From contig NZ_WSZK01000015.1 of NCBI RefSeq assembly GCF_009791395.1, positions 310,001-374,000 on the forward strand: a stretch of 64,000 bases of DNA, read 5' to 3'. Shown here piece by piece: positions 1 through 64,000 of the stretch. Source of the stretch: Halomarina oriensis (GTDB lineage Archaea > Halobacteriota > Halobacteria > Halobacteriales > Haloarculaceae). Position 1 is the first letter of the stretch. Every line of letters begins with the position of its first letter. Made by a program: the position numbers and the translations under genes. The notes beneath the pieces are model-generated. The model searched no databases. It was not told the DNA's origin and saw nothing but the letters and a program-made list of their open reading frames with translations.

Positions 1-466
1 CGCCGACGCCGACGACGAACAGCAGCCCCATCGCGTCCATCACCAGCGAGTACGAGAGGTAGAACGCGCCCGTGAAGAACGACTCCTGACCGAGCAGTTT
101 CGTCCAGATGTCCATGTCGATGGCGAGGATGGTGGTGCCGATGAGCAGCGTCAGGAACCCCCAGAGGATGAACGCGTGCATCACGCCGCCGACGAAGTCG
201 CGGTTGAACTGCTTCTCGTTGGTGAACACCACCTTCGCGGCGCGGGCGATGCGCCCCGGCAGATCGTCGAGTCGCGCGGCGTGGTCCGGTTTGCCGGCGC
301 TGTAGCGTGCGAAGCGGTCGTAGACGCCCCAGAGGAACCAGACGACGGTCACGGCAGCCAGGAAGTAGAACATCGCCTCACCGACCGGCCCGATCTGCCA
401 GAACGTCGGTCGCGTCACCTCCTGCTGGAGCACCACCTCCCCTCCCGCGAGTCCGAAGTTTGTCAT
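1..466 (-). CDS. Membrane-anchored Fe-S oxidoreductase (Hdr/NarI-gamma type), N-terminal part only
   Basis: The gene starts at ATG 466 and runs off the left edge of the window, leaving about 155 codons. The visible part has three hydrophobic segments: residues about 30-50 (MFYFLAAVTVVWFLW), about 95-115 (FILWGFLTLLIGTTILAI) and a third near the edge. Between them lies a basic loop with FTNEKQFNRDFVGGVMHAF. This arrangement is typical of the nitrate-reductase-gamma/HdrE-like cytochrome b module found at the N terminus of haloarchaeal heterodisulfide-reductase-related Fe-S proteins, which pass electrons at the membrane. The Fe-S half is outside the window, so the assignment rests on the membrane part. 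A leaderless promoter fits the chosen start. Confidence 0.6.
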   Translation of the reverse strand, partial: MTNFGLAGGEVVLQQEVTRPTFWQIGPVGEAMFYFLAAVTVVWFLWGVYDRFARYSAGKPDHAARLDDLPGRIARAAKVVFTNEKQFNRDFVGGVMHAFILWGFLTLLIGTTILAIDMDIWTKLLGQESFFTGAFYLSYSLVMDAMGLLFVVGVG

Positions 467-490
467 GGTTTACCAGCGAGGCGACTCGGG

Positions 491-498
491 GTTAAGTG
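491..498 (-). promoter_or_regulatory. TATA box of the oxidoreductase gene
   Basis: CACTTAAC on the minus strand lies 25-32 nt before the ATG at 466. This is the usual spacing for a leaderless haloarchaeal transcript and supports that start. Confidence 0.45.
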
Positions 499-545
499 TT
501 ATCAACGGAACGTCCGCTGTTCGGCGTTTTCTGTCGACCGACCGA

Positions 546-1280
546 CTACACGAGGGACGCGAGAACCGGCGCGAGGGCGGGGGTGAGTGCCCACCCGATT
601 AGTGCCAGTGCGAGGCCGAGCGCCACCGCGTCGGCCGGACCGAACCGAAGCCGGGGGAGCGTCGGGTTCCACGACAGACAGCGTGCGCGCATCGCCAAGG
701 CGAGTCGGTCCGACCGGTCGAACACCCGCCCCAGTCCCGCGACGGCGACGAGTCGTATCCGCTCGTGGACCGGCAACCGGTCGCCGAGTCGCGCTCGCAT
801 CGCCGTCCGCGTCCGGCGGAGGTCCGCCCGCAACACCGTCAGGTACCGCGCCACCAGGCCGACGCAGAGTCCCAGCGCACGACCCGGTTTCCCCGGCACG
901 AGCCACTGGAGCGCCGCCTGTGACTCGCGGGTCGGCGTCGTCCGGACGTACGCCGCGGCGACGAGCACCACGAGCAGCGTCCGGTAGCTGGCGAGCGCCG
1001 GCGCGACGGCCTGTTCGGGAGCCAGCCACGGCGGACCGAGGACGACCACCTCGACCAGCGGGCCGGCGAGCAGGAACGGAACCAGGAGTCGGAGTTCGGT
1101 GAGCGCCTCCCACGGCGCGGTTCGGGCGGCCCACAGACAGCACGCGACGACGCCCGTCCCGACCAGCAGGCCCCGAGGCGACGTGTGAGCGAACGCCGCG
1201 AGCGCGAACCCGACCTGGACGGCGAGTTTCGCCCGCGGGTCGAGGCGGTGTGCCAAGGAGGTGCCAGGGGCGTACATCAC
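546..1280 (-). CDS. ECF transporter transmembrane subunit EcfT (BioN-like)
   Basis: This 244-residue integral membrane protein begins MMYAPGTSLAHRLDPRAKL. The LDPRAK signature is typical of the N terminus of EcfT/CbiQ subunits, and several hydrophobic segments follow (residues 22-55, 60-95, 100-125, C-terminal 210-244). EcfT couples the ATPase subunits to the substrate-binding S component in energy-coupling-factor vitamin importers. Its start overlaps the end of the ATPase gene by 4 nt, and bioY lies just upstream, so the three form one translation-coupled operon. The S component decides the substrate, hence biotin uptake. Confidence 0.88.
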   Translation of the reverse strand: MMYAPGTSLAHRLDPRAKLAVQVGFALAAFAHTSPRGLLVGTGVVACCLWAARTAPWEALTELRLLVPFLLAGPLVEVVVLGPPWLAPEQAVAPALASYRTLLVVLVAAAYVRTTPTRESQAALQWLVPGKPGRALGLCVGLVARYLTVLRADLRRTRTAMRARLGDRLPVHERIRLVAVAGLGRVFDRSDRLALAMRARCLSWNPTLPRLRFGPADAVALGLALALIGWALTPALAPVLASLV

Positions 1281-1981
1281 CGCTCCGGTGGGCGGACGCC
1301 GAACTCGGCGAGACGGTCGGCGACGGCGTCGGGCGGGCCGTCGAGTGCGACCCGTCCCTCCGAGAGGACGACGACGCGGTCGGCGGCCGTCGCCACGTCC
1401 CGCAGGTCGTGGGTGACGACCACGACGCCGGTCCCGCCCTCCTCGAGTCGACGGAGGTGGTCGAGGACCGCCTCGCGTGCCGGCCAGTCGAGGCCCGCGA
1501 ACGGTTCGTCCAGCACGAGATGTGTCGGCTCCATCGCCAGCGCACCGGCGATGGCGACGCGCGCCTGTTCACCCCCGGAGAGTTCGTCGATACGTTCGTC
1601 TTCCCGGCCATCCATCCGGACCGCTCGGAGCGCCGTCTGCCGACGCTCGGCGATGGTCTCGTGAGAGAGACCGAGGTTCGCGGGACCGAACGTCACGTCC
1701 GCACCGACCGTCGCCGCGACGAAGCACTCGCGGGGGTCCTGGAACACCATCGCTACCGACGAGCGAGCGGTGACGGGGTGGTCGGTCACGTCGTCGCCGT
1801 CGACGAGGACCGCCCCCTCGTCGGGCGTCAGCAGGCCGTTGAAGTGTCGGACCAGCGTCGTCTTACCCGACCCGTTCGGACCGGCGACGACGACGAACGC
1901 GCCGTCGTCGAGCGTCAGCGACACGTCGTCGACCGCTCGGGACTCGCCGTAGCGGTGGACCAGCCCCCGTGTCTCTATCAT
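1277..1981 (-). CDS. ECF transporter ATPase (BioM-like)
   Basis: This 234-residue ABC ATPase has all nucleotide-binding motifs in order: Walker A GPNGSGKT (34-41), Q-loop Q80, signature LSGGEQ (133-138), Walker B LVLDEP (154-159) and the switch histidine in VVVTHDL. It powers vitamin import through EcfT. It lies 15 nt after bioY and overlaps ecfT by 4 nt. Only one ATPase gene is present, so it probably forms a homodimer, as in bacterial BioMNY. Confidence 0.92.
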   Translation of the reverse strand: MIETRGLVHRYGESRAVDDVSLTLDDGAFVVVAGPNGSGKTTLVRHFNGLLTPDEGAVLVDGDDVTDHPVTARSSVAMVFQDPRECFVAATVGADVTFGPANLGLSHETIAERRQTALRAVRMDGREDERIDELSGGEQARVAIAGALAMEPTHLVLDEPFAGLDWPAREAVLDHLRRLEEGGTGVVVVTHDLRDVATAADRVVVLSEGRVALDGPPDAVADRLAEFGVRPPER

Positions 1982-1996
1982 CGTCGTGGCACCCGT

Positions 1997-2578
1997 TCAG
2001 TCGAGGGCGACGTCGTCGCTCCGGGCGATGCCCACCGCCGCGACCAGTTTCAGCGCCTCGGCAGGGAGGAAGACGAGCGTCCCGCCGACGATAGCCGCTT
2101 CGAGGCCGAGGCCGCCGAAGTAGACCAACCCGAGCGTGCCGACGGTGTAGATGACGACGACGCCGGCGACCAGCGACCCGACGAGTCGCGGGAGGCCGAC
2201 GTCATCCAGCGAGCGGAGCGACGGCCCGCCGTGTGCGAGGTGGCCGATGACGCCCGCCGCGAGCGGATACGACAGCAGGTAGCCGCCCGTCGGGCCGAAC
2301 AGGACGCCGACACCGGCCGTCGCTCCCGCGAACACCGGCAGTCCGACCGCACCGGCGACGAGGTAGACGGCCATCGACACCGACCCCCAGACCGGCCCGA
2401 GGAAGAGGCCCGCGAGGAACACCGCGAGGACCTGGAGCGTCACCGGTGCGGGCGACAGCGGGTACTCGAACGAGACGAACGCGAACGCACCGGCCAGCGC
2501 GGCGAACAGCGCCACCCGCGCGAGGGCGAGCGCCGTCGCCGCGTCCACGAGGTCGACCGACTGCTCCTGTGTGCTCAT
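1997..2578 (-). CDS. bioY: Biotin transporter S component BioY
   Basis: The protein has 193 residues and about six hydrophobic segments. It carries the BioY hallmark region PLSPAPVTLQVLAVFLAGLFLGP (in part) followed by FGPTGGYLLSYPLAA. BioY binds biotin in the membrane and delivers it through EcfT and the ATPase. It is the first gene of the operon. No biotin biosynthesis genes are seen nearby, which fits a scavenging lifestyle, but that is inference. Confidence 0.92.
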   Translation of the reverse strand: MSTQEQSVDLVDAATALALARVALFAALAGAFAFVSFEYPLSPAPVTLQVLAVFLAGLFLGPVWGSVSMAVYLVAGAVGLPVFAGATAGVGVLFGPTGGYLLSYPLAAGVIGHLAHGGPSLRSLDDVGLPRLVGSLVAGVVVIYTVGTLGLVYFGGLGLEAAIVGGTLVFLPAEALKLVAAVGIARSDDVALD

Positions 2579-2701
2579 GGTCGGCGTGCGTCGTCAACCA
2601 GTGAGTACCCTTCGGTTGACGACGCGTCGGACACCGTCGCCTGCCGACCGGACGAACGTCGGTCGAATACGGGTGAGAGTACGAACTATTCAGGGGGTAG
2701 A

Positions 2702-2710
2702 TTGAAATAC
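2702..2710 (+). promoter_or_regulatory. TATA box of the cmi4-like gene
   Basis: TTGAAATAC lies 28-36 nt before ATG 2738, as expected for a leaderless transcript. An AT-rich patch just upstream (AACTATTCAG) stands out from the GC-rich surroundings. Confidence 0.5.
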
Positions 2711-2737
2711 GTAAGACTCGTTTCGTTTTCACCACTG

Positions 2738-3340
2738 ATGGACGAGAAGACCGCGGAGCTACGCGACATCTTCATCGACGTGACCGACGGGGAGACGGTC
2801 ACCGAGCGCCAGGAGGACGCGCGTGGCTCGCTCACAGAGGACGACGAGCGCATCGACGAGCGCATCGACGACGTCGTCGCCCGGATGCGCGAGCAGTTCG
2901 ACTTCGACACCGACCTCTCGACGGGGACCCTCCGCGAGGTCGCACGGGGCTACCACGACGACGAGGACGACGGCACCATCGCCGAACGAATCGACGTCGA
3001 CGAGGAGACCGTCGTCACCGCCCGCCACGACCTGCACCTGCTGCGTGAGGAGGAGACAGAGGGCCCCTTCGAGCTCTCCCGACTCCGCGAACTGCGCAAC
3101 GACGAGCACGACCGGACCGACGAGGACCTCGCCGCCGAACTCGACACCGACGTCGGGACGCTCCACACCTACAACGCCGTCGTCGACACCCAGAACGAGA
3201 AACGCAGCGTCAACGACCGCTTCGCCGACGAGTTCGCCGAACTGCTGACCGACGCCGACCTGCAGGACCACACCGAGACGGTCAACGACGACGGCCTGGA
3301 GGAGGCGACCGAGGGGATGGAGACGGACGTCTCCTTCTAG
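2738..3340 (+). CDS. Conditioned-medium-induced protein 4 family protein
   Basis: This 200-residue, very acidic soluble protein begins MDEKTAELRDIFIDVTDGET. It resembles the haloarchaeal family annotated as conditioned medium-induced protein 4, first seen in Natrialba as induced at high cell density. The family assignment is from memory of the N-terminal sequence. The middle and C-terminal parts (residues about 75-150) contain two helix-turn-helix-like repeats around DGTIAERIDVDEETV and TDEDLAAELDTDVGTL, so DNA binding is possible. The frame is open further upstream, but the TATA box fixes ATG 2738. A copy of the 3' hairpin element begins 4 nt after the stop. Confidence 0.65.
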   Translation: MDEKTAELRDIFIDVTDGETVTERQEDARGSLTEDDERIDERIDDVVARMREQFDFDTDLSTGTLREVARGYHDDEDDGTIAERIDVDEETVVTARHDLHLLREEETEGPFELSRLRELRNDEHDRTDEDLAAELDTDVGTLHTYNAVVDTQNEKRSVNDRFADEFAELLTDADLQDHTETVNDDGLEEATEGMETDVSF

Positions 3341-3344
3341 TCGA

Positions 3345-3477
3345 CCTTTTATGCACGCGCCGGGTCGCTCCGCGACCCGGCAGTGTAAAAGCTCGAACAA
3401 AAGGATTCCTCGCGGACTCCGCGGTGCTCCGTCCGCTCGTCACCCCGCTCGCTCGTCGCTCCGCGACTCGCTCGCGG
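3345..3477 (+). repeat. 3' hairpin element, copy a (after the cmi4-like gene)
   Basis: Copy a starts 4 nt after a stop codon, on the same strand as the gene. Outer arms CTTTTA (3346-3351) and TAAAAG (3386-3391) enclose a 10-bp GC hairpin: GCCGGGTCGC (3359-3368), loop TCC, GCGACCCGGC (3372-3381). After it comes GCTCGAACAAAAGGATTCC and a GC-rich tail with CTCGTCACCCCGCTC that ends in CTCGCGG. Three other copies occur at 10427-10550, 25537-25670 and 26420-26563. The position suggests a 3'UTR structure or terminator. I know no published name for it. Confidence 0.8.
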
Positions 3478-3563
3478 CACGACCGAGGGCCGCCACCGCT
3501 ACGCGACCGCGACTGCACCGCACCACCCCGAGTTCAAGTACGAACGCGCGACCAGCCATCGCC

Positions 3564-4220
3564 ATGCACGCCGTCTCGGACCTCGCGGTGGCCGCCTACT
3601 GCCCGCGGAAGCTCTACTACCAGCGACGCGACGACGACCCCTACGGCGAACGCGACGAGCGCCACGAACTCCCCTTCAGGTACGACGAACTGCTGGCCCC
3701 CGAGGCGGACCTGAGTGACGAACCCATCGAGGTGTCACCGACCGGGTATCGCTCGAACCTCGGGCAATCTCGTGCACGGGTCGGTCCGACGGCGTTCGAG
3801 GCGCTCTCGGACCCGAGCGACCGGGACGTGTTCGTCGAAGGACGACGTGTGCGAGGAATCGCCCACAAGGTGCTGGAGGAACCGCTCGCACCGTCGCTCG
3901 TCGTCGCCGGCGACCCACCCGAGACGGGCGTCTGGGAGCCACACACCGTCCGAGCGGTCGCGCTGGCCCGTGCACTGGAGTGGGACCGGCAGGAGACCGT
4001 CGAGCGAGCGTACGTCGAGTACGCGACCCACGGCGTGATTCGGGAACTCGAACTGACCGCGAGACGGACGGGTGCGTTCCGGCGAGCGCTACGGACGGCC
4101 GCGAGCATCGACGGGCCACCCGCCCGGACCCGGAACCGCTCGAAGTGCGAGTCCTGCGAGTACCGGGGGAAGTGTGGCGTGAAGACGCGGTCGCTGCGTT
4201 CGATGCTCGGGCTGGGGTGA
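3564..4220 (+). CDS. Cas4-like (DUF83/Dna2-type) PD-(D/E)XK nuclease, solo
   Basis: The product has 218 residues and starts at ATG 3564. N-terminal AAYCPRKLYY (about 11-20) and C-terminal CESCEYRGKC (about 193-202) place four cysteines as in the 4Fe-4S cluster of Cas4 proteins. GIAHKVLEE is in the region of the nuclease core, although acidic catalytic residues cannot be placed with certainty. Cas4 nucleases trim DNA ends, in CRISPR systems during spacer acquisition. No CRISPR repeats or other cas genes are visible here, so this is a stand-alone homologue, perhaps in DNA repair. The upstream spacer holds hairpin element copy a. Confidence 0.72.
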   Translation: MHAVSDLAVAAYCPRKLYYQRRDDDPYGERDERHELPFRYDELLAPEADLSDEPIEVSPTGYRSNLGQSRARVGPTAFEALSDPSDRDVFVEGRRVRGIAHKVLEEPLAPSLVVAGDPPETGVWEPHTVRAVALARALEWDRQETVERAYVEYATHGVIRELELTARRTGAFRRALRTAASIDGPPARTRNRSKCESCEYRGKCGVKTRSLRSMLGLG

Positions 4221-4236
4221 GTCGGACGCGCCGGAG

Positions 4237-4854
4237 TCAGTGTTCGGCCAGCCAGCGCTCGACGGCGTCGGCGTCCTCGCCACGGCGGTGGACCGTCTCC
4301 GCGGCGACGTCGACGACGGTGGACCCGCCGCCGGGTGTCTCACCGGCGTCGAGGACGAGACACGCCTCGTGGATGCTCGCCGCGAGTTCGTCGACCGTCC
4401 GGGCGCTCCCGGTCCCCGAGCGGTTGGCGCTAGTCGCGGTGACGGCCGTCTCCACGCGGTCGAGGAGCGCCAGCGCGACGGGGTGGTCCGGGACCCGCAC
4501 CCCGACGCGGTCACGGCCGGCCGTCAGCACGTCCGGGACGCCCTCGCGGCGCTCGGCGACGAGCGTGACGGGACCGGGCAGGAACGCCTCGGCGAACGCC
4601 CGTTCGCGCTCGGAGAGTCGGACGTAGTCGTCGAGCGCGTCGACGGCGTCGACCGCCAGCGAGACGGGCTTGTCGCGCGAGCGGCCCTTCACCGCGAAGA
4701 CGCGCTCGACGGCAGCCGAGTCGACGGCGTCCGCGCCGAGACCGTACACCGTCTCGGTGGGGTAGACGACACACTCGCCGCGGCGAATCGCGGCGGCCGC
4801 GCTGTCGAGTGCGGACGCCGAGACGGGCAGCGAGTCGGACGAGTCGTCGGCCAT
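4237..4854 (-). CDS. L-threonylcarbamoyladenylate synthase (Sua5/YrdC/TsaC family)
   Basis: This 205-residue protein makes threonylcarbamoyl-AMP from threonine, bicarbonate and ATP for the t6A37 modification of ANN-decoding tRNAs. It shows the family landmarks YPTETVYGLGADA (about 32-44), VKGRSRDKPVSL (about 54-65) and TATSANRSG (about 139-147). It is a YrdC-only short form without the Sua5 C-terminal domain. ATG 4854 is chosen because the family begins close to the YPTETVYGLG motif. The peroxiredoxin homologue ends up 8 nt away on the same strand, so the two may be cotranscribed. Confidence 0.9.
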   Translation of the reverse strand: MADDSSDSLPVSASALDSAAAAIRRGECVVYPTETVYGLGADAVDSAAVERVFAVKGRSRDKPVSLAVDAVDALDDYVRLSERERAFAEAFLPGPVTLVAERREGVPDVLTAGRDRVGVRVPDHPVALALLDRVETAVTATSANRSGTGSARTVDELAASIHEACLVLDAGETPGGGSTVVDVAAETVHRRGEDADAVERWLAEH

Positions 4855-4862
4855 GCGTCGGT

Positions 4863-5372
4863 TCAGACGTGGTCCGCGATGGCGGTTTCGACCTCGTCGT
4901 ACTCGGGGAAGTCGGGCCACTCGCTGGCGACCCACGCGTACCGAATCGTCCCCTCGGTGTCGACGAGGAAGACGGCGGGCCAAGGCTCGCGGACGCCTTC
5001 CATCCCGTCGAGTTCCCAGTCGATGCCGAACTGCTCGGCGACGCCCGCACCGGGGTCCGAGTAGAGCCGCGAGTCGATACCGCGCTCCTCGATGAGCGTC
5101 TTGTGCTCGTACGGCGAGGAGACGGAGACGCCGACCACCTCCAGACGCTCTTGCCACTCGCGGTCACGAATCTCGTTCCAGATGTACGTCGCCGGGAACG
5201 CACCGTCCATCGGGTGGAAGACGAGCAGGACGGGGCCGTCCGCGTAGAGGTCCGAGAGCGCGACGTTCTCCCAGAACTCCTCGTCGACGAGCGGGCGGGT
5301 GAAGTCGGGGACGGTGTCGCCCACCTCGGGGTGGTCGACGTCGGGGAGGTCGACGACGTCGAAGTCGACCAT
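4863..5372 (-). CDS. Peroxiredoxin-fold (AhpC/TSA-like) protein without cysteine
   Basis: The 169-residue protein has a thioredoxin-fold redoxin layout: VGDTVPDFTRPLVDE, then GPVLLVFHPMDGAFPATYIW, then WPAVFLVDTEGTIRYAW. In peroxiredoxins the second block carries the peroxidatic cysteine after PxxxT. Here the stretch reads FPATYIWNE, and the whole protein contains no cysteine at all. It therefore cannot be a classical peroxidase. It directly adjoins a glutaredoxin-like gene (no gap at 5372/5373), so a redox-linked binding or chaperone role is possible. That role is inference. Confidence 0.75.
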   Translation of the reverse strand: MVDFDVVDLPDVDHPEVGDTVPDFTRPLVDEEFWENVALSDLYADGPVLLVFHPMDGAFPATYIWNEIRDREWQERLEVVGVSVSSPYEHKTLIEERGIDSRLYSDPGAGVAEQFGIDWELDGMEGVREPWPAVFLVDTEGTIRYAWVASEWPDFPEYDEVETAIADHV

Positions 5373-5642
5373 CTACGCGCTCACCCCGTCGCCCTCGACG
5401 TAGGTCGCTTCGAGGTAGTCGACGATGTTGGCGCTCTCGGACATCGTGACGCCGGTGTTCTCGTCGACGATGGCCGGGACGGTCCGTTTCCCGGAGATGC
5501 GTTTGACGACGTTGCGGTCGGCGTGCATCGGTTCGACGAACCGCGAGCGGTACGGGATGTCGTTGTCCTGGAGCACGCGGACGACGCGTTCACAGAACGG
5601 GCACGCCTGCAACCGGTAGAGCGTGATCGCCGGGTCACTCAT
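5373..5642 (-). CDS. Glutaredoxin-like protein with CPFC motif
   Basis: This 89-residue thioredoxin-fold protein starts MSDPAITLYRLQACPFCERV. The CPFC active site (about residues 14-17) is followed by the cis-proline segment KRTVPAIVDENTG and the helix SESANIVDYLEATY, as in GST-N/glutaredoxin proteins. The upstream frame is open to 5714, but ATG 5642 gives the family's normal N terminus. The stop codon touches the next start, so the gene pair is translationally coupled with the cysteine-free peroxiredoxin homologue. Confidence 0.85.
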   Translation of the reverse strand: MSDPAITLYRLQACPFCERVVRVLQDNDIPYRSRFVEPMHADRNVVKRISGKRTVPAIVDENTGVTMSESANIVDYLEATYVEGDGVSA

Positions 5643-5738
5643 ACCTCGACGGACGGCCGAGACACCCCTAAGCGTGTCGCCCTCGTGTACGGGTGGCGAC
5701 GGGCCGTGAGCCACCGACCGTGGGGTTCCATGACAACG

Positions 5739-5746
5739 TTTAATCT
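5739..5746 (+). promoter_or_regulatory. TATA box of the DUF21-CBS gene
   Basis: GTTTAATC lies 26-33 nt before ATG 5772. It argues for that start and against the in-frame upstream ATG, whose coding region would span the box. Confidence 0.5.
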
Positions 5747-5771
5747 CCCTCCCACGGAAATCTCCGCGTTA

Positions 5772-7196
5772 ATGGGCCATAGTCTTTCGACAGTGCTCTC
5801 TTCCACCTCGCCCGGTTCGCTAGGTATCCCACCCGACCTCATCACGGTGGCCGCTCAGGCCAGCAACGTCGACATCCTCGGTTTCGAACTCACCCCGACG
5901 ATGTTCGCGGCGCTCGGGGTCGGCATCATCACCGTCCTCATCGCGCTGTCGGGGTTCTTCTCCTCCTCGGAGATAGCCATGTTCTCGCTGGCCTCTCATC
6001 GCGTCGAGAAACTGGCAGAGTCCGGATCGTCGGCCGGACTGACCCTCAAGAGCCTCAAGGAGGACCCTCATCGCCTGCTCGTCACCATCCTCGTGGGGAA
6101 CAACCTCGTCAACATCGCCATGTCCTCCATCACGACGGGACTGCTGGCGTTCTACGGGTTCGACGGGGCGAGGGGCGTCGCCATCTCGACGTTCGGTATC
6201 ACCGCGCTCGTCCTGCTGTTCGGCGAGAGCGCACCGAAGTCCTACGCCATCGAGAACACCGAGAGCTGGGCGATGCGCGTCTCGCGGCCGCTGAAACTCG
6301 CCGAGTACGTCCTGCTCCCACTCGTCATCACCTTCGACTTCCTCACGCGGACGGTCAACCGCGTCACCGGTGGCCAGAGTGCCATCGAGACGTCCTACGT
6401 CACCCGACAGGAGATACAGGACATCATCGAGACGGGCGAACGCGAGGGCGTCCTCGACGAGGAGGAACGCGAGATGCTCCAGCGTACCCTCCGGTTCAAC
6501 GACACCATCGCCAAGGAGGTGATGACGCCGCGTCTCGACATGACCGCCATCGACAAGGACTCGACCATCGACGACGCCATCAGCCAGTGCATCGAGTCGG
6601 GGCACGCCCGTCTGCCCATCTACGAGGGGAGCCTCGACAACGTCATCGGAACGGTCCACATCCGCGACCTGGTTCGTGACCTGAACTACGGCGAGCACGA
6701 GGAACTCGAACTCGACGACCTCGTCGAACCGACGCTCCACGTCCCCGAGTCGAAGAACGTCGACGAACTCCTCCGGGAGATGCGGGACAACCGCGTCCAC
6801 CTCGTCATCGTCATCGACGAGTTCGGGACCACGGAGGGCCTCGTCACGATGGAGGACCTCACCGAGGAGATCGTCGGCGAGATTCTGGAGGGTGGAGAGG
6901 ACGAACCCATCGACTTCGTCGACGAGGAGACCGTCATCGTCCGCGGCGAGGTCAACATCGACGAGGTCAACGAGGCGCTCGACATCGACCTCCCCGAGGG
7001 CGAGGAGTTCGAGACCATCGCCGGGTTCATCTTCAACCGCGCGGGCCGACTGGTCGAGGAAGGCGAGGAGATCACCTACGACGGCGTCGTCATCCGCGTC
7101 GAACAGGTCGACAACACCCGCATCATGAAGGCCCGTCTCACGACCGAGGGCGTCGTCGAGGGCGAGACGGAAGCCGGGGCGCAGAACGACGACTGA
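5772..7196 (+). CDS. DUF21/CNNM-CBS-CorC_HlyC membrane protein (hemolysin C family)
   Basis: The 474-residue protein has a DUF21 transmembrane region (about 40-215, including GFFSSSEIAMFSLASHRVEKLAESG), a CBS-domain pair (about 255-375, VMTPRLDMTAIDKDSTI and the VIVIDEFGTTEGLVTMEDL segment) and a C-terminal CorC/HlyC domain (about 385-470). Members of this family are thought to export or balance Mg2+ or Co2+, with CBS domains sensing adenine nucleotides. It stands alone, with a clear leaderless promoter. Confidence 0.9.
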   Translation: MGHSLSTVLSSTSPGSLGIPPDLITVAAQASNVDILGFELTPTMFAALGVGIITVLIALSGFFSSSEIAMFSLASHRVEKLAESGSSAGLTLKSLKEDPHRLLVTILVGNNLVNIAMSSITTGLLAFYGFDGARGVAISTFGITALVLLFGESAPKSYAIENTESWAMRVSRPLKLAEYVLLPLVITFDFLTRTVNRVTGGQSAIETSYVTRQEIQDIIETGEREGVLDEEEREMLQRTLRFNDTIAKEVMTPRLDMTAIDKDSTIDDAISQCIESGHARLPIYEGSLDNVIGTVHIRDLVRDLNYGEHEELELDDLVEPTLHVPESKNVDELLREMRDNRVHLVIVIDEFGTTEGLVTMEDLTEEIVGEILEGGEDEPIDFVDEETVIVRGEVNIDEVNEALDIDLPEGEEFETIAGFIFNRAGRLVEEGEEITYDGVVIRVEQVDNTRIMKARLTTEGVVEGETEAGAQNDD

Positions 7197-7293
7197 ACCC
7201 CTCGACAGTTCGCGGCTCTCACGTCTCACGGTTCTCTCATAGCACTCTCACGGCACTCTCGGGGCCGACCGCCGCCGGCCCACGCTGCGTCGC

Positions 7294-8493
7294 TCACACG
7301 ATGCCGAGGGCCAGCGAGACGGCGGTGTAGATACCGTAGCCCAGTCCGAGTGCGAGCGCCAGCGAGAGCACCCACGCGCCGACCGTCTTGAGCATCTTCT
7401 CGGCGCTGACGCCCGACCCGCCGGCCGCGTAGCCGCTGCCGATGATGGCGGAGACGATGATCTCGTTGAACGAGACGGGGACGCCGAGGAAGACGGCGGA
7501 CTGCGCGATGGCGAACGACGGGATGAGTGCCGCGATGGAGCGCCGTGGCCCGAGCGAGGAGTAGTCCTGTGCGAGCGTCTTTATCATCCGTGGTGCGCCC
7601 GTCCACGACCCGGCGAGCAGGCCGACGCCGCCGCCGAACAGCACCACCCACAGCGGTATCTGAGTGGCGAGGTCGTCGAGCAACGGGAGCAACGGACCGA
7701 GCGCGAGGCCGACCTGACTCCCACCGGCCGAGAACGCGACGAGGCCGCCGAGGACGAGCAGGAAGTGGCGCTGGGCGGCGACCGGTCCCTCCCGGAGGTC
7801 CCACGCGAGCAACCCGGCGGCGACGAGACCGAAGACGGCCGAGACGCCGACCAGGAACGGCGTCCGACTGGGACCGTCCGAGCGGATGTAGAGGGCGTCG
7901 ACGACGCTCGACGGCTGACCGGCCGGCCCGAGCAACGCGAAGTCGACGTTGGCGAGGATGACGCCGACGAGCGCCGCGAGGGCGAGCAGGACGGCCCGTT
8001 CGGGGACGCGGTCGCTCCGGAGCAGGCGAGCGGTCGCGTACGCCGTCCCGCCGCCGACGAACGGGACGAGCACCCAGAGCGTCGAGATCTCTCGGTACTT
8101 CGCCCACGCGGGGTCGCCGCCCATCGCCAGGCCGACGCCCACGACGGCACCGGTGACGGTGAACGCGGTGGCGATGGGGTAGCCCGCGAACACCCCGATG
8201 GCGACGAGTGCGGCGGCGAGCAGGAGGGCGACGACGGCCGCCAGCGGCGAGAGCGTCACGCCGCCGATGAGTTCGCGGCCGACCGCCTCGGTGACGTTCG
8301 CACCCTGTAACAGCGCACCGAGCAGCCCCAGCAGGCCGACGTAGAAGCCCGCTCGCATCACCGAGATGGCGTTGGCACCCACTGCGGGGGCGAACGGGGT
8401 CGACCCCGACGACCCCGCACCGATGGCCCACGCCATGAACAGACTGGCGAGTGCGGCGACGACCAACGTGGCGACCAGCGCGAGCGCGACCAT
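7294..8493 (-). CDS. PiT-family inorganic phosphate transporter
   Basis: This membrane protein of 399 residues has about ten hydrophobic segments. The duplicated PiT signature is visible near the N terminus as MAWAIGAGSSGSTPFAPAVG with ANAISVMRAGF, and again in the C-terminal half as GVPVSFNEIIVSAIIGSGYAAG. Family members import phosphate with H+ or Na+. ATG 8493 is preferred over a GTG nine codons upstream because the sequence from MVALALV begins like related proteins. A second, distinct PiT gene lies at 23809-25038. Confidence 0.87.
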   Translation of the reverse strand: MVALALVATLVVAALASLFMAWAIGAGSSGSTPFAPAVGANAISVMRAGFYVGLLGLLGALLQGANVTEAVGRELIGGVTLSPLAAVVALLLAAALVAIGVFAGYPIATAFTVTGAVVGVGLAMGGDPAWAKYREISTLWVLVPFVGGGTAYATARLLRSDRVPERAVLLALAALVGVILANVDFALLGPAGQPSSVVDALYIRSDGPSRTPFLVGVSAVFGLVAAGLLAWDLREGPVAAQRHFLLVLGGLVAFSAGGSQVGLALGPLLPLLDDLATQIPLWVVLFGGGVGLLAGSWTGAPRMIKTLAQDYSSLGPRRSIAALIPSFAIAQSAVFLGVPVSFNEIIVSAIIGSGYAAGGSGVSAEKMLKTVGAWVLSLALALGLGYGIYTAVSLALGIV

Positions 8494-8633
8494 TCTCTCT
8501 TGGCTCTTGGACGGAGCCACACAAGAAGCTGTAGCCTTCTGTCGCTCGATTCACGCTCTCTCGGGACGGTCGGTACGCTCTCCGACCGGGAGTCGTCGGG
8601 GGGCGTCGGGAGAATCGCGGGGGCGTCGAACGG

Positions 8634-9332
8634 TCAGTTCGCGGTCGGGCGGGCGTCGTCGTTGTCCTCGGGGACGTCGACGCCGTCGCCGCCTTCGACC
8701 GCCTCCAGAATCTCGGTGTCCTTCTCGGTGTCGATGTGCCAGCGCTCGACGCTCCGTTCGTAGTCCGCGAGGCGGTTCGAGACGCGAATCTTCAGGTCGT
8801 CGTCGTTGACGTTGACTTCGAGTCGGTACTCGGGGTTGTTACGCTCGGCGCGCTGGAGGTTCGCGCTCACGAGGTCGTTGTCGAAGTAGTACGGCGACAT
8901 CTGGGTCATGACGTTCCGGTAGACCGCTCCCTCGACCTTCCGGAGGGCACGCCGGCCCGCGGAGTCCGCCGCACGGGCGACGTAGTCGATGGACTCCCCC
9001 CACTTGTCGACGGCCTCGCCGGTGTCCTCCTCCAGTTTCTCGTAGGACTCGGAGAGCTTCTCCCCGGCGGTCTTCAGGTCCTCGTCGGGACTCTTGCCGG
9101 CCTGTTCGCCGGGGCCCTCCCCGACGGCGGCCTGTTCTGCCGTCTTCTCGTTGAGGGTGTCCATCCGCTCGTGGCTCTTCGGTCGCCACTCGTCCCACTC
9201 CTCGAATGCCTCGGCGTCGATGCCGCCCGCTTCATCCCGGCTGTCGTGGAGGGCGCGTGTGATGCGCTCGCCGTGTTCGACGACGTCGCCCCACGACCCG
9301 CTGACGCTGAATCCGGAGACGGTCTCTTCCAT
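8634..9332 (-). CDS. Conserved haloarchaeal protein of unknown function (perhaps DUF5828)
   Basis: This soluble acidic protein of 232 residues begins MEETVSGFSVSGSWGDVVEH. The middle (about 45-125) is predicted to be helical or coiled-coil, rich in E and K (GEKLSESYEKLEEDTGEAVDKW). A more compact C-terminal part (about 135-205) has YYFDNDLVSANLQRAERNNP. It has no membrane segment and no catalytic motif that I recognise. The start resembles a haloarchaeal family that I recall as DUF5828, but this is uncertain. It is a single-gene unit between the PiT transporter and a small zinc-ribbon-like gene. Confidence 0.72.
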   Translation of the reverse strand: MEETVSGFSVSGSWGDVVEHGERITRALHDSRDEAGGIDAEAFEEWDEWRPKSHERMDTLNEKTAEQAAVGEGPGEQAGKSPDEDLKTAGEKLSESYEKLEEDTGEAVDKWGESIDYVARAADSAGRRALRKVEGAVYRNVMTQMSPYYFDNDLVSANLQRAERNNPEYRLEVNVNDDDLKIRVSNRLADYERSVERWHIDTEKDTEILEAVEGGDGVDVPEDNDDARPTAN

Positions 9333-9408
9333 GCGCTACTGCTGGTAGGTGGGCGCGTGGCAAAAACCTCTCCGGCTACGGTAATCGTCCGTCGGTTCGT
9401 TCGACCGG

Positions 9409-9618
9409 TCAGCGTCCGTGGACGAACCGGGTCGCCGCCGCGTCGAGACGGTCACGAACGCCCGAGAGCCACGCCGACGGCGACACCCGCCGGAGCGACC
9501 GGTCGTCGAGTTCGATGCTCCCCTCGGCGAACGGGTCCTCGCTCCGCTCGAACGTCCCCGTGACCGAGGTCATCGCACACCGGCCGCACTTCTCGGCGTC
9601 TCCCTGGTCCTCGCTCAT
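9409..9618 (-). CDS. Small CxxC protein, unknown function
   Basis: The product has 69 residues and starts MSEDQGDAEKCGRCAMTSV. It has one CGRC pair that may bind zinc as half of a ribbon or through dimerisation. The rest is acidic and unremarkable. The start is chosen at ATG 9618, divergent from the gene at 9724, since the longer open frame has no comparable codon bias. The function is not recognised. Confidence 0.6.
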   Translation of the reverse strand: MSEDQGDAEKCGRCAMTSVTGTFERSEDPFAEGSIELDDRSLRRVSPSAWLSGVRDRLDAAATRFVHGR

Positions 9619-9723
9619 GACTCCGCGTTCGACCGGGAGCCTGTTAAGCGTTCTCGTGAGTCGCCGTGTCCCGCGAGACGAGTGCGCAAACGCTTTGCGA
9701 GTCGATACCATGAACACGAGCAG

Positions 9724-10374
9724 ATGACCGCCGAGGCCAGCGGTGGGGACCGCGAGACGGGCGCGGACCGACCGGACGAGTCAGCCACCGACGACCGAGT
9801 CGAGGACGACACAACCGAGACCGGCGAGACGCGCCCGGAGTGGGACGACGAGTTCCTCGACCGGGTCGCCGACAGCCTCCAGTTCAACTACGACCTGCAG
9901 CGTGACGAACGCGTCGCGGGACGGCGATTTGCCCTGTACGGCCGCCTGGAGATGGACAGTCACAAGCAGTTCTTCCACCCAGCCATCTCCTTCGGTCACC
10001 AGTTCAGTTACGAGCACCTCTACGTCGACCGTCTCCCGCGTCCGACCGTCGCGGACCTCGACTCGCTGGTCGAGGTGGGTCACGAACTCGCCGCCGACAT
10101 CGACCACGACGAGGAGCACTACGCGACGGAGTTCGTCTTCGTCGTCCTCGCCGAGGAGCTCACGGACGACGTGGCCGCCCGCGTCCGGAGCCACGACGAC
10201 CGGACGATGCTGAAGTACGGCTACCACGGCCACTACGAGGTCGACCTCGTCGTCGTCGTTCCCGACGACCAGCGGGTCGTCGACTCCGGATCCCCCATCG
10301 CCGACGCGTTCCGCCTGTGGAACACCGGGCAGGAGTCGAGCGGCCTCCTCGGCCGGCTGAAGGGCCTGTTCTGA
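9724..10374 (+). CDS. Conserved haloarchaeal protein of unknown function
   Basis: This is a 216-residue protein with a disordered acidic N terminus (about 1-45, rich in D, E and T) and a folded region with aromatic-rich segments such as HPAISFGHQFSYEHLYVDRLP and MLKYGYHGHYEVDLVVVVPD. There is no membrane helix or known catalytic motif. ATG 9724 follows a divergent intergenic region. The folded part looks like a widely shared haloarchaeal family, but I do not recognise its function. Confidence 0.7.
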   Translation: MTAEASGGDRETGADRPDESATDDRVEDDTTETGETRPEWDDEFLDRVADSLQFNYDLQRDERVAGRRFALYGRLEMDSHKQFFHPAISFGHQFSYEHLYVDRLPRPTVADLDSLVEVGHELAADIDHDEEHYATEFVFVVLAEELTDDVAARVRSHDDRTMLKYGYHGHYEVDLVVVVPDDQRVVDSGSPIADAFRLWNTGQESSGLLGRLKGLF

Positions 10375-10426
10375 GGCGGTGGGGTGGCAGGCAGTTGCGG
10401 TAGCTGGGCAGTAGGTTATCGGTTGT

Positions 10427-10550
10427 ACCGTGAGCGAGCGGGGTGACGAGTGGACGGAGGTGCGAGAGCACCGAAGAGAACGAAGAATCCTTTTGCTCCA
10501 GCAGTTACCCTGTGGGGCGGCCCTGCCGCCCCACTCGTGGATAGAAGGTG
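10427..10550 (-). repeat. 3' hairpin element, copy b (after cstA)
   Basis: Copy b follows the cstA stop codon almost at once, in the gene's orientation. Conserved TATCCACGA precedes the 10-bp hairpin GTGGGGCGGC, loop AGG, GCCGCCCCAC (10534 down to 10512), followed by AGGGTAACTGCTGGAGC and AAAAGGATTC. The outer CTTTTA/TAAAAG stem seen in the other copies is degraded here (CTTCTA/TAACTG). The tail again contains CTCGTCACCCCGCTCGCTC and ends in CGGT. Confidence 0.78.
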
Positions 10551-10551
10551 G

Positions 10552-12396
10552 TTAGTCGTCGCTCGGTGCCGTGCCGGTGTAGCTGTCTCTGACCCGGCTG
10601 ATGTTCTGATAGCCCATCCACGCGATGGCGATGGCGAGGCCGGCCAGCGTCAGCGCGATGAGACTCTGCATGACCGAGGAGATGAGGACGGCCGTCTCCC
10701 CCGCCGCGAGCGCGTCGAGGGCGGCGGCCGGGGCACGCAGGATGCCGATCCAGAGCAGCGCCGTCAGCGTGACGACGAGCATCAGCGCCATCGGCAGGCC
10801 CGTCGAGAGGAGCTGTTTGGAGTCGTCCCAGTTGGCCAGCCAGAGTGTGGCGGCGAGCAGGGCGAGTGCGGCGAGCGTCTGGTTCGCGCCGCCGAACAGC
10901 GGCCAGAGGCTCGACCACGTCCCGCTACCGACCAGCAGGTACGCGGGCAGACAGAGCAGCAGGCCCGAGGAGGCGTAGCGGTTCGTGGCGAAGCGCTGGG
11001 TCGACGTCTCGGGGACGCCGACGATCTCGTCCATCATGTAGCGACCGAGGCGGACGGCCGTGTCGGTGCTCGTCAGCAGGAAGCTGACGAAGACGAGACC
11101 GACGAACGCGGCGAGCGTCGTCGAACCGAGGGGGATGCCGAGTCCGGAAATCATCGCCGCACCGCCGGCCGGGAAGTTGTTGAGCGCGCCGACGACGCCC
11201 GCGGAGAAGTCGGTGAACCCGATGATGGCGAACGCGCCGACCGCGGTGGTGGCGAGCAGGCCCTCACCGAGCATCGCGCCGTAGCCGATGGAACGGGCGT
11301 CGCTCTCCTTGTTCAGCTGCTTGGCCGTCGTCCCCGAGGACACCAGCGAGTGGAACCCGCTGATGGTCCCGCACGCGATGGTGACGAACAGGAACGGGAA
11401 GATGGGTCCGAGCGGACTCGTGAACCCGAGGAACGCCGGGTACTGCGTCGAGAGTTCCGAGACGGTCGCCGTCTCCCCGGCGACGGTGACGTCGATGGGC
11501 GTGAAGCCGACGACGAGCGCGACGAGTGCGCCCAGCAGCATCGCGCCGACGCCGGTGTAGAGCAGACTCGACGTGAGGAAGTCACGCGGCTGGAGCAGCA
11601 CCCACACCGGCAGGACGCTGGCGACGAAGCCGTAGACGACGACGACGGGCACCCACGCGGCGGTGTTCGCGCCGAACGCGCCCGCGAGCGGGAGCCAACT
11701 CCACGCGTCGGCGGACCCGAGGAGGGTGATGGTCCCCTCGGGGAGACTGCCGGTGTCGACCAGCGCGATGGGGAACAGCGTCCCGACGTAGACGCCGGCG
11801 AAGACGAGGCCGACGAAGACGACGGCCCCGATGGCGAACGGGAGGTTCAACTGGTAGAGGTAGACCCCGAACACCAGCGCCAGCGCGATGTAGATGAGGC
11901 TCGCCGTCGCGGCCGACGGGTAGGCGTTGAAGACGACGCCGACGACCAGCGCGAAGACGGCGATGACGAGGATGATGGTGAGGAAGGCGAACCACAGCAG
12001 CATGTCCTTCCCCCGCTCGCCGACGTACTCACCGATGATGTAGCCGATGGACTTGCCCTCGTGGCGGACGCTGGCCGACAGCGACATGAAGTCGTGGACC
12101 GCGCCGAACAGCGGGTTCCCGATGGCGATCCAGAGGATGGCCGGCAGCCACCCGAAGGCCGCGCCCGCGGTGATGGGCCCCACGATGGGTGCCCCCCCGG
12201 CGATGCTCGAATAGTGATGCCCCAACAGCACCGACCGTTGTGACGGGACGTACTCCTGCCCGTCTTCGTACTTGTGCGCTGGTGTCTCCCGGTCGTCGTC
12301 TAGCTCGACGAACTGAGCCAGATACCGGGAGTATCCGAGGTACCCTACGGTGAACGTGACCAGTGAGAGCACCACCAACACGGCAATTTGTACCAT
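10552..12396 (-). CDS. cstA: Carbon starvation protein CstA family transporter
   Basis: This membrane protein of 614 residues has many hydrophobic segments. Family blocks are seen at GYSRYLAQFVELDDD, LLGHHYSSIAGGAPIVGPITAGAAFGWLPA (in part, about 58-90), IACGTISGFHSLVSSGTTAKQ and FVSFLLTSTDTAVRLGRYM. CstA/BtsT proteins take up pyruvate or peptides with H+ or Na+ and are induced on carbon limitation in bacteria. The haloarchaeal substrate is not known. An unusual nested palindrome lies over its promoter, and 3' element copy b follows its stop. Confidence 0.92.
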   Translation of the reverse strand: MVQIAVLVVLSLVTFTVGYLGYSRYLAQFVELDDDRETPAHKYEDGQEYVPSQRSVLLGHHYSSIAGGAPIVGPITAGAAFGWLPAILWIAIGNPLFGAVHDFMSLSASVRHEGKSIGYIIGEYVGERGKDMLLWFAFLTIILVIAVFALVVGVVFNAYPSAATASLIYIALALVFGVYLYQLNLPFAIGAVVFVGLVFAGVYVGTLFPIALVDTGSLPEGTITLLGSADAWSWLPLAGAFGANTAAWVPVVVVYGFVASVLPVWVLLQPRDFLTSSLLYTGVGAMLLGALVALVVGFTPIDVTVAGETATVSELSTQYPAFLGFTSPLGPIFPFLFVTIACGTISGFHSLVSSGTTAKQLNKESDARSIGYGAMLGEGLLATTAVGAFAIIGFTDFSAGVVGALNNFPAGGAAMISGLGIPLGSTTLAAFVGLVFVSFLLTSTDTAVRLGRYMMDEIVGVPETSTQRFATNRYASSGLLLCLPAYLLVGSGTWSSLWPLFGGANQTLAALALLAATLWLANWDDSKQLLSTGLPMALMLVVTLTALLWIGILRAPAAALDALAAGETAVLISSVMQSLIALTLAGLAIAIAWMGYQNISRVRDSYTGTAPSDD

Positions 12397-12401
12397 GGTT
12401 C

Positions 12402-12450
12402 GTTGTTACCCATGAACAACCCACCAATAAACGTTACCATTGGTAACAAC
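12402..12450 (-). promoter_or_regulatory. cstA promoter with nested inverted repeats (candidate operator)
   Basis: A perfect palindrome, GTTACCATTGGTAAC, occupies 12433-12447. Its right arm is part of a second, wider inverted repeat: GTTGTTACC (12402-12410) against GGTAACAAC (12442-12450). A TATA-like TTTATTGG on the minus strand (12426-12433) lies between the arms, 30-37 nt before ATG 12396. A repressor bound here would cover the core promoter. The regulator is not identified. Confidence 0.6.
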
Positions 12451-12523
12451 GGGAACGCCGTTTACTCGGTGTAGTGACACGGTTACCGCCGGGTTTCGAC
12501 CATACGGAACTACGGAGCTTTAT

Positions 12524-13474
12524 TTAAATCGAGACGTCGAGTTCTTCGGCGACTTCGGCCAACAACTCGCCACGAACTTCGGCGATTCGTGTCTCGATGG
12601 CAGCCACCAGCGGCGGTGTGAACTCGCGTTCGACCCGCTGGAGGTGCTCTCGCTCCGTCTCGACGCGCTGGCGGAGAAACCGCGCACCGCGGCCGTCCTC
12701 CTCGGGGTCCGGTTCGGGCGTCAGGCGGTTCATCACCAGTCCGCCGACCGGCAGGTCGCGTTCGTCGTAGCTCTCGATGGCCCGTTCGGTCTCGCGCAGG
12801 GAGAGTTCGTCCGGGTTGAGCACGAGGAAGAACTGCGACCGCTCGCGGAGCGTTTCACCCGCGAACTCGAAGTTCTCCTTCCGTTCGCGGAGACGGGCGA
12901 TGATGGGGTCGCCGACCGCCGAGCGTCGGGGTTCCATGTCCCCGATGGCGGCTTTCTCGTAGAGGTCCACGCTCTTCTCGCGCTTGCTGAGCAGGCGGTC
13001 GATCCAGCCTTCGAGGTACTGCGGGAGCGAGAGCAGACGCAGCGTCCCGCCCGTGGGTGAGGTGTCGAAGACGACGCGGTCGTACTCCTCGGAGTCGCGC
13101 ATCACCTCGATGAACCGGTCGAACAGCGCCGCCTCGTGGGCACCGGGCGTCTGGTGGGCGAGTTCGACCTGCCGGTCGATCTCGTTGACGATACTCGGCG
13201 ACACCTGGTCGCCCAGCGCTCGCTTGACCTCCATCAGGTGCTCGGAGACCTCCCGTTCGGGGTCGATCTCCATCACCCACAGCGAGTCGTAGCCGTCGAC
13301 CCGCTGTGGGTCGTCGTCGAACCGCTGGTCGAAGACGTCCGCCGTCGAGTGCGCCGGGTCCGTCGAGACCAGCAGCGTGTCCAGTCCCGCCGTCGCGCAC
13401 TTGTGGGCGTACGCCGAGGAGATGGTCGTCTTGCCGACGCCGCCCTTCCCGCCGAAGAAGACGAACCGTTGCAT
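12524..13474 (-). CDS. ArsA/Get3 (TRC40) family ATPase
   Basis: The 316-residue protein has a deviant Walker A, GGKGGVGKTT (about 8-17), the switch I STDPAHSTADVF (about 37-48), switch II FDTSPTGGTLRLL and a LVLNPDE segment. It is a single-domain ATPase like Get3, which targets tail-anchored membrane proteins, or like ArsA, which drives arsenite export. No arsenic genes are nearby, so a Get3-like role is more likely. The ATG at 13474 is chosen. The upstream small gene ends only 5 nt before it, so the two are coupled. Confidence 0.88.
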   Translation of the reverse strand: MQRFVFFGGKGGVGKTTISSAYAHKCATAGLDTLLVSTDPAHSTADVFDQRFDDDPQRVDGYDSLWVMEIDPEREVSEHLMEVKRALGDQVSPSIVNEIDRQVELAHQTPGAHEAALFDRFIEVMRDSEEYDRVVFDTSPTGGTLRLLSLPQYLEGWIDRLLSKREKSVDLYEKAAIGDMEPRRSAVGDPIIARLRERKENFEFAGETLRERSQFFLVLNPDELSLRETERAIESYDERDLPVGGLVMNRLTPEPDPEEDGRGARFLRQRVETEREHLQRVEREFTPPLVAAIETRIAEVRGELLAEVAEELDVSI

Positions 13475-13479
13475 TCGAC

Positions 13480-13776
13480 TCAAAAGTGGTACTGCTGGCC
13501 CTTGCGTTCGAGCATCGAGTCACGGTCCCACATCCGTCGCTCCCACTGGTCGAACTCGTCGCCGAGGTACGGCAGGAGTTCGGCGGTGTAGTAGGAGACG
13601 GGTGAGGGGATGCCGAACGCGTCGGGGAAACACGCCAGCAGGAAGGCGTCCTCCTGGTCTTCGGCCTCCTTCTCGACGAGTTCGTACGCCGGGTGCGAGA
13701 CGAGGCCGTGGTAGAGGCCGCGAGCGATGTCCGCGACGCGTTCGCGGAAGGCCGCGATACGCTCCCAGAGGTCCAT
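13480..13776 (-). CDS. Small conserved protein coupled to the ArsA/Get3 ATPase
   Basis: This soluble protein of 98 residues begins MDLWERIAAFRERVADIARG and is rich in aromatics (YHGLVSHPAYELVEKE, WERRMWDRDSMLERKGQQYHF). It has no membrane helix and no known motif. It directly precedes the ATPase with 5 nt between stop and start, so it may be a partner or regulator. The function is inference from position only. Confidence 0.72.
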   Translation of the reverse strand: MDLWERIAAFRERVADIARGLYHGLVSHPAYELVEKEAEDQEDAFLLACFPDAFGIPSPVSYYTAELLPYLGDEFDQWERRMWDRDSMLERKGQQYHF

Positions 13777-13839
13777 GGTGAGAGGTGACAACCACCGCTC
13801 AAAAGCGTGTCGGGGTTGCGTGAGGCGGTTGGACGACTG

Positions 13840-14649
13840 TCAGGTGGTCGGCGTCGCCGTCGTGTCGCTGGGGTCGACCCGGACCTCGCGGGTCGCACGC
13901 TCCGTCCCGACGTCGAACGTACACACGTCGGTCGTCTCCTCCTCACCGGCGTAGAACCCCATCTCGTCCTCGACGGTGGCCGACTCGCCGGGAGCGACGG
14001 CCGACGCAGTCGCCGCCAGCGACGGGGAGAACATCCCCGTGTCGAGCGTCGCGTGGAGTCGCTCCGCTCGGCCACCACGGTTCGAGACGGTGGCACGAAC
14101 CGGAACCCGTTCGCGAGCGGTGACTCGCTCGGGCACCGAGAGCGACTCGACTGTGAACCGGGCGGGCGACCGGAGCGTCTCGACGGCGGCAGGCGACACC
14201 GGCACCGACCCGCCACTCTCGTGTCGGAGCGTCGCGTCGGCGGACCCGACCGTTCGCGGAACCCGGAACGCGAGGGTTCGACTGGTCGTCCCCTCGGCGA
14301 CGAACCAGTCGGGGAACCCCGGCGTCTGCCGGGTCGTCGAGGCACGACCGATGCGGGTCAGGCCACGGTATCGCTCGCCGTCGAGGGTGACGGTGAACGC
14401 ACTCGGCGACTGGACGGCGCTCGTGGGGCCGGAGACGGTCAGAAAGAGGAACTGGTGGTCGGGGCTCGCGGCGACGGCCGCGTCGTCGACGTTGTGGACG
14501 TAGTGGAGCGTCGTCAGCGCGTGGTGGTCGTCGATGCTGACGGCGGGTGTCACGGTGTCGCCCGACAGGACGCCGGTACACCCGGCCAGCGAACCGAGCG
14601 CACCGACAGACGCGAGCGACCGGAGGAGCGAGCGGCGGGAGGGACTCAT
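13840..14649 (-). CDS. Secreted lipoprotein, unknown function
   Basis: This protein of 269 residues starts MSPSRRSLLRSLASVGALG with a lipobox LAGC (about 20-23). The twin arginine before the hydrophobic stretch suggests Tat export and lipid anchoring at the outer face of the membrane. The mature part is beta-rich and contains a segment resembling an Ig-like or CARDB-type fold (about 165-245, ERVPVRATVSNRGGRAERLHA). ATG 14649 faces the divergent cobW-like gene. The specific role is unknown. Confidence 0.75.
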   Translation of the reverse strand: MSPSRRSLLRSLASVGALGSLAGCTGVLSGDTVTPAVSIDDHHALTTLHYVHNVDDAAVAASPDHQFLFLTVSGPTSAVQSPSAFTVTLDGERYRGLTRIGRASTTRQTPGFPDWFVAEGTTSRTLAFRVPRTVGSADATLRHESGGSVPVSPAAVETLRSPARFTVESLSVPERVTARERVPVRATVSNRGGRAERLHATLDTGMFSPSLAATASAVAPGESATVEDEMGFYAGEEETTDVCTFDVGTERATREVRVDPSDTTATPTT

Positions 14650-14742
14650 ACCGATACGTTCACGAACCGGAACAAGTGCTTTCTGCTCGTCACGACGCCG
14701 ACCCGCGACGGACCTAAGTCGCCCGCGTTCGACACACGGCCC

Positions 14743-15927
14743 ATGAGCCAGAGCGGGGGAACGCCGGTGACGGTACTCAGCGGAGCGCTCGGGGCGGGGA
14801 AGACGACGACGCTCGACCACCTTCTGACGAACGCCGACCGCCGCCTCGCGGTGCTCGTCAACGACATGGGCGAGGTCAACATCGACGCCGAACTCGTCGC
14901 CAACCGCGACGGCAACGTCACCGAACTGTCGAACGGCTGTATCTGCTGTGACCTGCGCGACGACCTGGAGGTGGAGGTCAGCAGACTGGCCCGCGAACGC
15001 GAGTTCGACCACCTCGTCGTCGAGTCCTCGGGCATCTCGGAACCCGCACCCGTCGCCTCGCTGTTCACCACGGGCGCGGCGAGCGCCCCCTACGAGTTGG
15101 ACACGCTCGTCACCGTCGTCGACACCTCGACGTTCCGCGAGACGGTCGAAGGGAGCGAGACGGTCGAGGCCGACGCCGTCGCCCGCGACCGACCGGGCCG
15201 GGTCGACCGCGAATCGGAGACCCGCCCGCTCGGCGAGTTGCTCGTCGCACAGGTCGAGACGGCCGACGTCGTCCTGTTGAACAAGTGTGACCTCGCGGGC
15301 GCGGACGAGGTCGACGCCGTCGCGGACCTCGTCGCCTCGCTCAACCCCCGAGCGCACCTCGTCCGGGCCGAACACGGGCAGGTCGACCCCGCCGAACTGC
15401 TCGACTCGGGCCGGTTCGACCTCGACACCGTCAGCGAGACGGACGCCTGGACACACGCCGTCGAACACGCCGAGGGTGACGGCGACCACCACCACGACCC
15501 CGCGACCGAGTACGGCGTCGAGTCGTTCGTCGTCCGGGCACGCCGACCGCTCGACCCCGAGGCGTTCGCCGCCTTCCTGCGCGAGTTCCCCGACGGCGTG
15601 ATTCGCTCGAAAGGCATCGTCTGGCTGGCGGGCGAGGCCGACCGCTCCTACCACGTCGAACAGGCCGGCCCCTCCCGACGGGTGGAGGTCCACGGGCAGT
15701 GGATAGCGGGACTGGAGCCGTCGCGTCAGGAGATGCAACGCCGGATGCACCCGGACCTCGACTGGGACGACGAGGTGGGCGACCGACGGGTCGAACTCGT
15801 CTTCATCGGGAAGGGGATGGACGAGGCGGCCATCCGAGAGCACATCGAGTCGTGTCTGGTCGACCGAGAGACGAGCGTCGAGCCCCACGAGTTCCCCACC
15901 GAGGCCGACGAGACGTTCGTGGTGTAG
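14743..15927 (+). CDS. CobW/COG0523-family GTP-binding metallochaperone
   Basis: The 394-residue protein has Walker A GALGAGKTT (14-22), the metal-binding CICC (66-69, CxCC), the NKCD guanine-specificity motif (about 188-191) and the C-terminal CobW domain (about 255-370). A short histidine run, HHH (about 249-251), between the domains may bind metal. COG0523 GTPases deliver Zn, Co or Ni to target proteins. The neighbours give no clear target. Start ATG 14743 follows from the position of the P-loop; the longer upstream open frame is antisense to the lipoprotein gene. Confidence 0.9.
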   Translation: MSQSGGTPVTVLSGALGAGKTTTLDHLLTNADRRLAVLVNDMGEVNIDAELVANRDGNVTELSNGCICCDLRDDLEVEVSRLAREREFDHLVVESSGISEPAPVASLFTTGAASAPYELDTLVTVVDTSTFRETVEGSETVEADAVARDRPGRVDRESETRPLGELLVAQVETADVVLLNKCDLAGADEVDAVADLVASLNPRAHLVRAEHGQVDPAELLDSGRFDLDTVSETDAWTHAVEHAEGDGDHHHDPATEYGVESFVVRARRPLDPEAFAAFLREFPDGVIRSKGIVWLAGEADRSYHVEQAGPSRRVEVHGQWIAGLEPSRQEMQRRMHPDLDWDDEVGDRRVELVFIGKGMDEAAIREHIESCLVDRETSVEPHEFPTEADETFVV

Positions 15928-15936
15928 TCGACCCGC

Positions 15937-16347
15937 TCAACACTGCTTGTCGAGGTTCCGGAGCGCGCGTTTCAGTTCGCCGCGACGTTTCCAGCCGGCG
16001 AGTCGCTCCATCGGCCCGATACCGGCTTCGAGCGTCGACTCGGCGGTCAGGCGCGTCCCCTCGTTCTCCGGCCGGTAGTCGATGGTCGTCGTCAGCGTCT
16101 CCAGTGGCCCGTCCAACTGCTCGTAGCGGAGGCCGTCCTCGCGGTCCTCGAAGGCGAACACCATCGAGAGGCCCGCACGGGCGGCCCGGACGAGCGTCTC
16201 CCCGTCCCCCTCGGCGTCGGCGTCTCCCTCGGCGACCTCTTGGACGTCGAAGCTCCCCTCGGCTTCGATGACGGCCTCGGGTGTCAGGACGCGGGCGACG
16301 ACGGACGGCGGTGCGGCCACGAACCGCGACGCCTCGACTGTGCGCAT
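15937..16347 (-). CDS. SRPBCC (START-like) family protein
   Basis: This protein of 136 residues begins MRTVEASRFVAAPPSVVARV. That pattern, with a first strand followed by APPSVVARVL, is typical of the SRPBCC/polyketide-cyclase-like fold that binds small hydrophobic ligands. YRPENEGTRLTAES and the C-terminal helix (about 108-135) fit the fold. It converges with the cobW-like gene, with 9 nt between the stops. The ligand is unknown. Confidence 0.72.
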   Translation of the reverse strand: MRTVEASRFVAAPPSVVARVLTPEAVIEAEGSFDVQEVAEGDADAEGDGETLVRAARAGLSMVFAFEDREDGLRYEQLDGPLETLTTTIDYRPENEGTRLTAESTLEAGIGPMERLAGWKRRGELKRALRNLDKQC

Positions 16348-16362
16348 GGTCGTGGTGCACGC

Positions 16363-16695
16363 TCAGCGGACGTAAAACGGCAGCGAGGCGAGCAGGCACA
16401 CGCCGACGACCACCAGCGCGACGTAGAACAGCGTCCGGAGGCGGTCGGAGGCGGGCACCTCGCGGCGGACCTCCGGTCGGACCGTCCAGACGAGGCGGTA
16501 GTACGACAGCACGCAGACGAGGACGAAGACGACCGTCGCGAGCGCCAGTCCGACCGCTACCGACAGCCCCAGTCCGAGGCAGTACGGCGGGACGAACGAG
16601 TAACACCCGAGCGCCGCCATCCCCGCGACGACGAAGAAGGGGACGGGGTCGACGGCCTCCCCTTCGCGGTTGCGGACGCGCACGTTCGACGACAT
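16363..16695 (-). CDS. Small membrane protein, three TM helices
   Basis: The product has 110 residues and starts MSSNVRVRNREGEAVDPVPF. Hydrophobic segments lie at about 18-38, 43-65 and 88-106. There are no known motifs. It lies 15 nt upstream of the SRPBCC gene on the same strand, so both are probably one transcript. The function is not recognised. Confidence 0.68.
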   Translation of the reverse strand: MSSNVRVRNREGEAVDPVPFFVVAGMAALGCYSFVPPYCLGLGLSVAVGLALATVVFVLVCVLSYYRLVWTVRPEVRREVPASDRLRTLFYVALVVVGVCLLASLPFYVR

Positions 16696-16779
16696 CGGTG
16701 TGGCCCGGCAAGTAGCCCGTTGACGCCCTCGCCGGACAGTCACCCGCAGAGCTATGTTTCGCGCGACGAACCGGGCCGT

Positions 16780-16956
16780 ATGGCCGACGGTGACATCCGC
16801 GTGTTGCTCGTCCTCGACGTCCTGCTCTCGGCGGTGTTCGCCAGCGTCGCGCTCTATCTCGGGGAACTGGGGGGGCTGGTCGCGTTCACCACCACCAACC
16901 TCGTCGTCGCCACCGCCGTCCTCGTCGTGGTGACGTATCTCGCGGTACTCCGGTAA
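16780..16956 (+). CDS. Very small membrane protein, two TM helices
   Basis: This is a 58-residue protein, MADGDIRVLLVLDVLLSAVF at the start, with two hydrophobic segments (7-27 and 34-57) separated by a GELGG turn. Good codon usage and its ATG about 50 nt before the upp region support it. The function is unknown. It may share transcription with upp. Confidence 0.62.
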   Translation: MADGDIRVLLVLDVLLSAVFASVALYLGELGGLVAFTTTNLVVATAVLVVVTYLAVLR

Positions 16957-17010
16957 CACCCCGAGAACGTTTCCACAGGGTTATGACCACCCGCATCCAG
17001 CGTTCGGCAA

Positions 17011-17703
17011 ATGACCATCGAGGAACGCGGCAACGCCTCGCTGCTGACGCACGCGCTGGCCCGAGACACCCTCTCGCGCATCCGCGACGTGTCGACGTCG
17101 CAGGTGTCGTTCCGAAAGGGGCTCGTCAAACTCGGCCGCATCGCGGGCTACGAGATCATCGACGGGGCGATGGAGACCGAGTACGTGCCGGTCGAGACGC
17201 CGCTGACCGAGATGACCGGCGAGCGCGTCACCGGGATGGACGACGTCGTCATCATCAACGTCCTGCGGGCGGCGACGCCGTTCGTCGAGGGCCTGCTCAA
17301 AGCGTTCCCCCGCGCCCGCCAGGGCGTCATCTCGGCGGGCCGCGACGAGGAAGCCGGGATGGACGACGACGGCGAGTTCCCCATCACCATCGACTACGTG
17401 AAACTGCCCACGATTCGAGAGGAGGACACCGTCATCGTCGCCGACCCGATGCTCGCCACCGGGTCGACGATGTGTGTCGTCCTCGACCACGTCCTGAACG
17501 ACCAGCCGAAACCCGCCGACCTGTTCGTCCTCTCTGCGGTCTCCGCACCCGACGGCCTCATCCGCGTCGGCGAGCAGTTCCCCGAGGCGGACCTGTTGAC
17601 CGTCGCTATCGACGACTACCTCGACGAGAACGGCTACATCGTCCCCGGCCTCGGCGACGCGGGCGACCGTGCGTTCGGCACCGGCGGGCGCGGCGAGGAC
17701 TGA
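17011..17703 (+). CDS. upp: Uracil phosphoribosyltransferase
   Basis: The 230-residue enzyme makes UMP from uracil and PRPP in pyrimidine salvage. The PRPP-binding loop [11 protein letters not shown] (143-153) is intact, and the C terminus has the uracil-site motif [17 protein letters not shown]. The N-terminal segment [17 protein letters not shown] is typical of archaeal Upp. The gene stands alone, on the same strand as the preceding small membrane gene. Confidence 0.93.
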
Positions 17704-18014
17704 CTCGGCCGCCGGACTCGGGCACGTCGCCCCCGCCGGTCACGACGACCCGTCCGCAGCGAACCCCCTTCCTTCGACTGTAGACCGACTCGACGTCACG
17801 CGGTTCTCCGGCCCCGCGACCGGTCACGAAACCCACCGTCGTTTGCCGATGGTCGACTACGAACGACTCCGGAGGGGTCGGAATCACGACAGCACAACCT
17901 TCATCTGCCCGAAGACGCAAGCCAGCATGTTCCGCTTCCGTGGCGGGACGATGGCACTCGACACGTCACGACGGGTGGTCCGCGGCAGTGGGAACGTAGG
18001 ACCGCTCGGCACTT
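17704..18014. other. Intergenic stretch without a supported gene
   Basis: These 311 nt lie between two convergent genes. An open frame from ATG 17850 reads plausibly for about 35 codons (MVDYERLRRGRNHDSTTF) but then runs into the yigZ-like gene in antisense with shadow-like composition. AAACCCACCGTCG and ACAACCTTCATC are slightly AT-richer patches. I see no hairpin followed by T-run and no repeat. Confidence 0.4.
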
Positions 18015-18686
18015 CTACTCGGAGAGTTCGACACGACCACTCGTCGCACTTCGCAACCGGTCACGGAGCGCCGCGCTCTCCGCGACGGGAACGCGAACGT
18101 CGAACCGGACCTGCTCGCCGTACTCCGCCTCGAACTCGACGCCCGTGCTCTCCAGGATACCACGTACCGTCCCGGAGTCGTCGTACTCGGTGACGACCCC
18201 TACCTGCTCGTGGGGCACCTCCTCGACGACGCCGGCGGCCGCGACGGCGTCGTTCACCGACTGCGAGTAGGCCCGGACCAGACCGCCGATGCCGAGGTTC
18301 GTCCCGCCGTAGTACCGGGTCACCACGACGACGACGTTCTCCAGGTCCCGACCCTGGAGGACGTTGAGCATCGGTTTGCCCGCACTGCCGGAGGGTTCGC
18401 CGTCGTCGCTGGAGTACTCCCGGAGCATCCCGTCGCTGGGAGTCCCGTCTCGCGGCCGCTGGCCGCTCGACCGTTGCGCGGCGCTCTGCGCCGCGCCGTC
18501 ACTCTCCCGAACCCGGTAGGCGGGGACGTTGTGGGTCGCGTCGTCGTACTCCGACCGGACCTGGTCGACGAACGACTCGGCGGCCGCGACGGAGTCGACG
18601 GGGCGGGTGTGGCCGAGGAACTCGGAGCCACGGACCTCGAAGGCGGCCTCGCCGTGACCGGCCAGGGTACGGTACGAGTCGCTCAC
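18015..18686 (-). CDS. YigZ/IMPACT (UPF0029) family protein
   Basis: This protein of 223 residues starts at GTG 18686 (VSDSYRTLAGHGEAAFEVRG). The UPF0029 core is clear: SEFLGHTRPV, DDGEPSGSAGKPML and VVVTRYYGGTNLGIGGLVRAY, and then a C-terminal DUF1949-like ACT-like domain (about 150-215). A hydrophilic insert of about 25 residues rich in S, Q, R and G (about 62-90) interrupts the strand just before DDGEPSG. IMPACT proteins are linked to translation stress in eukaryotes. The archaeal role is unknown. Confidence 0.87.
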   Translation of the reverse strand: MSDSYRTLAGHGEAAFEVRGSEFLGHTRPVDSVAAAESFVDQVRSEYDDATHNVPAYRVRESDGAAQSAAQRSSGQRPRDGTPSDGMLREYSSDDGEPSGSAGKPMLNVLQGRDLENVVVVVTRYYGGTNLGIGGLVRAYSQSVNDAVAAAGVVEEVPHEQVGVVTEYDDSGTVRGILESTGVEFEAEYGEQVRFDVRVPVAESAALRDRLRSATSGRVELSE

Positions 18687-18846
18687 ACTCGGGGGTCGGC
18701 GAGGAGCGACAAACGGGTTTCGCGTCGCGGTAGCACGACGGGCACTGTCGGCGAGGAGTCCTCCCGCGGGCCGTCGTGCTGGCGGGAGCAGTCGTCTACG
18801 GCGACGCGTGACCCCGAACGGAACGGGGACGGCCCGAACCGACGGT

Positions 18847-19350
18847 TCACTCCAACTCGATCTTCCGAACGAACGGGAGGGCACGAATCTCGGTGATGAG
18901 GTCGCCGGGGAGGTCGGTGTCGGTGATGATGGAGAGGCGCGGTTCGTCGGTGAACTCCGGGTCCTCGCTGACGGTCTGACGGATAGAGATGCCCGCGTCG
19001 GCGAGGGTCCCGGTGACCGTCGCCACGATGCCCGACGCCTCGGCGTCGTCGACGTAGACGGTCAGTACCGTGAGGTCGAGCACCGGCGCGAGGTCACGGA
19101 GACTTGGAATCGCGGAGATGTTCTGGAAGATACGACGCAGTTCGGGGTCCGCGAGGATGGCGTCGGTCGTCGCGTCGACGACGCGGCGGTCGACACCGAT
19201 TTCGCGGGCGATACCCGTGTTCGGTATCTCGATACCACCGGAGACGACCCGTCCTTCGTCGTTGACCGAGAACCCCCGTTCGAGCAGCAGTCTGATGACC
19301 GCCTGCTGGCTGGGACTGTTCTCGAACTTCTCCATTATTTCGTCGAACAT
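18847..19350 (-). CDS. ACT-domain regulator of amino acid metabolism (COG2150 type)
   Basis: The protein has 167 residues. The N-terminal half (about 1-75) has a winged-helix-like pattern (SPSQQAVIRLLLERGFSV, NTGIAREIGVDRRVVDATTD), and an ACT domain (about 90-165) starts LDLTVLTVYVDDAEASGIVA. ACT domains bind amino acids, so the protein is likely a ligand-responsive transcription factor. The stand-alone locus gives no hint of the amino acid, although his genes and tnaA lie within a few kb. Confidence 0.82.
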   Translation of the reverse strand: MFDEIMEKFENSPSQQAVIRLLLERGFSVNDEGRVVSGGIEIPNTGIAREIGVDRRVVDATTDAILADPELRRIFQNISAIPSLRDLAPVLDLTVLTVYVDDAEASGIVATVTGTLADAGISIRQTVSEDPEFTDEPRLSIITDTDLPGDLITEIRALPFVRKIELE

Positions 19351-19455
19351 CTATCGTGACGCCACCTTGGCGGAGGCGCTTTTAGTGGTTTCTGTCCCGC
19401 CGAGGGCGACCAGTCGGACCGAAAGCATATCTCGACGCTCGGGCAACGCCTCGTA

Positions 19456-19902
19456 ATGTCCGTCACGCGCCGGCAGGTGCTCGCGTCCCTCCCGCTCTCG
19501 CTCGGACTCGGAGGCTGTCTGGACGGCAGCGGTGGCGACACCGGGGACGCTCTGTTCCTCGCCGCCGACCTGGTGGTCCACAACGACACCTCCGCGCGTC
19601 GGACCGCGACGGTCCGCATCTGGACGACGCCGGACCGGCCGGCCCCACCGACCGACACCGCGGACTCCACCGTCGAACCGCCGGCCGACGCCCCCGACTT
19701 CGAGGAGACGGTCGACCTGGCCCCCGACGGGAACGTCGAGTACGACGACCCGGCCGCACTGGACGAGCGTGCCGTCGTCTCGGTGACCGTCGACGGTGGG
19801 CCGTCGGGGACGTACGCGACGTCTCACGGGATGGGTGACCCCCACCAGTTGTCCGCGGGAATCGGCGTCGACCGGGTACGGTTCGGCGTCGTCGTGGTGT
19901 GA
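19456..19902 (+). CDS. Secreted lipoprotein, unknown function
   Basis: This is a 148-residue protein with the signal MSVTRRQVLASLPLSLGLGG and lipobox LGGC (about 18-21). The twin arginine points to Tat export. The mature part has a Pro/Thr/Asp linker region (TTPDRPAPPTDTADSTVEPP) and then beta-type sequence. No enzymatic motif is visible. It is convergent with hisB, with 12 nt between the stops. Confidence 0.72.
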   Translation: MSVTRRQVLASLPLSLGLGGCLDGSGGDTGDALFLAADLVVHNDTSARRTATVRIWTTPDRPAPPTDTADSTVEPPADAPDFEETVDLAPDGNVEYDDPAALDERAVVSVTVDGGPSGTYATSHGMGDPHQLSAGIGVDRVRFGVVVV

Positions 19903-19914
19903 GCGTTCGGTTCG

Positions 19915-20502
19915 CTACAGTTCGCCCTTCGTGGACGGCGTCCCCTGTCGACGCTCGTCCGTCCGGGTGGCGTCGTCGAGCGTCCGGGCGAGACACTTGA
20001 ACAGCGCCTCCACCTCGTGGTGGGCGTTCTCGCCTGCCACCTCGGCGTGGAGCGTCAGGCCCGCCGTCGTCGACAGCGAGCGAGCGAAGTGGCCCGCCAT
20101 GTGGCTGGTGAACTCGCCGACCGAGTCCTGTGAGAACTCGCCGTCGAAGCGAAACAGGGGGCGACCCGAGACGTCCACCACGACGCCGGCGACGGCCTCG
20201 TCGAGGGGGACGCGTCGGTCGGCGAACCGGACGATACCCGAGCGGTCGCCCAGCGCCTCGTCGAACGCCTCGCCCAGCGCGAGCGCCACGTCCTCGACGG
20301 TGTGGTGGTCGTCGACGTGCAGGTCGCCGTCACACTCGACGCGCAGGTCGAACAGGCCGTGACTGGCGAACGCCGTCAGCATGTGGTCGAAGAAGCCGAT
20401 ACCCGTCTCGACGTCGGCCTCGCCCGACCCGTCGACGACGAGTTCGAGGTCGATGTCCGTCTCGGCCGTGGTGCGCGTCACCATCGCGCTCCGCGTGGTC
20501 AT
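19915..20502 (-). CDS. hisB: Imidazoleglycerol-phosphate dehydratase
   Basis: The 195-residue enzyme carries out the dehydration step of histidine synthesis. It has the manganese-binding histidine motifs [13 protein letters not shown] (about 38-50), DDHHTVED (about 63-70) and [11 protein letters not shown], with [12 protein letters not shown] near the C terminus. The length matches monofunctional archaeal HisB. hisA lies 2.2 kb away on the same strand with tnaA between them, so his genes are dispersed, as usual in haloarchaea. Confidence 0.94.
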
Positions 20503-20592
20503 ACCCGAATGAACGGCGGCGAGGGCTAATCCGTTTCCCTCACGACTCGCCGCTGGCGTGTCGTTTTTCCGTCGGGCGTCCTCCGTGCAACC

Positions 20593-20721
20593 GTGTCCCG
20601 AGTCAGCGAGCGACTGCTCCGAACGGCCACGCGGTCGACGACGGAACTCGCCAGTACGAGTCCGACGCTGTCGGCAGCGAGCGCCGGAGTCGCGTACCTC
20701 GGCTACCGCGCTCGACGGTGA
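20593..20721 (+). CDS. Possible 42-residue protein
   Basis: A GTG start at 20593 opens a frame of 42 codons beginning [20 protein letters not shown] and ending in a weakly hydrophobic segment with [11 protein letters not shown]. Third-position GC is high, as in real genes here. There is no homology that I recognise and no clear TATA box, so this is tentative. Confidence 0.3.
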
Positions 20722-20814
20722 CCACCCCGAACCGACAGTCCCACCCGCCGACGAGTCCGTCGACGGACGAGTCGTGACAAACTAGTTATACTTCTGCGGA
20801 GTAGGTGGCCTGCT

Positions 20815-21108
20815 ATGCCGACGTACGTGGTACTGGTGAACTGGACGGAAGACGGGATGGAAGCACTCGACGAGAGCCCCGGTCGACTGGACAGCGCGAA
20901 GGACCTCGCCGAGTCGCTCGGCGGGGAGGTGAACCGGTTTCTCATGACGATGGGGGAGTACGACATGGTCGTCGAGATGGAGATGCCCGACGACGCCGCG
21001 ATGGCGACGATGGCACTCAGCCTCGGGCGCGGCGGAGCCGTGTCGACGGAGACGCTCAAGGCGTTCACCGAAGACGAGTACCGCGACATCGTCGACGGAC
21101 TGCCCTGA
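20815..21108 (+). CDS. GYD domain protein
   Basis: This 97-residue protein starts MPTYVVLVNWTEDGMEALDE and has the GYD-family pattern SLGGEVNRFLMTMGEYDMVV (about 37-56) and a GAVSTETLKAFTEDEY end. GYD proteins have a ferredoxin-like dimeric alpha-beta fold. The biochemical role is unknown. An AT-rich box (TTATACTTC, about 20783-20791) lies 24-32 nt before the ATG and supports a leaderless start. Confidence 0.85.
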   Translation: MPTYVVLVNWTEDGMEALDESPGRLDSAKDLAESLGGEVNRFLMTMGEYDMVVEMEMPDDAAMATMALSLGRGGAVSTETLKAFTEDEYRDIVDGLP

Positions 21109-21261
21109 GGGTCGGTCGCGTCTCGCGGGTCGGAACCCTGCGGGACCGTGGTCGCTGTCGCTCCCCGCTCCCGACTCGTTTCACCCGCCGGAACCGGAGG
21201 TTCCGCTGGAAACCGACACCGCTGGCCTCGGTGACGAGCGGAGCGAGTGAGGACCGCGCGT

Positions 21262-22608
21262 TCACTCCTCGACGGGTTCGAGGCGTGCCGAGAAGTGTCG
21301 GAGTTCCTTCATCGGAGGCTCCTCGACGATCTCGAGGCCGACGTACTCCTCGCGCTGCTCGCGGACGGCGGCGGCCGTCTCCGCGACGTGTTCGAGGTGC
21401 TCGCGCCAGTAGGTCCGGCGGGGGACGGCGAGACGGACGTAGTCGGGCCGGTCCGCGCCGGGGAACGCGAACGACCCGAGTTCGACGCCGCGGACCGCGC
21501 CCTCACGATACAGTTCACAGACGAGGCGCTGGCCGGGGAACCGCTCGGTCGGGATGTGGTCGAGCAGTTCGCCCGCGTCGACGTAGACGGCGTGCCCGCC
21601 CGTCGGCGTGACGATGGGAATCCCGGCTTCCTGCAGGAGTTCGCCCAGCGTCGCCACCTGTTCGACACGCTCGGCGACGTACGGCGGGTCGACGGCCTCA
21701 CGCAGACCGACCGCCATCGCCTCGATGTCGCGTCCTGCGAGGCCGCCGTAGGTCGGAAAGCCCTCGTAGAGGATGGCGCGCTGTTTCGCACGCTCGAACA
21801 GGTCGTCGTCGCGGATGGCGGCGAACCCGCCGATGTTGACCAGCGCGTCCTTCTTCCCGCTCATGGTGATGGCGTCGGCGTACGACAGCTGTTCACGGGC
21901 GATATCGGCGAGGGCACGGTCGCCCTGTCCCGGTTCGCGCTCCTTCACGAAGTGGGCGTTCTCGGCGAACCGGCAGGCGTCGACGACGAACCACGCGTCG
22001 AGTTCGTCGGCCAACTCGGCCGTCTCGCGGATGTTCGCTAAACTCACCGGCTGACCGGCCGCGGAGTTGTTCGTGATGGTCGTGACGACGACGGGGATGC
22101 GCTCGGCACCCACCTCGTCGGCGATTTCGCGGCCCTGCGCCACGTCGAAGTTCCCGAGGAACTCCCCGGTCGCCTCGCGGTCCCACGCGCCCTCGACGGG
22201 GCAGTCGACGGCTTCCGCACCCTGATTGGCGACGTGCGCACGGGTGGTGTCGAAGTGGGTGTTGTTGAGCACGACGTCTCCCTCTTCGAGGAGCGACCCG
22301 TAGACCACGTTCTCCGCGCCGCGGCCCTGGTGGGTCGGGATGACGTGCTCGAAGCCCATCACGTCGGAGACGGCGGACTGGAGGCGCGCGAAACTGGACG
22401 ACCCGGCGTAGGCCTCGTCACCGCGCATCAGCGCGGCCCACTGCTCGTCGCTCATCGTGCCCGTCCCGGAGTCGGTGAGCAGGTCGACGTAGACCGCGTC
22501 CGAGTCGAGGTTGAAGACGTTGTGACCGGCCGCGTCGAGCGCCTCGATGCGCCCTTCACGGTCGGGGAGACGAATCGGCGTGACCGCCTTCGCCTTGTAC
22601 GAACGCAT
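21262..22608 (-). CDS. tnaA: Tryptophanase (tryptophan indole-lyase)
   Basis: The 448-residue PLP enzyme converts tryptophan to indole, pyruvate and ammonia. The PLP lysine lies in TMSGKKDALVNIGG (248-261), matching the TnaA active site. Other landmarks are DLLTDSGTGTMS (42-53), PTHQGRGAEN (91-100) and VDACRFAENAHF (209-220). The order and length match TnaA rather than tyrosine phenol-lyase, but the two are close. The long open frame upstream of ATG 22608 is antisense to nothing supported and is ignored. hisA lies about 100 nt upstream on the same strand. Confidence 0.88.
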   Translation of the reverse strand: MRSYKAKAVTPIRLPDREGRIEALDAAGHNVFNLDSDAVYVDLLTDSGTGTMSDEQWAALMRGDEAYAGSSSFARLQSAVSDVMGFEHVIPTHQGRGAENVVYGSLLEEGDVVLNNTHFDTTRAHVANQGAEAVDCPVEGAWDREATGEFLGNFDVAQGREIADEVGAERIPVVVTTITNNSAAGQPVSLANIRETAELADELDAWFVVDACRFAENAHFVKEREPGQGDRALADIAREQLSYADAITMSGKKDALVNIGGFAAIRDDDLFERAKQRAILYEGFPTYGGLAGRDIEAMAVGLREAVDPPYVAERVEQVATLGELLQEAGIPIVTPTGGHAVYVDAGELLDHIPTERFPGQRLVCELYREGAVRGVELGSFAFPGADRPDYVRLAVPRRTYWREHLEHVAETAAAVREQREEYVGLEIVEEPPMKELRHFSARLEPVEE

Positions 22609-22709
22609 GGCCGACGGTTCGGGTCCGACGTGATAACTCCCGTCAGGACAGCCGTGTCCGTCCGCGGGCGGCGCTGTTCGACGGTGGCCAGGTCTGGTCG
22701 TCACCCCCC

Positions 22710-23426
22710 TCAGGCGTCCATCGCGTCGGCGAGCGTGAACCGGCCCTCGTACAGCGCCGTCCCGACGACGACGGCCGCCGCACCCGTCTCGCGGAGCGCG
22801 CGCACGTCGTCGAGCGTGGCGACGCCGCCGCTGGCGACGACAGGGATGGAGGTGGCCTCCACGAGTCGCCGGACCGGGTCCGTGCGGACCCCCTCCAACT
22901 GCCCTTCGACGTCCACGTCCGTGAACAGGATGCCCACCGCCCCGAGGTCGGCGTACCGCTCGGCGGCCTCGGCGGGGTCGAGACCGGTCCCCTCGGTCCA
23001 CCCCGAGACGACCACCTCGCCACCCTTCGCGTCGAGGCTGACGAGGACGCCCTCGGGGTAGTCGGCGCTCAGGTCGGCGACGATGTCGGGGGTCTCGACG
23101 GCCGCCGTACCGAGGATGACCCGGTCGACCCCCGCGTCGAGGAGCACCCGTGCGTCCGCCGCGGTGCGAATACCGCCGCCCATCTGAACCGGGACGTCGA
23201 CCGCATCGACGACGGCCGCGATGGCGTCGGCGTTGGCACGTTCTCCCTCGAACGCGCCGTCGAGGTCGACGAGGTGGAGCGTGCGTGCGCCCGCCTCGAC
23301 CCACCGCTGGGCGGCCTCGACCGGGTCACCGTACCGCTTGCCCGTACCGCGCTCACCGCCGACCAGTTGGACCACCTGTCCGTCCTGCACGTCGACCGCC
23401 GGGACGACCTCGAACGTCGGGAACAT
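22710..23426 (-). CDS. hisA: Phosphoribosylformimino-5-aminoimidazole carboxamide ribotide isomerase
   Basis: The 238-residue (beta-alpha)8 enzyme performs the Amadori-type isomerisation in histidine synthesis. The catalytic aspartates lie in VVPAVDVQDGQVVQL (near residue 11) and GILFTDVDVEGQLEG (near 130). The phosphate-binding loops QMGGGIRTAAD and VASGGVATLDD are intact. ATG 23426 is chosen because the conserved first strand begins at residue 5. Confidence 0.94.
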   Translation of the reverse strand: MFPTFEVVPAVDVQDGQVVQLVGGERGTGKRYGDPVEAAQRWVEAGARTLHLVDLDGAFEGERANADAIAAVVDAVDVPVQMGGGIRTAADARVLLDAGVDRVILGTAAVETPDIVADLSADYPEGVLVSLDAKGGEVVVSGWTEGTGLDPAEAAERYADLGAVGILFTDVDVEGQLEGVRTDPVRRLVEATSIPVVASGGVATLDDVRALRETGAAAVVVGTALYEGRFTLADAMDA

Positions 23427-23808
23427 ACCGGAGGGTCGGGCGTACGGAGCGTAAAGACACCGAGACGGACCGGTCGACGACGTGCCGCGTCGACCCGGCG
23501 GCCGCCCGGACACTCGGGGGCGACCACGGAGTGCTCACGGCGACACACCCGACGCCATCGCGGCCGTCGTCGATGGACGACCGAGTGACGTGCTGTCGGT
23601 GCTCCAGCAGGCACTCCTACCCTGGAACTCACGGCGGGCGTGGTGGTCGTATCCGGGTGGTCCTGCTGGCAGTCGTCCCGTTCGTCACCGTCGAGGGTAT
23701 CGTCGTGTTCTGGGGGCTCTGCGCGGGACGTGCGGCGGAAGGGCGTCACCAGACGGGGCGGTGATTCCGCCACCACAATTTAAACCGGGGCGTGAGTAAG
23801 GTTCGGGT
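23427..23808. other. Intergenic region with the PiT promoter and a possible gene remnant
   Basis: These 382 nt lie between divergent hisA and the PiT permease gene. TTTAAAC at 23779-23785 is a good TATA box 24-30 nt before GTG 23809. Upstream, about 23530-23640 reads DAIAAVVDGRPSDVLSVLQQ in one plus frame. A neighbouring frame then gives a hydrophobic stretch, VVLLAVVPFVTVEGIVVFWG (about 23655-23720). Together they look like a small membrane-protein gene broken by a frameshift, but this is weak. Confidence 0.35.
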
Positions 23809-25038
23809 GTGGTCGAGGTACTCCTACTCGTCGGCTTAGCAGTGGCGGTGTTCGTCGGCTTCAACATCGGTGGGTCGTCGACGGGCGTCGCCTTCGGCCC
23901 CGCCGTGGGGAGCGGGACGCTCGGCAAACTCGCCGCGGGCGCGCTGATGACGGTGTTCGTCCTCGTCGGCGGGGCGACGGGCGGGACGCGCGTCATCCAG
24001 ACGATGGGCGGGGACATCGTCCCACAGGACCAGTTCACGCTCGCGGCGAGCGTCGCCGTCCTCTTTTTCGTCGGGATGGCGCTCCTCGTCTCGAACCTGT
24101 TCGGCGTCCCCGCCTCGACGTCGATGACCGCCGTCGGCGCTATCGCGGGGTTGGGCGTCGCCACGAACACCATCGACTGGGGGACGATGGGTCGTATCGT
24201 CACCTGGTGGCTCGTCGCGCCCATCCTCGCGTTCTGGGTCTGTGGCGTCATCGGGCGCTACCTCTACCCGTATCTCGACGCGTGGCTAGACCTCGACTCC
24301 TCGGACGACCCCGCGCTGTTCGTGGACCGGTCGGGCCTGGTTCCGATTCCCCGTCGTCACCCGAACGCGCGACGGCGAGAGGTCATCGGAACCGTCCTCG
24401 TCATCGCCATCGGCTGTTACATGGCGTACGCGGCGGGGGCGTCGAACGTCGCCAACGCCGTCGCCCCGCTGGTCGGCGCGAACGCGATTCCTCCGCTCGA
24501 CCTGTTCGGTGTCTTCGAACTCAGCAGCCTCTACGTCGCCGTCGTCGTCGCCAGCGGTGCTATCGGCCTCGGGGCGTTTACCATCGCCCGACGGACGCTC
24601 GACACCGTTGGCAACGACCTCACCGACCTGCCGCTGACGGCGGCGCTCATCGTCGAGACCATCTCGGCGAGTCTCATCACGTTCCTCTCGTTCATCGGCA
24701 TCCCCGCCAGCCTCGCCGTGAGCGCGACGATGTGCATCGTCGGCCTCGGGTGGGGACGGGCGACCCGGACCACGACGCTCTCGGACGCCGCGAAGGCCGC
24801 CCGGAGCGGCGAACCGCCCGTCGCCGTCGACTCCGTGGCGGCCGACGGCCACGGCGGCGGCCGCGTCAAGAGCGTCAGCGACGTCCCCAGCATCGGCGAG
24901 GAAGACCCCGGCAGCCTCAAGGCGAGCGACCTGTTCGACCCCGCCGCCACCGCCCGCGTCGTCGTCCTCTGGGTACTGACACCCAGTATCTCCGCCGTCG
25001 CGGCGTATCTGGTCTTCCGGTTCGTGCCCGTCTTCTGA
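23809..25038 (+). CDS. PiT-family phosphate/anion permease
   Basis: This is a 409-residue membrane protein starting at GTG 23809. It carries both inverted PiT signature repeats: GFNIGGSSTGVAFGPAVG (N-terminal) and AYAAGASNVANAVAPLVG (middle). SNLFGVPASTSMTAVGAIAG (about 101-120) also fits. A long hydrophilic loop (about 330-385) separates the last helices. It probably cotransports phosphate with Na+ or H+. It differs from the PiT protein at 7294-8493, so the organism has at least two paralogues. Confidence 0.88.
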   Translation: MVEVLLLVGLAVAVFVGFNIGGSSTGVAFGPAVGSGTLGKLAAGALMTVFVLVGGATGGTRVIQTMGGDIVPQDQFTLAASVAVLFFVGMALLVSNLFGVPASTSMTAVGAIAGLGVATNTIDWGTMGRIVTWWLVAPILAFWVCGVIGRYLYPYLDAWLDLDSSDDPALFVDRSGLVPIPRRHPNARRREVIGTVLVIAIGCYMAYAAGASNVANAVAPLVGANAIPPLDLFGVFELSSLYVAVVVASGAIGLGAFTIARRTLDTVGNDLTDLPLTAALIVETISASLITFLSFIGIPASLAVSATMCIVGLGWGRATRTTTLSDAAKAARSGEPPVAVDSVAADGHGGGRVKSVSDVPSIGEEDPGSLKASDLFDPAATARVVVLWVLTPSISAVAAYLVFRFVPVF

Positions 25039-25080
25039 CCTGTCGCCCCCGAATTCGCCGATTTCGACGCGAGCAGGTTC

Positions 25081-25094
25081 TTAGGCCCGCCTAA
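25081..25094 (+). promoter_or_regulatory. DtxR-like palindrome upstream of the ferredoxin gene
   Basis: TTAGGC-CC-GCCTAA is a perfect inverted repeat 48-61 nt before ATG 25142. It matches the TTAGG...CCTAA half-sites bound by iron-dependent DtxR/IdeR-family regulators, which haloarchaea have (Idr, SirR types). A TATA-like ATCTAACAG follows at about 25109-25117. Iron control of this gene is an inference. Confidence 0.55.
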
Positions 25095-25141
25095 AGCCGC
25101 AACAGCAACATCTAACAGGGCGGCGGGAGTACGCGGGAGTG

Positions 25142-25531
25142 ATGCCTACAGTCGAATACCTCAACTACGAAGTCCTGGACGACCACGGCTGGTCGATGGA
25201 CGACGACGACCTCTTCGACGAAGCTGCCGACGCCGGCCTCGACGCGGAGGACTACGGCACGCTCGACGTCAACGAGGGCGAGTACATCCTGGAAGCCGCC
25301 GAGGCCCAGGGCTACGACTGGCCGTTCTCGTGTCGCGCCGGCGCGTGTGCGAACTGCGCCGCCATCCTCAAAGAGGGCGGCATCGAGATGGACATGCAGC
25401 AGATCCTCTCCGACGAGGAGGTCGACGACAAGAACGTCCGCCTGACGTGCATCGGCTCACCGACGGCCGACACCGTCAAGATCGTCTACAACGCGAAACA
25501 CCTGGACTACCTCCAGAACCGCGTCATCTAA
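25142..25531 (+). CDS. fdx: 2Fe-2S ferredoxin, halophilic type
   Basis: The 129-residue plant-type ferredoxin has the halophilic N-terminal acidic insertion (about 10-45, [20 protein letters not shown]). The cluster ligands are in [10 protein letters not shown] (about 63-72) and LTCIGS (about 101-106). It is the abundant electron carrier for haloarchaeal 2-oxoacid ferredoxin oxidoreductases. ATG 25142 is used rather than the adjacent GTG because known homologues start [11 protein letters not shown] DtxR-like palindrome lies upstream, and the 3' hairpin element copy c follows 4-5 nt after the stop. Confidence 0.96.
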
Positions 25532-25536
25532 ACCCA

Positions 25537-25670
25537 CCTTTTATCCACGAGTGGGGGCCTGCGGCCCCCACAGGGTAAAAGCTGGACCAAAAGGATTCCT
25601 CGCTCGCTTCACGCTCTTCGAGCGTTCCGCTCGCTCGTCACCCCGCTCACTCGTTACACTCGTTCGCGGT
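25537..25670 (+). repeat. 3' hairpin element, copy c (after fdx)
   Basis: This is the most complete copy. CACCTTTTATCCACGA is followed by a 9-bp hairpin, GTGGGGGCC (25551-25559), loop TGC, GGCCCCCAC (25563-25571). Next come AGGGTAAAAGCTGGACC and AAAAGGATTCCTCG. CTTTTA (25538-25543) and TAAAAG (25576-25581) can pair as an outer stem. The tail has CTCGTCACCCCGCTCACTCG and ends CTCGTTCGCGGT. It lies in the same orientation as fdx, directly after its stop. Confidence 0.85.
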
Positions 25671-25866
25671 AAACTGCGCTCGCGTTGCTCGCGCGGATGC
25701 TGTGAATCGACCAGTTTCTTCCAGCCAATCTCAGCTGATTCATCTGTTAGACAGAGAGCGTGGGTCTATCAGGTGTCTTTTCAGCAGCGGCAGCTGTCGG
25801 TATGTGACGAAGGTAATCGGCTCACTTCAGAAGTCGACCGTGGCTTATACGGGTGCCTTCGACTCG
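25671..25866. other. Low-GC spacer
   Basis: The GC content falls well below the window average (for example TTGTTAGACAG-like and TTTTCAGCAGCGG stretches). An open plus-strand frame crosses it but reads through the antisense of the lipoprotein gene and has no start context. No repeats or RNA structure are seen. The drop suggests recently acquired DNA. Confidence 0.4.
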
Positions 25867-26304
25867 CTACTCGCCGAAGCGAGCCGTTCCACTTTCGATT
25901 TCATCTTCGGTGAGGGCGAACCACGCGTAACGCCGCTGCTTAAATTCGAAGTACTTCGCTTTGTGCATCGTCTCCGTCTTGACGATGATGTAGTAGCTCC
26001 CGGGCTTCTCCATCACTCCTTTCAGAACTCTCCGTTCCCCCGAGGCAACCGCTATGTCGTGTTCTGTCGGGTCGGACGTGTCGTCCTCCACGGGTTGGGC
26101 GGGAGTATTCCGACGGTCACGCCTCGTTTCAGGAATGTCTGCGGAGAGATGTCGGGTCTTGACCGACACAGAGGCCTTCTCGCTCAGTTCGTTGTCTATG
26201 TCTATCGAACCAGTCGTCTGCACTCCTTGTCTTCCACCGCAACCCGCCAACGCTGCGAGGGACGTCGTGCCACACAATTGAACGAATCTCCGCCGAGAGG
26301 GCAT
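25867..26304 (-). CDS. Orphan Tat lipoprotein in a low-GC island
   Basis: The product has 145 residues and starts MPSRRRFVQLCGTTSLAALA with lipobox LAGC (about 18-21). The mature part is much less acidic than its neighbours and rich in K, S and T (SEKASVSVKTRHLSAD, YYIIVKTETMHKAKYFEFK). The predicted fold is beta-sandwich-like. ATG 26304 is preferred over the longer frame. On the minus strand, TTTAATT (about 26327-26333) is a TATA box in the right place. Codon and base use differ from the flanks, suggesting transfer. The function is unknown. Confidence 0.65.
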   Translation of the reverse strand: MPSRRRFVQLCGTTSLAALAGCGGRQGVQTTGSIDIDNELSEKASVSVKTRHLSADIPETRRDRRNTPAQPVEDDTSDPTEHDIAVASGERRVLKGVMEKPGSYYIIVKTETMHKAKYFEFKQRRYAWFALTEDEIESGTARFGE

Positions 26305-26419
26305 TACGCAAGCCGAGCATCCGGCCAATTAAATCTTTTCTGACGACCAGAATGATACACACGCGGCACGGGTCTAACAATACCGGCAAGCTGTGCAGTG
26401 CGGTTATCTCGTGTACTGC

Positions 26420-26563
26420 ACCGCGAACGAGCGCAGCGAGTGAGCGGGCCGATTGAACCCTCGAAAGAGCGAGCGGAGCGAGTGACTGAGGGGGTGATTG
26501 AGTGCTTTTGGTCCAGCTTTTACCCTCCGGGGGGCTTCGCCCCCCGGTCGTGGATAAAAGGTG
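26420..26563 (-). repeat. 3' hairpin element, copy d (after prf1)
   Basis: Copy d begins 20 nt after the prf1 stop, in the gene's orientation. CACCTTTTATCCACGA is followed by a 9-bp hairpin, CCGGGGGGC, loop GAA, GCCCCCCGG (26547 down to 26527). Next come AGGGTAAAAGCTGGACC and AAAAGCAC, where GGATTC of the other copies is lost. The outer CTTTTA/TAAAAG stem is intact. The tail ends in CTCGTTCGCGGT at 26420. It faces copy c across the lipoprotein island. Confidence 0.82.
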
Positions 26564-26583
26564 GTGGGTGAAAGATGGGTGTT

Positions 26584-27846
26584 CTAAATCCCGGTCTCGT
26601 AGCGCAGAATCCCGGCGACCCCACCGAACGCGTTCATCAGCTGTTCGCCCTCCTCGAAGTCCGTGGAGATGAACTTCGTCTCCGAGCCACGCTGGTCGGC
26701 GATGTCCATCAGGTGCTCGATGACGTCCTCGCGTTCGCTCTCTCCGGCGGGGACGGTCTCGGCGCACTCCGAGCAGTCGTGGTCGGGCGTGTTCTTGCGG
26801 TTGTCGATGACCTCGCGCTCCTCGTGGCCGTTCTCGCAGGTGTAGCTGACGACGTCCTGGCGGAGGTCCTCGGAGATGAGCAGGCGGTCGACCGAGCCCA
26901 TGACGAGGTTCTTTCGGGTCGGCTCGAACCCGTAGGTTGCTCGCTCGCCGTCGTGCAGTTCCTTGAAGAACTCGTCCATCTGGGACTTGTCCTTCATGAC
27001 CTCGGTCTCCGCCAGCAGGTCCTCGGCGTTGTCGACGAGTTCCTTCAGCCCCGAGTCGTCGGTGTACGAGACGTCTATCTTCCCCAGCACGATGTCCTGG
27101 AGTTCGTGGTGGAGGTAGCTACCGTCCATGAACTCGTCTTTCGTCGGCGAGGGGCCGCCGACGAGGACGCCGTCCATCTCGTGACGTTTCGGGACCATCA
27201 GGTCGTTGGCCATCCCGGCGACCTTCTGGTAGAAGTTGTCGATGGCCTCCAGACGCAGGCGGGCGAATCGCTGTGCGGACTGGCCACCTTTCCGCTGCTT
27301 GCCGGGGACGAGCGAGGAGGCGGATTTGACGGCCTCGATGCGCTTGCCCTTCAGCCACCCCACCGTCGCCTCGCGGCGGTCGAGGACGACGAGACCGTAG
27401 AGACCCTTGTCGCCGAACATCTCCTCCAGTGGCTCGGTGAGGAACGCCGAGTCACAGTGGTAGCGGAACGACTGAACGGGTTCGGGTGGGTTCTCGAGGA
27501 CGCGCGTGACCATGTCGGTCTGGCCGCCGCCGCTGTCGATGGCCCCCGAGAACAGCACCATCCCGTTGTCCGGCGGCGACTTGTAGTAGCGCAGGCGGTC
27601 TTTGAGCGAGGTGAGGGCGTCCTGCACGGACGTTCGGGTGTCCTTGGACTTGATGTTCGCCGCCTCGCTGTGCTCCTGGGTGACGTGGGCGACGACGTCC
27701 GAGATCATCCGGTCGGGCGGGACGTAGATAGTGACGAGCTGTGTTCCTGATCCCGAGTACTCCTTGAGTTCCTCGATGACCTTCTGGAACTCGTATTTCT
27801 GTCGGTCGGACTGCTCGTCCGCCGAGTCGTCCGCTGGGCTACTCAT
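26584..27846 (-). CDS. prf1: Peptide chain release factor aRF1
   Basis: The 420-residue archaeal class I release factor reads all three stop codons. It has the stop-recognition NIKS motif (64-67) with the YxxCxxxF-like FRYHCDSAF (127-135), and the catalytic GGQ (187-189) in KQRKGGQSAQRF. The C-terminal domain has a cysteine-rich segment, CENGHEER and HDCSECAE, as in other aRF1s. The divergent gene is a MinD homologue. Confidence 0.97.
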   Translation of the reverse strand: MSSPADDSADEQSDRQKYEFQKVIEELKEYSGSGTQLVTIYVPPDRMISDVVAHVTQEHSEAANIKSKDTRTSVQDALTSLKDRLRYYKSPPDNGMVLFSGAIDSGGGQTDMVTRVLENPPEPVQSFRYHCDSAFLTEPLEEMFGDKGLYGLVVLDRREATVGWLKGKRIEAVKSASSLVPGKQRKGGQSAQRFARLRLEAIDNFYQKVAGMANDLMVPKRHEMDGVLVGGPSPTKDEFMDGSYLHHELQDIVLGKIDVSYTDDSGLKELVDNAEDLLAETEVMKDKSQMDEFFKELHDGERATYGFEPTRKNLVMGSVDRLLISEDLRQDVVSYTCENGHEEREVIDNRKNTPDHDCSECAETVPAGESEREDVIEHLMDIADQRGSETKFISTDFEEGEQLMNAFGGVAGILRYETGI

Positions 27847-27937
27847 TACTCCCTGTAGAGGAATCGGAGGTAAGTACCCTTTGACCCTCGGAGCGACGCA
27901 GCAATCGTTTTGTGCCCGTCGTCCTCAGCCTCCGGTA

Positions 27938-29038
27938 ATGGGCCAGGTGTTCGCTATCGCCGGTGGCAAGGGCGGCGTCGGCAAGACGACCACGACCGTG
28001 AACCTCGGGGCCGCGTTCGCGGCGGCGGGCTACGAGACGGTCGCCGTCGACGCCGACCTCGGGATGGCGAACGTCGGCGAGACGCTGGGTATCGAGCACG
28101 ACCCGAGCGTCCACGAGGTGCTGGCGGGGGAGGCGAGCGTCGACGACGCCACCGTCTCGACCGACCACGGCTTCGACGTCGTCCCCGGCACGCAGTCGCT
28201 CGACGCCTTCGCCGCCGCCGACCCGGCGAACCTGCGCGGCGTCATCACGACGCTCCGCGAGGCGTACGACGTCGTCCTCGTCGACACGAGCGCCGGCCTC
28301 TCCCACGAGGTGACGGTCCCCCTCGGACTGGCTGACCGGACCGTCCTCGTCACCTCGCCGGACATCGTCGCCATCAAGGACGCCGCCAAGACGGGCCAAC
28401 TCGCCAAACGCGTCGACGGCGAAGTGGCGGGCGTCCTCGTCACCCGTGGCCGCGACGATACGTACACGCAACAGGTCGTCTCGGAACTGGGCGACGACCT
28501 GCTGACCGTGGTCCCCGTCGACGAGCGCCTCGTCACCGACGACACCGTCGCCGCTCCCGGCAGTCCGGTCGCACGGGCGTACAACCGCCTCGCCGCCGCA
28601 CTGCTCGGCACCGACGACCTGCCAGAACCCGACGGCGTCTACGCGCACGTCGCGCCGGACCCACCGAGGGTTCCCGACGGTCTCACCTCCGCTGTGGTCC
28701 CGGCCGAGGACGACGAGAGCAACGGGGAAGGAGCCGCCACCGACGAGAACGTCGACGGCGAGGCCGCCTCGAAACCCGAGCCCACAGGCGAGGAGTCAGA
28801 CGGTGACGAAACGGTTGACGAGGAGGACGTTGCAGACGACGTCGGCGAGAAGCGGGAGGACGCGGACCCTACGGCCGAAGAAGGAGGAGACGAGTCGCCG
28901 GCGACCATCATCGAGAGCGCGGCGGCCGAGGCGGGCGTCGAGGTGCCGGCCGATTCTACGGAGGACGAGGAGCAGTCGACGGCGTCCGAGGAGGAGCGAA
29001 AGAGCGCATTGGGCCGGCTTCGCGGGTTGTTCGACTGA
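27938..29038 (+). CDS. MinD/ParA-family ATPase with acidic C-terminal tail
   Basis: This is a 366-residue protein. The deviant Walker A is AGGKGGVGKTT (8-18), switch I has VDADLGMANVGETLG (about 37-51), and VLVDTSAGLSHE is the Walker B region. The ATPase domain ends near residue 240. The remaining 120 residues are a disordered tail rich in E, D, S and T that ends in a short amphipathic helix (KSALGRLRGLFD), like the MinD membrane-targeting helix. Haloarchaeal MinD paralogues such as MinD4 position motility and chemotaxis machinery. Which paralogue this is cannot be told here. Confidence 0.85.
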   Translation: MGQVFAIAGGKGGVGKTTTTVNLGAAFAAAGYETVAVDADLGMANVGETLGIEHDPSVHEVLAGEASVDDATVSTDHGFDVVPGTQSLDAFAAADPANLRGVITTLREAYDVVLVDTSAGLSHEVTVPLGLADRTVLVTSPDIVAIKDAAKTGQLAKRVDGEVAGVLVTRGRDDTYTQQVVSELGDDLLTVVPVDERLVTDDTVAAPGSPVARAYNRLAAALLGTDDLPEPDGVYAHVAPDPPRVPDGLTSAVVPAEDDESNGEGAATDENVDGEAASKPEPTGEESDGDETVDEEDVADDVGEKREDADPTAEEGGDESPATIIESAAAEAGVEVPADSTEDEEQSTASEEERKSALGRLRGLFD

Positions 29039-29105
29039 GCGGTGCGACGTCGGGCGACCGAGAGGAGGGTTACGGCACCCAATCGAGCAACGCGACGGTG
29101 GTGTC

Positions 29106-29360
29106 CTATCCGACGACCCCGGCCGACTGGAGGAACGTCCCGAGCGCGAGACCCAGCGCGCCACCCGCGCTGGCGAGGAACGCCGTGCGCTTCGACACCC
29201 CCAGTGCGTAGAGGAGGAACGTCACGGGAACGAACGTGAGGGAGGTAGCCACCGAGTCGGCGAGGAAGGTGAACGGGTCGACCAGGACGTACACCACGAT
29301 AGCACAGACCGCGAGCACGAGCGCCGCGAGTCGGTCCGTGGGGAGAGACGACGGGACCAT
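29106..29360 (-). CDS. Small membrane protein, three TM helices
   Basis: This 84-residue protein starts MVPSSLPTDRLAALVLAVCA. Hydrophobic segments lie at about 10-30, 32-52 and 58-80, with a GGALGLALGTFL glycine-rich last helix. It is convergent with the MinD homologue. A GTG nine nt upstream is an alternative start. The function is unknown. Confidence 0.65.
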   Translation of the reverse strand: MVPSSLPTDRLAALVLAVCAIVVYVLVDPFTFLADSVATSLTFVPVTFLLYALGVSKRTAFLASAGGALGLALGTFLQSAGVVG

Positions 29361-29480
29361 AGCCGCCACTCCCCCGCCGGACGTATCGTTCTACCGCCGA
29401 GCGGTAGCGGTCGAACGGACTGGGAGGCGTACGACCATGTTTCGGACGCGAGACGTGTCGCTCGCGGAGGGACATATCAC

Positions 29481-29714
29481 ATGGTCGCGTCCGCGATTCG
29501 GTCGGCCAACGAGTGGGCAGCACAGCAACCACCGGCACAGGTCGCCGTCCTCGGGGCCGTCGTCGGGGTCGTCCTCGTCACGGCGCTCGACGTCGTACTG
29601 GGCGGTTCGGCGGGACTGGGCACGATGCTCCTCGGCAACGTCGTCACGATGGTCGTCATCGGGGCGGCGACCTACGTCGGCGAGAAGCGCCGGCGGGAGT
29701 CGTCCAGCGCCTGA
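29481..29714 (+). CDS. Small membrane protein, two TM helices
   Basis: The 77-residue protein starts MVASAIRSANEWAAQQPPAQ and has hydrophobic segments at about 20-42 and 45-65, then a basic end (VGEKRRRESSSA). TATA-like CATATCAC directly before the ATG is too close for a core promoter. TTTCGGACGC upstream is not convincing either. The function is unknown. Confidence 0.6.
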   Translation: MVASAIRSANEWAAQQPPAQVAVLGAVVGVVLVTALDVVLGGSAGLGTMLLGNVVTMVVIGAATYVGEKRRRESSSA

Positions 29715-29756
29715 GAACGGCCACCTCGGGTTTTTCGGGGAGACTGTTTCGAGGAG

Positions 29757-30269
29757 TCACGAGTTCGGCGACTCGGCGGACACGTGGTCGGGCGCATCGG
29801 GCGCGTCGTCCGCTGGTCGTCGCTTCGGGAGCCAGCCGTACGTTCCAAGCGAGAGCGCGACCGTTCCGAGGAGTGTCGAGAGGCGGTTCGGTCGGACCGA
29901 CGAGACCGGTACCCCACCGGGGAAGGTCTGGCCGTATCGAAGTACGTTGCTCGTCCAGTCGTACCGGAACGCGTGGTAGACGTCCGGCCCGGAGCGGGCG
30001 ACAGCCCGCGTGAGTCCGCCCGACCCGACGAACCCGACCGTCGAGGTGGCGAGTCCGAGTGCCAGCAACGCGACGACCGTCGACCACGACCAGCGACCCC
30101 GGCCCGCGGTGACCGCCAACGCCACCGGAACCGCGAGCAACACCAACACGAAGAGGTCGTGGAAGGGGACCGGCCCGTAGTTCGTCCAGAACAGCGTGAA
30201 CTGGTACCCGACGACGGCGAGGAGGACCAGCGTGCCGACGGAGAGTGTTCGAAGCGAGGGCCGGCGCAT
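29757..30269 (-). CDS. Membrane protein, unknown function
   Basis: The product has 170 residues with four hydrophobic segments (about 8-28, 35-54, 62-83, 125-143). An extracytoplasmic-looking segment, SGPDVYHAFRYDWTSNVLRY, lies in between. It begins MRRPSLRTLSVGTLVLLAVV at ATG 30269. A longer open frame upstream overlaps argS in another frame and is a shadow. It lies just after argS on the same strand, with 79 nt between them. The function is not recognised. Confidence 0.66.
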   Translation of the reverse strand: MRRPSLRTLSVGTLVLLAVVGYQFTLFWTNYGPVPFHDLFVLVLLAVPVALAVTAGRGRWSWSTVVALLALGLATSTVGFVGSGGLTRAVARSGPDVYHAFRYDWTSNVLRYGQTFPGGVPVSSVRPNRLSTLLGTVALSLGTYGWLPKRRPADDAPDAPDHVSAESPNS

Positions 30270-30348
30270 ACGCCGACACGTCGGCGAGCACGAACATAGC
30301 CGTTCGGGAGGGCGACACGGTGACTGTGGCGGTCGGAAGACGCGTCCG

Positions 30349-32109
30349 TCACATCGACTCGGGAGCGGCGACCCCGAGGATGTCGAGTGCGTTGGCGATG
30401 GCGTGTTTCGAGGCGGCGACGAGCGCGAGACGGCCGGCGGCGACGTCGTCGTCCTCGGCGTTGAGCACCGAGCACTCGCGGTAGAAGGCGTTGAACGCCT
30501 CGGCGAACTCGCGGGTGTAGGTGGCGACCTGGTGGGGTTCGAGCGAGTCGGCGGCCTCCTCGACGACGGCGGGGAACCGTGCGATGTGTCGGAGCAGGTC
30601 GCGTTCCTCGGGCGAATCGAGCAGTGCGATGTCGACGTCCGAGTCCGGTTCGATACCTGCCTGAGCGGCCTCGTCGAGGATGCCACACGCTCGTGCGTGG
30701 ACGTACTGGACGTACGGTGCGGACTGGGCCTCGAAGTCGAGCGCCTGGTCCCACTCGAAGGTGATGGCTTTCGTCGGCTGTTTCGAGACGATGTCGTAGC
30801 GCACCGCGCCGATACCGACCTGGTGGGCGATGCGTTCGACGTCGTTCTCGTCCAGGTCGTCGTCGCGGATGCGGTCGTCGAGGCGGTCGGTCACCTCGTC
30901 GCGGGCGCGGTCGATGGCCTCGTCGAGCAGGTCGTCGAGGTCGATACCGGTGCCGGCGCGGGTGGACATCTTCCCCTCGGGGAGGTTGACGTACGAGTAG
31001 ATGACCGACTCCAGTTTCGAGGTGTCGTTGCCCAGCAGGTCGAGCGTCGTCCTGAGCTGGTCGGCCTGGAGCTTGTGGTCCTCGCCGAGCACCGTGACGG
31101 CGCGGTCGTAGTTCTCGAACTTCCACTCGTGGTGTGCGAGGTCGCGGGTCGTGTACAGCGAGGTCCCGTCCGAACGCAGGAAGACGAGGTTCTTCTCGAT
31201 GCCGTGCTCCGAGAGGTCGAGTTGCCACGCCTCCTCCTCGTAGACGGCCTCGTCGAACTCCTTGAGGCGGGCGACGACGTCGTCGGTCGCCCCGTCGCGC
31301 ATGAATCGCGTCTCGCGGACGAACTCGTCGAACTCCGCGGGGAGACGTCCGAGACACTCGCGCATCCCCGAGAGCACCTGGTCGACGACCTCGGTGACCC
31401 GGTCGAACGTCTCCTCGTCGCCGTCTTCGAGGCCCTGCAGGATGGCCTCGATTTCGGTCTCGGCCTCGGCGACGTCGGCGGCGTCGGCCTCCGCCAGGAA
31501 CTCGTTGCCCCTGCGGTAGTACCGGACGAGGTCGTACTCGATGCGGTCGCGTTCCTGCTCGGGCAGGTCGGCCTCGTCGAACGTCTCGTAAGCCCAGGTG
31601 AAGACGGCCATCTGACGACCGGCGTCGTTGACGTAGTAGTGGCGCTCGACGGTGTTCCCGGCGTATTCGAGGAGATTCGCCACTGCGTCACCGACGATGG
31701 GGTTGCGTGCGCGGCCGACGTGGACCGGTCCCGTCGGGTTCGCCGAGGTGTGTTCGACGACGACGCGGTCGTCGGTCGGGGCGAGACGACCGAACGTACC
31801 GGTCTGGCCGGCGTGGAGCGTCCCCGAGAAGTAGTCCTCGCTGGGGTAGAAGTTGAGGTACGGCCCCTGGGTCTCGCACCGCCCGACGTACTCCGCGTCG
31901 GTCAGGTCGACGGCGTCGGCCAACTCGCCGGCGACCTGTGGCGGCGGCGCGCCGGCCTCGCTGGCGAGGCGGAACGCGACGCTGGAGGCGAGGACGGACT
32001 CCATCCCCTCCGGTGGCTCTTCGATGCCGAGGTCCTCGGTGTCGTGGCCGAGGGCGTCGAGGGCGGCGGCCAGCGCCGTCGTCACCTCGTCGCGGAACGG
32101 TAGGAACAT
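30349..32109 (-). CDS. argS: Arginyl-tRNA synthetase
   Basis: This 586-residue class I synthetase has the ArgRS HIGH-type motif in [14 protein letters not shown] (about 123-136), an insertion domain and the KMSKS equivalent [14 protein letters not shown] (about 373-386). The C-terminal DALR anticodon-binding helical domain includes the ArgRS segment [19 protein letters not shown]. The full complement is open on the opposite strand, a GC-bias artefact. The divergent neighbour is rbkR. Confidence 0.96.
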
Positions 32110-32274
32110 ACCGCTCGGTTGCCCGCCACTCGGTAAACGGGTTTCGTTACCCCGTCAGCGACCGACACAGGGCGACGGCGAGCGTGAACCCTGTGACCGA
32201 ACCGCACAGTTTAACAGAATCGTGATGCATACCACCTTCGTTACGCTTATGCTCGGGACGCGCTCAGTACCGGT

Positions 32275-32997
32275 ATGGCAGAATCGACGCTCGCGGTCGG
32301 GGCCGACGCCCGCGAGACGCTGAAACTCCTCGCGCTCGACGGGGCGCTCGAGGGCCGGGCGAACGTCACCTGCTCCGGTCTCGCCGACCGCCTCGACGTC
32401 TCCACCCAGACCGTCTCCCGCCGCCTCCGCGAACTCGACGAAGCCGGCCTCGTCGACCGTGAGATGGGCTCGAACGGCCAGCGCGTGACGACCACCGACG
32501 AGGGCCGGCGCGTCCTCGAACGCGAGTACGCCGACTACCGCCGCCTGTTCGAGACCGACCGCGGCGTCGACCTCCACGGCACCGTCACCGGCGGGATGGG
32601 CGAGGGCCGCCACTACATCTCGCTACCAGGCTACAACCGCCAGTTCGTCGAGCGACTGGGCTACGAACCGTTCCCCGGCACGCTCAACGTCGAACTCGAC
32701 GCCGAGAGCACCCGTGCACGGGCCGCCCTCGACGGCCTCGAACCCATCCGCATCGACGGCTGGGAGGACGACGAACGCACCTACGGGCCGGCGTTCTGCT
32801 GGCCCGCCCGACTGGTCGTGAGCGCGGAGCACCGGTCCGCGAACGACGACGACGGCTACGAGGTGGTTCACGTCGTCGCCCCCGAACGTACCCACCACGG
32901 GCAGGACAAGGTCGAACTCATCGCACCCGACCGACTGCGCGACGAACTGAGCCTCGAAGACGGTGACGGCGTGACCGTCCACGTGGAGGGCCAGTGA
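32275..32997 (+). CDS. rbkR: Bifunctional transcriptional regulator/CTP-dependent riboflavin kinase RbkR
   Basis: The protein has 240 residues. The N-terminal winged helix-turn-helix (about 8-90, [20 protein letters not shown]) is fused to an archaeal CTP-dependent riboflavin kinase domain (about 100-238, with [21 protein letters not shown] in part and GTLNVELD). RbkR proteins make FMN and repress or activate riboflavin genes. ribB follows with a stop-start overlap (TGATG), which fits control of the riboflavin operon. TTACGCTTATG at 32241-32251 may be the TATA region. Confidence 0.93.
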
Positions 32998-33650
32998 TGC
33001 AGCGAACCGACGGCGTCGCCCGGACCGTCGCCGCCTTCGAGCGTGGCGAACCCGTCCTCGTCCACGACGCCGCCGACCGGGAGGGCGAGACGGACCTCGT
33101 CTACCCCGCCGGCAGCGTCACGCCCGAAGCGGTCGCCCGGATGCGCAACGACGCGGGTGGTCTCGTCTGCGTCGCACTCTCCGACGCCGTCTGTGCGGCG
33201 CTCGACCTCCCGTTCGTCCAGGAGGTCATCGACCACCCCGTCGGCGCGGACCACGAACTCGGTTACGACGAGCGCTCGTCGTTCTCGCTGACCGTCAACC
33301 ACCGCGAGACGTACACGGGCATCACCGACGAGGACCGGTCGCTGACCATCACCGAACTCGCCCGCGCGGCCGCCGACCCGGACGCCGCCGAGTTCGCCGA
33401 GACGTTCCGCGCCCCCGGCCACGTCCATCTCCTGCGTGCGGCCCCGAACCTCGTCGCCGACCGCGAGGGCCACACCGAACTCGGTCTCGTGCTGGCCGAA
33501 GCCGCGGGACTGCCGCCGGCCGTCGTCGTCTGCGAGATGCTCGACGACCGCACCGGCCGGGCGCTCTCACCCGACGACGCCCGCGCCTACGCCGAACGCA
33601 ACGGGTTCGAGTACGTCGAAGGGAGCGACGTCGTCCGGCAGTTGGGCTGA
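32997..33650 (+). CDS. ribB: 3,4-Dihydroxy-2-butanone 4-phosphate synthase
   Basis: The 217-residue enzyme makes the four-carbon riboflavin precursor from ribulose 5-phosphate. It shows the active-site motifs DREGETDLVYPA (about 27-38, acidic Mg2+ ligands), YTGITDEDRSLTI (about 102-114) and FRAPGHVHLLRAAP (about 137-150), plus HTELGLVLAEAAGLPP. It overlaps the rbkR stop by 1 nt. The pair is a typical archaeal arrangement. Confidence 0.94.
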   Translation: MQRTDGVARTVAAFERGEPVLVHDAADREGETDLVYPAGSVTPEAVARMRNDAGGLVCVALSDAVCAALDLPFVQEVIDHPVGADHELGYDERSSFSLTVNHRETYTGITDEDRSLTITELARAAADPDAAEFAETFRAPGHVHLLRAAPNLVADREGHTELGLVLAEAAGLPPAVVVCEMLDDRTGRALSPDDARAYAERNGFEYVEGSDVVRQLG

Positions 33651-33694
33651 CCGCCTGCAGAACGTTTTTTCACACCACCTGGCAGTTCGAGCGG

Positions 33695-34009
33695 ATGTTC
33701 CGCCTCGGACGCACCGACGACGAGACGGTCGCGCTGGTCGAAGCCACCTCCAGGCGGCGGGAACGACGCCGGGTCACGAGGACGGTCGCATCGTCGGCGG
33801 AGTGACCGGATTCACGGCCACCAGTGAGGTGGTCGTCGACGTCGGTTCGCCGGCCCCGTCCGAGCCGGTCACCTTCGTCTCCGTCACGGGACGATACGAG
33901 CGTCGCTCACAGTTGCAGTTCTTCCTCCGGCGGAAGGTAGCCGAGCGCGACCGAACGGTTCGAGCGCGAACTCCGCGAGCGTGCAGGTAGCGACTTGGCG
34001 ACGCTCTGA
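33695..34009 (+). pseudogene. Small gene split by two compensating frameshifts
   Basis: ATG 33695 opens MFRLGRTDDETVALVEAT and would hit a stop at 33803. From about residue 19, good coding continues in another frame (AAGTTPGHEDGRIVGGVTGF, then TSEVVVDVGSPAPSEP and VSVTGRYERRSQLQFFLRRK). From about 33953 the first frame resumes and reads FERELRERAGSDLATL to a TGA at 34007. The total span is a multiple of three (105 codons), so two compensating indels explain the pattern. It is either a decayed gene or a sequencing error. The protein family is not recognised. Confidence 0.55.
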
Positions 34010-34046
34010 GACGCGCCCGTCGACTACCGACTCGGGAGTCCTCACC

Positions 34047-34253
34047 TCACCGATTCCCCGTCAGGACCAGCAGCAAGCCGAAGAGGACGCCGAGGACGAC
34101 GAGCGCCACGCCGCTGAGGCCGTACAGTTCGGCGGGGCTGTACTGGAACTGGTCGCCGTACGTCGTGATACCGGCCGACAGGAGGAGGGTCAGCCCCGAC
34201 CCGGTCAGAACCGTTGCGATGTCGAACCCCGCGGGATTACCGAAATCAGACAC
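34047..34253 (-). CDS. Small membrane protein, two TM helices
   Basis: From GTG 34253 the product is 68 residues, VSDFGNPAGFDIATVLTGSG at the start, with hydrophobic segments at about 14-30 and 46-65. The longer frame upstream is Arg/Ser-rich shadow sequence. It is convergent with the broken gene at 33695. The function is unknown. Confidence 0.55.
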   Translation of the reverse strand: MSDFGNPAGFDIATVLTGSGLTLLLSAGITTYGDQFQYSPAELYGLSGVALVVLGVLFGLLLVLTGNR

Positions 34254-34473
34254 GGTGGCGCTACCGAACCAGCGTCGAAAGGACGGGTGCTTGCACAGGC
34301 GGATCGCTCGTCGCCGACGCGGTGACGGCTCCGACGCCGTCGCCGCGGGAGGGCGAGTGGAGACGCGCTCGCTGCCGGACGGCGACGCCGACCGCTGAAC
34401 CGCCGAGACACCTCCTGACGGGCGACAGGCAAGAATCGCCAACACTCAAGAGGGCCGGTGCGGAGGGTTCGGT

Positions 34474-35415
34474 ATGGGATTTGCCGACATGGACGTCGAC
34501 ACCATCTGGATGGATGGCGACTTCGTCGACTGGGACGACGCACAGGTCCACGTGCTGACTCACGGACTCCACTACGGGACCGGCGTCTTCGAGGGCGTGC
34601 GCTGTTACGACACCGAACGCGGCCCCGCCATCTTCCGGTGGGACGAACACCTCGACCGACTCTACGACTCCGCGAAGCCCTACGACATGGAGATCGCCCA
34701 CGACCGCGAGGAACTCACCGAGGCGACGCTCGAACTCATCCGTCGCCAGGACCTCGAGTCGTGTTACATCCGCCCGCTGGTCTACTACGGCTACAACTCG
34801 CTGGGCGTCTCGCCGGGTGACTGCCCGACGAAGACGATGATCGCCTGCTGGCCGTGGGGCGCGTACCTCGGCGAGGACGCCCTGGAGAACGGCATCGACG
34901 TGATGGTCTCCTCGTGGCGGAAACACGCCTCCAGCCAGGTTCCGACGAACGCGAAGACGACCGGCCTGTACGTCAACAGTCTGCTCGCCGGTGAGGAAGC
35001 ACGACAGAACGGCTACCGCGAGGCCATCGTCCTCAACAAGGAGGGCCACGTCGCCGAAGGCCCCGGCGAGAACATCTTCCTCGTCCGCGACGGCGAGATA
35101 TTCACGCCCGGCCTCGCCCAGTCCATCCTCGACGGCATCACCCGGAACACCGTCATCACGCTGGCCCGCGAGCGTGGCTACACCGTCAACGACGAGGCGG
35201 TCATCTCGCGGGGCGAACTCCACACCGCCGACGAACTGTTCTTCACCGGGTCGGCCGCGGAGGTCACGCCCATCAAGCAGGTCGGCAACGTCTCCATCGG
35301 GTCGGGGACCCGCGGTCCCGTCACCGAGGAACTCCAGAAGGCGTTCTTCGACCTCGTCGAACGTCGCACGGACGACCACGACGAGTGGTTCACGTACATC
35401 GACGAGGAGCAGTAA
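34474..35415 (+). CDS. ilvE: Branched-chain amino acid aminotransferase
   Basis: This 313-residue fold-type IV PLP enzyme transfers amino groups to the 2-oxo acids of Val, Leu and Ile. It has THGLHYGTGVFEGVRCYDT (29-47), the PLP lysine in SSWRKHASSQVPTNAKTTGLY (in part; lysine near 161) and EGPGENIFLVRDG. The C-terminal FFTGSAAEVTPIKQVG binds the PLP phosphate. It stands alone with ATG 34474. Confidence 0.93.
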   Translation: MGFADMDVDTIWMDGDFVDWDDAQVHVLTHGLHYGTGVFEGVRCYDTERGPAIFRWDEHLDRLYDSAKPYDMEIAHDREELTEATLELIRRQDLESCYIRPLVYYGYNSLGVSPGDCPTKTMIACWPWGAYLGEDALENGIDVMVSSWRKHASSQVPTNAKTTGLYVNSLLAGEEARQNGYREAIVLNKEGHVAEGPGENIFLVRDGEIFTPGLAQSILDGITRNTVITLARERGYTVNDEAVISRGELHTADELFFTGSAAEVTPIKQVGNVSIGSGTRGPVTEELQKAFFDLVERRTDDHDEWFTYIDEEQ

Positions 35416-35517
35416 CACCGCTCGGTCGCGGCGAGCGACCACACACCCGTCATCTCTTTCGACACCCGCCCGGTAGCGACGAGGGATGACAGCACGTGAC
35501 TCGGCGGAGGGCCACCC

Positions 35518-37569
35518 GTGACCGGCCCGCGACTCGGCGTGGACGTCGGTGGCACGTTCACCGACGTGGTGCTCGCCACCGACGACGGCCTGACGACGGC
35601 GAAGGTCCCGTCGACGCCCGACCAGAGCGAGGGCGTCATCGCCGGTGTCGAGAAGGCCTGCGAGCGAGCGGGTGTCGCCCCCGAGACGGTCGAGAGCTTC
35701 GACCACGCGACGACCGTCTCGACGAACGCACTGCTCGAAGACGACGGGGCGCGGACGGCACTCGTGACGACCGCCGGCTTCCGCGACGTCCTCGAAATCC
35801 GCCGGCAGGACCGGCCCTCGCTCTACGACCTCGACGCGACGCTCCCCGACCCGTTGGTTCCGCGACGTCGACGGTTCGGAGTCGAGGAACGCGCCACGCC
35901 GGAGGGCATCGAACACGAGGTACGGGACGACGACGTCGGGCACGTCGCCGACCGCATCGAGGCGGCCGACGCCGAGAGCGTCGCGGTCTGTCTGCTCCAC
36001 GCCTACGCCCACCCCGAGAACGAGCGTCGGGTCGCCGAGGGCCTCCGTGAACGCCTCGACGTGCCGGTCTCGGTCTCCCACGAGGTACTCGCGGAGTTCC
36101 GCGAGTACGAGCGAACCGCGACGACGGCGGCCAACGCCTACGTGACGCCGGTCATCGACGCCTACCTCTCGCGGCTCGAATCGAGAGCCACGGAACACGG
36201 GCTTCCGGTCCCGCGGGTGATGCAGTCGAACGGGGGCGTCGCCGACGCCCGGACCGTCCGCGAGCGAGCGGTCACGACGGCGCTCTCCGGGCCGGCGGCG
36301 GGCGTCGTCGGGGCGGGTGCGGCCGACGCCGGGGACCTCGTCACGTTCGATATGGGTGGCACCTCCAGCGACGTCGGTATCGTTCGGGACGGCACCGTCG
36401 AGCGCACCACCGAGGGGACCGTCGCCGACCGACCCATCCGCGTCCCGATGGTCGACGTGACCACCGTCGGCGCGGGCGGTGGCTCCGTCGCGTGGGTCGA
36501 CGACGGTGGGGCGCTCCGCGTCGGACCACAGTCCGCCGGTTCGACCCCCGGCCCAGCGTGCTACGGCGACGGCGGCACCGACCCCACCGTCACCGACGCG
36601 GCGCTGGCGCTCGGCTACCTCGGGGCGGCCACCGCGCTCGGCGGCGAGTTGGCACTCGACGCCGACGCCGCCGAGACGGTGCTGACGGACCTCGCGGCCG
36701 AGGCGGACCTCGACGGGCCGCTCGACGCCGCCCGCGGTGTGGTTCGCGTCGTGACGGCGACGATGACGCGGGCGGTCCGGGCGGTGACCGTCGAGCGCGG
36801 CGAGGACCCACGGGAGTTCTCGCTGGTCGGCTTCGGCGGCGCGGGGCCGATGTTCGCGGCCGCGCTGGCCGCCGAGTTGGGCGTCGAACGCGTCGTCGTT
36901 CCACAGACCGGTGGCGTCCTCTCGGCGTTCGGCCTGCTCGTCGCCGACGAGCGCCACGACGCCGCCCGGACGACACCCCGACGGCTCGCCGACGCCGACG
37001 CCGAGACGGTCGAAACGACGCTCGACACCCTCGCCGAGGAGGTGCGGGCGGCGAGTGAGGCCCCCGAGGGACTCGCGGTGTCGTTCGCGGCGGACTGTCG
37101 CTACGCCGGCCAGAGCTTCGAGTTGGCCGTCGACCTCGCTCGGCCGTTCGCCCCCGAGACGGTCGCCGAGCGGTTCCACGCCGTTCACGAGCGCCGGGCA
37201 GGCTACCGACTCGACGACCCGGTCGAACTCGTCACGCTGCGGGCCGAGGGCGTCGCCGACCGACGGTCGGTCACCCGGTCGTACGCTGGCGGGGCGAGCG
37301 TCGAGGCGGCACGCGTCGACACCCGCGACGTGTGGTTCGACGAGGAGCCACGCGGGACGTCGGTCTACGACCGCGAGCGCCTGCCGGTCGGCGAGACGCT
37401 CGACGGACCCGCGGTCTGTGAGCAGGCCGAGAGCACCGTCGTCGTGCCGCCGGGGTGGGACGCGAAGGTCCGCGAGGACGGGGCGCTCGTCCTCACGCGT
37501 GGTTCGGACGGGGGCGACTCGGCCGGGACGGGCGGGGAGGCATCCGACATCTCCGGAGGGGATCGGTGA
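35518..37569 (+). CDS. hyuA: Hydantoinase/oxoprolinase subunit A (HyuA)
   Basis: The 683-residue protein of the ASKHA fold starts at GTG 35518. Its nucleotide-phosphate motifs are RLGVDVGGTFTDVVLAT (4-20) and VTFDMGGTSSDVGIV (near 277-291). HyuA with HyuB forms ATP-dependent N-methylhydantoinase, 5-oxoprolinase or acetone-carboxylase-like enzymes. hyuB follows with a TGATG overlap. The true substrate is unknown; no third subunit of acetone carboxylase is present. Confidence 0.9.
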   Translation: MTGPRLGVDVGGTFTDVVLATDDGLTTAKVPSTPDQSEGVIAGVEKACERAGVAPETVESFDHATTVSTNALLEDDGARTALVTTAGFRDVLEIRRQDRPSLYDLDATLPDPLVPRRRRFGVEERATPEGIEHEVRDDDVGHVADRIEAADAESVAVCLLHAYAHPENERRVAEGLRERLDVPVSVSHEVLAEFREYERTATTAANAYVTPVIDAYLSRLESRATEHGLPVPRVMQSNGGVADARTVRERAVTTALSGPAAGVVGAGAADAGDLVTFDMGGTSSDVGIVRDGTVERTTEGTVADRPIRVPMVDVTTVGAGGGSVAWVDDGGALRVGPQSAGSTPGPACYGDGGTDPTVTDAALALGYLGAATALGGELALDADAAETVLTDLAAEADLDGPLDAARGVVRVVTATMTRAVRAVTVERGEDPREFSLVGFGGAGPMFAAALAAELGVERVVVPQTGGVLSAFGLLVADERHDAARTTPRRLADADAETVETTLDTLAEEVRAASEAPEGLAVSFAADCRYAGQSFELAVDLARPFAPETVAERFHAVHERRAGYRLDDPVELVTLRAEGVADRRSVTRSYAGGASVEAARVDTRDVWFDEEPRGTSVYDRERLPVGETLDGPAVCEQAESTVVVPPGWDAKVREDGALVLTRGSDGGDSAGTGGEASDISGGDR

Positions 37570-39254
37570 TGGACCCCATCGCGCTGGAGGTGTTCCGCAA
37601 CCGCCTCGAAGGTGTCGCCGAGGAGATGGGTCAGGTACTGATTCGCGGGGCGTACTCGCCGAACATCAAGGAGCGCCGGGACTGCTCGACGGCGCTGTTC
37701 GACGCCGACGGCCGTCTCGTCGCGCAGGCCGAACACATCCCGGTCCACCTCGGGGCGATGCCCGCCGCCGTCGACGCGGTGCTGGAGCGTGACCCGCGAG
37801 CGGGCGACGTCTGGGTCCTCAACGACCCGTTCGCGGGGGGAACGCATCTGCCGGACGTGACGATGGTCTCACCGGTCGGAGCGACGAGCGATGACGGTGG
37901 CCGCGACGGCGGTAGCGAGAGCGGCGACCGACTCGGCTACGCCGTCTCTCGCGCCCACCACGCCGACGTGGGCGGAGCCACACCGGGGAGCATGCCAGCC
38001 GGCGCGGCCGCCATCTACGAGGAAGGCGTCCGCATCCCGCCCGTCCGTCTCCAGCGCGGTGGCGAACGGGTCGAAGACGTGATCGACCTGCTGCTGGCGA
38101 ACGTCCGCAACCCCGACGAACGACGGGCGGACCTGCGGGCACAACTCGCGGCCAACGAGCGCGGTGCCGACCGACTCCGCGAACTCGCCGCGAACGACGA
38201 CCACCCCCTCGACGAGGCGTTCGACGCCGTCGTCGACTACTCTCGGGAGCGAACGACCAGTGCACTCGGGGACCTCCCCGACGGCACCTACGAGGCCGAA
38301 GACGTGCTCGAAGGCGACGGCCGGACCGACGAGGACGTCCCCGTCGTCGCGTCGGTGACCGTCGACGGCGACTCCCTGTCGGTGGACTTCACGGGGACAG
38401 CCGACCAGGTGACCGGCAACTGCAACGCCCCGCGTGCGGTCGCTCACAGCGCCGTCTACTTCGCGGTCCGGGCGGTCACGGACCCCGAGATACCGCCGAA
38501 CCAGGGCTGTTACGACCCGATCACCGTCCGGATACCCGAGGGGAGCCTGCTCGACCCGAAACCGCCCGCCGCCGTCGTCGGCGGGAACGTCGAGACCAGC
38601 CAGCGCGTCACCGACGTGGTGTTCGAGGCGCTCGCCGAGGCGGTCCCCGAGCGCGTCCCCGCACAGGGACAGGGGACGATGAACAACCTCACCGTCGGCG
38701 CACGGGACGGCTCGTTCGCCTACTACGAGACCGTTGGCGGCGGGTTCGGAGCACGCTCGGACCGTGACGGGATGGACGGCGTCCAGGTGGGGATGACGAA
38801 CACGCTCAACACGCCGGTCGAGGCGCTGGAACTCGCGTACCCGCTCCGGGTCGAGCGATACGGGTTTCGCCCCGACAGCGGCGGCGACGGCGAGTACCGC
38901 GGCGGACTGGGACTCGAACGCGCCGTTCGCGTGCTGGAACCGGCGACCGTCTCGCTGCTGACCGAGCGCCGCCGCCACGCGCCACAGGGCCGGGCCGGCG
39001 GCGCTCCCGGCGGGACGGGTGAGAACGTCGTGGTCCGACCGGACGGCGACCGGGCGGTCCTCCCGGCGAAGGTGACGCGGGACGTTCCGGCGGAGTCGAC
39101 CGTCGTCGTCCGGACGCCCGGCGGCGGTGGCTACGGTGACCCCGCCGCACGCGACCCGGCCCGACGCGGCCGTGACCGTGTCGACGGCGTGGTCACCGAG
39201 GACGGAACCCTGGACGGAACGGACGCGGACGGCGACGACGACACGTCGGAGTGA
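37569..39254 (+). CDS. hyuB: Hydantoinase subunit B (HyuB)
   Basis: The 561-residue partner of HyuA has [20 protein letters not shown] at its start, then [19 protein letters not shown] (about 87-105), [16 protein letters not shown] and [10 protein letters not shown] glycine/serine/aspartate-rich insert (about 108-124) interrupts the conserved block between PDVTMVSPV and the HHADVGG motif, where related proteins usually have only a few residues. The acidic C terminus is typical of halophiles. It is cotranscribed with hyuA. Confidence 0.9.
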
Positions 39255-39257
39255 GCC

Positions 39258-39602
39258 TCACTCGGCGCAGGCGTAGTAGGTGACGTGGTCCCAGTCGGCC
39301 GGAATCGGTTCGTCGCCGAGTCGCGCGGCCGGGACGTTCCGGGCGGTGACGTGGCCCGCACGGACGAGTTCGTCGAGCTGGTCGTGGAGGAACTGGGTGT
39401 GGACGAGGTCGGTGAGCGCGTCGGTGGTCGTGACGCCGCCGTCGCCTCGTTCCGCCCACGAGGTGCCCATCACCGCGTCGGCGAGTTCCCGGTCGTGGTA
39501 GGCGACGCCCGTGTGGTCCGCGAGATACTGGCGAACCGCGTCTCGGTAGGTCGACGCGTCGGCCGCGCTCTGCCAGGCCTCCTCGGTCGTGTCGAGTGGC
39601 AT
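39258..39602 (-). CDS. Hypothetical protein, 114 residues
   Basis: This soluble protein starts MPLDTTEEAWQSAADASTYR and ends with a CAE tripeptide. It has a helical pattern with no known motif (YLADHTGVAYHDRELADAVM, HDQLDELVRAGHVTARNVP). The second half resembles a winged helix, so a DNA-binding role is conceivable. It is convergent with hyuB, with only 3 nt between the stops. Confidence 0.62.
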   Translation of the reverse strand: MPLDTTEEAWQSAADASTYRDAVRQYLADHTGVAYHDRELADAVMGTSWAERGDGGVTTTDALTDLVHTQFLHDQLDELVRAGHVTARNVPAARLGDEPIPADWDHVTYYACAE

Positions 39603-39689
39603 ACCGGTCGTTCGCCGACCACGAGCAAAGGCGTTGGTGCCGAAGCGGTCCCCCGTACGGGTGGTTGGAGGCTCGTCTCCGGTAGTGGC

Positions 39690-40775
39690 TCAGGCGGTCG
39701 GTTCGGCCCGCCGCGAGAGGCGTGCCTCGGCGACGGCGAACACGAGCGTACTCACGACGCCCAGGAGCGTCCCGACGGTGAGCGCCCCGGCGAGGTACGC
39801 CGCGTCGCTGTACTGGAGGAAGTACGCCGTGACCCCCTCCAGCACCGCGGCGATGGCGAGGACGTAGAACGGCGCGTTACAGTAGCGCCACCTGAACCGC
39901 TCGTGGAGGTACTCGTCGGTGATGCGTCCCAGACTGGCGACGACGCCGGCGGCGGCGAACCAGACGATGGCACCGTTGACGAGAGCGACACCGCTCCGGA
40001 GGACGCCGACCTCACCGCCGGTCTGACGGACCGTCGCCACCTCCTCGACGCCGCCCGCACCGCCGATGACGAGCAACGCGGCGGCGACGACGTAGGTGAC
40101 GAGCGTCACGCGACCGGCGTACAACCCGGTCCGTGCCCGGTCGACGAGTCGGTCGACGGCCCGTTCGACGCCCAGGCCCCGGCCCAGCAGGTAGAGCCCC
40201 AGGAGGCCCGAGACGACACCGAACGTCACGGCCGGCAGGTCGAGGAGTTCGGCGACGATGATGAGCGGGTAGACCAACAGGAGGATACCCAGCGGGACGA
40301 GGATGGTCCCGCGCGTCTCGGGGTCGTCGAGCACCTGCTTGATGGTGTAGTACATCGATTCGAGGTCCTGGGCCTGCCTGACGACGACGCGGCGAACGCC
40401 GTCGATGGGCACCCGCGAGCGGATGACCGGGATGACGGACTCGTCCTGTGCGCCGTCGGTGACGACGACGGCCTGCACGTCCTGTCCCGTCGTCAGGCGC
40501 GCGAGAACGGTGTCGACCTCCTCGCCGACCTTGCGGTTGGCGGCGACGTCACTGCCGTTCGTCCCCGTGACGACGGCCACCTCCCGTTCCTCCTCGTCGA
40601 ACTGGTCGTAGAGGTGGACGCCCTCGAACAGCACGTTGACGTCGGAGTCCTCGGGGTCGGCGGTGGCGAGGGCGACCGCGGCCTCCTCGACGGCGTCGCG
40701 GCCGACGACGGGCGTCGAAAAGCCCGTCTTCCGCCCGAGGTCGTCGTCGAGGTCGACACAGAGGACCAACAGCAT
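39690..40775 (-). CDS. DUF373 family membrane protein
   Basis: The protein has 361 residues. The N-terminal soluble domain (about 1-140) begins MLLVLCVDLDDDLGRKTG, typical of archaeal DUF373, and continues with VVVTDGAQDESVIPVIRSRV. It is followed by seven or so membrane segments (about 155-350). The function is unknown. The family is conserved in Euryarchaeota. Confidence 0.87.
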   Translation of the reverse strand: MLLVLCVDLDDDLGRKTGFSTPVVGRDAVEEAAVALATADPEDSDVNVLFEGVHLYDQFDEEEREVAVVTGTNGSDVAANRKVGEEVDTVLARLTTGQDVQAVVVTDGAQDESVIPVIRSRVPIDGVRRVVVRQAQDLESMYYTIKQVLDDPETRGTILVPLGILLLVYPLIIVAELLDLPAVTFGVVSGLLGLYLLGRGLGVERAVDRLVDRARTGLYAGRVTLVTYVVAAALLVIGGAGGVEEVATVRQTGGEVGVLRSGVALVNGAIVWFAAAGVVASLGRITDEYLHERFRWRYCNAPFYVLAIAAVLEGVTAYFLQYSDAAYLAGALTVGTLLGVVSTLVFAVAEARLSRRAEPTA

Positions 40776-41082
40776 TGCGAGAAGGTAGGCGGTTGGGCGG
40801 TAATGAGTTTCGGGGTTGGCGTCGCAGGGTTCGAGGGCGACCGGCCCACGACACGAACCTCGACCCGCACTCGAACACCAGTCTCACGCTCGATGGCTGG
40901 TCGTTCGGCGAGTCGACGGTCTGTATCGTCGAGAAACCGGACGGACGACTCGTCTCTTCGGAGTTCGTCGAGTGTCAGCGGGCGGGCCAGGAGCACGCGA
41001 AGACCATCGCTTCGGAGCACCACGTCCATGGGAGCAGTTCGTCCCGAGGGCGCGAGCGGTCGGCACTACCGGGGGCGGGAGG
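40776..41082. other. Intergenic region, possibly with a gene remnant
   Basis: These 307 nt hold no convincing gene. A plus-strand frame at about 40840-41065 reads DTNLDPHSNTSLTLDGWSFG and TVCIVEKPDGRLVSSEFVEC, which looks more protein-like than most shadow frames. It has no good start and no known match, so it may be a decayed gene. No inverted repeats are noted. Confidence 0.3.
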
Positions 41083-41760
41083 TCACCCCTCGTGACGAAT
41101 CGACTCCAGCATCGCCGTCACCTCGTCACGGTCGTCGAGCACCCGCGGGTACGCCCCGATGCCGAGGACGAAGTCCCCGCCCGCCGCGACGGCTTCGGTG
41201 ATGGTGAGGAATATCTCGACGCGGACGTCCCCGCCCAGCAACAGCGCGGTTCCGGCGTAGCGCGTCGCTCGCGTCTCCTCGCCGAGCACCGTGACGCGGC
41301 GCTCGCTCTCCCGACGGAGGTCCCGAAGCGCCTCGTAGCGTTCCTGGACCATCGCCAGCAGTTCGTCGGTCGACATCTCGCCGACGGGGTTGAACGTCTC
41401 GCCGAGCACCGCGACCTGCGGCGTCGAGAGCGCGGCGAACACCGCCGCGCGGAACCGGCCGACGAGCGGTATCTCGACGGCGCGTTCGTACTCCGCGACG
41501 ACGTTCGTCGCCTCGACGTCGCGGCTCTGCCCGGCGACCTCGTAGGTTCGAGTCACCGGGGACTCGCTGGTACGGTGGTGGCCGTACCCCGTCGCGGCGA
41601 GCGTCGAGTCGGGGACCGTCGCGGCGCTGGCACCGAATCGTGCCGGTTCGTCGCCCGTCAGGACGCCGAGACAGCCCGCGAGCGCGGTGACGCCGGTCGC
41701 GCCCACACCGGCGAGGAGTCGCCGCCGGTCGAGGCGCACGTCGCGTGTGGGTCCGTCCAT
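41083..41760 (-). CDS. Haloarchaeal lipoprotein (perhaps DUF6517)
   Basis: The 225-residue protein starts MDGPTRDVRLDRRRLLAGVG with lipobox LAGC (about 27-30) and a twin-arginine region, so it is probably Tat-exported and lipid-anchored. The mature part has GYGHHRTSESPVTRTYEVAG and ends VLDDRDEVTAMLESIRHEG. It resembles a lipoprotein family that I recall as DUF6517, but this is not certain. It has no enzymatic motif. Confidence 0.72.
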   Translation of the reverse strand: MDGPTRDVRLDRRRLLAGVGATGVTALAGCLGVLTGDEPARFGASAATVPDSTLAATGYGHHRTSESPVTRTYEVAGQSRDVEATNVVAEYERAVEIPLVGRFRAAVFAALSTPQVAVLGETFNPVGEMSTDELLAMVQERYEALRDLRRESERRVTVLGEETRATRYAGTALLLGGDVRVEIFLTITEAVAAGGDFVLGIGAYPRVLDDRDEVTAMLESIRHEG

Positions 41761-41860
41761 ACGTCGACGGGAGGTCCCGTGGATACAAACCACCGCCGGT
41801 CGGCGTGCGTCGGTCGCCGGAACCGTCTCCCTTCAAGGGTGGGCCGGTCGAACCGTGGGT

Positions 41861-42478
41861 ATGGACCGACGGGCCTTCCTCGCGGCCGCGACCGGCGTGA
41901 CCGCGGCAGTGTCGGGGTGTTCGACCGGGACGACGGAGGGGAACGACTCGGGCAGCACGGCGGAACAGCCGACGCTCGGGGCGACGCTCACCTTCGACAT
42001 CCCGGCGGTCGACAGCAACGCGATACGACCGCGTTACACCTGCGACGGGGAGAACGTCTCGCCGGAACTCATCGTCATCGAGACCGGCGACGCCATCGAG
42101 ACGCTCGCGCTCGTGATGGACGACCCGGACGCCGGCCCCGAACCGTACGTCCACTGGACGCTGTGGGACGTGCCGCCGACACTCGAATCCATCCCACAGG
42201 ACGTCCGCAAGCAGGCCACCGTCTCGTTGACCGAGGTCGAGAGCGAGGGCGAACCGCCCACCGTCTCACAGGGGACCAACGACGCCGGCAGCGTCGGCTA
42301 CACCGGCCCGTGCCCGCCCGAGGGCGAGGAACACCTCTACCGGTTCCAGTTGTACGGCCTCTCCGAACCGCTGGGCGTCGAACCGGGGGCCGACCCTGAG
42401 GCCGTCCGGGACGCGCTCGACGGGACGGTCGTCGGCGAGACGACGTTCACCGGCCGCTACGGCACCCCGACCGAGTAG
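41861..42478 (+). CDS. YbhB/YbcL (Raf kinase inhibitor-like) lipoprotein
   Basis: The 205-residue protein has signal MDRRAFLAAATGVTAAVSGC with the lipid-modified cysteine at about residue 20. The PEBP/YbhB domain (about 45-205) shows YTCDGENVSPELIV, VMDDPDAGPEPYVHWTLWDV and GYTGPCPPEGEEHLYRF. Family members bind small phosphate-type ligands, and no catalysis is established. The signal is Tat-like (RR). It is divergent from the lipoprotein at 41083. Confidence 0.86.
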   Translation: MDRRAFLAAATGVTAAVSGCSTGTTEGNDSGSTAEQPTLGATLTFDIPAVDSNAIRPRYTCDGENVSPELIVIETGDAIETLALVMDDPDAGPEPYVHWTLWDVPPTLESIPQDVRKQATVSLTEVESEGEPPTVSQGTNDAGSVGYTGPCPPEGEEHLYRFQLYGLSEPLGVEPGADPEAVRDALDGTVVGETTFTGRYGTPTE

Positions 42479-42526
42479 CCCAGAGACAAGCCCCAGCGTT
42501 ATCCGACGGCCGACTGCACGTGACGT

Positions 42527-42949
42527 ATGGCGGTTCCCACGGCGATTGGCCAGGCAGCGCTCGACGGGACGACGATACTGACCGGGACCGTCCTGGTGTT
42601 CGTCGTGAGCGTCCTCGTCGGCGGCGTGGGCAACTACGTCGGTATCAGAGTCGTCTCCGACCAGCATCCGTCGTTCGTCCACGCGGTAGTGTCGACGGTC
42701 ATCAGCGCGGCGGTCTGGGCGCTCGTCAGCTACGGGCTTCAGGTCTCGGAGGCGAGCGTCACCCCGTTCGCCGGTGCGCTCGTCGCCCTGCTCGTCTGGA
42801 TACTCGTCCTCTACGTCCGGTACGACGGCGGCATCGTGACGGCCGTCCCGGCCGGTGTCGCCTCGTGGCTCGTCGCCGTCGCCACGCTCTACCTCCTCGC
42901 GCTGGTCACGACGGTGCCGTTCGAGGCGTTCGGCATCCCGGCGGTCTAA
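42527..42949 (+). CDS. Membrane protein, four TM helices
   Basis: The product has 140 residues, starting MAVPTAIGQAALDGTTILTG. Hydrophobic segments lie at about 18-38, 52-70, 82-98 and 105-128. No motif is recognised. It lies 48 nt after the YbhB gene and 55 nt before the AI-2E gene, all on the same strand. The function is unknown. Confidence 0.68.
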   Translation: MAVPTAIGQAALDGTTILTGTVLVFVVSVLVGGVGNYVGIRVVSDQHPSFVHAVVSTVISAAVWALVSYGLQVSEASVTPFAGALVALLVWILVLYVRYDGGIVTAVPAGVASWLVAVATLYLLALVTTVPFEAFGIPAV

Positions 42950-43004
42950 CCGTGCTGCGCTCGAACGAGGACCGACGTCCGTACGACCGACACCACTCAC
43001 CATC

Positions 43005-44111
43005 ATGAACGACATCATCGACGACACCGACCGGTCACGACTCGCGTGGTGGCTCCTCGGCATCGTACTGGCGGCGGTACTGTTCGTCGCCGTCCGACAG
43101 TTCCTCGGCGCGTTCGTCTTCGGACTGTTCGTCTACTACGCGGTCCGGCCGGTCGACCGCCGCATCGAGCGCCGGGTCGACTCCTCGGGACTGGCCGCGA
43201 CCGCCACGCTCCTGGTGGTCGCACTCCCGCTGGTGCTCCTGGTGGGCTATCTCGCCGCCCGACTCGCCATCGAGATCGGAGCGGTCTCCACCGAGCGAGT
43301 CGTCGCACTCGTCCAGCCGTACCTCGACGTCTCGCGGCTCGTCGCCAACCCCCGCGAACTCGTCTCGATGCTCCGCCAGCGGGACGCCCTGCGGGTCGGG
43401 AGCACCCTCTTCGGGACGGCGACCGCCGTCCTGATACGGCTCTCCCTCGCACTGGCGTTCGTCTACTTCCTCGTACGAGACGACCACCGCGTCGCCGGCT
43501 GGTTCCGCTCGGAGGTGGGCGACGAACGGTCGGCCGCCTACGGCTACCTCTCGGCGGTCGACCGCGACCTCGAGTCGGTCTACCTCGGGAACACGCTGAC
43601 GGCGCTGGCCATCGCCGTCCTCTCGGTGGTCGTCTACAACGGGTTCAACGCCCTCGCACCGGCTGGGCTGACGATTCCGTTCCCGACGGCGCTCGCGTTG
43701 CTCACCGGCGTCGCCAGCCTCGTCCCGCTGGTCGTCGGCAAACTGGTCTACGTCCCTATCGCGGCCTATCTCGTGGCCGTCGCGGCGCGGGGCGACCCCT
43801 CGTTCGTCTATCCGCTCGGCTTCCTCGTCGTCTCGTTTCTCGTCCTGGACATCATCCCCCAGACGTTCGTCCAGCCGTACGTCGCCGGCCGGACCATCCA
43901 CGTCGGACTGACCATCTTCGCGTACGTCCTCGGGACGACGCTGTTCGGGTGGTACGGGCTGTTCCTCGGCCCGCTCCTGATGGTGCTGATGGTCCAGTTC
44001 GTCCGCATCGTCTTCACCGAACTCGTCCACGACCGGCGAATCACCCCCCGCGTCACCGCCGCCGAGGGACTCGGGTCGAGTCCACGAAGCCCGAGCGCCG
44101 ACGACGAGTGA
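43005..44111 (+). CDS. AI-2E family transporter
   Basis: This is a 368-residue membrane protein with eight or so hydrophobic segments. The typical YFLVRDDHRVAGWF segment (about 153-166) and the C-terminal IPQTFVQPYVAGRTIHVGL block (about 288-306) match the AI-2E/TqsA/PerM family. Members export signalling or other small molecules or act as Na+/H+ antiporters, so the substrate cannot be told. ATG 43005 is chosen. Confidence 0.86.
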   Translation: MNDIIDDTDRSRLAWWLLGIVLAAVLFVAVRQFLGAFVFGLFVYYAVRPVDRRIERRVDSSGLAATATLLVVALPLVLLVGYLAARLAIEIGAVSTERVVALVQPYLDVSRLVANPRELVSMLRQRDALRVGSTLFGTATAVLIRLSLALAFVYFLVRDDHRVAGWFRSEVGDERSAAYGYLSAVDRDLESVYLGNTLTALAIAVLSVVVYNGFNALAPAGLTIPFPTALALLTGVASLVPLVVGKLVYVPIAAYLVAVAARGDPSFVYPLGFLVVSFLVLDIIPQTFVQPYVAGRTIHVGLTIFAYVLGTTLFGWYGLFLGPLLMVLMVQFVRIVFTELVHDRRITPRVTAAEGLGSSPRSPSADDE

Positions 44112-44200
44112 CGCGACCGGGTCGGAGCCAGGGGCAACGACCGGCGACCCACGAGTGAGCAACGGGCGACCCTAAGTGAGCGTCCTCGGAACAGGGAGTC

Positions 44201-44398
44201 ATGGCGACCGACCGACCCCCGAAGTGGGAGTACAAGAGCATCGAACCGTCGAAGGGACTGACCAAACGAGAGGTCGTCGACCCGACGGCCGAACTCAACG
44301 AACTCGGGGCCGAGGGGTGGGAGCTGACCGCGACGCTGAGCTACGACAAGGGCGGGACGAAGCTCCTCGTGCTGAAACGGCCGGTGTACGATGAGTGA
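44201..44398 (+). CDS. DUF4177-type small protein
   Basis: This 65-residue protein has the pattern KWEYKSIEPSK, LNELGAEGWELTATLSYDKG and a hydrophobic end, as in DUF4177 proteins. The function is unknown. It overlaps the start of the next gene by 8 nt, so the two are translated together. Confidence 0.8.
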   Translation: MATDRPPKWEYKSIEPSKGLTKREVVDPTAELNELGAEGWELTATLSYDKGGTKLLVLKRPVYDE

Positions 44399-45398
44399 CG
44401 AGGACCTCGAACTGGCGGCCCCGAGCCACCTCCGGAAACGGACGGACGTCAACCGGTACGTGTTCTGGGTCCTCATCGATCTGAACCGGTCGGTGCTCGT
44501 CGCCGGGTTCGCGTTCGTCGTCTTCTGCTCGTTCATGCTGTTGGGGGTGCTCGAATCCACCTCGCTCCGGGCGATGATGACGAGCGGCGACATGGTCGAG
44601 ACGGTGTTCTCCGGTCTCGTCGGGGCCATCATCACCTCCACGACGCTCGTCGTCTCCATCAACCAGCTCGTACTCTCCCAGGAGATCGGGTCGCTCGGCA
44701 CCCAGCGCGAGCGCATGGACTCGACGATGGACTTCTATCAGAACACCGACGAACTGTTCGGCACGGTGACGCCCGCCTCGCCGGTCGAACTGACGCGAAA
44801 GCTCATCGAGACCTGTGAGGAGCGGGCGGTCACGCTCCGGGAGACGGTCGCGGGCAACGACGACGAGCAACTCCGAGAACGGGTCGACCTCTACGTCGAG
44901 GACCTCGTCGACAACGCCGAGACGGCCTACGACGACCTCGAAGACGCCGACTTCGGGACGTTCACCGTCGTCTCACCCGCACTGGACTTCAACTACGCGA
45001 AGAAGATGTTCGACATCCGGCGACTGGGCGAAGACCACGAAGAGAGTCTGAGCGACGACGAGCGGACCGCGTTCCGCGAGATGCTGGAGGCCGTGACGAT
45101 GTACGGCCCCGTCCGGGAGTACATCAAGGTGCTCTACATCCAGTGGGCGCTCGTCAAACTCTCGCGGGCCATCCTCTACGCCTCGATTCCCGCGCTCATC
45201 GTCGCTGGCGGGATGGTCCTCTTCACCGAACCGAACACGCTCCCCGGTACGTTCCTCGGCTTCGACAACATGCTGTGGCTGGTCAGCGCCGCGTTCGCCG
45301 TCTCCGTCGTCCCCTTCCTCGTGTTCACCGCCTACATCCTCCGACTGGCGACGCTGGCGAAACAGACGCTCACCGTCGGCCCGCTCATCCTGAGCTGA
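44391..45398 (+). CDS. Conserved haloarchaeal membrane protein
   Basis: The 335-residue protein has two N-terminal hydrophobic segments (about 33-55 and 70-95), a long charged cytoplasmic-looking central part (about 100-250) and two C-terminal segments (about 265-285 and 295-320). LVVSINQLVLSQEIGSLGTQ follows the second helix. There is no known catalytic motif. It is coupled to the DUF4177 protein. A role in membrane signalling or transport would be a guess. Confidence 0.68.
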   Translation: MSDEDLELAAPSHLRKRTDVNRYVFWVLIDLNRSVLVAGFAFVVFCSFMLLGVLESTSLRAMMTSGDMVETVFSGLVGAIITSTTLVVSINQLVLSQEIGSLGTQRERMDSTMDFYQNTDELFGTVTPASPVELTRKLIETCEERAVTLRETVAGNDDEQLRERVDLYVEDLVDNAETAYDDLEDADFGTFTVVSPALDFNYAKKMFDIRRLGEDHEESLSDDERTAFREMLEAVTMYGPVREYIKVLYIQWALVKLSRAILYASIPALIVAGGMVLFTEPNTLPGTFLGFDNMLWLVSAAFAVSVVPFLVFTAYILRLATLAKQTLTVGPLILS

Positions 45399-45482
45399 GC
45401 CGGCGAGGACCGCGACACCACGACCCACACCGTCGCCCGGAACGCACGGCTTTTCCCGCTCGACACCGAATCGTGGAGCAGA

Positions 45483-46475
45483 ATGCTGTCCAAGGGCTGT
45501 GAACAGTGCGCGAAAGGCGGCAAGATGGTACTGTTCGTCTACGGCTACTGTGACCAACGCGACTGTTTCTACTGCCCGCTGGGTGAGAACCGCAAGAACG
45601 TCACCCAGACCTACGCCAACGAGCGGCCCGTCGAGTCCGACGAGGACGTCATCACCGAGGCCAAGCGCATGTCGGCGCTGGGTACCTCCATCACGGGCGG
45701 CGAACCCCAGGAGGCGATGGAGAAGACCTGTCGGTACCTCCGCCTGCTGAAAGACGAGTTCGGCGAGGACCACCACACCCACCTCTACACGGGCATCACC
45801 GGCGGCCGCGAGAACATGCGCCGCCTGAGCGAAGCGGGTCTCGACGAGATTCGCTTCCACCCCCCCTACGAGCAGTGGGGCGACCTCCACGGCACCGAGT
45901 GGGAGGAGATTCTCTACGTCGCCCGCGAGGAGGGGCTGACCCCCGCCTTCGAGATTCCGGGCATCCGCGGCGAGACGGAGTTCCTGGACTTCCTCGACGA
46001 GGGGGCGGCCGACTTCTGCAACGTCAACGAGTTCGAGATGTCCGACGGGAACTACGAGCGGATGCAACAGGAGGGGTTCGAACTCCGCGAGGGCCACATG
46101 AGCGCCGTCGAGGGGAGCCACGGCGTCCTCGAGGAGATGGGCGATCACCCGAAGGTCTACTTCTGTACGAGCGTCTTCAAGGACGCCGCCCAGCACCGCT
46201 CGCGGCTCAAGCGCATGGCCGAGAACATCGGCCGAGAGTTCGACGAGGTGACCGACGACGGGACGCTCGTCTACGGCAAGACGTGGCTCACCGAGCCCGA
46301 ACTGGCGGCGCTCGGTGTCCCCGAGGAGTTCTACGTCGTCAAGGAGAGCCACGTCGAACTGGCGTGGTGGCTGCTCGAAGAGATGGTACAGGACGGCGAC
46401 GCCGAGAAGGGCGAGATCGTCGAGCAGTACCCCACCTACGACGGCACCGTCGTCGAACGAACGCCGCTGGCGTAG
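45483..46475 (+). CDS. COG2108-type radical SAM protein
   Basis: The 330-residue protein has the cluster motif C23-x4-C28-x2-C31 (YCDQRDCFYCPLGE), a spacing different from the canonical Cx3Cx2C, and the SAM-binding GGEP (72-75). Extra cysteines C6 and C9 precede it. Later motifs include LDEIRFHPPYEQWGDLHGTE (in part) and NVNEFEMSD. It resembles archaeal pyruvate-formate-lyase-activase-related proteins (COG2108) of unknown substrate. The last 68 nt are duplicated downstream (see repeat). Confidence 0.85.
   Translation: MLSKGCEQCAKGGKMVLFVYGYCDQRDCFYCPLGENRKNVTQTYANERPVESDEDVITEAKRMSALGTSITGGEPQEAMEKTCRYLRLLKDEFGEDHHTHLYTGITGGRENMRRLSEAGLDEIRFHPPYEQWGDLHGTEWEEILYVAREEGLTPAFEIPGIRGETEFLDFLDEGAADFCNVNEFEMSDGNYERMQQEGFELREGHMSAVEGSHGVLEEMGDHPKVYFCTSVFKDAAQHRSRLKRMAENIGREFDEVTDDGTLVYGKTWLTEPELAALGVPEEFYVVKESHVELAWWLLEEMVQDGDAEKGEIVEQYPTYDGTVVERTPLA
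46408..46475 (+). repeat. 68-bp direct repeat, copy 1 (3' end of the radical SAM gene)
   Basis: The segment from AGGGCGAGATCGTCGAGC to CGCTGGCGTAG is identical to 46596-46663, stop codon included. It is the in-gene copy. Sequence identity ends abruptly at both edges. Confidence 0.93.
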
Positions 46476-46495
46476 CTGTCCTGAAGGCCGTTCCT

Positions 46496-46530
46496 CCGGA
46501 AGCGAGCGATAGCGAGCTTCCGGCCTTTTT
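46496..46530 (+). terminator. Hairpin with T-run after the radical SAM gene
   Basis: CCGGAAGC (46496-46503) and GCTTCCGG (46516-46523) form an 8-bp stem with a 12-nt loop, followed by CCTTTTT. This is a good transcription end signal. It lies between the two copies of the 68-bp repeat. Confidence 0.65.
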
Positions 46531-46595
46531 CGTGCAGGGTTTTCGAGGAGTGGTGCGCGAACCGTGTGAGCGCACCCGACGAAGAAAACGGTGCG

Positions 46596-46663
46596 AGGGC
46601 GAGATCGTCGAGCAGTACCCCACCTACGACGGCACCGTCGTCGAACGAACGCCGCTGGCGTAG
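46596..46663 (+). repeat. 68-bp direct repeat, copy 2 (non-coding)
   Basis: This is an exact copy of 46408-46475, placed 120 nt beyond the gene end. It carries the same in-frame stop but is not linked to any start. It may come from a tandem duplication of the gene end or from site-specific recombination at a gene 3' end. Confidence 0.93.
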
Positions 46664-46673
46664 AGCGCGGTCG

Positions 46674-47648
46674 TCACGTCCTAACTGCTCGGTGCGCTGG
46701 CGGCACAGAGAACCACAGGTCTCGGGAGACCGCACCGAACGACGGACGCGGCGGGTCACCGCGAGCGGGTGCAGTCTGGGTCTCGGGCGTGGTTCGTGTC
46801 ACGGTCGACTCGTTCGTCGCGGTCTCGAACCAGGCCGGTCGCTCGACGCTGGTGGTTCCGACCTCCTCGAACGACACCGTCCGGACGACTCGGACCGTCT
46901 CACCACCGCGTTCGGCCGTGTAGGCCAGTCGTGACCACGTTACCAGTCCGTCGTCGGTGACGGTAGCCATGAACGAGAGGTTCCGGGCGCGGCCACCGGC
47001 CAGACCGACGACGGTGTCCCGACTCGGTGTCCCCGTCGAGACGAGTCGGTACTGCGCCGCCGACCAGCGGTCGGGCTGAGAGGCGACGGTGAAGTTCATC
47101 CCGTGGAACGCGAGCGAGTACGTCGAACTCGCCAGCAGGTCCGAGATCAGCACCGTCCCCACGATAGCGCCGGGGTCGCGCCGTCGACTGTCGAACCGCT
47201 CGGTTCCGTTCCGGACCTCGCGTTCGGCTACCCGCGTCCCCGCCATGTACTGCTCCGTGCGGCCGTCGAGACCGGTGCTCTCGACGACCGTCCCCTCGGC
47301 CCGGCGGTCGAGGTAGAGCCGTCGACGGTCGGCGCTGACGAACCCACGAATCTGGACGGACGCGCGGACGGTCCCGTCGGGTGCGTACTCGACGGTCCGT
47401 CGCGTCGTCTTGAACGACCGACCGCGGAGCGCCGCGACGTGCGCACCGACGAGTCGCGTCGGCGCGACGACACCACCCGTCGTCACCCCCGGCGCGACCG
47501 TTCGCTCGCTCGGAACCTCGGTCGCCGCGTCGGACGGGACGGGCGCGGGCGTCACCGTCTCCGGGTCCGTCGCCCCGCCCGACCCGCCGGTCCCACAGCC
47601 AGCGAGGACGACCAGACAGGCGAGACAGACGGCGACGGTCCGGCGCAT
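46674..47648 (-). CDS. Haloarchaeal lipoprotein, 324 residues
   Basis: The signal MRRTVAVCLACLVVLAGC ends in lipobox LAGC (about 15-18). It is Sec-like because the twin arginine is followed by a short region without Tat features. The mature part is beta-rich, with ESTGLDGRTEQYMAGTRVAE and EVGTTSVERPAWFET, as in a family of haloarchaeal outer-face lipoproteins of unknown role. A Thr/Pro-rich linker follows the cysteine. The downstream 68-bp repeat ends 10 nt from its stop. Confidence 0.74.
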   Translation of the reverse strand: MRRTVAVCLACLVVLAGCGTGGSGGATDPETVTPAPVPSDAATEVPSERTVAPGVTTGGVVAPTRLVGAHVAALRGRSFKTTRRTVEYAPDGTVRASVQIRGFVSADRRRLYLDRRAEGTVVESTGLDGRTEQYMAGTRVAEREVRNGTERFDSRRRDPGAIVGTVLISDLLASSTYSLAFHGMNFTVASQPDRWSAAQYRLVSTGTPSRDTVVGLAGGRARNLSFMATVTDDGLVTWSRLAYTAERGGETVRVVRTVSFEEVGTTSVERPAWFETATNESTVTRTTPETQTAPARGDPPRPSFGAVSRDLWFSVPPAHRAVRT

Positions 47649-47777
47649 ACGACCACCTGTGTGGCGAGGGTGCTAATCGGTATCGACGCCCACGACCCGT
47701 CGTGTCCACCCGCACTTGAACTGCTGTCGGACGCAGGCCGAGCGGGTTATCCGTTCGGTCGTGCAGTGGACGACGCA

Positions 47778-48023
47778 ATGTCGACCAGAACCGACATCGA
47801 CGAGAGTGACGAGGGGAAGACAGTGGTCGGGCCGAACGGCGAGGAGGTCGGCCGCATCGTATCGGTCGAACACGGCACCGCGCACGTCGACCCGGACCCC
47901 GGCATCACCGAGACGGTGAAGTCGAAACTCGGGTGGGGTGACCGCGACGAGGACACCTACCCGCTCCAGGAGGCCGCCGTCGGGTCCATCACGGACGACG
48001 AGGTCCACCTCCAGAGCCTGTAG
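47778..48023 (+). CDS. PRC-barrel-like small protein
   Basis: The 81-residue protein starts MSTRTDIDESDEGKTVVGPN. GKTVVGPNGEEVGRIVSVEHG is the typical PRC-barrel first hairpin. The rest (GDRDEDTYPLQEAAVGSITD) completes a small beta barrel. It may bind RNA or protein. The next gene begins on the very next nucleotide after its stop, so they are coupled. Confidence 0.74.
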   Translation: MSTRTDIDESDEGKTVVGPNGEEVGRIVSVEHGTAHVDPDPGITETVKSKLGWGDRDEDTYPLQEAAVGSITDDEVHLQSL

Positions 48024-48275
48024 ATGGACGTCGACGTCGGCACCGCACGGGTCGTCTACGAGACGCCCGACGGCGTCGAGCGAGTCGAAGTGGACAACGA
48101 ACACGTCGCGTTCGTCGACGAGCACTGGGTCGTCGTCGAACCCAGCGGCGAAGCCGACGAGGGAACGGTCACGCGCATCCCGCGTGACCGCGTCTACCGC
48201 GTCGAGCGGTCGACCGAGGAGGTCACGTCCCGCGCACGGGACCTGCTCGACGAGGCGACGTCGAAACTCGGCTGA
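48024..48275 (+). CDS. Small acidic protein coupled to the PRC-barrel gene
   Basis: The 83-residue protein starts MDVDVGTARVVYETPDGVER directly after the previous stop. It has a beta-rich first half and a helical end (STEEVTSRARDLLDEATSKL). It has no known motif. It probably works with the PRC-barrel protein, which is inferred only from the coupling. Confidence 0.7.
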   Translation: MDVDVGTARVVYETPDGVERVEVDNEHVAFVDEHWVVVEPSGEADEGTVTRIPRDRVYRVERSTEEVTSRARDLLDEATSKLG

Positions 48276-48305
48276 GACCGGCGCTCGCAGGCCGAAGCCG
48301 GCGTC

Positions 48306-50342
48306 TCAGCGGTTCTCGTTTTCGAGCAGTTCCAGGTCGCCGACGACGTCGTACGGGTCGTCGCCTGCGCGGATGCCTTCGAGCATGACGAACGCCCGGT
48401 TCGGCGAGAGGAAGTGTCGACAGACGACGTGGCCCAGCGGCGTCGCCGTCGCGCCGTCGATGAAATCGTACTCCAGCAGGCGGCCGAGCGCGTGTTTCGT
48501 CGGCACCTGTCCGATCATCCGCTCGTTGAGTCGGGCCGCACCGTTGCCCGCGACGACGATGTTGGCGAGCGTCTCCTCGACGGCGGCGGCCTCGTCGTAG
48601 GGCGTGGCGACGGACTCCATCTCGCCTTTGAGGAGTTTGAACGCCACCTCGTCCTCGCTCATCTCCATCGAGTTGTGGTAGACGCCGTCCGGTTCGACGA
48701 GGACGTACACCGTCCCCTTGTCGTGGAAGTCGGGCCGCCCCGCCCGGCCGAGCATCTGGTGGAACTCCTGGACGGTGAGCCACTCGATGCCCATCGCCAG
48801 CGAGTCGAAGATGACCTGCGAGGCGGGGAAGTCGACCCCCGCCGCGAGCGCCGCCGTCGTGACGACGGCGGAGATGTCCTGGTCCGCGAACATCCGTTCG
48901 ACCTTCTTCCGACGGCCGTAGTCCAGTCCCGCGTGGTACGGGGCGCTGTCGTAGCTGAGCTTCCGTGAAATCTCGTGACAGCGGCGTCTGGAGTTGGTGA
49001 AGACGATGGTCTGACCGCGATACCCCTTCGAGGACTTCTCGTCGAACGCCCGTTTGACGAGTTTGTCCTCGATGTCGAGTTTCTCGCGCGATTCGGCGAA
49101 CGTGACGTGACGTTCGATGGGGACCGGCCGTTCCTCGAACTCGACGAGGCGGGCGTCGAGACCCCGCGCGAGCTGTTCGGGGTTGCCGACCGTCGCCGAG
49201 AGGTAGACCCACTGCGTGTCGTCGTCGTTGACCCGCGTGTACTCCTTCAGGCGGGAGATGAGGCCGTCGAGGCGGTGGCCACGCTCCTGTTCGCCGAGCG
49301 TGTGGACCTCGTCGATGACGACGGTGCCGACATCGCCGAGGTCCTTGCCCGTCCGCAGGGCGTGGTCGATACCCTCGTAGGTGCCGACGATGACGTCCGC
49401 CGTCGGGTCGAAGCGGTTGCCGTCGTCGCGGATACGCGAGGCCCCCACGCGGATGGTGACGTTGGCGAGATGGCCGTACTTCTCCTCGAACTGCTCGTGT
49501 TTCTGGTTGGCGAGGGCGACGAGCGGCACGAGAAAGAGCATCTTCCCCTCGCCCTCCAGCACGCGGTCGAGGCCCGTCATCTCGCCGACGAGCGTCTTCC
49601 CGGTCGCCGTCGCGCTGACGACGAGTTGGTCCTGGCCCTCCAGGAGGCCGTTCTCGACCGAGAGGCTCTGGACGGGCAGCAAGGTGTCGAACTGGTCCGT
49701 AATCAGTGACTTGAGGTTCGGGTGGACGTCGAGCGAACTCGTGGGAACCGGGTCGACGTCCTCGACGGTCGAGGATATCTCGTCGAACTTCGTCAGGTCG
49801 GGGTCGAGTCGCCCCTTCAGCAGGTTGGCGATGCGTTCTAAGTCCTGCACTTCGAGCAGCAGGTCTTCGAGGCGGTCACGGGCACCGGCCTGCAGGTTCC
49901 GGTAGTTCATCTCCCGTTCGAGTTCGCGCTTGGCACACGACGGGCAGATGTACTCGTCGTCGGCGAGGATGGCCGTCTCGCTCGTCAGCGGCGAGTAGCG
50001 CCCCGCGTTCGCACAGTACCGACAGGTCCGGACGACCTTCGCCTCCAGTTGGTAGCCCGAGAGCATCTCGCGTAACCGGTCGCGTTTCTCCGGTGCGGTC
50101 TGCTCGGAGATACGGATGCGCTCGGCGCGGCGGGCGAGTTCGACGAACTGGTCGGGCGAGCGCAGGTCCTCGTCGGTGTCCTTCTTCACCCGAAGGCGGG
50201 CCGGACGCGGCCCCGCCGAGGTGTCTTTCAGTTCGAGGATACCGTGGAGCACGCGCTGGCCGTCCGTGCGAACCGCGACCGTGTAGTCGTCCTTTCGCTC
50301 GTGGAGGAACAGCGTACCGACCTGTGCGACCTGCTGGGACAC
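48306..50342 (-). CDS. Ski2-like DEAD/DEAH-box helicase with zinc finger
   Basis: The protein has 678 residues. The N-terminal region (about 1-200) holds a Cys4 zinc motif, CRYCANAGRYS and CPSCAKRE (about 108-138). The two RecA domains (about 210-560) carry SATATGKT (Walker A), VIDEVHTL (DEVH box), LSATVGNPEQL (motif III), and QMLGRAGRPDFHD (motif VI). It resembles haloarchaeal Hel308/Ski2-type helicases with an extra DUF5814-like N terminus; the DUF number is from memory. It is probably active in RNA or DNA processing. Confidence 0.88.
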   Translation of the reverse strand: MSQQVAQVGTLFLHERKDDYTVAVRTDGQRVLHGILELKDTSAGPRPARLRVKKDTDEDLRSPDQFVELARRAERIRISEQTAPEKRDRLREMLSGYQLEAKVVRTCRYCANAGRYSPLTSETAILADDEYICPSCAKRELEREMNYRNLQAGARDRLEDLLLEVQDLERIANLLKGRLDPDLTKFDEISSTVEDVDPVPTSSLDVHPNLKSLITDQFDTLLPVQSLSVENGLLEGQDQLVVSATATGKTLVGEMTGLDRVLEGEGKMLFLVPLVALANQKHEQFEEKYGHLANVTIRVGASRIRDDGNRFDPTADVIVGTYEGIDHALRTGKDLGDVGTVVIDEVHTLGEQERGHRLDGLISRLKEYTRVNDDDTQWVYLSATVGNPEQLARGLDARLVEFEERPVPIERHVTFAESREKLDIEDKLVKRAFDEKSSKGYRGQTIVFTNSRRRCHEISRKLSYDSAPYHAGLDYGRRKKVERMFADQDISAVVTTAALAAGVDFPASQVIFDSLAMGIEWLTVQEFHQMLGRAGRPDFHDKGTVYVLVEPDGVYHNSMEMSEDEVAFKLLKGEMESVATPYDEAAAVEETLANIVVAGNGAARLNERMIGQVPTKHALGRLLEYDFIDGATATPLGHVVCRHFLSPNRAFVMLEGIRAGDDPYDVVGDLELLENENR

Positions 50343-50558
50343 GTCTGCCCCGGAGTAGTCCGTCGGGCTACTTGACTGGCCCGGATGACGAGAGCGAGAC
50401 GTCCGAGCGGTCAGTCTACTCCGAGCGAGAGGGAGAGGGATGCGGTGGATGGTGTCACCGATATCTCGAGGGCTCCCGCTCGCACGACTCGGTGCGACGC
50501 GGACGCTCCTCTCAGTCTTCCCGAGAACGGGACTCTCAGTCGTCGCTCCGCTGTCGGG

Positions 50559-50966
50559 TCACTCCTCGAGGAGTTCGATGGTGTCGTCGCCGTTCGGGAC
50601 CGCACAGAGGAACGCCCCCTCCTCGTCGCCCTCGTTGCGGTACCAGTGGACGACGCCCGCCGGGATGAACAGCGAGTCACCCGCACGGACGACGTGTTCC
50701 TCCTCGCCCAGTCCCACCGTGTACTCGCCGTCGATGACGTACTGCTCGTGTTCGACCTCGTTGGTGTGTGGCGGCACCTCCGCGCCGGGGTCGAGGGTGA
50801 ACCGCCGGATGGCGAGGTTCGGGGCGCCGTCGTCGGGTCCGACGAGGACGCCTTTCGACATCCCGTCGGCCGCACCGACCGACTCGTAGTCGACCTGTTC
50901 GGCGCGACGGACGAGCGGTCTGGGTGCGTCGGGGGCGGTGTCGTCGGTGACGTCGCTGTCGTTCAT
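50559..50966 (-). CDS. Cupin domain protein
   Basis: The 135-residue protein has the cupin core: PGAEVPPHTNEVEHEQYVID (about 60-79) with the two metal histidines of motif 1 and GDSLFIPAGVVHWYRN (motif 2, about 96-111). The N-terminal 30 residues are disordered. It stands alone. It may bind a small metabolite and could be an enzyme or sensor. Confidence 0.82.
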   Translation of the reverse strand: MNDSDVTDDTAPDAPRPLVRRAEQVDYESVGAADGMSKGVLVGPDDGAPNLAIRRFTLDPGAEVPPHTNEVEHEQYVIDGEYTVGLGEEEHVVRAGDSLFIPAGVVHWYRNEGDEEGAFLCAVPNGDDTIELLEE

Positions 50967-51105
50967 GGGCGAGCGTCGGCGTGGGGAGACAAAACGCTAC
51001 GCCCGTCGTCGCCCGCCGTTCGTCACGGCCGGCGACGACCGTCCGCGGGGGGCGGGCGGCCCGGACCACGCTGTGACTTAATACCGCTCGGACCGCATCT
51101 CCGGT

Positions 51106-52419
51106 ATGCGAAGCTTCCGTATCGGGAGCGTCTTCGGCATCCCCATCAAACTCGACCTCACGTTCCTGTTGGTGTTGCCGCTGTTCGCCTACCTCATCGG
51201 CGCACAGACCGACCTGTGGCGGGAGACGCTCGGCACGACGCTCGGCGTCACCATCGACCTCGGGCCGTTCGCCCAGGGCCTGTTCCCGTTCGCCCTCGGG
51301 TTCGTCGCCGCCGTCGGCCTGTTCGCCAGCGTCCTCCTCCACGAACTCGGCCACTCCGTCGTCGCCATGCGCTATGGCTACCCCATCGAGTCCATCACGC
51401 TGTGGCTGTTCGGCGGCGTCGCCAACCTCGGCGAGATGCCCGAGGACTGGCGGGAGGAACTCGCCATCGCCATCGCCGGCCCCGTCGTCAGCGTCGGCCT
51501 CGGGGCGATACTCCTCGTCGGCCTGTTCGCCCTGCCGAGCGAGGCGACGGCCGCGACGGCGGCGCTCCTGTTCGTCGTCGGCTACCTCGCGGTGACGAAC
51601 GTCGCGCTCGCGGTGTTCAACCTCCTGCCGGGGTTCCCGATGGACGGTGGGCGCGTCCTGCGGGCACTGCTCGCCCGCACCCGGACGTACGCACGAGCGA
51701 CCCAGATAGCGGCGGAGGTGGGCAAACTGTTCGCCATCGTCCTCGGCCTCTCGGGGGTGTTCCTGCTGAACAACCTCTTTCTCGCCGGCATCGCGCTGTT
51801 CATCTACATCGGCGCGTCCTCGGAGGCTCAGCAGACGATGATGAAGGCGGCGTTCGAGGGCGTCCGGGTCCGGGACGTGATGACCCGTGCGGAGCGTGTC
51901 GAGACCGTTCACGCGGAGGACTCGGTGGCGACGCTCCTGGACCGGATGTTCACCGAGCGTCACACCGGCTACCCCGTCGTCCGCGACGGAGCCATCGTCG
52001 GGATGGTCACGCTGGAGGACGCCCGCTCGGTCCGGGAGGTCGAACGCGACGCCTACCGCGTCGAGGAGGTGATGACGACCGAACTCGTCACCATCGGTCC
52101 CGAGGAGGACGCGATGGCCGCACTCGCCAAGATGCAGTCCGGCGGCGTCGGCCGCCTGCTCGTCATCCAGGGTGCGGGCGACCCCGAACGTGCCGACCTC
52201 ACGACCGACCACGGCGCGTTCGTCGGCCTCGTCACCCGCACGGACCTGATGACCGCGCTCGACGTCATCCGGTCGAGCGGGTCCCAGGGGCCCGTGAACG
52301 TCCGTCGTCGGGAGAGCGACGGCCCGGACGGTCGACTACAGTCCGACACCGACCGCGACACGCTCGCCGACCGCCACCAACCGGACGGCGGCGACGGCGA
52401 CGCCGACGAGTCGCTCTGA
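51106..52419 (+). CDS. Site-2 protease family membrane metalloprotease with CBS domains
   Basis: The 437-residue protein has six transmembrane segments. The zinc site has HELGH (79-83) and the third ligand D180 in GFPMDGGR (177-183). Two CBS domains (about 255-310 and 320-390) follow, the second with MTTELVTIGPEEDAMAALAK. It belongs to the SpoIVFB-like branch of intramembrane proteases in which CBS domains sense nucleotides. The Asp/Arg-rich C-terminal tail is disordered. The leaderless start is at MRSFRIGSVF. Confidence 0.93.
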   Translation: MRSFRIGSVFGIPIKLDLTFLLVLPLFAYLIGAQTDLWRETLGTTLGVTIDLGPFAQGLFPFALGFVAAVGLFASVLLHELGHSVVAMRYGYPIESITLWLFGGVANLGEMPEDWREELAIAIAGPVVSVGLGAILLVGLFALPSEATAATAALLFVVGYLAVTNVALAVFNLLPGFPMDGGRVLRALLARTRTYARATQIAAEVGKLFAIVLGLSGVFLLNNLFLAGIALFIYIGASSEAQQTMMKAAFEGVRVRDVMTRAERVETVHAEDSVATLLDRMFTERHTGYPVVRDGAIVGMVTLEDARSVREVERDAYRVEEVMTTELVTIGPEEDAMAALAKMQSGGVGRLLVIQGAGDPERADLTTDHGAFVGLVTRTDLMTALDVIRSSGSQGPVNVRRRESDGPDGRLQSDTDRDTLADRHQPDGGDGDADESL

Positions 52420-52451
52420 ACGACCGACGCTCGGCGACCGACCGCTCGCGG

Positions 52452-53195
52452 CTACGCGGTCCGGTTTCCGTCCTCGACCTCGCCCAGAATCCTCACGTGC
52501 TCGCGGAGCCACGCTTCGGCCGCGTCGAGCGCCGCCTCGTCCTCGCCGGTCACCTTGATACGGTTGGGTTCCTCGCCGCGTGACGGGTACGACCCGAGGG
52601 CCACGTCGGGCAGTTCCTCGCGGGCGTCCTGTAGCGTCGGCGTCACCTCACCTTCGACCATCGACGTCTCGAACGTCCTGGTGACCCGGTTCCCGGCGAA
52701 GTCGTCGGCGAACCCCGCGAACATCGCCTTCATCTCGCGGGGGATGCCCGGGATCACGTAGACGTTCTCGGCGACACACCCCGGCGAGAGGCCGTCCGTG
52801 TTGAGCAAGGGGCGGGAGCCCTCGGGGATGGAGGCGTGGCGCTCGACGTCCAGGTCGAGGTCCGGGTACTCGTCGCGGACGGCTTCGACCGTCCGTTCGA
52901 TGTCCTCGCGGGCGGTCTCGTTCACCACGAGCGGGCGGTCGAACGCGGCCGCCACGCCGTCCATCGTCAGGTCGTCGGGCGTCCCGCCGAGGCCGCCGGT
53001 GACGACGACGGCGTCGAACCCCTCGGAGAAAGAGCGGACGTACTCGGCGATGACCGCGACGTCGTCGGGGACGACGGCGATGCGGGCGAGCGTCACCCCG
53101 CGGTCGGCGAGTTGGCGGGCGATCCACGTCGCGTTCGTGTTCTCGATGTCACCGGCGAGCAGTTCGTCGCCGACGGTGAGCAGCGCGGCGTTCAT
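52452..53195 (-). CDS. CinA/MoaB-type molybdopterin-binding domain protein
   Basis: The 247-residue protein begins MNAALLTVGDELLAGDIENT, the typical CinA N terminus, with VVTGGLGGTPDDLTMDGVAA (in part, about 64-83) as the MoCF/MogA binding loop. VIPGIPREMKAMFAGF also matches the CinA family. The C-terminal deamidase domain of bacterial CinA is absent, as in archaea. The role may be nucleotide repair or housecleaning. Confidence 0.88.
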   Translation of the reverse strand: MNAALLTVGDELLAGDIENTNATWIARQLADRGVTLARIAVVPDDVAVIAEYVRSFSEGFDAVVVTGGLGGTPDDLTMDGVAAAFDRPLVVNETAREDIERTVEAVRDEYPDLDLDVERHASIPEGSRPLLNTDGLSPGCVAENVYVIPGIPREMKAMFAGFADDFAGNRVTRTFETSMVEGEVTPTLQDAREELPDVALGSYPSRGEEPNRIKVTGEDEAALDAAEAWLREHVRILGEVEDGNRTA

Positions 53196-53270
53196 GTCCG
53201 TCGAACGGGCTTGCGTCGGATGAGCGTTGCTGCGGCGAGCGCGGACCGGCGACGGCCGACGGACCGTCGG

Positions 53271-53366
53271 CTACAGCAGTCGCCGGAGGACACGCAACGG
53301 GAACGTGACGATCGCGATCACGAGACTGACCGCCGAACGGAGTATCGACCGGAGCGCACCGAGCAT
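53271..53366 (-). CDS. Possible 31-residue membrane peptide
   Basis: ATG 53366 opens MLGALRSILRSAVSLVIAIV and continues TFPLRVLRRLL to a TAG at 53271. It has one strongly hydrophobic segment and a basic end. It lies between the CinA-type gene and the Bat-type regulator locus. Such short membrane peptides are often missed. No known family is assigned. Confidence 0.4.
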   Translation of the reverse strand: MLGALRSILRSAVSLVIAIVTFPLRVLRRLL

Positions 53367-53430
53367 GCGCCCGTGGACACGGGAGTGGCAGGTGGTCGTG
53401 TGGCCTGCTGACGCAAGCGAGCGACGCGCA

Positions 53431-53562
53431 CTACGGGTTCGAGCGGGCCGCGAGGTTCTGTTCGTACTGGGGGACGACCGCCCAGTAGTACATCAGCGCG
53501 GCGTACGCCGCGATACAGAGCCAGGTCAGGCCGACCGTCACGAGGGGTTCACTGAGAGCCAT
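53431..53562 (-). CDS. Small membrane protein, one TM helix
   Basis: The 43-residue protein starts MALSEPLVTVGLTWLCIAAY and ends YEQNLAARSNP. One hydrophobic segment (about 8-32) is flanked by a PQY turn. The codon usage fits. It is divergent from the Bat-type regulator. Confidence 0.55.
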   Translation of the reverse strand: MALSEPLVTVGLTWLCIAAYAALMYYWAVVPQYEQNLAARSNP

Positions 53563-53631
53563 AGCTGAACGTTGCCAGCACCGCACCCTGGCCGTGGTCG
53601 CTACAGATTGAGCGCCCGACCGGGACGATGG

Positions 53632-53680
53632 CTAGCATCGTAGATTGATAGGGGTTCGAGAGTATCATCGTTTCGGATAA
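53632..53680 (+). promoter_or_regulatory. Upstream motifs of the Bat-type gene (shared with the HalOD1 gene)
   Basis: CTA-N6-TAG at 53632-53643 and, 19 nt later, TATCATCGTTTCGGATAA at 53663-53680 lie within 75 nt of ATG 53707. The same two motifs with similar spacing precede the HalOD1 gene (57518-57581). The second motif covers the expected BRE/TATA zone. Confidence 0.5.
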
Positions 53681-53706
53681 TTCGATGGTCGATACGGGTG
53701 CCTGCC

Positions 53707-56700
53707 ATGTCAAGCGACCTCGTTTTATCCCAACAGCAAAGTGTGAAGGAAATCGAGATAGAGACAGTGCCGCTTGTCCACCCTGCAGATACGATCACGG
53801 TCCTGTCGATCGGGACGAGCGACGAGCGTCTCTCGGTCCTCCGAGAACGACTGCGTGCTTTCGAAGGGACGGTCCACTACGAAGCGGTCGCCGGCGTCGA
53901 GACGGGCGAGCAGTTCCCCGACCGGCCGGGGCCGACCTGTATCGTCGCCTCGCAGGACCTCGCCGACGGCGAGGGACTGGAGGCGCTTCGACGGTGTCTC
54001 GCTCACTACCCCGAGGCGGTGACGATTCTCCTCGCGGACGACCCGACCGCGGCGCTCATCGAGGACGCGTACGCCGCGGGCGTCGACGAGGTGGTCCACT
54101 ACACCGGGCCGGAGAAGCGGGCCGTCGTCGCCCACCACGTCGAGACCCACCTCGGGACCGGTCGTCGTTCGGCCGAGTCGCCCACGGAGCGCCAGCAGTT
54201 GACGGCGCTGGCCGCGACGACGTCGGACGCCATCGTCACGGTCGACGAGGGTGGGACGATCCGCTACACCAACCCGGCGGTGACGGACGTGCTCGGCTAC
54301 GACCCCGACGAACTGGTCGGCGAACCGCTGACGACGCTGATTCCGCCCGACCTCGTCGACCGCCACCGCGAACGGCTGACACGGTATCTGGAGACGGGCG
54401 AGCGGACCATCGACTGGAACGACATCGAACTCCCCGGTCGGCGGGCCGACGGGCAGACGGTGCCGCTGAGCGTCGCGTTCTCGGAGTTCGTCGACGACGG
54501 CGAGCGCTACTTCACCGGCGTCATGCGCGACGTCACCGACCGGAAGCGACTCGCGGCCGAACGCGACCTGTACCACGACGCGACCCAGCGAATCCTCGGC
54601 GCGGACTCCTTCGAGGACGGCCTCCGAATCGCGCTCGACGCCGTCGGGTCGGCGATGGACTGGCAGTACGGCGAGGCCTGGACGGCACGGGACGAGCGAC
54701 TGGGGTGTGTCGACGGCTCTTACACCACCTCGGCGGCGAGCGAAGCGTTCGGGGCGACGACCACCGACTGGCGGTTCGAGCGTGGCGAGGGCCTCGTCGG
54801 CCGGGTCTGGGAGACGGCGACGGCCGAGTGGATGGTGGACGTGACCGGCACCGACGCCCCGTTCGAGCGGTCGGCGGCCGCGGCGGACGCGGGTCTGCGT
54901 GCGGCGCTCGGCGTCCCCATCGTGAGCGACGGGAGCGTCGTCGCCGTGCTGGTGTTCTTCCTCGAGGAACCCCGCGAGGTCGACGAGGGGATGCTGGAGG
55001 CGACCCGGACCATCGCCGCCGACCTCGGCCGACTGATGGAGCGACTGGAGGCGGAGACGGCCCTGCGAGCCGAGCGCAACCTCAACGAGCGCATCCTGGA
55101 GACCAGTCCGGTCGGCATCGCCATCCTCGGCACCGACGGGACGTTCAGCTACAGCAACGACCGCGCCGCGGAGATTCTGGGTGCCGAAGACCTGGACCCA
55201 CCCTTCGGGTACGACGACCTCGACGTCGAACTGCTGTCGTTCGACGGACGACCGGTCGCCGGCGACGAAGCACCGTACCGACGACTCGCGGAGGTCGGGG
55301 AGTCCGTCTCCGGGGTGCTTCGCCTGCTCGTCGGCGGGGAGACGCGCTGGCTCTCGGTCCACGGCACACCGCTCGACGTCGACGAGAGGCCGTCGACCAC
55401 GACGGTCCTGTCGCTGCACGACGTGACCGACCGAAAGCGCCGCGAACGTCGCCTCCTACAGCAGGAGACGGCGATGAACACCGTCGGTGACGGTCTGTAC
55501 GCCCTCGACGAGGCGGACCGGTTCGTCGTCGTCAACGACGCGTACTGCGAGTTGATTGGCTACGACCGGACGGAACTCCTCGGCCGCCCGGCGAGCGACA
55601 TCGTCGGCGACGACGTCACCGAGGCGGCCAGTGCGCTCCAGGCGGATATTCTGGACGGGAGAACGGACGAGGCGACGATGGAGACGACGCTCACCACTGC
55701 GACCGGCGACCGCGTCCCCGTGGAGGCACGCATCTCGTTGTTCGCCAGCGACGAGGACACCGTCGGCCGAGCGGGCGTCGTCCGCGACATCAGCGACCGC
55801 AAGCGCCGTGAGGAGCGTCTCGTGGCCCTCAACGAGGTCGGTCAGGCGTTGACCGTCGCCGAGACGCCCGGCGACGTCGCGGACATCGTGGTCGAGGGCG
55901 CACGCGAGATACTCGACCTGCCGCTGACCACCGTCGAGTTCTACGACGAGGCGAGCGGGGCGCTCCGGCCGGGACCACGCTCACCGGAACTCGTCGAGGT
56001 GGTGGGGGAGGGACCGCTGTTCGACTCCGAGTGGGGACTGCTCTGGCAGGTGTACGCCGAGAGCGCCGGGCGGGTGTTCGACGACCTCCGCGAGGAACCG
56101 ACCGGCGAGACGCCACTGGAGAGCGCCATCGTCCTCCCCGTCGGGAGCCACGGCGTGTTCGTCGCCGGCGCGACGACTCACGGGTCGTTCACCGAGACGG
56201 ACGCGCTGGTCGCACGCATCCTCGTCGCCAACGCCATCGCGGCGCTCGACCGGGTCGACCGCGAGCAGGCACTCCGCACACAGAAAGCGCGTCTCGAAGA
56301 GCGCAACGAGTCCTTAGAGCGGGTCGACCGACTCAACGGTGTCATCCGCGGACTGACGCGCGAACTCACCGAGGCGTCCACCCGGACCGAGGTCGAGGCG
56401 GCGCTCTGTGCGGAACTCGCCGAGGCGGACCCCTACCTCTTCGCGTGGGTCGGCGAGCACAGACCGGGGACCGACCGGATCGAACCGCGGGCGAGCGCCG
56501 GCCGCGAGGACGGCTACCTCGACGCCATCACCGTCACCGCCGACGAGGAACCGACCGGTCTCGGGCCGGCGGGGACGGCGCTCCGGACCGGCGAACCAGC
56601 CGTCCAGAACGACCTCCACACCGACCCGCCGTTCGAGCCGTGGCGAACCGAGGCGATGCAGCGGGGGTATCGCGCCAGCATCTCCGTCCCGCTGGTCTAC

Positions 56701-57507
56701 CGCGAGACGGTCTACGGCGTGTTGAACCTCTACGCGAGCGAACCGAACGTCTTCGACGAGACGGAGGTCGCCGTCCTGGACGAACTCGGCCGGATGGTCG
56801 GCTACGCCATCAACGCCATCGAACGCCGAAAGGCGCTCGTGAGCGACAGCGCCGTCGAACTCACGCTCGGCGTCGACGACCCCTCGGTGCCACCCGTCGC
56901 ACTCGCTCGGGAGACCGGCGGGACCTTCGAGTTGGACGGACTGGTCGAACGCAGCGACGAGACGTTCCGCGTGTTCTTCGCCGTCGACGGAGCCACGCCG
57001 GAGGCGGTCTACCACTTCGCCGAGCGGACACCGACCATCGAGCGACTCACGCTGTTGAGCGAAGAAGAGACGCGAAGCCGCTACGAGGCGGTCGTCACGG
57101 ACGACGGCTTCTTCAGCGAACTGCTCGGCTACGGTGCCCACCCGACGGGGATGGTCGTCGACGAAGACGGCGGGCGCGTCACCGTGGAACTACCCCAGAG
57201 CGGCGACGTCCAGACGTTCATCCGGACGTTCGTCCGGCGCTACGACGAAGCGGAACTGCTCGCCAGACGGACGCGGAACCGACCGGTCCAGAGCGTCGCG
57301 GAGTTCGAGGCTAGCTACAAGGAGCATCTGACCGTGCGACAGCAGGAGGTGCTCGAAACCGCGTACTTCAGCGGCTTCTTCGAGTGGCCACGCGAGACGA
57401 GCGGGAAGGAACTCGCCGGCCTCCTCGGTATCTCTCAGCCGACCGTCAGCCGCCACATCAGGACGGGCGAGCGCAAACTGTTCGGCCTCGTCTTCGACGA
57501 CGACTGA
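53707..57507 (+). CDS. Multidomain PAS/GAF sensor with bacterio-opsin activator-type HTH (Bat-like)
   Basis: The 1,266-residue protein combines, in order, a receiver-like N-terminal domain (about 30-150), a PAS domain (about 160-285, TTSDAIVTVDEGGTIRYTNP), a GAF domain (about 290-460), two PAS domains (about 460-590 and 590-715), two GAF domains (about 715-870 and 890-1060), a Bat-associated region (about 1060-1200) and a C-terminal HTH_10 helix-turn-helix (about 1205-1266, LTVRQQEVLETAYFSGFFEW and GLLGISQPTVSRH). It is likely a cytoplasmic light-, oxygen- or redox-responsive regulator. The ATG at 53707 is preferred to the GTG three codons earlier. Confidence 0.9.
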   Translation: MSSDLVLSQQQSVKEIEIETVPLVHPADTITVLSIGTSDERLSVLRERLRAFEGTVHYEAVAGVETGEQFPDRPGPTCIVASQDLADGEGLEALRRCLAHYPEAVTILLADDPTAALIEDAYAAGVDEVVHYTGPEKRAVVAHHVETHLGTGRRSAESPTERQQLTALAATTSDAIVTVDEGGTIRYTNPAVTDVLGYDPDELVGEPLTTLIPPDLVDRHRERLTRYLETGERTIDWNDIELPGRRADGQTVPLSVAFSEFVDDGERYFTGVMRDVTDRKRLAAERDLYHDATQRILGADSFEDGLRIALDAVGSAMDWQYGEAWTARDERLGCVDGSYTTSAASEAFGATTTDWRFERGEGLVGRVWETATAEWMVDVTGTDAPFERSAAAADAGLRAALGVPIVSDGSVVAVLVFFLEEPREVDEGMLEATRTIAADLGRLMERLEAETALRAERNLNERILETSPVGIAILGTDGTFSYSNDRAAEILGAEDLDPPFGYDDLDVELLSFDGRPVAGDEAPYRRLAEVGESVSGVLRLLVGGETRWLSVHGTPLDVDERPSTTTVLSLHDVTDRKRRERRLLQQETAMNTVGDGLYALDEADRFVVVNDAYCELIGYDRTELLGRPASDIVGDDVTEAASALQADILDGRTDEATMETTLTTATGDRVPVEARISLFASDEDTVGRAGVVRDISDRKRREERLVALNEVGQALTVAETPGDVADIVVEGAREILDLPLTTVEFYDEASGALRPGPRSPELVEVVGEGPLFDSEWGLLWQVYAESAGRVFDDLREEPTGETPLESAIVLPVGSHGVFVAGATTHGSFTETDALVARILVANAIAALDRVDREQALRTQKARLEERNESLERVDRLNGVIRGLTRELTEASTRTEVEAALCAELAEADPYLFAWVGEHRPGTDRIEPRASAGREDGYLDAITVTADEEPTGLGPAGTALRTGEPAVQNDLHTDPPFEPWRTEAMQRGYRASISVPLVYRETVYGVLNLYASEPNVFDETEVAVLDELGRMVGYAINAIERRKALVSDSAVELTLGVDDPSVPPVALARETGGTFELDGLVERSDETFRVFFAVDGATPEAVYHFAERTPTIERLTLLSEEETRSRYEAVVTDDGFFSELLGYGAHPTGMVVDEDGGRVTVELPQSGDVQTFIRTFVRRYDEAELLARRTRNRPVQSVAEFEASYKEHLTVRQQEVLETAYFSGFFEWPRETSGKELAGLLGISQPTVSRHIRTGERKLFGLVFDDD

Positions 57508-57517
57508 CCCACCGGTG

Positions 57518-57581
57518 CTAGAATACTAGCGTCGGCGGACGTGCTCCCGATATCACGTTATCGGATCGGCCTATCCGTAAC
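57518..57581 (+). promoter_or_regulatory. Upstream motifs of the HalOD1 gene (shared with the Bat-type gene)
   Basis: CTAGAATACTAG (57518-57529) is a CTA-N6-TAG palindrome. 21 nt later comes TATCACGTTATCGGAT (57551-57566), which is part of an inverted repeat GTTA-t-CGGAT-cggcct-ATCCG-TAAC (57557-57581). The two motifs recur in the same order upstream of the adjacent Bat-type gene. Confidence 0.5.
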
Positions 57582-57600
57582 GGCGCGAACCACTGAAAGG

Positions 57601-57891
57601 ATGACTACCACCACGGCCGATACGCCCACCGACTCGGTCCTGCTCGCTATCGTCGAGAAACTCGCGGCCGCACGCGACGCGGACCCGCTGGAGCTCCCGC
57701 CGCTACACGACTACGTCGACACCGACGCGCTGGAGTCGCTCGTCGGGGGGCGGACCGACGCCGGACGGGGAGGGGTGCACGGGGTTCGGTTCCGCGTCGA
57801 CGACCACCAGGTGTCGATTACGGGAGACGGGACCGTCGACGTCGTCGACGTCGAAGCGGGTCTCGACCAAGTCTCGACCCAGTTCAACTGA
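57601..57891 (+). CDS. HalOD1 output domain protein
   Basis: The 96-residue protein has the HalOD1 pattern: DSVLLAIVEKLAAARDADPLELPPLHDYVDTDALESLV (in part) and a beta-rich end (GVRFRVDDHQVSITGDGTVDV). HalOD1 is a haloarchaeal signalling output domain of unknown mechanism, usually attached to or encoded near regulators. It follows the Bat-type gene by 93 nt and probably acts in the same circuit. Confidence 0.85.
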   Translation: MTTTTADTPTDSVLLAIVEKLAAARDADPLELPPLHDYVDTDALESLVGGRTDAGRGGVHGVRFRVDDHQVSITGDGTVDVVDVEAGLDQVSTQFN

Positions 57892-57893
57892 CC

Positions 57894-58295
57894 ATGCACA
57901 GAGGGGAGTCGAGTCGAGTCAGAGGCCGACCCGAGCGGACGGACGACACGACACGCGACGACGAGACGTCCACGACCGACGACCGGTACGGGGTCGTCTG
58001 CCGGGCGTGTCCGTTCGCACGGACGGTGGATGGACTCGACCCGGCGCTCGACTGGACGGACCGGCACACGGCCGAGCGAGACGAGGACCACAGCGTGGAC
58101 GTCTACGCGTTCGGCTACCTCGCCGACCTCGCGGCCGAACTGCCGCCGCCGGAGGCGACCGAACCGGAGCGACGGGCGATGGCACTCGTGACGACGGCCG
58201 ACTCGACGAGCGACGACCCGACGAGCGACGACCCGACGGCGGACGGTTCGACGGCGAGCGACACCGACGACGAGCGCACCGCGGGCGACGACTGA
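57894..58295 (+). CDS. Small CxxC protein downstream of HalOD1
   Basis: The 133-residue protein starts MHRGESSRVRGRPERTDDTT just 2 nt after the HalOD1 stop. A VVCRACPFARTV segment (about 34-45) and a downstream DWTDRHTAERDEDHSVDV suggest a small metal-binding domain. The C-terminal third is a tandem-like repeat of TSDDPT and TADGST units, probably disordered. The function is not recognised. It is coupled to the HalOD1 gene. Confidence 0.68.
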   Translation: MHRGESSRVRGRPERTDDTTRDDETSTTDDRYGVVCRACPFARTVDGLDPALDWTDRHTAERDEDHSVDVYAFGYLADLAAELPPPEATEPERRAMALVTTADSTSDDPTSDDPTADGSTASDTDDERTAGDD

Positions 58296-58352
58296 CGGCG
58301 ACGGGCCTCGCCGAGAGACAGCACGCGACGGGGTCGGCCGCGGTCCGAATCG

Positions 58353-60032
58353 CTACTCCGCGCGGTCGCGCAACTCGACGCGCCGAATCTTTCCCGAGGA
58401 GGTCTTCGGGAGCGACTCGACGAACTCGATTTCGCGGGGATACTCGTAGGCCGCGAGTCGTTCGCGGGCACGCTCCTGGAGTTCCGCCCGGAGGTCGGCG
58501 TCCCCCTCGACGTCGGGGACGAGTTCCACGAACGCCTTGATGACCTCGCCACGCGTGTCGTCGGGGACGCCGACGACGCCGACCTGTTCGACCGCCGGGT
58601 GGTCGAGCACCACCTGCTCGACTTCGAGCGGCCCCACACGGTAGCCCGAGGTGATGATGACGTCGTCGGCACGGGACTCGAACCGGACGTAGCCCGCGTC
58701 GTCGCGCGAGACGAGGTCGTCGGTCAGGAACCACCCGTCGTGGCGCTTCTCGGCGGTCGCCTCGGGGCGATTCCAGTACTCCGCGAAGAAGACGCGTTCG
58801 TCACCCGACCGGACGGCGAGTTCACCGACCTCGCCGGCGGGCAGTTCCTCGCGCGTCTCGGGGTCGAGGACCGCGATGTCGTAGCCCGGTAGCGCCTTCC
58901 CCATACTCCCGGGACGCACCTCGAACCACCGCGAGTTGGCGACGACGAGGTTGAGTTCGGTCTGGCCGTAGTACTCGTTGACCGCGACGTCGTCGAGACG
59001 CTCGTCGGCCCAGTCCAGTATCTCGGGCGTGAGCGGTTCGCCCGCCGACGCGATGGCTTCGAGCGGGAGGGCCGCGGGCGGCGTCGCGTTCATCAACATC
59101 CGGAGTGCGGTCGGCGGAATCAGCGCGTGGGTCACGTCGAACGCGTCGAGGACCGAGAACGCCGCCTCGGGGTCGAACCCGGCCATCGGCGCGGCGACCA
59201 CCGTCCCGCCGTAGTGCCACGTCCCCAGCAACAGGCCGCCGAGCGCCGACCCCCACGCCCAGTCGGCGGGCGTCCAGCAGACCGCCTCGGCCCCGAGGCC
59301 GGCGTCGAAGAACGTGTGGGCGGCCGCCGCTCGCCCCGCCCAGACCGCGTGGCGGTGGCGAACGCCCTTCGGCGGCCCCGTCGACCCGGAGGTGTACATG
59401 ATGGCGGAGTCGGTGTCCGGCGTCGCGTCGTGGGGGTCGACCGTCGCCGAACGGTCCGCGACGAGCGTTCGGTACCCGACCACGTCGCAGTCGAACGGGA
59501 GAGCGGTGTCCGCGTCGTCGGAACCGTCGCGGTCACCGGCGTAGAGCGGGTGCTCGTCGAGCGCGACTGCGGTCTCCAGGTCGGGACACTCCTCGCTGGC
59601 GGCGGCGAGGGCCGCCTCGACCTGCGGGTCGAAGACGACGACGCGGGCCTCGGCGTCGTCGAGGCGGTAGGCGAGCGCGTCCCGCCCGAACAGCGTCGTC
59701 AGCGGGACGGTGACCGCCCCCAGCAGCCAGCACGCGAGGTGCGCGATGGGCGTCTCGGGGCGCTGTGGTGAGACGACGCCGACCCGGTCACCCGGTTCGA
59801 CGTCCAGCGAGGCGAGGCCGTTGGCCAGCCGACACGCTCGTTCGTCGACGTCGGCGAAACTGTAGCGCTCACCCGTCGCCGCGTCGAGGAGCGCGACTCG
59901 CTCCTCGGGGGCGGGTGACTCGTGTTTCCGCAGGCAGTCGACCGCCGGGTTGTACCGCTCGGGAAGCGACCACTCGAACGTCTCTCGGGCACGCTCGTAA
60001 CTGTCGTACTCGGGCATCACGTGCCACGGCAT
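58353..60032 (-). CDS. AMP-forming acyl-CoA synthetase
   Basis: The 559-residue enzyme of the ANL superfamily has MYTSGSTGPPKGVRHRH (P-loop, about 207-223), NEYYGQTELN (A5) and the final KTSSGKIRR (catalytic lysine, near 549). It resembles medium-chain or short-chain acyl-CoA synthetases of the AcsM/MACS type. MPWHVMPEYDSYERA could start at the first or second methionine. The gene precedes an alcohol dehydrogenase on the same strand, so oxidised products of alcohols might be activated here. Confidence 0.87.
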   Translation of the reverse strand: MPWHVMPEYDSYERARETFEWSLPERYNPAVDCLRKHESPAPEERVALLDAATGERYSFADVDERACRLANGLASLDVEPGDRVGVVSPQRPETPIAHLACWLLGAVTVPLTTLFGRDALAYRLDDAEARVVVFDPQVEAALAAASEECPDLETAVALDEHPLYAGDRDGSDDADTALPFDCDVVGYRTLVADRSATVDPHDATPDTDSAIMYTSGSTGPPKGVRHRHAVWAGRAAAAHTFFDAGLGAEAVCWTPADWAWGSALGGLLLGTWHYGGTVVAAPMAGFDPEAAFSVLDAFDVTHALIPPTALRMLMNATPPAALPLEAIASAGEPLTPEILDWADERLDDVAVNEYYGQTELNLVVANSRWFEVRPGSMGKALPGYDIAVLDPETREELPAGEVGELAVRSGDERVFFAEYWNRPEATAEKRHDGWFLTDDLVSRDDAGYVRFESRADDVIITSGYRVGPLEVEQVVLDHPAVEQVGVVGVPDDTRGEVIKAFVELVPDVEGDADLRAELQERARERLAAYEYPREIEFVESLPKTSSGKIRRVELRDRAE

Positions 60033-60128
60033 GCCCCCTCGTTCGACAGGTCGGAACTTGGTGGTTCGGGTGGCGGCCGAAGACGACGGGAGCGAGCGGT
60101 CTTACCGCGACGGGAGACCCGCCCGACG

Positions 60129-61169
60129 CTACGGCGTGAGGACCGCCCGCCCCTCGATGTCGCCGTGTTCGAGTTTCTCGGCGACCGTGTTGATGTCCTC
60201 CAGGTCGTAGCGGGTCGTCCGGAGTTCGACGTCACCCCGGTCGACCAGCGCGACGAGTTCCTGGAGTTCGGTGTAGCGCCCGACGAGCGTCCCACGGTAG
60301 GCGAACTCGCCGTCGACGAGCGTCTGGGCGGGTTCGTGGACGTGCCCGCCGTAGCCGACCACGTGGTGGTCGCCGCCCGAGGCGAGGACGTCCGGGCCGA
60401 GTGCGGTCGTCTCGTCGGCCCCGACGAAGTCGACGACCTGCTTCGCTCCGCGGTCGTCGGTGAGGTCGTTCACGACCGCCGCGACGTCCTCGCTGGACGG
60501 GTCGACGGTGTGGTGTGCCCCGAGGTCACTGGCGAGGTCACGGGCCGCCTCCTTCGGGTCGAGGGCGACGACGGTGGCGGCGCTCATCGCGTCGAGACAC
60601 TGGAGGCCGATGTGGCCGAGGCCGCCGACGCCGACGACGACGGCGGTGTCGCCCGGGTTCAGTTCGGCGACGGCCTTCTTCACGGCGTGGTACGCGGTGA
60701 TGCCCGCGTCGGCGTGTGGCGCGATGTCCGTCGGGTCCGTCCCTTCGGGGAGCGGGATGACCGCCCGTTCGTTCGTCAGGAGCGACTCGGCGAACCCGCC
60801 GTCGTGGGTCAGACCGGGGAACGCGACGTTCTCACAGTACATATCCTCGCCGAGTCGACAGGGGCGACACGTCCCGCAGGTCATCACCGGGTGACAGATG
60901 ACCGGGTCGCCCTCCTCGACGACGGTCACCTCCTCGCCAACCTCGGCGACGTGGCCCGCGTTCTCGTGGCCGAGCGTCATCGGGAGGTCCTGCGGGACGT
61001 ACTCCTCCCACATCCCCTCGACGACGTGGTTGTCCGTCTGACACCACCCCGCGCCGGCGATGTCGACGACGACACCGTCCGACGCGGTCGGTGTCGGCCG
61101 GTCGACGTCCTCGATGGTCAGTGCCTCGCTCATGTCGTCGGTGTACTCGTGGAGTCGCGCGGCGTGCAT
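60129..61169 (-). CDS. Zinc-dependent NAD(P) alcohol dehydrogenase
   Basis: The 346-residue MDR enzyme has the catalytic zinc site C43, H68 and E69 (GHENAGH), structural-zinc cysteines C98, C101, C104 and C112, and the cofactor motif VGVGGLGHIGL (about 173-183). The start at ATG 61169 is chosen because the upstream frame contains no conserved residue. It shares a divergent promoter region with an amidohydrolase. The pair, with the DUF59 protein, matches accessory genes of propane-type monooxygenase loci. Confidence 0.92.
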   Translation of the reverse strand: MHAARLHEYTDDMSEALTIEDVDRPTPTASDGVVVDIAGAGWCQTDNHVVEGMWEEYVPQDLPMTLGHENAGHVAEVGEEVTVVEEGDPVICHPVMTCGTCRPCRLGEDMYCENVAFPGLTHDGGFAESLLTNERAVIPLPEGTDPTDIAPHADAGITAYHAVKKAVAELNPGDTAVVVGVGGLGHIGLQCLDAMSAATVVALDPKEAARDLASDLGAHHTVDPSSEDVAAVVNDLTDDRGAKQVVDFVGADETTALGPDVLASGGDHHVVGYGGHVHEPAQTLVDGEFAYRGTLVGRYTELQELVALVDRGDVELRTTRYDLEDINTVAEKLEHGDIEGRAVLTP

Positions 61170-61192
61170 CGTTCGGCGTATGACAGCACTGC

Positions 61193-61256
61193 CCAATAGT
61201 CGTTACTCAGTCTCGGAGAACGGTTTACTACGTTCGAAAACCGAGCAAGATACAAA
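61193..61256. promoter_or_regulatory. Divergent promoter with inverted repeat (adh/amidohydrolase)
   Basis: CGGTTT (61221-61226) and AAACCG (61238-61243) form an inverted repeat with an 11-nt spacer, within a wider CTCGG (61212-61216) and CCGAG (61241-61245) pair. On the right, GATACAAAT (about 61249-61257) is the TATA box for ATG 61284. On the left, CAATAGT (61195-61201; ACTATTG on the minus strand) is the TATA box for adh. An operator between both core promoters is likely. Confidence 0.5.
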
Positions 61257-61283
61257 TGTCATGATACCGCATGCCACACTGCG

Positions 61284-62342
61284 ATGTACGAACAGGACGG
61301 CGAGGAGATATTCGTCATCGACTCGCACCTTCACTACTGGGACGCCAGCGAGGAGAACATCACCCACGAGGGCGGTGAGCAGTTCATCCAGTGTTTCTAC
61401 GACTACCACACCGGGTTCACGCCCGAAGAGCGCCAGTGGTCGCTAGAAGAGTACCGGAAGTACGAGGAAGAGCGGATGCTGAACGACCTCTTTGGCAACG
61501 CGGCCGTCGACATGGGTATCTTCCAGCCGACGTACCTGAAGGAGTTCTACGAGGACGGCTTCAACACCATCGAGGACAACGCGAGCATCACCGAACAGTA
61601 CCCCGAACGGTTCGTCCTCAACGGCCGGTTCGACCCGCGTGAAGGTCTCTCGGGGATGCGCGAACTCGAACGGCAGAACGAGGAACACGACCTCCAGGGC
61701 GTCAAACTCTACACGGCCGAGTGGCACGAGGGTTCGAAGGGGTGGCGACTCGACAGCGACGACGCCTTCGACTTCCTCGAACTGTGTGTCGACCTCGGTA
61801 TCGAGAACATCCACCCGCACAAGGGCCCGACGATTCGGCCGCTGAACCGCGACGCCTTCGACGTCAACGACGTGGACGACGCCGCCACCTCCTTTCCGGA
61901 ACTCAACTTCGTCGTCGAGCACCTCGGCCTGCCCCGCCTCGACGACTTCTGCTGGATAGCGGCCCAGGAACCGAACGTCTACGGCGGCCTCGCGGTGGCC
62001 GCACCGATGGCCCAGAACCGTCCCCGGAAGTTCGGCGAGATAATGGGCGAACTGCTGTTCTGGATGGACGAGGACCACGTCCTGTTCGGGTCGGACTACG
62101 CGCTGTGGAACCCCGACTGGCTGGTCGAGACGGTGATGAACGCCGAACTCACCCAGGAGCAACGCGACGAGTACGGCGTCGAACTCACCACGGACGTGAT
62201 GAAGAAGGTGATGGGTGAGAACGCCGCCGAACTCTACGACATCGACATCGAGGCGAAGAAGGAGGCGTTCGCCAGCGACGACGTCACCGAGGAGTTCGGC
62301 CTCGAAGCACACTACGAGGAGACGGGGGCGGCCGCCGACTGA
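61284..62342 (+). CDS. Amidohydrolase-family protein of the propane-monooxygenase-cluster type
   Basis: The 352-residue TIM-barrel hydrolase starts MYEQDGEEIFVIDSHLHYWD. HLH (15-17) is metal motif 1, and ENIHPHKGPTIRPLN and VVEHLGLPRLDDFCW supply further ligands. FGSDYALWN holds the catalytic aspartate. QFIQCFYDYHTGFTPEE and GVKLYTAEWHEGSKGW match, from memory, amidohydrolases encoded within bacterial prm/mim (propane/acetone) operons. Its reaction there is unknown and may aid hydroxylase maturation. It is followed by the DUF59 gene with a 1-nt overlap. Confidence 0.8.
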   Translation: MYEQDGEEIFVIDSHLHYWDASEENITHEGGEQFIQCFYDYHTGFTPEERQWSLEEYRKYEEERMLNDLFGNAAVDMGIFQPTYLKEFYEDGFNTIEDNASITEQYPERFVLNGRFDPREGLSGMRELERQNEEHDLQGVKLYTAEWHEGSKGWRLDSDDAFDFLELCVDLGIENIHPHKGPTIRPLNRDAFDVNDVDDAATSFPELNFVVEHLGLPRLDDFCWIAAQEPNVYGGLAVAAPMAQNRPRKFGEIMGELLFWMDEDHVLFGSDYALWNPDWLVETVMNAELTQEQRDEYGVELTTDVMKKVMGENAAELYDIDIEAKKEAFASDDVTEEFGLEAHYEETGAAAD

Positions 62343-63112
62343 TGGCGACGAACGCTCGAACGGGAGCGGCCACGACCCGTGCTACCGTCCGCGAGCGCCT
62401 GCGGCGAGTGACCGACCCCGAACTCGACGAGTCCATCGTCGACCTGGAGTACGTCGACGAGATTCGACTGCTCGGAAGCAGGGTCCACGTCACCTTCACG
62501 CTCCCGACGGCGTGGTGCTCGCCGGCCTTCGCTTGGATGATGGCGACCGACGCCCGCGACGAGGTAGAGACACTGGAGGGCGTCACGCGCTGTACGGTCC
62601 GACTGCGCGAACACATGCACGACGACGAGATAACGGCGGGCGTCAACCGCCGGTCGACGTTCGGCACGGTGTTCCCGGACGCCGACGGTGGCGTCGACGA
62701 GATTCGGGCGACGCTCGACGCGAAGTCACGACTCGCCCGCCAGTACGACGCCATCGACGCGCTCCGCGAGGCCGGCCTCACCGACGACCAGATTCGGACA
62801 CTCACGGCCGCCGACCTCACGCTGGACGACGAGACGGCGACGGTGACGCTCGCGGAGGGCGCGTTCTGTGTCGCCGTCGACCACGACCCCATCGCCGCCT
62901 ACCGCCAGCGCGCCGACGTGACGGGCCTGCTCGGCGACGACCACCCGGAGCTGTTCCGGAACCCCGACGGCGACCCCATCGCCGCAGACCGGTTCGACCT
63001 CGTCTACCACCGCTCACGACTCGCCAACGTCAACATGACCGGTCAGGGGTCGGTCTGTGACGCTCTCAACGAGGCGCGCCACGCGCCCGGCCGACCACCG
63101 CTCTCGCGCTGA
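62342..63112 (+). CDS. DUF59/MIP18-type iron-sulfur assembly-related protein
   Basis: The 256-residue protein has an N-terminal DUF59 domain (about 15-105: DPELDESIVDLEYVDEI and FTLPTAWCSPAFAWMMATDA with Cys59) and a longer C-terminal half (about 115-256, ending VNMTGQGSVCDALNEARH). The bacterial monooxygenase-cluster homologues have the same two-part build (from memory). It probably helps assemble the metal centre of an oxygenase or related enzyme. Its ATG overlaps the amidohydrolase stop (TGATG). Confidence 0.82.
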   Translation: MATNARTGAATTRATVRERLRRVTDPELDESIVDLEYVDEIRLLGSRVHVTFTLPTAWCSPAFAWMMATDARDEVETLEGVTRCTVRLREHMHDDEITAGVNRRSTFGTVFPDADGGVDEIRATLDAKSRLARQYDAIDALREAGLTDDQIRTLTAADLTLDDETATVTLAEGAFCVAVDHDPIAAYRQRADVTGLLGDDHPELFRNPDGDPIAADRFDLVYHRSRLANVNMTGQGSVCDALNEARHAPGRPPLSR

Positions 63113-63148
63113 AGGCTCCACGTTCCGCGTTTCCCCACCGCCTCCGGT

Positions 63149-63646
63149 TCAGTCCCCGTCCCGGTCGAAGACGTACCGGGACTCGGGGTACGACCGACCG
63201 CCGACGGTGGTCTGCCGTTCGTCGGCGTGTTCGAAGCCGAACCCCTCGTAGAACTGTCTCCCCGGTTCGTTCGCGGAGAGCACCATCGCGTTGATGCGGT
63301 CGACGCCGGCGTCGACGAGTTCGGTCGTCGTCCGGTCGAGGAGTGTGCGGCCGACGCCCTCCCGGCGGTGGTCCGGGTCGACGTACAGTCGGAGGATGTA
63401 GCCCTCGCGGTCGGTGACGTTCCAGGTCGCGTGGACGAACCCACGGAGGCCGCCGTCGTCGGCGACGAGGACGAGCGTCCGACTGTCCCTGAGTTCCGCG
63501 GCGAGACGCTCCGGTGCGTACCAGTCGTCGACCGCCTCCTCGGCGGTTTCGCGGGTCACGATGTCCGGATAGTCGGTCGTCCACGAGCGTTTCGCCACCT
63601 CCCGTATCGGCGCTACGTCCCGGTCGGTCGCCCTTCTGACGTGCAT
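63149..63646 (-). CDS. GNAT-family acetyltransferase
   Basis: The 165-residue protein starts MHVRRATDRDVAPIREVAKR. The acetyl-CoA binding motif A is YVDPDHRREGVGRTLLD (about 89-105), with LSANEPGRQFYEGFGFE (motif B). The substrate is unknown. The longer frame upstream has no GNAT features. It is convergent with the DUF59 gene. Confidence 0.9.
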   Translation of the reverse strand: MHVRRATDRDVAPIREVAKRSWTTDYPDIVTRETAEEAVDDWYAPERLAAELRDSRTLVLVADDGGLRGFVHATWNVTDREGYILRLYVDPDHRREGVGRTLLDRTTTELVDAGVDRINAMVLSANEPGRQFYEGFGFEHADERQTTVGGRSYPESRYVFDRDGD

Positions 63647-63885
63647 GTGAGTAGTCACCACACCAATTCGGTTAGCCCTTCGCTGTGTCACGTCCGTGAG
63701 ACAGTACCACCGAGGGAACTGTCGGCAGGGAGAGTCGGCCGTCAACACTTGCCACGACACGCACCGTCATGTATCGAGAACACGGACGGTCCGTCGTCGA
63801 CGCGACGTCGGCACGGCTATCATTGGAAGGGCGTCCTCGTCACCGCCCTTTTCGGCGCAGAACCGCCGAGCGGCGGCGCTCGGTC

Positions 63886-64000
63886 TCAGTATCGGTCCGT
63901 CGGGTCCGGAGGAGCCGACGCCGCCGCGAACAGCACCTGGTGGACGTTCATCGGCCAGACCGCCAGCGGGTCGCGGGTCCCCTCCTCGACGAACGGTTCC
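63886..64000 (-). CDS. C-terminal end of an unknown gene (runs off the right edge)
   Basis: The last 38 codons read in part TRDPLAVWPMNVHQVLFAAA and end PPDPTDRY with a TGA at 63886. The gene continues beyond the window, so the product cannot be named. The composition fits a real haloarchaeal protein tail. Intergenic DNA lies between 63647 and 63885, with a CCGCCGAGCGGCGG hairpin near the stop. Confidence 0.45.
   Translation of the reverse strand, partial: EPFVEEGTRDPLAVWPMNVHQVLFAAASAPPDPTDRY

Follow-up and report, generated by a model that had tools for sequence, protein, structure and literature searches.

Integron attC sites are folded sites just past a stop codon, oriented with the gene and bearing a variable terminal hairpin; they occur in cassette arrays and have core sites of the GTTRRRY type. 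The REP/BIME elements and inverted uptake-sequence terminators (DUS/USS) of bacteria are dispersed intergenic palindromes with homogenised copies, some of which double as 3'-end structures.

Termination in archaea is currently described as dependent on a U-tract, with no need of a hairpin. The U-tracts of archaeal terminators comprise four to seven U, and the published terminators require no hairpin (PMC8716108). In Haloferax, T-stretches and some hairpins are found near transcript ends and the median first 3' UTR is 97 nt; in reporters, T stretches terminated at 95% and the one hairpin tested at 59% (PMC7237163).

The DNA analysed here is a stretch of 64,000 nucleotides from Halomarina oriensis (contig NZ_WSZK01000015.1, positions 310,001 to 374,000), the whole of which is called the window. 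It had been predicted to contain four copies of a structured element, each right after the stop codon of an unrelated gene (the original prediction).

Results

The four copies lie where they had been placed, each with a tail, past a stop codon and in the orientation of the gene, the gaps being about 1, 0, 2 and 19 nt for copies 1 to 4; their hairpin arms agree with those first quoted. The core of copy 1 (3342..3408, + strand) consists of CGACC-TTTT (3342-3350), arms at 3359-3368 and 3372-3381, AAAAGCTCG (3387-3395), AAC, AAAA (3399-3402) and GGATTC, with CGA pairing to TCG, and its GC-rich tail (3409..3477, +) contains a second hairpin, GCGGAC...GTCCGC, and TCACCCCGCTCGCTCG. The 3' part of its host gene occupies 2600..3340 (+). 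The C-terminus of this gene, EGMETDV-F, is also seen before a copy in another family (L222), and the gene there is likely to be its counterpart because this motif is common to both.

Copy 2 (core 10485..10551, − strand) follows cstA (10552..12396, −), encoding a carbon starvation protein, and reads CCACC-TTCT, hairpin GTGGGGCGGC/GCCGCCCCAC, AACTGCTGG, AGC, AAAA, GGATTC; the outer stem is weakest in this copy. Copy 3 (core 25534..25598, +) follows fdx, the 2Fe-2S ferredoxin gene (25139..25531, +), with CCACC-TTTT at 25534-25542, hairpin GTGGGGGCC/GGCCCCCAC, AAAAGCTGG at 25577-25585, ACC, AAAA at 25589-25592 and GGATTC; CCA pairs with TGG, and the tail (25599..25670, +) includes TCACCCCGCTC. Copy 4 (core 26500..26564, −; tail 26420..26499, −) follows prf1, the gene for the peptide chain release factor aRF1 (26584..27846, −), with CCACC-TTTT, hairpin CCGGGGGGC/GCCCCCCGG, AAAAGCTGG, ACC, AAAA and GCACTC. 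The gene names proposed for the last three hosts were borne out by Pfam (CstA, Fer2 and eRF1 domains); the gene before copy 1 gave no Pfam match. An outer pairing of CTTTTA with TAAAAG, proposed for three copies, is present in copies 1, 3 and 4 and incomplete in copy 2. The tails at 3409-3477, 25599-25670 and 26420-26499 have in common GCTCGCTTCGCTCGC-type repeats with TCACCCCGCTCGCTCG, and a second hairpin inside.

The conserved 24-mer GTAAAAGCTNGANCAAAAGGATTC, with up to 3 mismatches allowed, matched the window four times and 100 dinucleotide shuffles not at all. The same pattern was found at 11 places in the source genome (4.07 Mb, 50 contigs) and nowhere in the controls; all 11 run with the gene and lie a few nt past its stop codon. 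The covariance model made from these places (R1) found 21 places at E <0.001 (best 5.9e-22); the source Halomarina genome has at least 21 copies, all copy numbers being lower bounds. The exact 16-mer AAAAGCTSGAYCAAAA occurred in 150 of 391 Halobacteria genomes, with one control match, and an unbiased pattern of the two core arms in 152 of the 391, spread over 50 of 86 genera, with 6 control matches. Copies after stop codons occur in other haloarchaeal genomes, a point on which the original prediction had been staked, and no transposon end was met in passing among the family matches. Many haloarchaeal genomes are without the element, as are most genes of any genome. Lineages have their own versions: some Halomarina, for instance, have GGATTC past the core, and other genera have forms with T5/A5/A5.

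An ancient presence outside Halobacteria was considered and rejected: outside the class, a phylum-wide sample gave a handful of chance-like single matches without hairpins, several of which break the pairing described below. A known mobile or viral origin was likewise set aside, as viral contigs and phages held no copies and plasmids a single weak match, in Natronorubrum bangense. At the Rfam gathering score there were no matches in the window and only tRNAs in 10 carrier loci, and searches of the open-access literature by topic and by core sequence found no description of the element.

The consensus of about 130 copies is: stop codon, 3-8 nt, C[C/G]A, [C/G]C, T4-7, a variable GC hairpin, A4-6 G, C, T[G/C]G, ANC, A4-6 and a GC-rich tail. 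Two of its features had escaped the first reading. One is that the flank triple C[C/G]A pairs with the linker triple T[G/C]G across a usual C-C mismatch, as CCA/TGG in 74 copies, CGA/TCG in 49 and rarely as GCA/TGC or GAA/TTC. The middle bases are C-G in 80 copies and G-C in 49, against one mismatch (G/G). Since the pattern CSACCTTTTN{20,50}AAAAGCTSG leaves both middle bases free, it is an independent test of this pairing, and every haloarchaeal match among those listed for it obeyed the rule. One exception is known: at G055:2037666 the left arm has CCA and the right arm TCG. This copy faces another at a distance of 270 bp (G055:C1:2037666-2037986), and the exception looks like a recombination chimera of the two subtypes.

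The other feature is a second A-tract. Of 46 copies selected irrespective of this tract, 44 continue with [AG]NCAAA, and the A-run starts exactly 3 nt past the linker in 122 of 129 copies. The tract lengths correlate (T with A1, rho 0.95; T with A2, rho 0.64, p 5e-16 uncorrected for descent). The copy after prf1 in G277 has CCTTCTTTC on its T side and GAAAGAAGG in its second tract, which match perfectly over 9 bp, and some Halomarina cores fold preferentially with the second A-tract.

The covariation claimed for the hairpin holds. On a model-fitted alignment (A3), in which 91.5% of cells are paired, the covariation score was 0.441, against 0.135 after shuffling and at most 0.034 after sliding, the alignment being fitted to the structure; in an alignment of ungapped stitched arms (A4) there were 29 two-sided changes against 9.8 in shuffles. 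The hairpin interiors differ in all of 130 copies (130/130), and the hairpins are more stable than shuffled sequences (median z −3.8). G-U wobbles in the outer stem are more frequent in the sense than in the antisense direction (46 against 22 distinct contexts), modestly supporting the sense RNA as the candidate working form; the same test on the inner arms gave no strand preference (GT 23, AC 17). Folding energy was tried as a test of strand and discarded as uninformative: the antisense folds slightly better, which is attributed to the conserved C-C mismatch becoming G-G.

A coding stop lies within 25 nt on the 5' side, on the same strand, in 71 of 128 copies; the corresponding count for the opposite end and strand is 12. 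With a limit of 40 nt the figure is 72 of 131, against 6.8% at random positions, and the distances peak at 3-8 nt. By simple gene calling, about 40% of copies have no assigned coding stop or tRNA. tRNA genes stand directly before some copies (L061, L082, L084, L097, L163). The next gene is convergent in a ratio of 71:27, against 186:144 in the control, a modest effect given crude gene calling. Convergent neighbours often have one copy each (G039, G053, G343), as is expected if each copy serves its own gene. A simple bidirectional terminator is weakened as an explanation both by these separate copies and by the strong orientation (71 against 12). At L044, L047, L090 and L177, in several genera, the element is preceded by a conserved, non-coding-looking stretch ending GGTCGTTAGTGTTCCGGGCGTACATTACGA; it has no Rfam match and is possibly an unannotated RNA. 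At L024 and L059 the element is preceded by the common sequence CCTCGGGTCTCGCCATAATTATGTCAG...GGGCCTATTTG.

Between the source genome and H. rubra, copies are kept at fdx, cstA, prf1, the genes for ATP synthase D (atpD), biotin carrier, a NifU-like and an enoyl-CoA hydratase-like protein, and others. At fdx, cstA, atpD, biotin carrier and L003 the triple has switched between CCA/TGG and CGA/TCG, on both sides each time, and at L035 to GAA/TTC, again on both sides. These two-sided switches are evidence for pairing, and some may be whole-copy replacements, since the cores of orthologs (identity 0.83) are no closer than those of paralogs (0.82), whereas the flanking coding sequences are (0.89 against 0.72). 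The copies have therefore either been replaced or homogenised by recombination, or the consensus alone is constrained. In different families the element is found again after prf1, PhoU, thermosome and other genes; G006 and G005 lack it after prf1, with no clean empty site there.

Within a genome the copies share homology over about 150 bp and group into subfamilies particular to each lineage. Tandem direct repeats of 2-3 copies, 90-190 bp apart, were seen at G187:C1:787062-787325, G200:C1:521488-521720, G291:C1:2894782-2895000 and G053:C1:562370-562505. Some Halomarina copies (L022, L025, L026, L027, L057) have a two-hairpin module, ATCACC-hairpin-TTAGCAG-hairpin-CGAC, between the linker and the second A-tract, doubled in L057; it is present in one species and missing in the other, in opposite directions at two genes (L026/L142, L011/L143). 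L030, L032, L034 and L031 are of a long variant with AAAAGCTCTCCCAG ... CTGGGAG around one or two hairpins, followed by GGGACCAAAAGG.

Discussion

The original prediction of a conserved 3'UTR RNA is upheld as far as a structured element at gene 3' ends is concerned, by covariation, post-stop position, orientation, class-wide spread and recurrence at orthologs; its role remains putative. On balance, each copy is probably the 3'-end-forming (terminator) hairpin of the gene just upstream. A T-tract length of 4-7 falls in the range of archaeal U-tracts, which argues for this reading, as do the tRNA hosts, since mRNA and tRNA genes share a need for termination. It is also favoured by the post-stop position and orientation, the covarying structure, the two-sided switches at orthologs, the separate copies of convergent neighbours and the termination seen in Haloferax reporters with T stretches (95%) and with one hairpin (59%). 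RNA polymerase would slow first at the T-tract and a second time at the rA:dT stretch (ANCAAAA); the nascent hairpin, clamped by CCA/TGG, would meanwhile fold right behind the polymerase, and this folding would release the transcript or expose it to FttA/aCPSF1. Once polymerase is at the second A-tract, ANCAAAA would make up the RNA-DNA hybrid and the clamp would lie close behind, a geometry like that of an intrinsic terminator with A for U. The transcript would end either in the T-tract, making the 3' UTR about 10-15 nt long, or past the second A-tract, at about 75-85 nt. Against a terminator, the T-tract would be enough by current archaeal models, leaving the conserved hairpin and second A-tract unexplained. 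Also weighing against it are the lack of a U-tract past the hairpin in the sense direction, the roughly 40% of copies with no assigned stop or tRNA, and the many genomes and genes that have no copy.

The mobile origin raised as an alternative in the original prediction was partly right, in that copies within a genome are homologous, fall into lineage-specific subfamilies and look homogenised. The strongest rival, although an unlikely one, is a REP/MITE-like dispersed DNA element with insertion targeted to gene ends, whose palindrome would serve its own mobilisation and which would require no host function. The homology over about 150 bp, the ortholog cores no closer than paralog cores (0.83 and 0.82) beside flanking coding sequences that are (0.89 against 0.72), the tandem duplicates (G187, G200, G291, G053), the extra hairpin modules at different orthologs in two species (L026/L142, L011/L143) and the lack of the element after prf1 in G006 and G005 would all fit such an element. 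It is harder to reconcile with copies retained after prf1, PhoU and thermosome from family to family, always gene-oriented and with strictly maintained base pairs; nor was any target duplication or mobilising gene seen among the copies examined, and viral contigs and phages are empty, with one weak match in plasmids. Dispersed, REP-like spread is in any case likely, and compatible with the terminator reading: copies would spread and homogenise among genes by recombination or short-range insertion, so that the element persists and its sequence turns over.

Ranked next, and also unlikely, is a 3'-UTR stability or processing element, in which transcription would end further downstream and the hairpin, with a docked A-rich 3' tail, would block 3'-to-5' exonucleases or mark a processing site. 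The very stable hairpins (median z −3.8), the sense bias of outer-stem wobbles (46 against 22 contexts) and hosts in usually well-expressed families (ATP synthase D, L40e, thermosome) are consistent with this, and the 97-nt median first 3' UTR of Haloferax could include the element (PMC7237163). The T-tract before the hairpin speaks against it. So do the tRNA genes that precede copies; mature tRNA 3' ends are made by RNase Z. The least probable reading is a signal at the DNA level, a palindromic binding or uptake site or a cruciform tolerated after genes. Inner arms without wobble preference (GT 23, AC 17), tracts that give T-runs on both strands and the mild enrichment of convergent neighbours (71:27 against 186:144) would suit it, but the variable arms speak against sequence-specific binding of the hairpin, and the strong gene orientation (71 against 12) argues against a symmetric signal.

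A further, rather doubtful idea concerns the second A-tract itself. Because the T, A1 and A2 lengths co-vary, the 3-nt spacing is constant and the tracts of G277 match, both A-tracts (usually AAAAG each) might pair with CTTTT in a three-strand device, an RNA 3'-end switch or a triple helix aided by the high salt content of the haloarchaeal cytoplasm. The length correlation could also stem from shared descent within subfamilies.

If the terminator reading is true, structured 3'-end signals that have the T-tract in the 5' arm would be in use throughout a large group of archaea. The copies would provide definite sites for genetic tests in haloarchaea that can be cultured, add a new RNA family to genome annotation and show how a dispersed repeat can become a standard part of gene ends.

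Compared with known systems, the element shares with integron attC a folded site after the stop codon, gene orientation and a variable terminal hairpin. It differs in occurring as single dispersed copies in both orientations, without cassette arrays, and its arms, CSACCTTTT/AAAAGCTSG, are unlike the attC core sites, which places it outside that class. With REP/BIME and DUS/USS it has multiple homologous dispersed palindromic copies in common, but its sequences are different, it keeps a fixed offset of 3-8 nt from the stop codon and no REP-type transposase was met in passing. Bacterial intrinsic (Rho-independent) terminators likewise have a GC hairpin after the gene, in its orientation, with compensatory evolution of the arms. 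The order in the element is inverted, the T-tract coming before the hairpin and the A-tracts after; a U-run immediately 3' of the hairpin is absent, [AG]NCAAA standing there in 44 of 46 unbiased copies, and since the sense direction is without a U-tract past the hairpin it is not an intrinsic terminator of the bacterial type. Archaeal U-tract terminators, whether intrinsic or dependent on FttA/aCPSF1, share with it 4-7 T directly past genes and tRNAs. In the element, however, this tract forms the base of the 5' arm in a long hairpin that covaries; a matching A-tract comes next and a second one 3 nt on. The element departs from the description in which no hairpin is required, since its hairpin is conserved with covariation. 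As far as could be tested, the element is undescribed in its arrangement, clamp covariation, second A-tract and class-wide use at gene ends, while its T-tract and hairpin are known in kind.
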